Source: a virus
IMG/VR virus record: IMGVR_UViG_3300026278_000067
Span: 1 to 20,155 of that record
Reading direction: 5' to 3' (one strand)
DNA: 20,155 nucleotides
Position 1 is the stretch's first letter. Each line of letters begins with the position of its first letter. The notes under the pieces are model-generated. The model made no database searches, had not been told where the DNA came from, and saw only the letters and a list, made by a program, of their open reading frames with translations. Positions 1-20,155 of this stretch are shown here, piece after piece. The translations under genes were made by a program, and so were the position numbers.

Positions 1-408
1 TCAGACCATCCCAAGTTCCCGGCGTTGCTCTTCCCACGTCATCGGGAGTTGCTTCGTGAGTTGCGTCAACGACAGCCCGCTCGGCTCATCGCCCGTCAGG
101 ATAGCTTCGACTATGTCCGGCGCTAGCAGGGTAAGGCGGAGTAGCCGAGCTGCAAAGGATGGGTCCAGACCTATCTCCATGGCCAGATCGGAGATGGACT
201 CGAGCTTGCCTTCGTCGAGCAGCTTCTGCCACCTGTGCGCCCGGGCAATCGCTATGACGAGCGCTTCCTGGTGTGATGGCCGCATAGGGCTTTCGGCCGT
301 GAACGCCTGCGGCAGAATCACCTCTTTTCTGCCCCCTCGCTTCTTCAGCTTGAGCGGCACGTTGACCACTATGCCATGATCTTCGTTTTGCAGTGTCGCG
401 CTCGTCAT
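1..408 (-). CDS. ParB-HTH-like DNA-binding protein downstream of serine recombinase
   Basis: This 135-residue protein has a central segment that reads like a ParB/KorB-type helix-turn-helix. It has a serine-isoleucine-serine entry into ISDLAMEIGLDPSFAARLL, then a leucine-rich helix, and ends with LPMTWEEQ. Small proteins of this kind often follow large serine recombinases in prophages, so a role as a DNA-binding partner of the recombinase is inferred. The ATG at 408 forms an ATGA overlap with the recombinase stop and has AGGGGG (417-422) in front of it. A GTG at 417 would add three residues but would leave no SD. The TGA stop occupies the first three bases of the window, so the gene is complete. 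The family assignment is by resemblance only. Confidence 0.75.
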   Translation of the reverse strand: MTSATLQNEDHGIVVNVPLKLKKRGGRKEVILPQAFTAESPMRPSHQEALVIAIARAHRWQKLLDEGKLESISDLAMEIGLDPSFAARLLRLTLLAPDIVEAILTGDEPSGLSLTQLTKQLPMTWEEQRRELGMV

Positions 409-1826
409 ACTGCGCACCCCCTATCCTCGTGTTTGTCTGTCGTGTCCTTGAGTTCGCTTACGAGCGAGTGCAAACCGTTGCCACGGATTCGGATGTTCAT
501 GCCGTCAGTGTTCACAGTCACACGCTCGACGAGCAACTGGACTATGCGCGACTGCTCCAGAGGGAAAAGCTCGTCCCAGATCGGGTCGAGCCTGCGCAGG
601 GATTCCGCGACATCGCGCTCGCTCACCGGTTGTGCTTCCATCTCCAGCTTTCCCGCGCCCAGACCCTCAAGTTCTTCCGCTTCAAGCAGACGTGTCGCCT
701 GATAGGTCTGCGCTATCATCTCAGGTGACTTGAATATCGCACGAAGCTGCTGAATCACGGCACCCTCAATGTCTCCCGCAGGCACGGACCTGACCGGGCA
801 GTTGCTATGCCCCGTCTTGGATGCCCTGCCGCACGTGTAGTATCGATAGTTCTTGTGAGCCGTGCCGGTCGATACCGGGCTCATCGCCCTGTCACATGCT
901 CCGCATCGAATGATGCCTTTGAGAAGCGCGGGAGCTTTGGCACGGACGTGCTGGGAGCGATGGCGCTTGTTGTTCTCAATAACTGCGTGCGCTCGTTGCC
1001 AAAGCTCTCTGGTGACAATCGCTTCATGCTCGCCGGGGTAGGTTTTGTCTTTGTGGATTACCTCACCGAGGTAGGTCCGGTTATACAGCACCCGGTAGAT
1101 GTGCGTCTTGTTCCAGGGTTTGCCCTCTCGGAACGTGCCGTTCTTGGTCATCCAGGCTTTGGTGGTCATTCCCTTCTTGTTGAGCTCGTCGGCAACTGTC
1201 AGAGGTGATCCTATTTCCGCGAACCGCTTGAAGATGTGGCGCACCAGTCGCGCTTCGTCCGGATTGACCACAAGGCGCGTCTTCTCCGGGTCGACGTCAT
1301 AGCCCAACGGTGGGGTGCCCCCGGTAAACTTGCCTTTACGTTTGGCGGCGGCCACTTTGTCACGGATACGCTCGCCGATGATCTCGCGCTCGAACTGGGC
1401 AAAGCTCAGGAGCACGTTCAGGATGAGACGCCCCATGGACGTGCTCGTATTGAACTGCTGAGTCACGCTAACGAATGAAACGCCATTGCGATCGAACACC
1501 TCAATTATCTTGGCAAAATCAAGGAGCGACCGGGAGAGCCTGTCGACCTTGTAGACCACTACGCAATCGACTCGGTGGTTCTCTACGTCGTGGAGCAACC
1601 GCTCAAGGGCCGGACGATCCATCGTTCCGCCCGAGAAGCCTCCGTCATCGTAGCGTTGCGGCATGACGGTCCAACCTTCGTGCCGCTGACTTATGATAAA
1701 CGCTTCGGCGGCTTCGCGCTGGGCGTCGAGGCTGTTGAACTCCTGCTCCAGTCCCTCTTCGGTGCTTTTTCGCGTGTAGATCGCGCAACGAACGCGCGGG
1801 GTGGTCACACTCTGTGTCTTGTTCAT
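405..1826 (-). CDS. Large serine recombinase (site-specific integrase)
   Basis: This 473-residue protein has the full large-serine-integrase layout. The N-terminal resolvase catalytic domain (about 12-160) carries the nucleophile Ser21 in YTRKSTEEG, the DRLSR motif at 95-99, and the segment ending SFAQFEREIIGERI. A recombinase domain follows (about 170-290). A zinc ribbon has Cys308, Cys311, Cys332 and Cys343, and the tail is helical. It cuts and rejoins att sites through a Ser-DNA link, so it probably integrates and excises the element. Its ATG overlaps the stop of the DUF2924 gene by four bases, and its own stop overlaps the next gene, so the three are translationally coupled. No att core can be recognised in the window. 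Confidence 0.95.
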   Translation of the reverse strand: MNKTQSVTTPRVRCAIYTRKSTEEGLEQEFNSLDAQREAAEAFIISQRHEGWTVMPQRYDDGGFSGGTMDRPALERLLHDVENHRVDCVVVYKVDRLSRSLLDFAKIIEVFDRNGVSFVSVTQQFNTSTSMGRLILNVLLSFAQFEREIIGERIRDKVAAAKRKGKFTGGTPPLGYDVDPEKTRLVVNPDEARLVRHIFKRFAEIGSPLTVADELNKKGMTTKAWMTKNGTFREGKPWNKTHIYRVLYNRTYLGEVIHKDKTYPGEHEAIVTRELWQRAHAVIENNKRHRSQHVRAKAPALLKGIIRCGACDRAMSPVSTGTAHKNYRYYTCGRASKTGHSNCPVRSVPAGDIEGAVIQQLRAIFKSPEMIAQTYQATRLLEAEELEGLGAGKLEMEAQPVSERDVAESLRRLDPIWDELFPLEQSRIVQLLVERVTVNTDGMNIRIRGNGLHSLVSELKDTTDKHEDRGCAV

Positions 1827-2323
1827 CGTCCACCCCTGCCTGTCTTCTTGTGCGATTCCTTCAGGCCGAAGAAGGTGCGCCCGTTCCAGTGAGTGCCGGT
1901 AATCGCTGTAGCGATGGCGGTGAGTGACCTGTAACGTCGTCCTTCATACTCGAACCCGCCGTAGACCACGGTCACCTCATACGTTCTGCCGTTCCACTCT
2001 CGCACCAGCCTTGTCCCAACGACCGGCACACCAACCTTGCGCTTTCTCTCGGTGCGCCGTCCATCGAGACTGCCACCGTTCTCATCGAACCCGCACGAGT
2101 CCAGAATGTCGTCCATCATCTTTCGCGACTTATCGCTCAATCCTCCGTATGCTATCTCCTGTATCCGGTAGGCCAGCCGTTTGATGAGATACGGCCGGTT
2201 GCATGCTGTCGGGTCCTTGCCGTAGAGCGTGCGCCAGAGCTGCTGTAGTTGGGCATGCGACAGGTTCTGCAGGTCCGCGATCTGCTTCAGAACCGAATCG
2301 CCGGTTCCGGTATTAGTCGTCAT
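1823..2323 (-). CDS. DUF2924 family protein
   Basis: This 166-residue protein matches the DUF2924 pattern. It has an N-terminal helical part with LQQLWRTLYG and YLIKRLAYRIQE. The C-terminal part contains TRLVREWNGRTYEV, a GFEYEGRRYRSLTAIA segment and THWNGRTFFGL near residue 150. DUF2924 genes are typically found directly upstream of large serine recombinases in prophages and integrative elements. That is the arrangement here, with a four-base overlap. The molecular function is unknown; assistance to the recombinase or DNA binding is inferred from context. The ATG at 2323 has a G-rich SD (GGGGGG, 2330-2335). The last residues are basic (KKTGRGGR). Confidence 0.85.
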   Translation of the reverse strand: MTTNTGTGDSVLKQIADLQNLSHAQLQQLWRTLYGKDPTACNRPYLIKRLAYRIQEIAYGGLSDKSRKMMDDILDSCGFDENGGSLDGRRTERKRKVGVPVVGTRLVREWNGRTYEVTVVYGGFEYEGRRYRSLTAIATAITGTHWNGRTFFGLKESHKKTGRGGR

Positions 2324-2358
2324 TCATCACCCCCCAAGATATCGCTTCCGAAGAGAGG

Positions 2359-2769
2359 TCACTGCTTGGCCTGTTTCGCCACCGCCCGCATCTGGGCGAG
2401 TGTTCTGCCCTTGGTCCACTGGACGTGCGGGCGATCCGTGAACTTCTTCCAGTCGCCGCCCCATTCCAGGCCGCACTGCCGGGCGATACGTCCGAACGCG
2501 TCCCACGGGCCGTTCCAGGTGACCTTGCCGTCAATGACGAAGGCATAGTCGGCCGCCAAACCGAAGTTGTGCCAGGAGTATCCGCCGCGCGCATTGGTTA
2601 CAATGCTTCCAGGTGCGGTGCGCCCCTTGGCATATAGCTGGTTCTGGCTCTCGATGGACCTGTAGCCCCAGGTCAGGACAACCTTGATACCGCTGTCGGC
2701 AAGCTTCCTCTCGAAGAGGTTGAGCTTCTTTGCGAACTCTGGGTCGAGACCGACTCTTGACGCGCTCAT
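2359..2769 (-). CDS. M15-type peptidoglycan peptidase (probable endolysin)
   Basis: This 136-residue protein has the zinc-peptidase signature of the M15/VanY L-alanyl-D-glutamate peptidase group. The first motif is SWHNFGLAADYAF with ligands His67 and Asp74. The third ligand is His115 in TDRPHVQW, preceded by EWGGDW. GYRSIESQNQLYAKGR (35-50) is the usual substrate-side segment. It should cleave peptide cross-bridges of peptidoglycan, as phage endolysins do. There is no signal peptide and no separate wall-binding domain, so export would need a holin, and none was recognised. The ATG at 2769 has AAGGGGGAG just upstream and overlaps the stop of the 70-residue gene (ATGA). A TTG at 2805 would add 12 residues but lacks an SD. 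Confidence 0.88.
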   Translation of the reverse strand: MSASRVGLDPEFAKKLNLFERKLADSGIKVVLTWGYRSIESQNQLYAKGRTAPGSIVTNARGGYSWHNFGLAADYAFVIDGKVTWNGPWDAFGRIARQCGLEWGGDWKKFTDRPHVQWTKGRTLAQMRAVAKQAKQ

Positions 2770-2978
2770 CGGCTCTCCCCCTTCGGAAGCGGTTTGTTGT
2801 TGCAATGAACGCTCTTTTCCGCGAAAACATCAAGTCCATTGTCTGCAAGCGTGCGGTCTTTCCTCGTCTGGCTCATCTCGCGTTTCCTCCTGCGCAGTAT
2901 TCCGGCAGCGAGTATCGCCGCCACCTCGGTCATTCGTTCGTCGAAGGTCATCCAACTGGGATCGGTGGTCTGTGCCAT
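2766..2978 (-). CDS. Small conserved-type phage protein (70 aa), unknown function
   Basis: This 70-residue protein is coupled to the peptidase gene through an ATGA overlap. The ATG at 2978 follows AAGGAG by eight bases. The N-terminal part contains MTFDERMTEVAAILAAGIL followed by an arginine/lysine cluster (RRRKRE). The pattern of acidic helix, alanine/leucine helix and basic stretch resembles short proteins often seen near recombinases in prophages. The hydrophobic stretch is too short and too interrupted for a confident membrane helix, so a holin role is not claimed. A 22-bp element shared with another operon ends 31 bases before its start codon. Confidence 0.7.
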   Translation of the reverse strand: MAQTTDPSWMTFDERMTEVAAILAAGILRRRKREMSQTRKDRTLADNGLDVFAEKSVHCNNKPLPKGESR

Positions 2979-3009
2979 TAGCCGCGCTCCTTGGGCAATG
3001 ATGAGGTGT

Positions 3010-3031
3010 GCCCCTAATGGCTACATATGCG
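3010..3031 (-). promoter_or_regulatory. 22-bp shared upstream element, copy A
   Basis: Read on the minus strand, this block contains CATATGTAGCCATTAGGGG and is identical over 22 bases to the block at 7068-7089 read on the plus strand. Both copies lie upstream of a gene in the same relative orientation: 31 bases before the ATG at 2978 here, and 27 bases before the ATG at 7117 there. Copy A overlaps the 3' end and stop codon of the sigma-like gene. TATGTA could act as a -10 hexamer, but no -35 match was found at the normal distance. It could instead be an operator or a site for the element-encoded sigma-like factor. Confidence 0.6.
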
Positions 3032-3641
3032 AAGACTTCGGGTTTCGACGAAACGGCTTGTTCGTGCCGAGTCCGGCATCCTCGAAGACCCTACGTATCA
3101 GCTTGGTACGGGATGCTATTGTGGTGCGAGGTATGCCGGAGGATGTGCTTACCTGCCCGACCGTCTGGTTCATAAGCGCGAAGCATAGTTCGCGGTGAAC
3201 CGGCGGGAGTGTGGCTATCACGGTCTCTACAGCAACCTTGAGTTCGACCGCTTCGATGCGTCCGAGCGTCGCTCGTCCTGCGAGCGTTGAGACATCATCT
3301 TCCCCGATGACATCACCCAGCGTCGAGCGTTCTCCATCCTCACCATAGCGCGGGTCATCTAGTGAGCAGTCGACAGCCGTGTAGTCTCTGCAACCCGCGC
3401 GGCGCTCACGAACGAGCATCTTAGTCCAAGACTCAATGACTCGATTGGCGAACGTCGCGAGGCTGCTCCTGGCCGGATCGTGTTTGGGCAAGGCAGCGAG
3501 CAGATGCAGAGCCATTTCCTGTTCCAGATCCTCTCTATCCTCGGGGGTATGTCCGTAGCTGCCGGACAACGTGTAGGCCCTGCCTTTGATGAGCTTCACC
3601 ATTTCCGGGGTGAGTCCGGGGTAGTTTGTCGGGATACCCAT
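3021..3641 (-). CDS. Sigma-70-like factor
   Basis: This 206-residue protein looks like a short sigma-70-family factor. A region-2-like part includes REDLEQEMALHLLAALPK and then FANRVIESWTKMLVRERR. An acidic linker contains LDDPRYGEDGE and GDVIGEDD. A region-4-like helix-turn-helix runs from LPPVHRELCFALMNQ through VSTSSGIPRTTIASRTKLI. Phage-encoded factors of this kind direct host RNA polymerase to element promoters, so control of later genes is inferred. The ATG at 3641 has AAGGAG seven bases upstream. A GTG at 3737 would add 32 residues of unlikely composition without an SD. The stop codon lies inside the shared 22-bp element. Confidence 0.78.
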   Translation of the reverse strand: MGIPTNYPGLTPEMVKLIKGRAYTLSGSYGHTPEDREDLEQEMALHLLAALPKHDPARSSLATFANRVIESWTKMLVRERRAGCRDYTAVDCSLDDPRYGEDGERSTLGDVIGEDDVSTLAGRATLGRIEAVELKVAVETVIATLPPVHRELCFALMNQTVGQVSTSSGIPRTTIASRTKLIRRVFEDAGLGTNKPFRRNPKSSHM

Positions 3642-3709
3642 GTCGCGTCTCCTTGGCCGAGGAGGCCGACGGGTATCGCCGGATGCGGACCGCGCATCAG
3701 GTAAGTCAT
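3596..3709 (-). CDS. Possible leader peptide overlapping the sigma-like gene start
   Basis: A 37-codon frame starts at an ATG preceded by a strong AGGAGG (3718-3723, eight-base spacing) and ends inside the sigma-like gene in another frame. Its first residues read MTYLMRGPHPAIPVGLLG. The SD of the sigma-like gene lies within this frame, so translating the peptide could expose or block that SD. No homology is recognised, and the strong SD is the only support. Confidence 0.3.
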   Translation of the reverse strand: MTYLMRGPHPAIPVGLLGQGDATWVSRQTTPDSPRKW

Positions 3710-3963
3710 GGGTCGCACCTCCTGGTGATGCGCCCACACCGCGTGGATTACAGCGCGATGCAAGCTCACCCGGAGATGGTCAAATTTGAAAGGGGCAGGC
3801 CGGAGACGAGGTCGAGGCGTGTGTCGATATGCGTGCAGACCCAGGAGCCCGAACCGGAATTCGCCGACTGGGGCGCGACGAAAAAAAAGTCCGCGCCGAG
3901 ATTTCACTACCGGCCAAATTTGAACGGCATGTTCAGCGCGGAGGGGGACTACGCGGATTACGA
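3642..3963. other. Intergenic region with AT-rich palindromes
   Basis: This 322-base gap separates two minus-strand genes. Apart from the possible leader peptide it holds no convincing gene. The decamer CAAATTTGAA occurs at 3781-3790 and again at 3915-3924, and TCAAATTTGA at 3780-3789 is a perfect 10-bp palindrome. An A8 run near 3880-3890 sits in the loop of an imperfect GC-rich hairpin, not after a stem, so it is not a typical terminator. On the minus strand TTGACC (3783-3778) and TGTAAT (3752-3747) are present but 25 bases apart, so no promoter is called. The region probably controls the sigma-to-recombinase gene set. Confidence 0.5.
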
Positions 3964-5022
3964 TCAGAGGTCTTGGACGGGTGTGAGTCTGAACTTGGCT
4001 TCCCAGTAGTGGTTCACGGGGTCATACGGCCAGAACGGATCATCGTCGATTCGGAAGAACGCACGCAGGTTGGATGACAGCTCGAACTTCCAGCTCGGGT
4101 TCTTGTCGGGGTTACCGATGTGGAAGTCTATGACGCCGTGGTTATCGGCTATCTTCTCCAGGAACTCCCACTGCTTTGAGGGCTTGGACTCCCTTCGGTT
4201 TGCCATCCCCATTTCTGTGTAACTGTAGCGACCGGTAGTCCCCGCGACATCCACAAATACCGTGTACCCGTCGACAAACCGGATCGCTACGTCCGTCCAC
4301 TTGGACCTTGGCGGTGTCTCGAAGAATGCCATGACCGGTCCCGACTTCGGTACGACCTTGTCTCGGAACGCGGCGATGTCGGCGCTCCATGACTTGGTGG
4401 GTGCCAACGTGTTCTCTGAGGCGATCAGACACTGGGTAAGCGCTCTTGCCAAGACGCTGCGCGCGGTGATCAGCTTTGCGGACCTGTCGGAGAAGCGAGT
4501 CGGGGTTGCCGTGAGGAATATGAACTCGCCGTCTCTTAGAGCCGCGACCGCGTGCAAAGACTCCTCGGCCTCGACCACAGTTGGCTTCAGAGCAAGCACG
4601 ACCGGAAAGCGAAACGACTCCAGCGGATAATAGCAGCCTACCTCATATATGCCCCGAGGAAGCGACAGCCCCTCGGTTTCGGGATCGAGTCCAAGCGCAA
4701 GGCATACCCGTCTGCATAGGCCGGCCATGTCGGGCGTCATTATCGCTCGTTCATGTCTCTTAACTAGGAAGGAAGGGCAGTCGTGGGTGTCGTCGAGGAA
4801 CACCGCCTCCGCGGTGCCGTCATCATACTCATGCACCGCATGGTAGTGCAGGCCAAGCAATGGGCTGGGGCACGGCATCCTGTCGGCGATATGCCCCGTT
4901 GGTTTCAGGAGGTTTTCTACGAGCGGATAGGCGTCGCCGGTCCTCAGACGCCATTCAGCATTCGTCGCGCTGAGTCCCGGCAACGTCTCGAGAGTTCTCA
5001 ATAGGCGGGGGAGATCGGACAA
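3964..5022 (-). CDS. Hypothetical protein, second gene of LexA-linked pair
   Basis: This 352-residue protein is not assigned to a known family. It is soluble, with no signal peptide or membrane helix. A possible N-terminal domain precedes a C-terminal portion rich in tryptophan and phenylalanine. That portion has VDGYTVFVDVAGTTGRYSY, then QWEFLEKIADNHGVI, then LRAFFRIDDDPFWPYD. The helix-turn-strand spacing faintly recalls the winged-helix C-domains of transcriptional regulators, but this is a weak inference. The start is TTG at 5022, one base after the TAG of the upstream gene, with GGGAGG (5033-5038) in front, so the two genes are almost certainly co-expressed. The next in-frame ATG would remove about 48 residues. 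Confidence 0.72.
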   Translation of the reverse strand: MSDLPRLLRTLETLPGLSATNAEWRLRTGDAYPLVENLLKPTGHIADRMPCPSPLLGLHYHAVHEYDDGTAEAVFLDDTHDCPSFLVKRHERAIMTPDMAGLCRRVCLALGLDPETEGLSLPRGIYEVGCYYPLESFRFPVVLALKPTVVEAEESLHAVAALRDGEFIFLTATPTRFSDRSAKLITARSVLARALTQCLIASENTLAPTKSWSADIAAFRDKVVPKSGPVMAFFETPPRSKWTDVAIRFVDGYTVFVDVAGTTGRYSYTEMGMANRRESKPSKQWEFLEKIADNHGVIDFHIGNPDKNPSWKFELSSNLRAFFRIDDDPFWPYDPVNHYWEAKFRLTPVQDL

Positions 5023-5023
5023 G

Positions 5024-6184
5024 CTATCCGGCCTCCCGCAGTCTTTCGTCTCTTATGGCGAGTCGCCTCGCTCGCAGCCACCTCTCCATGATCCGCCCGT
5101 CGCCGTCCCTGCGATACTTGAGGCTGTTCGGAGGTTTCACTTCCGAGGTCCGCGCACGAGTGCTTCCGCTGAACTTGACCGCGAAGGAGGCCGAGAGCAC
5201 TGTGGCATCCGGAGCCGTCCTCTCAAGAAACCCCGGTATCTCGTATACGTCGGACGCCTCCCAGGTCGTGGAGCCGTCGTGTCCGCCGCCCAGTGACACC
5301 TGTATCTTGCACAGCTTGACGCCGACCATGCCGGGTATATCGTCGCATAGGAGGCACTCGCGGCCTTTGCTAAGAAGCGACTGCAGATCGTATAGGGAAG
5401 CCTCCGGAAAATGATCCTCGCTGCCGAACATGTGCTTTCCGAACGTGGTCCTGTAGAGCTTCACGGTACCCCTGGTACCCGCCGCAACTCGCAGTTGTCC
5501 GGTTTCCAGGTCATAGGCCACAGCATCGAAGGTTTCCGGTTGAAAGAATGCGCACGAGGACTCGCCCTTGTTTATCGTCGATACCCTGGCGTGCGGCTTG
5601 CCGCGCCTGACGATGTAGCAGTGGTCACCGTCGCCGATGAACGGAAACACCCTGCAGTGTCTTCCGAGCTTGTTCTTCTCAGACCAGTCGTTCAGGTCCT
5701 TTTCCAGCGCGAGGAGAGCCTGTTCTCCGAGGGGCTCCGAGTGTCCATCTGACGCGCCCTGATAGAAGCGATACACGCGAGGCTTCAGTCTGCTGAGTTT
5801 CGCGTAGGTGGATTCGAAAAGCCTGCTGTTCATTGTCCAGGCGCGCACCGCAACATCCGCCGGAGTTGGATCGGGGTCGTCGAAGAAATACCCGGCCTTG
5901 CCGTACTCAGCAATCAGAGTCTCCATTCCTTCGGAAGTGGCCATCTCGTCAACATGATAGAGCGCATCGATCAAGCGCTGGGGAGTATCGGTGTCCGGAT
6001 TGATCAGGACGCCGAGCATAGCGTTGAAGTCTTCCACACTCATGTCATTGCCGATCTTGGATAGATCGAATTGCCTGCTGGCAAAGTACTCGCGGTATGG
6101 CTCGAAGAACTCAGCCAAGTGCGCGGGTTTGAAGGACTTGAGGATATGAACTCGGGCGAATCTCTTAAGATCGTAGGTTGCCAT
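5024..6184 (-). CDS. Hypothetical protein, first gene of LexA-linked pair
   Basis: This 386-residue protein has no recognised function. The N-terminal third is helical and acidic (HLAEFFEPYREYFASRQFDL, then SVEDFNAMLGVL). The middle contains GDGDHCYIVRRGKPHARVST followed by ETFDAVAYDLETGQLRVAAG and TVKLYRTTFGKHMFG, a beta-rich pattern. A short Cys motif, GRECLLCDD, follows. The C-terminus is strongly basic (RIMERWLRARRLAIRDERLR) and could bind nucleic acid. The gene lies 31 bases after the LexA-type gene and one base before its partner, so the three form one operon. The ATG at 6184 follows AGAAGGG. A role in a DNA-damage or phage-induction response is suggested only by position. Confidence 0.75.
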   Translation of the reverse strand: MATYDLKRFARVHILKSFKPAHLAEFFEPYREYFASRQFDLSKIGNDMSVEDFNAMLGVLINPDTDTPQRLIDALYHVDEMATSEGMETLIAEYGKAGYFFDDPDPTPADVAVRAWTMNSRLFESTYAKLSRLKPRVYRFYQGASDGHSEPLGEQALLALEKDLNDWSEKNKLGRHCRVFPFIGDGDHCYIVRRGKPHARVSTINKGESSCAFFQPETFDAVAYDLETGQLRVAAGTRGTVKLYRTTFGKHMFGSEDHFPEASLYDLQSLLSKGRECLLCDDIPGMVGVKLCKIQVSLGGGHDGSTTWEASDVYEIPGFLERTAPDATVLSASFAVKFSGSTRARTSEVKPPNSLKYRRDGDGRIMERWLRARRLAIRDERLREAG

Positions 6185-6197
6185 TTGTTTCCCTTCT

Positions 6198-6216
6198 GAA
6201 CCGCTCTCGGCGGTTC
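6198..6216 (-). promoter_or_regulatory. Intercistronic hairpin after the lexA-like gene
   Basis: GAACCGC (6198-6204) and GCGGTTC (6210-6216) form a perfect seven-base-pair stem with a five-base loop. The outer edge touches the stop codon of the LexA-type gene, and the SD of the next gene (AGAAGGG) follows immediately. There is no T run, so it is not a standard terminator. It may modulate translation or stability of the downstream pair, or act as a DNA operator. Confidence 0.45.
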
Positions 6217-6908
6217 TATTCCTGGTTGATGATAGAGTCCTGTGCCCTGCGCCGTACCGCGATTACCTTGCCGATGATGCTTATCTGGTCGTCCGGCCCG
6301 AGGACTATCGGCTTGAAGCTCGTGTTCTCCGGTCGAAGCTCGACTCTGCCTTCGGCGAACCAAAGCCTCTTGACCGTTGCCTCGCCTTCCACCATGGCAA
6401 CGACGATGTCGCCGCTTTCGGCCGATTGCTGCTGCCGGACAATGATCAGATCGCCCGGTTCGATCCCGGCATCGACCATGCTTGTTCCGTCGACCTCCAA
6501 AGCGAAATGCCTGCCGCCACGAAGAGCTAGACTCTCAACGAGTATCTCTCCGACGATATTCTCCTGGGCAAGAATAGGCGCTCCCGCGGCTACCTCGCCC
6601 ACTATGGGAACCGAGAATAGCGTGCCAGGTAATCCGTCCGGCTCCTGCTGAACCGACATGCTGCGCGCCCTGCCGCTCTCACGGTTGAGATATCCTTTGC
6701 GAACCAACTGGCCGATCTGATCCTGGATAGTGGATCGTGTAAGGCCCAACGCCATCGACAACTCCGCCACAGTCGGGGGTATGCCGTGTTCTTCGATATA
6801 CTGCTGGATCACCCGCAGCGTGCGTAGTTGATGCTCGGTAAGACCCGATACTGGCTTCCGACCTCGCCTTCTGCCCGCCTCCGTATCCTGGCCCGATTCC
6901 GTCACCAT
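6216..6908 (-). CDS. lexA: LexA-family repressor with autoproteolysis (S24) domain
   Basis: This 230-residue protein has the LexA plan. An N-terminal winged helix (about 23-85) contains LTEHQLRTLRVIQQYIEEHG, PTVAELSMALGL and STIQDQIGQLVRKGYL. A C-terminal S24 domain carries the Ala108-Gly109 cleavage site in GEVAAGAPILA, the nucleophile Ser143 in DGTSMVDAGIEPGD, and Lys180 in GEATVKRL. All self-cleavage residues are present, so RecA-stimulated inactivation after DNA damage is expected. The ATG at 6908 has AGGAGG five bases upstream; the longer frame to 6965 has no SD. The gene is transcribed away from the replication genes, as expected for a phage-type genetic switch. It could be a host-like lexA copy or an element-specific repressor. 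Confidence 0.93.
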   Translation of the reverse strand: MVTESGQDTEAGRRRGRKPVSGLTEHQLRTLRVIQQYIEEHGIPPTVAELSMALGLTRSTIQDQIGQLVRKGYLNRESGRARSMSVQQEPDGLPGTLFSVPIVGEVAAGAPILAQENIVGEILVESLALRGGRHFALEVDGTSMVDAGIEPGDLIIVRQQQSAESGDIVVAMVEGEATVKRLWFAEGRVELRPENTSFKPIVLGPDDQISIIGKVIAVRRRAQDSIINQE

Positions 6909-6970
6909 CACCACCTCCTTTCCAGCCCGAGAAACCTTCGGCAATGCGTCTGTTTGCCAGAGCATACAGA

Positions 6971-6999
6971 ATTATATCACCGGCGATAATGCCGGTCAA
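6971..6999 (-). promoter_or_regulatory. Sigma-70 promoter of the lexA-like operon
   Basis: On the minus strand TTGACC (6999-6994) and a perfect TATAAT (6976-6971) are separated by exactly 17 bases. Transcription would start near 6964, giving a leader of about 55 bases before the ATG at 6908. This is the best promoter in the window. Confidence 0.82.
6979..6996. promoter_or_regulatory. Probable repressor operator inside the lexA-like promoter
   Basis: ACCGGC-GATAAT-GCCGGT is a perfect dyad with six-base arms. It lies between the -35 and -10 hexamers and overlaps the -35 edge. This position is typical of an autoregulatory operator, here presumably for the adjacent LexA-type protein. A second, weaker dyad (AGCGA-N4-TCGCT, 7001-7014) lies just upstream of the -35. 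Neither matches the well-known LexA boxes of E. coli or Bacillus. Confidence 0.55.
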
Positions 7000-7067
7000 T
7001 AGCGAGTTTTCGCTCATATCGCGCGGAGACCAAGACTGGCGGCGGCTTCGTCATTTCGTGGAGTTTC

Positions 7068-7089
7068 CGCATATGTAGCCATTAGGGGC
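7068..7089 (+). promoter_or_regulatory. 22-bp shared upstream element, copy B
   Basis: This block is identical over 22 bases to the minus-strand block at 3010-3031. It ends 27 bases before the ATG at 7117, the first gene of the rightward replication/recombination operon. It runs into a 10-bp palindrome, GGGGCGCCCC (7085-7094), that copy A lacks. Upstream similarity between the copies continues weakly (GGAGTTTCCG versus GAAGTCTTCG). It is a likely promoter or operator for the rightward operon. Confidence 0.6.
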
Positions 7090-7116
7090 GCCCCACAGCC
7101 GGAAAACGGAGGAACC

Positions 7117-7431
7117 ATGATTCGCACAGCATACAGATTCAGCTTTGAGCCTGAAGTCTCCATGGACGATGTCGAAAAGGCCCTCGGTCTGTCTACCATC
7201 GCCGTCGAGTCGATACATGGCGAGCAGGCGATGATGATAGACGGGAAGTTCGCGGTGAACAAGCGAGCTAGAACCTGCCTGATAGACGCCGAAACTCAGC
7301 TCGGCGCTGACTTGGCCAGAGTGCTCGCCGGTTTCATGAACAACAACTCCGGCGGATGCTTCCGAACGGAGATGGTCGAGTGCAGGGAACAACTCGGCGA
7401 CATGCTCGATCTGTTCAGGGCGTTCGTCTGA
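7117..7431 (+). CDS. Small conserved-type phage protein (104 aa), unknown function
   Basis: This 104-residue protein is the first gene of the rightward operon. The ATG at 7117 follows ACGGAGG at a normal distance. It begins MIRTAYRFSFEPEVSMDDVE, continues with an alanine/serine-rich helix and AMMIDGKFAVNKRARTCLID, and ends with LARVLAGFMNNNSGGCF. The pattern resembles small hypothetical proteins seen beside recombination genes in phages; no function is known to me. It overlaps the next gene by one base (TGATG). Confidence 0.75.
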   Translation: MIRTAYRFSFEPEVSMDDVEKALGLSTIAVESIHGEQAMMIDGKFAVNKRARTCLIDAETQLGADLARVLAGFMNNNSGGCFRTEMVECREQLGDMLDLFRAFV

Positions 7432-8450
7432 TGGAACGCATGCTCACCACATACTCGTTCTGGAACTCGTTCCGCAATTGCCGGAAGGCATGCGAGTGGC
7501 GGTATCTGAGGGAACTGGTCCCCGCGCAGCGGGAACAGGCACTCTCATTCGGAACGCTGATCCACACGTGCCTTGAGATGTGGCATGGCGGCAGCGGTCT
7601 GGACGCAGTGCTCGACCTCATCGGCAGAGCGCTGCCGAACAGGTCGCAGGACGAGTCTCAGAAGTCGGACTGGCACCTCGCCAGGGCGATGATGGCAGGC
7701 TATACCTCGCGCTATGGGGTCGAGGACTTCGAGGTTATCGCACTTGAGAAGACCTTCGAGGGCAGGATCATAAACCCCGCGACCGGCGCGTGCTCTCGGA
7801 GCCTGACCATAGCGGGCAAGGTCGACGGCATAGTTCGCCGTGGCCGGGAGCACTACATCCTGGAGCACAAGACAGCTTCTCAGGTCGACGCTGACTACCT
7901 TGAGAAGCTCTGGACCGACCTGCAGATCACGCTGTACGCGCATTACGTCGAGCAGACCCTCGGCATCAAGATCGCCGGCGTCATCTACAACGTGCTCGTC
8001 AAAGCTAAGCTCCAGCAGGGCAAGGGCGAGACGGAAGCCGAGTTCGAATCCCGCCGCGCGGAGCTTCTGGCGAAGTCCAAGACCGGCAAGTCTTCCGCCA
8101 CTCGGAAGCTGCCGGAGTCGGACGAGGACTTCCAGGCTAGGCTCGCAGCCAAGTATTCCGAGCCGGAGATGCTCCACAGGGAGATGCTCTACATATCCCG
8201 CGACCAGTTCGAGGCCATGAAGAGCGACCTCTGGGAGCTCACCCAGCAGTTCCTGGATTGCAGGCGTCGAGACGCGTTCTACCGGAATACATTCTACTGC
8301 TTCGCCAACCATCGGACGTGCGCATACTTCCCGCTGTGCCGGTCAAACGGCAGTGAGAACGTGATCGCCAACTTTTATGAGACGAAACCACCGCACGAGG
8401 AGCTGCGGTCGGATTCCGAGATACCAACCGCCCACAAGGAGGCATTCTGA
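7431..8450 (+). CDS. PD-(D/E)XK nuclease, RecB/Cas4-like, with probable Fe-S cluster
   Basis: This 339-residue protein carries the RecB-family nuclease motifs: GTLIHTCLE with His45, the active-site Asp132 in GKVDGIV, and Glu145-x-Lys147 in ILEHKTA. Further on is QITLYAHYVEQ (Gln165-Tyr169), the usual QxxxY motif. Cys21 near the N-terminus and Cys290, Cys297 and Cys303 near the C-terminus are placed like the 4Fe-4S ligands of AddB and Cas4 enzymes. It probably resects DNA ends to feed the recombination ATPase encoded next. The ATG at 7431 overlaps the upstream stop by one base, and its own stop overlaps the next ATG the same way. The longer frame to 7356 lies inside the upstream gene and is not used. 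Confidence 0.88.
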   Translation: MERMLTTYSFWNSFRNCRKACEWRYLRELVPAQREQALSFGTLIHTCLEMWHGGSGLDAVLDLIGRALPNRSQDESQKSDWHLARAMMAGYTSRYGVEDFEVIALEKTFEGRIINPATGACSRSLTIAGKVDGIVRRGREHYILEHKTASQVDADYLEKLWTDLQITLYAHYVEQTLGIKIAGVIYNVLVKAKLQQGKGETEAEFESRRAELLAKSKTGKSSATRKLPESDEDFQARLAAKYSEPEMLHREMLYISRDQFEAMKSDLWELTQQFLDCRRRDAFYRNTFYCFANHRTCAYFPLCRSNGSENVIANFYETKPPHEELRSDSEIPTAHKEAF

Positions 8451-10243
8451 TGTTACTTCCAACCCAGAAGACACCGCCGAAGCCCAACCTGTCCGACCTG
8501 ACGGTTTTGGTCTACGGCGCAACAAAGATAGGAAAGTGCCTGAAAGGTGACACCACGATCATCGACCCAGGCACCGGCCGACCCCACACAATTCGTGAGG
8601 TTGTGGAATCACAGGCAGGATCAGTTCACACATTGGCTGCGGCCGGATGCATTGTCGAAGCCGAGCCGAGTGCGTATATGTGCAACGAACCGGACCAACT
8701 GTTCAAGTTGACCACCCAGACCGGCCGCACCATCGAGGCAACCGCGAATCATCCGTTTCTGACAAGAGATGGATGGAAGTCTCTTTCGGAGCTTCGAGAG
8801 TGTGACAGAGTCGCCGTGGTCGCGGAACACCCGAGTCTATACGGCTGCACGCGCACAGATGACGACCTGCTTACTATTCTCGCATATCTACTTGCTGATG
8901 GATCCCTCAATGAGAGCGGATCTCCTGTATTCACTAAGCTTGACCCCGAGGTCCGTCTTGACTTCGAGGCAGCGGTAGAAAGACACGGGGACGAGTGTGT
9001 CGAGTACGACAACTCCAGGGGCATAACGCATGTTCGTGTGCGAGGCAAGGGCGGTTCCCCAAACAACGTGATCACATTCCTGAAGGAATATGGCCTGCAG
9101 GGATTGCGCGCACCTGACAAGTTCATCCCTGAATTCGTGTTCGGATTGAAGAAACCGAAGCTCGCTCTGTTTCTGAACAAGCTGTTCTCCTGCGACGGCA
9201 GCATGGAGGCGACGGGCAGGGTCAGCTACAGCTCGACGTCGATCAGAATGGTTCGCCAAGTCCAGCACTTGCTACTCCGTTTTGGAATCGTGTCGCTGAT
9301 TCGCAACAGATTCCTGGACGGTGAACTCTACGGCGCTGAGCTTCTTGTCGCAAGCAAAAACGATGTAGTCAAGTTCATTGATGAGATCGGGTTCACCGGC
9401 GAGAAAGCAGTCAAGGCTGAAACCGTCCGAGCCGCTCTCTACAATGTCCGAGCGAACCCCACGCGGCTGGATCGTACGGGTGCCATCCTGTTCGACAGAA
9501 TACGAAGCATCGAACCCACGACGGTTGAGCCAGTATATGATCTGACCGTTCCGGATACTCACAATTTCATTGCCAATGACTTCGTGGTGCACAACTCTAC
9601 CTGGTGTTCCCACGCTGACCGCGCGCTGTTCCTCTCGACCGAGCCTGGCTTGAACTCCCTGGAGGTATTCCAGGTTCCGATTCGGTCGTGGGACGAGTTG
9701 CTGGCCGCCTGCGGGGAGATCGCCGAAGGCAATCACGAGTTCAAGACCGTGATTCTCGACACCGTTGACAACGCCTATCGCATGTGCGCCGAGCACGTCT
9801 GCCGTAAGTTCAAGATCGAGCACGAGTCGGATCTGGGCTACGGCAAGGGCTTCGCTCTCACCAACAACGAGTTCCAGCGCGTCCTGAACAAGCTTGCGTT
9901 CATGCCCTGCGGCTTGTATCTCATCTCCCATTCGCAAGACGTGGAGATGGAGACTCGCACCGGCAAGTATACGAAGACTGTGCCCACCCTGCCGGAGAAG
10001 GCCAGAAAGATCGTTCTCGGCCTCGTTGACATGGTTCTCTACTGTGACATTGAGACGGCTGCGGGGCCTGACGGCAAGACGGCCGCACGTCGTGTCATGC
10101 GCACCAAGCCCAGCCTGAACTACGAAGCGGGTGACCGCACCGGCAAGCTCCCCGAAGTGATCGACCTCGACTACGCCAAGTTCGCCGAGGCGTTCAGCGC
10201 CACGGCCGACACCAAGAAAGCACCCAAGGAGGCAACCCGATGA
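8450..10243 (+). CDS. Sak4-like recombination ATPase (AAA_24) containing an intein
   Basis: The precursor has 597 residues, and splicing would leave a 244-residue RecA-fold ATPase. The Walker A motif is split: GATKIGK ends at residue 29 and the Ser-Thr follows the intein at 383-384. After that come ALFLSTEPGLNSLEVF and the Walker B strand FKTVILDTVD (Asp437), then YLISHSQDVEMETR. This is the AAA_24/Sak4 pattern; Sak4 proteins are RecA-like single-strand-annealing ATPases of phages and usually act with a single-strand-binding partner. The next gene, of the DUF669 family, fits that role. The ATG at 8450 has AAGGAGG upstream. The enzyme should be inactive until the intein is removed, because the intein interrupts the phosphate-binding loop. 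Confidence 0.87.
   Translation: MLLPTQKTPPKPNLSDLTVLVYGATKIGKCLKGDTTIIDPGTGRPHTIREVVESQAGSVHTLAAAGCIVEAEPSAYMCNEPDQLFKLTTQTGRTIEATANHPFLTRDGWKSLSELRECDRVAVVAEHPSLYGCTRTDDDLLTILAYLLADGSLNESGSPVFTKLDPEVRLDFEAAVERHGDECVEYDNSRGITHVRVRGKGGSPNNVITFLKEYGLQGLRAPDKFIPEFVFGLKKPKLALFLNKLFSCDGSMEATGRVSYSSTSIRMVRQVQHLLLRFGIVSLIRNRFLDGELYGAELLVASKNDVVKFIDEIGFTGEKAVKAETVRAALYNVRANPTRLDRTGAILFDRIRSIEPTTVEPVYDLTVPDTHNFIANDFVVHNSTWCSHADRALFLSTEPGLNSLEVFQVPIRSWDELLAACGEIAEGNHEFKTVILDTVDNAYRMCAEHVCRKFKIEHESDLGYGKGFALTNNEFQRVLNKLAFMPCGLYLISHSQDVEMETRTGKYTKTVPTLPEKARKIVLGLVDMVLYCDIETAAGPDGKTAARRVMRTKPSLNYEAGDRTGKLPEVIDLDYAKFAEAFSATADTKKAPKEATR
8537..9595 (+). mobile_element. Intein with LAGLIDADG endonuclease in the Sak4-like gene
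   Basis: This segment encodes 353 residues, from Cys30 to Asn382 of the precursor, followed by Ser383 as the +1 residue. Splicing motifs are block A (CLKGDTTIID), block B (TANHPFLT with His101), block F (VYDLTVPDTHNFIA) and block G (VVHN). Two LAGLIDADG helices are visible, LAYLLADGSL (Asp150) and LFSCDGS (Asp249), so the homing endonuclease looks intact. The insertion lies between Lys and Ser of the Walker A motif GxxxxGKS, a conserved site often used by inteins. The open reading frame is uninterrupted. Confidence 0.93.
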
Positions 10244-10707
10244 CACAGGATTACGACACCACCGGCATGACCGATCTCGACCTCGCCCAGTTCGATGATG
10301 ACTTTGCCGAAGCGCCCGTCGAGGAGCGGGAGTTCGAGGACATTCCCGACGGCAAGTATCAGGTGAACGTCGACAAGGTCGAACTCACCCGCGCTCAGTC
10401 CTCCGGCAATCCGATGCTGAAGTGGACGCTGAAGATTCTCGGCCCACGATTCGCCGGGCGTCTGCTCTGGCGCAACAGCGTGATGGCTAGCAAAGAGAAC
10501 CTGAAGTGGCTAAAGACCGACCTGCACACCTGCGGGCTGGATATCGAGAAGCTCTCCGAACTGCCATCGAGACTGGGCGATCTGCTCGACGTGAAGCTTG
10601 AGGTCACCAAGCGCACCAAGGGCGAGAGCGAGAACATCTACTTCAACCGCAGGATCGTGGTCGAGGATCTGCCTGCCGGAGACGACGACACTCTCGCCCC
10701 GTTCTAG
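10240..10707 (+). CDS. DUF669 protein, probable ssDNA-binding partner
   Basis: This 155-residue protein has an acidic N-terminus (LAQFDDDFAEAPVEEREFED). It is followed by a beta-rich core starting IPDGKYQVNVDKVELTRAQS, then GNPMLKWTLKILG and GRLLWRNSVMASKENLKWLK, and a final acidic tail. This is the DUF669 pattern, found next to Sak4/AAA_24 ATPases in phages and thought to act as a single-strand-binding-like protein. The ATG at 10240 forms an ATGA overlap with the ATPase gene and has AAGGAGG seven bases upstream, so the two products are probably made together. Confidence 0.85.
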   Translation: MTQDYDTTGMTDLDLAQFDDDFAEAPVEEREFEDIPDGKYQVNVDKVELTRAQSSGNPMLKWTLKILGPRFAGRLLWRNSVMASKENLKWLKTDLHTCGLDIEKLSELPSRLGDLLDVKLEVTKRTKGESENIYFNRRIVVEDLPAGDDDTLAPF

Positions 10708-11238
10708 ATGGCCGAACTCGTCACGGTCGTAGTCGATACGCGCGAACAGGAGCCGTATTCGTTTCCTCCTCAACGGTTCCTCGTCGAGCGGCGTGCTCTA
10801 CCGGCGGGGGACTATTCCCTCGCCGGTCTGGAGCACGTAGTCGCCGTCGAGCGGAAGACGACCGAGGACTTCGTCCACACGGTCATCCGCGACAGAGACC
10901 GTTTTCGCAAGGAGCTTCTGAAGCTCGCCGAATACGACCGCGCCTGCGTAGTAGTGGAAGCCGGACTGGATGATCTCTTGAGTGGAGCCTATCGTTCCGG
11001 CGCTCATCCGAGTTCAGTCGTGGGGGCCGCGCTCTCGATCATTGTCGACTACGGCATCCCAGTCTATTTCTGCTCTGACCGGCAGTGCGCGCGCCGGTTC
11101 GTTGAAGAGTATCTGCTGCGCTACCATCGGAGGGCTCAGGATTCATGGCAACAGCAACAACCCAGCACACCCGAATCCGGGGAGAGGTCGAGCGAGTTTT
11201 CTTCTCGTCCGCCGACTTCTCAGCCGGACGGTTCATAA
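10708..11238 (+). CDS. ERCC4-type nuclease
   Basis: This 176-residue protein has the ERCC4/XPF nuclease motifs. They are VVDTREQEPY (Asp10 to Glu13), LPAGDYSLAG (Asp35) and VERKTTEDF, the ERKxxxD motif, with Glu48, Lys50 and Asp54. It should cut branched or flapped DNA, for example recombination intermediates. The helix-hairpin-helix domain of larger relatives is missing. The ATG directly follows the TAG of the DUF669 gene, and the SD is weak. The last 31 or so residues are rich in Gln, Ser and Pro. They coincide with the 94-base overlap with the start of the helicase gene and are probably disordered. Confidence 0.9.
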   Translation: MAELVTVVVDTREQEPYSFPPQRFLVERRALPAGDYSLAGLEHVVAVERKTTEDFVHTVIRDRDRFRKELLKLAEYDRACVVVEAGLDDLLSGAYRSGAHPSSVVGAALSIIVDYGIPVYFCSDRQCARRFVEEYLLRYHRRAQDSWQQQQPSTPESGERSSEFSSRPPTSQPDGS

Positions 11239-14200
11239 CGGAGCGCGGCGACCGGATACAGTTTGCCGGAAATGTGGTGGTTCAGGAGAACCAGCCGCTC
11301 GTGCTCCATGGCAAGTTCATCAAGCACCCAAAGTATGGCTTCCAGTTCGAGGTCGCGAGCATGGAGTTCGACCGACAGATGGACGCCCGCGGGCTCGCCA
11401 ACTACCTTGCGAACAATCCCGATATCAAAGGCATCGGCCCGGCAAAGGCCAGAATCATTGCCGAGCGGTTTGGCTCCGATTTCGAGCAGTACCTGATCGA
11501 CGAGCCAGAAAAGATCGCGGATGCAGCGAAAGTGCCGATCTCCGTTATCGAGGCTCTTCGTGATCATTGGCTCGAAACGAGCAATGTGAACCAGGCCACG
11601 ACGGCGCTTGCCGCGTACGGGCTGACACATCATCAGGTAACGAAGCTGGTGAAGAAGCTTGGCAACAATGCGGTCGGCATCATCGAACGCGATCCGTATG
11701 TGATCGTCGGTCAGATCGATGGATTCGGCTTCAAGCGGATCGACAAGATAGCTCGGCAGGTGGGCGTCGCCAAGGACGAGCCAAGCCGCGTTCGCGCTGG
11801 GATTCTGTTCTGCGTCGATGATGCCCTCGACCAGGGCGACTGCTGGGTGGAATACGAAGACCTGCTCGACCGGGCCAACGAGTTGCTCGTGATGGACTGC
11901 CTGGACAGCCGAGAGCGGATCGAAAAGCACCTCGATGATCTTATCGACGAGAAAGTTCTGAGCTGCTACTCAGCCGACTGCCGGTTTCTTGTGGCCAAGC
12001 CGTTCATCCGGCAGATGGAGGAGGATCTGGCACGGGTGTTCGCTGGTGGCACGAAACTCAGCCCTTGCTTTGGTGACAAGTCCGACCTGCGGGCGAAGGT
12101 TAGGCGTTTCGCACCCCGCCTCAATCCCAGGCAGACTGAGGCTGCCGTTAACGCCGCCGCGCATTCCATATCGCTTATCTCCGGCGGGGCGGGATCCGGA
12201 AAGACATTCACCATAGCCGCGATAACCCGGCTCTGCGACGAGCACGATCTGGGGGTCGTGCTTTGCGCTCCAACCGGCAAAGCCGCGAAGCGTATTGAGG
12301 AAGCCACCGGTCGGGAAGCGTCAACGATTCACAGGCTGCTCGGTTTCAACGGCAAGACCTACGCTCGCGACTCGCAGAATCCTATCTCGGCAGACGTGGT
12401 AGTCGTGGACGAGTGCTTCGATTACAACCAGTGTGTCCTCACGGAGTACGGATGGGACTACATTGGACGGGTTGTGAACCAACGCAAGGACGTCAGGGTC
12501 TGGTCGCGTGACCCCGAAACCGGACTACTGCAGCTCAGGCCGATCATCCGTTGGCTGAAGCATCCCGCGCCTGATAGGTTACTCAAGATAACAGCCGGTC
12601 GGTCCCGGAGCACGCGTCACGCACGGGTCATTCGATGCACGCCGGACCACAAGATACTTACTCCCTACGGATACCGCCGAGCCAGTGACCTGAGGATAGG
12701 AGAGGAGATAGTTGTTCGCGGGCATCGATTCACACCTGAGCAACGTTCCATCCTCGTCGGCAGCTTGCTGGGAGACGCGGGGCTCTACAGAGGAGAAGCC
12801 AGGAGCAGCCCACAGGTTGTCCTCGTCCACGGAGAAAAGCAGTCCGACTACCTCGATTTCAAGCGGAAAGCCTTTGGGACTTTGGCAGGGAAGGTTCGAG
12901 CGTCCAAATCCGGCTATTCGGGTGATGATGTCCTGCACATGTCGCTCGCAGTCAACGATGAGACCTACGATATCTCGAAGGAGATGGTACTGAACGGCAA
13001 GCACCCCTCCGGCAGGCGCAGATGGTCTCCTACGAACCGGTTTCTGGAAATGGTTGATGAGCTTGCTTTGGCGATATGGTACTTCGACAACGGCTCCTCT
13101 GGAGAACGGACGCTCAAGGATGGAACCAAGCGGTATTCCGCCACTCTCCACACTCAGAGATTCAGTAAGGCCGACCTCTATCGGATCGCCGAGTTTCTCA
13201 ACATCCGTTTCGGACTATCCCCATCGGTGCGCCCTGATTCCCGTGGGTATTGGATACTCGTTTTCAACACGGAGGAAACTGAGAAGCTGTTCGATATCAT
13301 ACGTCCCTATACCCCGGCGTGCATGAGCAGGAAGATCGATACGGACGGACGCTACTCATACCAGCCCTCGGTCGAACAAGACACCTGCGTAGCTCGGATA
13401 CAAGAGATTGAGCAGTGCGAACCATCTCAGGCTCACGTCTATGACATCGAGGTCGCCGATTTCCACAACTACGTGGCCGGGAACATCATCGTATCCAACT
13501 GCTCGATGATCGACGTTCCGCTCGCGTGGCAGTTGTTCCACTCAATCGATCTTGACCGCACGGCTGTAGTCCTCGTAGGCGACCACAATCAGCTTCCGCC
13601 GGTCGGCCCGGGCAACATCCTGCGAGACTTGATCGAATCGAGGGCACTGCCGACCACCATTCTCGATGACATAGTGCGCCAGGCCGGGATTCTCAAGGAG
13701 AACAGCATGGCGATCCTCAAGGGCGAGGTGCCGAAGACTCCTCAACGCGATACCTCGGCGCGGGGGGCGTGGTATGTCGCTGACCAGCACACCGATCCGG
13801 AACGGGTCCAGCGGTTCATATTCGACCTGTTCGAGCACACGCTCAGTGAGAAACTGGGCTTTGACATCCTGCGAGACGTGCAGCTTCTAACTCCCACGCA
13901 CAAGGGCCCGCTCGGCACGGTCGAATTGAACACCAGGCTGCAGCGCCTCATCCAGCAGAAGCTGTGGAACTACGACGCGCCGCCCATTCAGCCTGGCAGG
14001 CGTCCGAAGCTGCTCATCAATGACAAGGTCATTCAGACCCGAAACAACTACGACCTCGGGGTTATGAACGGCGCGATGGGGATTGTGCGCAGCGTTGGTA
14101 TCGACGGGTCGATCAGCATCGAGTTCGAGGACAAGATGGTCCATATCGAGGCCGGTTCGCCGCACCGCAGTGATATCCAACTCGCCTACGCGCTCACCAT

Positions 14201-14441
14201 TCACAAGTCCCAGGGCTCGGAGTTTCCGTGCTCAATTGTGATCGCGCACAAGTCGCACAGCTTCATGCACCATCGCAACCTGCTCTATACCGGCGTCACG
14301 CGCGCCTCTCAGACCGCCATCATCGTCGGCGATCACTGGGGTATCACCAACTGCGCCAAGCGCGTGCAGGTGGATGCGCGAAAGACGCTCCTCTCACTTA
14401 TCCTGCCGTGCCTGTCATCGGAGGTGAAGGTTGAACGTTGA
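11145..14441 (+). CDS. recD2: RecD2-type SF1 helicase containing an intein
   Basis: The precursor has 1098 residues. Removing the 362-residue intein leaves 736, close to the usual RecD2 size. An OB-like N-terminal domain (about 8-75) precedes helix-hairpin-helix segments (NPDIKGIGPAKARIIAERFG, then DGFGFKRIDKIA). Walker A is SGGAGSGKT (346-354), followed by APTGKAAKRIEE and STIHRLLG. Motif II VVVDE (419-423) is continued by CSMID after the intein. Later come VGDHNQLPPVG, ALTIHKSQGSEF and LYTGVTRA (1047-1054). It unwinds DNA 5'-3', supporting replication or recombination. The ATG at 11145 has GGAGGG upstream and lies inside the nuclease gene. It overlaps the primase gene by 11 bases. Confidence 0.92.
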   Translation: MATATTQHTRIRGEVERVFFSSADFSAGRFITERGDRIQFAGNVVVQENQPLVLHGKFIKHPKYGFQFEVASMEFDRQMDARGLANYLANNPDIKGIGPAKARIIAERFGSDFEQYLIDEPEKIADAAKVPISVIEALRDHWLETSNVNQATTALAAYGLTHHQVTKLVKKLGNNAVGIIERDPYVIVGQIDGFGFKRIDKIARQVGVAKDEPSRVRAGILFCVDDALDQGDCWVEYEDLLDRANELLVMDCLDSRERIEKHLDDLIDEKVLSCYSADCRFLVAKPFIRQMEEDLARVFAGGTKLSPCFGDKSDLRAKVRRFAPRLNPRQTEAAVNAAAHSISLISGGAGSGKTFTIAAITRLCDEHDLGVVLCAPTGKAAKRIEEATGREASTIHRLLGFNGKTYARDSQNPISADVVVVDECFDYNQCVLTEYGWDYIGRVVNQRKDVRVWSRDPETGLLQLRPIIRWLKHPAPDRLLKITAGRSRSTRHARVIRCTPDHKILTPYGYRRASDLRIGEEIVVRGHRFTPEQRSILVGSLLGDAGLYRGEARSSPQVVLVHGEKQSDYLDFKRKAFGTLAGKVRASKSGYSGDDVLHMSLAVNDETYDISKEMVLNGKHPSGRRRWSPTNRFLEMVDELALAIWYFDNGSSGERTLKDGTKRYSATLHTQRFSKADLYRIAEFLNIRFGLSPSVRPDSRGYWILVFNTEETEKLFDIIRPYTPACMSRKIDTDGRYSYQPSVEQDTCVARIQEIEQCEPSQAHVYDIEVADFHNYVAGNIIVSNCSMIDVPLAWQLFHSIDLDRTAVVLVGDHNQLPPVGPGNILRDLIESRALPTTILDDIVRQAGILKENSMAILKGEVPKTPQRDTSARGAWYVADQHTDPERVQRFIFDLFEHTLSEKLGFDILRDVQLLTPTHKGPLGTVELNTRLQRLIQQKLWNYDAPPIQPGRRPKLLINDKVIQTRNNYDLGVMNGAMGIVRSVGIDGSISIEFEDKMVHIEAGSPHRSDIQLAYALTIHKSQGSEFPCSIVIAHKSHSFMHHRNLLYTGVTRASQTAIIVGDHWGITNCAKRVQVDARKTLLSLILPCLSSEVKVER
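12414..13499 (+). mobile_element. Intein with LAGLIDADG endonuclease in the RecD2 gene
   Basis: This segment encodes 362 residues, Cys424 to Asn785 of the precursor, with Cys786 as the +1 residue. Block A is CFDYNQCVLTEYGW, block B is RCTPDHKILT (His502), and block F is VYDIEVADFHNYVAG. The C-terminus reads IIVSN, so the usual penultimate His is Ser784. LAGLIDADG-type helices are LVGSLLGDAGL (Asp544) and LAIWYFDNGSS (Asp648). The insertion falls immediately after Asp-Glu of the DExx box, so the helicase depends on splicing for ATP hydrolysis. The reading frame is intact. Confidence 0.93.
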
Positions 14442-16875
14442 CCAGGTAGTCGCTCACTTCCCGGGCGCAAAGAAGACGTCCAACGGCTGGCAGGCGAAGT
14501 GTCCCGCCCACGATGACAAAGTGGCGTCGCTCTCGATTCACCTCGAAGAGGACGGCAAGGTTCTGCTGCACTGTCATGCTGGATGCGAGCCGGAGGTAGT
14601 GCTGCGCGCGGTCGGACTCAAGATGTCCGATCTATTCCCAGATACTGGGATAGCCCCCGGGCGCGGGGCTGGTCGTGGCAACAAGAAGAGGAAGCAGCCT
14701 CCGTCCGACTCCGTGATCGTCGCCGAATACGACTACCGAGATGAATCAGGGGCATTCCTTTTTCAGGTTGTTCGGTTCGATCCAAAGGATTTCCGGTGCA
14801 GGCGGCGTGCCGTGACCTCAACCAGCGCAGGTTGGACCTGGAACATGGATGGTGTCCGCAAGGTCATCTACCGGCTACCCGAAGTGATGGCAGCCGTTGC
14901 CAGTGGCAAGCCGCTATTCGTCGTCGAGGGCGAGAAGGATGTCCACACGCTTGAGCGCCTGGGGCTTGTTGCGACCTGTAACCCGGGCGGCGCGGGCAAG
15001 TGGGTAAAGGCATTCGCGCCTTCTCTTCGAGAGGCGGATGTCGTCATCTTGCCGGACAACGATCCTCCCGGTCGCAATCACGCCGAGACTGTCGCCAAGA
15101 CTCTGAAGGAGCATGCCAAACAGATTCGGGTGGTTAGGCTGCCTGGTCTTCCTCCCAAGGGCGATGTGACCGATTGGGTCGAGTCCGGCGGCACGGTTGA
15201 GGAGCTTCTCAAGCTGGCGGATTCCGCGACGGACTGGGAACCTGCCCCAGAAGTCGAGGTAACACTCGGCATTGACGGCGAGCCGCTCAATGACCTCGGC
15301 AATGCGCGCCGCTTGGTCAAGAAGCACGGGGACTCCATCCGGTTCTGCTATGACGCCGGCAAATGGTACAACTGGGACGGCAGGCGTTGGGGCAGAGACG
15401 AGACCGGTGATATAGTCCGCAAGGCCAAGGAAGTCGTTGACGCGATGTATGCTCAGGCTCTTGCCGCGAAGAAGAAAGCGGAAGCCGAGGCCGATGACGA
15501 AGCCCTGGAAGCCGCCAAGACCTTCGAACGCCACGCGATAACATCCGGCAATCACCGGCGCATAATGGCGATGATCTCGCAAGCGGAGTCGGAACCCGTC
15601 GTGCCCATACTGGCGAACGAACTGGATAGGAACGGCTGGCTTTTCAACTGCGCCAACGGCACGATTGATCTTGTGACTGGCCAGCTTCGGCCACACAACC
15701 GCTCGGACCTGATATCGATGATTAGCCCAATCGCCTACGATCCTTGTGCGAAGTGTCCGACCTGGGAGCGGTTCCTGCGAGAGGTATTCCAGGACGATGA
15801 GGAACTGATTCGGTTCGTCCACGCGGCCTCCGGCTACACACTCACAGGTGATACGCGCGAGCAGGTATTCTTCATCCTGCACGGCTGCGGGTCAAACGGC
15901 AAGTCCACATTCATAATGGCGCTGCGGGATATCTTCGGTGACTACGAGACCAAGACCTCGACCGATACGCTCATCGAGAAGAACTCCAACAACACGAACG
16001 ACATCGCGGCTCTTCGGGGATCGCGGTTCGTCAACGCAATTGAGACAAGCGCGGGCAAGCGTCTGGCCGAGGCCCTGGTCAAGGAGTTGACCGGGCAGGA
16101 CGCCATCAGCGCACGCTTCCTCTACCAGGAGTTCTTCACATTCGTTCCGGTGTTCAAGCTGTGGCTCGCGTGCAACCACGTGCCGGTGATCCAGGGTCAG
16201 GATCACGGAATCTGGCGGCGAGTGAGGCTCGTGCCGTTCGGTGTTCAGTTCCGAGAGCCAGAGGAGACAGTTGGTCCCTATAAGGACAAGTCGCTGCCTG
16301 AGAAGCTGAGGGCCGAATACGAAGGCATACTCGCCTGGCTTGTACGCGGCTGCCTCGACTGGCAGAAGGGCGGACTGCCGACAGCCAATGCCGTCAGATC
16401 AGCAACGGGCAAGCTGCAGCAGGATATGGACGTCCTTGGCGGATTCCTCACCGAGTGCTGTGTGTTCGACCGCAGGGCCCATGTGTCGGCGAAGGACCTC
16501 TACTCAGCCTACTGCCAGTGGGCTGAGCGCAACGGCGAGAAGCCTCTTTCACAGCGGTGGTTCGGCCTGCGGCTTTCGGAGCGCGGTACCTGCGAGAGCT
16601 TTAGGAACAGGACGACCAGGTACTGGCATGGGATCGGCCTGCTGTCCCAGCACAGTCTCGATGAGCCGTCAGACGGTGTGACGCATGTGACGGATGTGAC
16701 GCTATCTCCCCAGGAGTTTCCTCCATGCGCGCGCGAGGATGATGTCAGCGCAAGTATAGACATGAAAGGCTCAATAGGATCTTCTGGGCATGTAGCGTCA
16801 CAAGAGTCACAAGCGTCACAGCCTGAACCGGCGAATGGCGACGGTCTCGACTGGTCGAATGGGGTGGCGTTCTGA
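14431..16875 (+). CDS. Primase/SF3 helicase (CHC2 zinc finger, TOPRIM, D5/P4-type helicase)
   Basis: This 814-residue replication protein joins primase and helicase functions. A CHC2-like zinc finger uses Cys24, His27, Cys48 and Cys52 (KCPAHDDK and LLHCHAGC). The TOPRIM-like part has VVEGEKD (Glu166) and ILPDNDPPG (Asp209, Asp211). The superfamily 3 helicase part has HGCGSNGKST (Walker A, Lys491), RFVNAIETS (Walker B region) and LWLACNHVP (sensor Asn582), as in phage P4 alpha and D5 proteins. It starts with TTG at 14431 behind GGAGG; no closer ATG fits. The C-terminal tail from about residue 748 is low complexity and encodes the iteron array (VTHVTDVTL and ASQESQASQ). Confidence 0.93.
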   Translation: MNVDQVVAHFPGAKKTSNGWQAKCPAHDDKVASLSIHLEEDGKVLLHCHAGCEPEVVLRAVGLKMSDLFPDTGIAPGRGAGRGNKKRKQPPSDSVIVAEYDYRDESGAFLFQVVRFDPKDFRCRRRAVTSTSAGWTWNMDGVRKVIYRLPEVMAAVASGKPLFVVEGEKDVHTLERLGLVATCNPGGAGKWVKAFAPSLREADVVILPDNDPPGRNHAETVAKTLKEHAKQIRVVRLPGLPPKGDVTDWVESGGTVEELLKLADSATDWEPAPEVEVTLGIDGEPLNDLGNARRLVKKHGDSIRFCYDAGKWYNWDGRRWGRDETGDIVRKAKEVVDAMYAQALAAKKKAEAEADDEALEAAKTFERHAITSGNHRRIMAMISQAESEPVVPILANELDRNGWLFNCANGTIDLVTGQLRPHNRSDLISMISPIAYDPCAKCPTWERFLREVFQDDEELIRFVHAASGYTLTGDTREQVFFILHGCGSNGKSTFIMALRDIFGDYETKTSTDTLIEKNSNNTNDIAALRGSRFVNAIETSAGKRLAEALVKELTGQDAISARFLYQEFFTFVPVFKLWLACNHVPVIQGQDHGIWRRVRLVPFGVQFREPEETVGPYKDKSLPEKLRAEYEGILAWLVRGCLDWQKGGLPTANAVRSATGKLQQDMDVLGGFLTECCVFDRRAHVSAKDLYSAYCQWAERNGEKPLSQRWFGLRLSERGTCESFRNRTTRYWHGIGLLSQHSLDEPSDGVTHVTDVTLSPQEFPPCAREDDVSASIDMKGSIGSSGHVASQESQASQPEPANGDGLDWSNGVAF
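16677..16820. repeat. Inverted iteron array, candidate replication origin
   Basis: Three tandem 9-bp units lie at 16677-16703 (TGTGACGCA, TGTGACGGA, TGTGACGCT). Three more, in reverse orientation, lie at 16794-16820 (AGCGTCACA, AGAGTCACA, AGCGTCACA). The arms are separated by 90 bases whose right half is comparatively AT-rich. All six share the TGTGAC core. The array lies within the 3' end of the primase/helicase gene. P4-type initiator proteins bind short iterons at their origins, so an origin or initiator-binding site is likely by analogy. Confidence 0.7.
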
Positions 16876-17813
16876 TGGGATGCTTAGACACTCTCAATCG
16901 CCGTGGAATCCGAGCAAGCATTCGCGGGGGCAACATGCTCTGGCTTGACCCGCAGTATCTGGTCTCGCCAGATATCGCCGAGATCGTGCGCTCGCACAAG
17001 GACGATATCCTGGGTGAGATTCGTGCTTCGGCAGCAGGTATATCGGACGATCCTTCGGAGATCGTCCCCGACTACCACTTTCTGTGGGTTGCGACCGACC
17101 TCGACTCGTTCGAGGAGTTCGATCCCAGGTTCGGCTATGAGGTCGGCGGTGATCCGGTCTACCGGATGCTTGATGCGCCTTACTATGCCTGGCTCCGACA
17201 TCGCATGGAGAACGTCCGGGCCGCTCACGGATCAGGGCGACTTGATGATCAGACATTCGAGACCCTGAGAACCCGGTTCAACACCATCCATTCCTGGGCG
17301 GTCCGGCATATCGGCAAGGATGCCCTTCGCCGGGCGATCAGGACCACGAATGTGAAGTCGTACGTCCCGCCGTCGGAGATGACGTTCGCCGCCTACCGGA
17401 AGACCTGGGATGATGCCTGGGACGCGTATCAGCGGCGTCGGACTACTGTGAGTCTCGCTGGTCAGTCAGACCAGGCGCGCAGACTTCAGCATCTGCTCGA
17501 TAGCCAGGGCTACGCCGGGATTAGATCATCTATCGTCGAAGACATCGTGGTCTTCGTTCGCGACGATTCGATTGTTGTGCCGCCCAAGTGGACAACCAAG
17601 GTCCGGTTCACTGTGGACGAGTTGAAGCTAATGATTGGCTCGTCCCCCGAGGCTGTGAAACAGGTTTACGAGGTCAAGCGGGTGTTCGGCGGAAAGGTCG
17701 TGCCCGCGGGCGATGATCCGTTTGCGGGCACTGTCCCAGCGGCAAGGCCGACGCCGCTATCGGTTGACCAGCAGTCCTTGCCGATGGCTGCCGTATCCAA
17801 TAGCGCAAAATGA
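16875..17813 (+). CDS. Hypothetical protein with TubC_N-like N-terminus
   Basis: This 312-residue protein follows the primase gene with a one-base overlap (TGATG). Residues 1-50 (LNRRGIRASIRGG, then LWLDPQYLVSPDIAEIV and HKDDILGEIR) resemble the TubC N-terminal docking domain. The pattern is a short helix, a beta hairpin and a final helix with HKxxIL. In phage and integrative-element replication genes such domains probably mediate protein contacts. The rest, with HFLWVATDLDSFEEFD and many Trp/Tyr/Arg residues, is unassigned, and the C-terminus is low complexity. A contact with the primase/helicase is inferred from position only. Confidence 0.75.
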   Translation: MGCLDTLNRRGIRASIRGGNMLWLDPQYLVSPDIAEIVRSHKDDILGEIRASAAGISDDPSEIVPDYHFLWVATDLDSFEEFDPRFGYEVGGDPVYRMLDAPYYAWLRHRMENVRAAHGSGRLDDQTFETLRTRFNTIHSWAVRHIGKDALRRAIRTTNVKSYVPPSEMTFAAYRKTWDDAWDAYQRRRTTVSLAGQSDQARRLQHLLDSQGYAGIRSSIVEDIVVFVRDDSIVVPPKWTTKVRFTVDELKLMIGSSPEAVKQVYEVKRVFGGKVVPAGDDPFAGTVPAARPTPLSVDQQSLPMAAVSNSAK

Positions 17814-17852
17814 GGCGCGAAACGCCTCCCGCGCCCGTCTCCGGCTAGCCGG
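17812..17852. promoter_or_regulatory. Two hairpin-forming palindromes between genes
   Basis: GAGGCG-CGAAA-CGCCTC (17812-17828) begins within the stop codon of the preceding gene. CCGGCTAGCCGG (17841-17852) is a perfect 12-bp palindrome 20 bases before the next ATG. Neither is followed by a T run. They may be mRNA-processing or stabilising hairpins, or a protein-binding site. Confidence 0.4.
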
Positions 17853-17871
17853 GTCAAACGAGAGGACAACA

Positions 17872-18369
17872 ATGACGCGACCAAAGAACAGACCAAAGAT
17901 CGGATCCCGAGACGCCGAGGAGCTTGAGCGTTGGCGTCGGAACTCGGGTTCCTCGTGCGGCCCCGGTGCGCCGCGTGGCAACACCAACAACCTACAACAC
18001 GGCGTCTATGCGAACCGGTTCCTGACCGAGGAAGAGAAGCCGCTCTTCGACGCGATCATCGATCAGCTCCACCAGGACTTCGTGTTCAACAAGAGCTCGG
18101 ACTTCATGCAGGTTGAGTTGGTGGCGGTCTACTTCCTCAAGCTCGGACGGGCGCAGGAAGCGGGCGACTGGGATGCGGCGGAACGACTCGACCGGATGAT
18201 CCGCTGCCACCTCAAAGACCTCAAGGCAACCAAGATTGCGCGTGAGGGTGAGGAGCCGAAAGGCCCGGATACTACCCCGGCCGAGTGGGCGACGGCGCTG
18301 CTCGAGAAGCTGGCCGAGGCCGAGAAGAGCGGGAAGATCGAGGCCGAACCGGAGAAAACGCGAGAATGA
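17872..18369 (+). CDS. Possible small terminase subunit-like protein
   Basis: This 165-residue basic-then-acidic protein contains GAPRGNTNNLQHGVYANRFL near residues 27-46. The GAPxGNxNxxxHGxY motif is common in phage proteins annotated as small terminase subunits or related DNA-binding proteins. The middle is helical (LFDAIIDQLHQDFVFNKSSD), followed by helices rich in Asp, Arg and Glu. A large-terminase-like gene starts about 1.6 kb downstream on the same strand, which supports a packaging role, but two minus-strand genes intervene. The ATG at 17872 has GAGAGGA upstream. The longer frame to 17713 overlaps the previous gene and is not used. Confidence 0.62.
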   Translation: MTRPKNRPKIGSRDAEELERWRRNSGSSCGPGAPRGNTNNLQHGVYANRFLTEEEKPLFDAIIDQLHQDFVFNKSSDFMQVELVAVYFLKLGRAQEAGDWDAAERLDRMIRCHLKDLKATKIAREGEEPKGPDTTPAEWATALLEKLAEAEKSGKIEAEPEKTRE

Positions 18370-18569
18370 GTTCAGATAACACCGGAGCGGCGGTTACCAG
18401 TCGGCTGGATTCACGCGTGGAATGCAGCGAGCCGCACTCGGCAATGTCAGAGAACACCTACTTATCCTCACTTGATCAATGCCTCACATGGCACGCCGAA
18501 ACAATGGCAGCGGAAACAGAGGCTGGGAAAGGGTTGGTGAGTGTTCCCGTTCCCAGCAACGAGGTAGGG
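18366..18569 (+). other. Short open stretch after the small-terminase-like gene; uncertain coding
   Basis: An ATG at 18366 overlaps the preceding TGA (ATGA), and the frame stays open past 18569. Its first residues are MSSDNTGAAVTSRLDSRVE. Beyond 18570 the frame runs antisense and in register with the tyrosine recombinase gene, and continues to 19364. Such registers remain open in GC-rich genes because TTA, CTA and TCA codons are rare. The first 68 codons might be a real, remodelled gene; otherwise this 200-base space holds no gene. Confidence 0.25.
18522..18557. terminator. Weak dyad between convergent genes, possible terminator
   Basis: GCTGGGAA (18522-18529) and TTCCCAGC (18550-18557) form an eight-base-pair stem with a 20-base loop. 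The dyad lies just past the end of the minus-strand recombinase and downstream of the rightward operon, where a bidirectional terminator would be expected. There is no T run on either side, so the evidence is limited. Confidence 0.3.
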
Positions 18570-19487
18570 TCAGATCCGTTCCAGCGCTTCCTCCAGCGCC
18601 TCGTCAGAGAGGTGCGTGTAGATTTCAGTCGTGGATATGTCGCGATGCCCGAGGGCGCGCTTGACCAGGAGCAGATCAGAGGTGGATGCGTAGAGGTGCG
18701 TGGCGAATGTGTGCCGCAGACCGTGCGGCGTGATACTCTTCGCTATCCCGGCTCTACTAAGCCAATACGCCAGTCGCTGAGCGACCTGCCTTGCGCAGAT
18801 CCGGGTTCCGCGAGAAGAAACGAACAGCGCAGTGACGCCAGGGTTTGCCAGGTTACGGCGTTCCTTGAGATAACCTCGCAGGAGCGTGCGCAGCGACGAC
18901 TTAAGGAACTTGACCTGCGGAATGCCGCCCTTACCCTCGATGCGGATGTGCTTGCCGTCGAGGTCAATGTCGTCTATGTCCAGGTTCACCAGTTCGGCAA
19001 TACGGATGCCGGTGCCAAGGAACAGCTCGAAGATAACACGGTCCCGGCGTGCCAGCGGATTGGCGCGGTCGTGCAGTTCCTTGAGCAGCTTGCGCTTCTC
19101 GGCTTCGGTAAGGAACTCCGGAGGCGTTCTCGCCAGTCGCTTCGTGGTGACAAGCTTGGCTGGGTTGGTATCGGTGAGGCCGCGCTCGGTGGTCCACGTG
19201 AAGAACGAGCGGACGGCGGCTTTCAGCCGATGCATTGTCGCGGCGGATTTAGGAACGCCATCGTCGGAACACGCGAGCGCGGGGTCGGTGAGAGCCGCGT
19301 CGATCATCGCAGGCGTGATGTCTCGGACGTCGACCGCGGGCAGCGCTCGAACGAAATAACGTAGATCGCGCAAATACGCGGAGATGGTGTGCTCCGAGCG
19401 ATCCTGCGCCCGGAGCCTTGCCGCGAAGCTGTCTATGGCTTGTTCGAGGTTACTGGTCGGTTGCATCAGCCGGATCGGATTCGGCAT
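18570..19487 (-). CDS. Tyrosine recombinase (XerC/D-like integrase)
   Basis: This 305-residue protein has both domains of XerC/XerD-type recombinases. The SAM-like core-binding domain (about 12-105) contains LRAQDRSEHTISAYLRDLR. The catalytic domain has Arg162 in GTGIRIAELVNL, Lys186 in IEGKGG, His255 and Arg258 in TPHGLRHTFATH, and His281 and the nucleophile Tyr290 in LGHRDISTTEIYTHL. All catalytic residues are present. It may integrate the element, resolve multimers or act at a second site. The ATG at 19487 has GGAGG six bases upstream and overlaps the end of the core-binding-domain gene by 38 bases. Confidence 0.93.
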   Translation of the reverse strand: MPNPIRLMQPTSNLEQAIDSFAARLRAQDRSEHTISAYLRDLRYFVRALPAVDVRDITPAMIDAALTDPALACSDDGVPKSAATMHRLKAAVRSFFTWTTERGLTDTNPAKLVTTKRLARTPPEFLTEAEKRKLLKELHDRANPLARRDRVIFELFLGTGIRIAELVNLDIDDIDLDGKHIRIEGKGGIPQVKFLKSSLRTLLRGYLKERRNLANPGVTALFVSSRGTRICARQVAQRLAYWLSRAGIAKSITPHGLRHTFATHLYASTSDLLLVKRALGHRDISTTEIYTHLSDEALEEALERI

Positions 19488-19848
19488 TGGTCACCTCCGT
19501 CGTGGTCTTTGCGCTGCGGCCAAGCGAAACGTCTTGCGGTAGAGGAAGCTTGTCGATGTAGCCTTGCTCTTTGGCCCAGATCAGGAAGGTGCGAAAGACG
19601 CGGATGGTCTTCCTGACCGTGATCTCGGAGCGATCTTTGTCGCCGTGCATTTTGAGGAGCGCGTCCGACTTGAGAAACCCCGCGACGTGCGGGATAAGGA
19701 TCGCCGAGAGCTTCTTGTCGGGGCCGAAGAACGCTTCGACCTGTTCGAGGTCCTTGCCGTAAGTGTAGAGCGTGCGCTCACTCTTGCCCTGGCTCCTGAG
19801 ATACTCAAGGTGCTCAAGGACAGCGTCGTGTAGTGTCTTGCCTGTCAT
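19450..19848 (-). CDS. Stand-alone core-binding (SAM-like) domain protein, tyrosine recombinase partner
   Basis: This 132-residue protein resembles only the N-terminal core-binding domain of tyrosine recombinases. It has AVLEHLEYLRSQGKSERTLY followed by YGKDLEQVEAFFG, and later ITVRKTIRVFRTFLIWAKEQ and GYIDKLP. No catalytic Arg, His-x-x-Arg or Tyr motif follows; the C-terminus is a short acidic tail. The ATG at 19848 has AGGAGGT upstream. It overlaps the complete recombinase gene by 38 bases, so the two are probably co-translated. It may help the recombinase bind DNA, compete with it, or set its direction. Confidence 0.8.
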   Translation of the reverse strand: MTGKTLHDAVLEHLEYLRSQGKSERTLYTYGKDLEQVEAFFGPDKKLSAILIPHVAGFLKSDALLKMHGDKDRSEITVRKTIRVFRTFLIWAKEQGYIDKLPLPQDVSLGRSAKTTTEVTNAESDPADATDQ

Positions 19849-19871
19849 TTCACTACCTCCTCGGGAGTTTG

Positions 19872-19882
19872 TGTGATTCACA
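19872..19882. promoter_or_regulatory. Palindrome in the divergent recombinase/terminase control region
   Basis: TGTGA-T-TCACA lies in the 88-base region between the divergent genes. A possible minus-strand -35 (TTGACT, 19911-19906) is followed about 18 bases later by a poor -10 (GTGAAT) adjoining the palindrome, so it could be an operator. Its TGTGA half-sites recall the TGTGAC iterons in the primase gene, though this may be chance. Confidence 0.4.
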
Positions 19883-19936
19883 TTCACGCTCCAATGTGCC
19901 TTACAAGTCAAGGCGAATGTAGGTGGAAAGAAGAGG

Positions 19937-20155
19937 ATGTCTGAGTTGGAAGTATCAAGCGAAGAAGTGAAGCTGGGACTGTCGCTTCGGGACCCGGTAT
20001 TGTGGGGTCAGAGTTATCTTCGGAACCGAGACGGCTCCCCGCGCGTCTACTGGCCCCACCAGGTGGAGGACCTGCGCAGCGAAGAGCGCAATATCATCCA
20101 CCTGGACGGAAGGGGCGCCGGCAAGTCGATATCGCTCACGACCGACGCTCTGCAC
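19937..20155 (+). CDS. Large terminase-like ATPase, N-terminal part (cut by window end)
   Basis: An open frame of 73 codons runs from the ATG at 19937 to the end of the window with no stop. It reads LSLRDPVLWGQSYL, then PRVYWPHQVEDLRS, then NIIHLDGRGAGKSISLTTDA. GRGAGKS is a Walker A loop in the form typical of large terminase subunits, preceded by the usual WPHQ adenine-side motif. This protein would be the DNA-packaging motor ATPase and nuclease. The ATG follows a purine-rich GGAAAGAAGAGG. The nuclease domain lies outside the window, so a helicase-like relative cannot be excluded. Confidence 0.78.
   Translation, partial: MSELEVSSEEVKLGLSLRDPVLWGQSYLRNRDGSPRVYWPHQVEDLRSEERNIIHLDGRGAGKSISLTTDALH

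Follow-up and report, generated by a model that had tools for sequence, protein, structure and literature searches.

A temperate phage fragment from IMG/VR carries, in the 3' coding end of its primase-helicase gene, a repeat array that, from sequence comparisons, is very probably the phage's own replication origin, of the SaPI/PICI type and nested in the gene of its initiator. Over the 20,155 nucleotides analysed (the window), three 9-mers with a TGTGAC core and three inverted ones stand around exactly 90 bp. The array, its conservation at the DNA level, its association with helicase 3' ends, the replacement of its iterons between lineages and the translation through it were all observed directly.

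The array and the gene that holds it

In a hexamer count over the 20-kb window, TGTGAC starts at 16677, 16686 and 16695 on the plus strand, and GTCACA starts at 16797, 16806 and 16815. The left arm (16677..16703, +) consists of three 9-bp iterons of the form TGTGACGNW, in the order TGTGACGCA, TGTGACGGA and TGTGACGCT, and is conserved in four related loci (L121, L122, L189, and L190). The right arm (16794..16820, −) consists of three inverted 9-bp iterons with a GTCACA core, in the order AGCGTCACA, AGAGTCACA and AGCGTCACA, and is also conserved in relatives. A sequence-only reading of this DNA had described six TGTGAC-core 9-bp units, three direct and three inverted, with a 90-base spacer, and this description was exact. 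Outside the array, only seven more TGTGAC or GTCACA hexamers were seen in the window, all of them single and none arrayed. The 90-bp spacer (16704..16793), the presumed unwinding region, contains an alternating pyrimidine-purine tract, CATGCGCGCGCG (16724..16735), a Z-DNA-prone run of 12, and the GC content of the array region (16671-16830) is 54%.

Both arms lie within the last 200 nt of an 814-aa open reading frame (14431..16875, +), in which they are translated as VTHVTDVTL (left) and ASQESQASQ (right). Pfam, PHROG, and Foldseek identified the product as a Toprim/zinc-finger primase with a D5-type (SF3/AAA+) helicase, the presumed initiator. The Pfam matches were D5_N (1.6e-35), DUF5906 (1e-8), and Pox_D5 (1e-8), the PHROG match was DNA primase (7e-178), and the Foldseek matches were ASFV PrimPol and MPOX E5. 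Both sequence and fold match those of the D5 helicases of ASFV and poxviruses, and ASFV C962R is among the nearest solved relatives. The best PDB match by profile was 7ola, "DNA primase", which we take to be SaPI5 PriRep1 (SaPI5-type). The protein has the D5_N domain, the SF3/AAA+ core with Walker A, and the C-terminal winged helix of a D5/SF3-type primase-helicase, and the GxGxNGK residues are invariant in the helicase alignment.

The winged helix (codons 16387..16641, +; AlphaFold, Pfam, and alignment) is Pox_D5-like, the Pox_D5 match spanning residues 664-730, and is the presumed iteron-binding domain. In an AlphaFold model of residues 287-814, the chain is ordered and confident up to fragment residue 456 (numbered within the modelled fragment), with the winged helix at the end of this part (helices 401-414 and 422-431, strands 436-451). 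The remaining fragment residues 457-528 (codons 16657..16872, +) form a tail that is predicted to be disordered (pLDDT < 50) and holds the entire array.

The tail ends in the peptide DGLDWSNGVAF (16840..16872, +), which is constant in six relatives except for a single G/S change; most of its codons show synonymous differences. The constancy of this peptide, together with the synonymous changes, indicates that the region past the array is truly translated and is constrained at the protein level. The frame closes with a TGATG stop/start overlap (16873..16877, +) with the downstream gene (16875-17813), and this overlap is kept in L121, L122, L125, L189, and L190. Short acidic-hydrophobic tips resembling SSB-type interaction tails are frequent in helicases with nested arrays (window 16840-16872; L268, L269, and L183), as in DWSNGVAF, DGKEVF, SEVFVW, and GDWVEV.

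The surroundings are, judging from gene content, those of a temperate phage: the window encodes a serine integrase, a LexA/CI-like repressor, a Sak4-like annealing protein, a RecD-like helicase, and an exonuclease, the terminase small subunit match is weak, and the structural genes are not within the 20-kb record. Besides its serine integrase-type recombinase, the fragment encodes a tyrosine integrase (18570-19487 (−) and 405-1826 (−)), and the neighbouring genes for the Sak4-like ATPase and the RecD-like helicase (8450-10243 and 11145-14441) each contain an intein with a LAGLIDADG endonuclease. The GC skew of the window is uninformative, being flat and tracking gene orientation.

Opposed iteron arrays at helicase genes of other viruses

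IMG/VR was scanned with the pattern TGTGACNNNTGTGAC-gap-GTCACANNNGTCACA, which is blind to gene content. Inward arrays were found at 51 loci with gaps of 72-102 and at 65 loci with gaps of 42-72. For comparison with the 51, the reversed-hexamer control gave 3 loci and the outward-facing TGTGAC arrangement 22, the inward and outward TGTGAC scans being the only test of polarity. The control loci (L205:5933-6044, L206:5868-5997, and L207:5231-5356) are themselves inverted arrays of other 9-bp units (TACAGTGTC, TACCCAGTG), so that the control is conservative; they suggest that many more kinds of array of this sort exist than were sampled.

Among 96 distinct inward arrays, a D5-type reading frame was present at 45 loci, and in 40 the array lay within 250 nt of the D5 stop. 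These 40 stop-linked arrays usually stand 2-100 nt past the helicase stop; the window clade is the group in which the array stands about 200 to 50 nt ahead of it. The proteins of the distant relatives stop where the tail of the window protein starts, which indicates that the frame of the window clade has run through the origin. The presence of the same array just past the stop codon in distant relatives supports the proposal of the sequence-only reading that the gene probably carries its own origin.

TGTGAC inverted arrays were also observed about 8-140 nt downstream of non-D5 helicases of the Toprim-AAA_25, VapE-like, and DUF927/Cch types (L137:11038-11158, L146, L149, L158, L161, and L163; L104, L108, and L157; L136), which suggests either a recognition motif common to several helicase families or convergence. 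In Vibrio phage 2.044.O (L202:3054-3127), two annotated "CRISPR spacers" lie about 400 nt behind the D5 primase gene.

Arrays were also sought independently of their motif, with an exact-match finder for two opposed clusters in which some 5-mer, whatever its sequence, recurs every 8-13 bp; the "in" and "out" labels of this finder are meaningless, because an iteron and its complement receive opposite labels. A first sample comprised the window and records picked solely for their protein similarity. Of its 24 records, 9 had five or more units close to the stop codon of the helicase, as against 0 of 622 control windows elsewhere; without the window clade the count was 6 of 17. For Armatimonadota prophage loci, also picked by protein alone, the counts were 9 of 31, as against 1 of 319 control windows. 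The named phages with such arrays include Acidithiobacillus phage AcaML1 (CTGACGGGT) and the Mycobacterium phages Hammy (GTGCC type) and DismalStressor; in AcaML1 and Hammy the predicted origin comes after the helicase gene. With exact matching, no array was found in many D5 phages, phiBT1, BPP-1, and SuMoo among them, or in about half of the Armatimonadota loci. For a contig search, the diversity within a profile built from 18 divergent D5 proteins proved too great.

Comparison of the spacers revealed an alternating run of at least 12 nt in 22 of 41 non-redundant D5-linked spacers, compared to 328 of 14,751 control windows (2.2%) of equal length from the same loci (Fisher 1e-25). Examples are CGTACACGCGCGCGCGCGTA (AcaML1), TACGCGCGCGTA (L279), and TATACGCGCGTGTA, which lies in a spacer of 30% GC (L053). 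The CG run of the window spacer is modest, at 12 nt, and the spacer of L190 has no long CG tract, so that the tract is not universal in the window clade. Alternating pyrimidine-purine tracts are prone to form Z-DNA, and those in the spacers may help melting.

These surveys also bear on the view that the array is an operator, at which a repressor would act or through which the helicase or some other DNA-binding protein would exert autoregulation. Repeated sites near the stop/start overlap could indeed control the downstream gene. However, the array is found at or just behind the helicase 3' end across unrelated phages, an origin accounts better for a pair of opposed arms around a melting-prone spacer, and arrays also stand beside VapE, DUF927, and Toprim-AAA_25 helicases, like the SaPI/PICI origins that have been tested (PMC6092414). 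We therefore regard an operator as improbable.

Selection on the DNA within the coding tail

In relatives (69-82% identical), both arms are present and the iteron codons are frozen, whereas the adjoining tail drifts. Opposed arms lie inside the coding tail in L121, L122, L125, L189, and L190, with the tail between them varying in both length and sequence; L189, the closest relative, sits in an Armatimonadota MAG. In L125, the same GTGAAC-type variant is present in both arms. The one clear exception among the relatives is the pair L183/L184, which have degenerate arrays and a different C-terminus.

In 20,000 trials that left the protein unchanged and drew synonymous codons according to the codon usage of the gene itself, the three-plus-three units never reappeared in the window tail (0/20,000). 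The exact counts of each relative were reproduced 0 (L122), 1 (L121), 7 (L189), and 25 (L190) times per 20,000; for L125 this test is powerless, because its units have changed. Moreover, the serine codon of the right arm is TCA in 15 of 17 cases, compared to a background of 14% in the helicase part (binomial 2e-11, a nominal value that ignores relatedness). The homologue alignment, in which the opposed arms are kept in the coding tail, together with the recoding and TCA results, favours the earlier suggestion that selection acts on the DNA and not on the protein.

Nested arrays were also found with other iterons. L268 carries TGTGAC units, L269 carries TGTAGGGNG (peptides VGSVGCVG and TLTTHPT), L291 carries CGGACGTTT (peptides VSDVSDVSDV and NVRNVQNVQ), and L277, L278, and L287 carry four exact units each, for which the control rate at four or more units is 10 of 319. 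Nested arrays, both those of the window clade and those of further Armatimonadota prophages whose iterons differ, have the winged helix on one side and, on the other, a conserved C-terminal peptide or a zinc ribbon. In L277, L278, and L291, the array, within the last 200 nt of the frame, divides the winged helix from an in-frame, zinc-ribbon-like CxxC...CxxC segment, indicating that the origin acts as an interdomain linker. An iteron swap between lineages alters the protein tail, while geometry and place stay constant.

On a protein-level explanation, the repeats would be a low-complexity linker and the DNA pattern a by-product of repeated peptides, as might be supposed from the predicted disorder of the tail and from the recurrence of VTxVTxVT and SQxSQxSQ in relatives. 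Against this, synonymous recoding rarely reproduces the array, the TCA bias is far above background, the two arms, reverse complements of each other, are translated in different phases, relatives have the same arrays outside genes, and other nested tails combine different peptides with the same DNA geometry. The linker explanation is therefore largely refuted already and very unlikely. It is just as unlikely that the array serves partition (as a centromere-like site), some other form of segregation, or packaging: centromere-like sites also carry iterated short repeats, but the neighbouring genes examined included none for partition, and the constant companion of the array is a helicase.

A proposed mode of initiation and its relation to known origins

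The replication origin that we prefer as the explanation would work like one of the SaPI/PICI type. In SaPI/PICI origins, which lie directly 3' of rep and drive the replication of plasmids, two sets of iterons enclose a presumed melting region (PMC6092414). The window shares with them two short iteron sets around a spacer, associated with a self-loading primase-helicase gene, and a protein whose profile matches 7ola. It differs in that the array lies inside the 3' coding end and not directly 3' of the gene, as it does in most relatives, in that the region is not AT-rich (54% GC, with CATGCGCGCGCG in the spacer), and in that it appears to belong to an ordinary temperate phage. Filing the array as a PICI origin was rejected because a position 3' of the gene and an AT-rich spacer were both looked for and neither was found.

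In SCCmec, the C-terminal domain of Cch2 (D5_N) binds iterons downstream of its gene, and the helicase needs those iterons (PMC7581432). The likeness to the window is a D5_N-type helicase with iterons, in SCCmec directly downstream of the gene (PMC7581432). In SCCmec, AAGTG occurs as three direct repeats within a gap that is non-coding, in contrast to the opposed 9-bp arms within the gene of the window.

The lambda ori lies inside gene O, the initiator's own coding sequence, and the window resembles lambda in having origin iterons within the coding sequence of its own initiator. The iterons of lambdoid O proteins are treated in PMC7466680. O, however, is not a helicase, and the iterons of lambda consist of longer repeats that adjoin an AT-rich region.

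The alpha protein of P4, with which the window was compared by domain matches, is likewise a primase-helicase that binds iterons. The ori and crr sites of P4 are separate from the alpha gene, unlike the nested array of the window. The main interpretation of the sequence-only reading, which had proposed a P4-type initiator, holds, with a refinement of the model. The gene is a Toprim-D5 helicase, and with 7ola and ASFV C962R as its nearest solved relatives, the Rep of SaPI/PICI elements serves better as a model than P4 alpha does.

We propose that the winged-helix domain of the primase-helicase would bind the 9-bp iterons, three in each of two opposed sets, and that one hexamer would assemble on each arm. 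The 90-bp spacer, with its alternating CG tract, would then unwind, and two helicases would depart in opposite directions, with the Toprim domain priming. Loading of two hexamers in this way fits the geometry of the array and the published SaPI and Cch2 work. In most relatives, the origin would occupy the gap just past the helicase stop; in the window clade, the frame appears to run through the origin, to link the helicase with a C-terminal peptide that is short and conserved, and to end in the TGATG overlap, so that the repetitive tail would be translated origin DNA serving as a flexible linker. As a speculation, hinted at by the TGATG overlap, the frame extension kept ribosomes running into the downstream gene.

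More broadly, we see about an even chance that D5-helicase phages share a general origin, in which opposed, lineage-specific 9-bp iteron arms surround a Z-DNA-prone tract that replaces the AT-rich unwinding element, and which several lineages have absorbed into the initiator frame as a translated linker that joins the winged helix to an additional C-terminal module. On the same reading, absorption into the frame would make initiator and origin hard to separate by recombination. What is new here is such a probable origin in a phage, inside the coding sequence of the initiator, and with a Z-prone tract; no published account of an origin nested in this way, or of Z-prone tracts at origins of this kind, was found in a literature search that covered few subscription papers.

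The recurring alternating CG tract raises the question of how a GC-rich origin melts. For many D5-helicase phages and prophages, including uncultured ones, the results provide a simple rule for finding origins, which is to search the surroundings of the helicase gene's 3' end for 9-bp arrays in opposed orientation. An origin design that had been described as unique to phage satellites would now extend to phages, and one stretch of DNA would serve both as replication origin and as protein-coding sequence, in which iteron swaps rewrite the protein tail.
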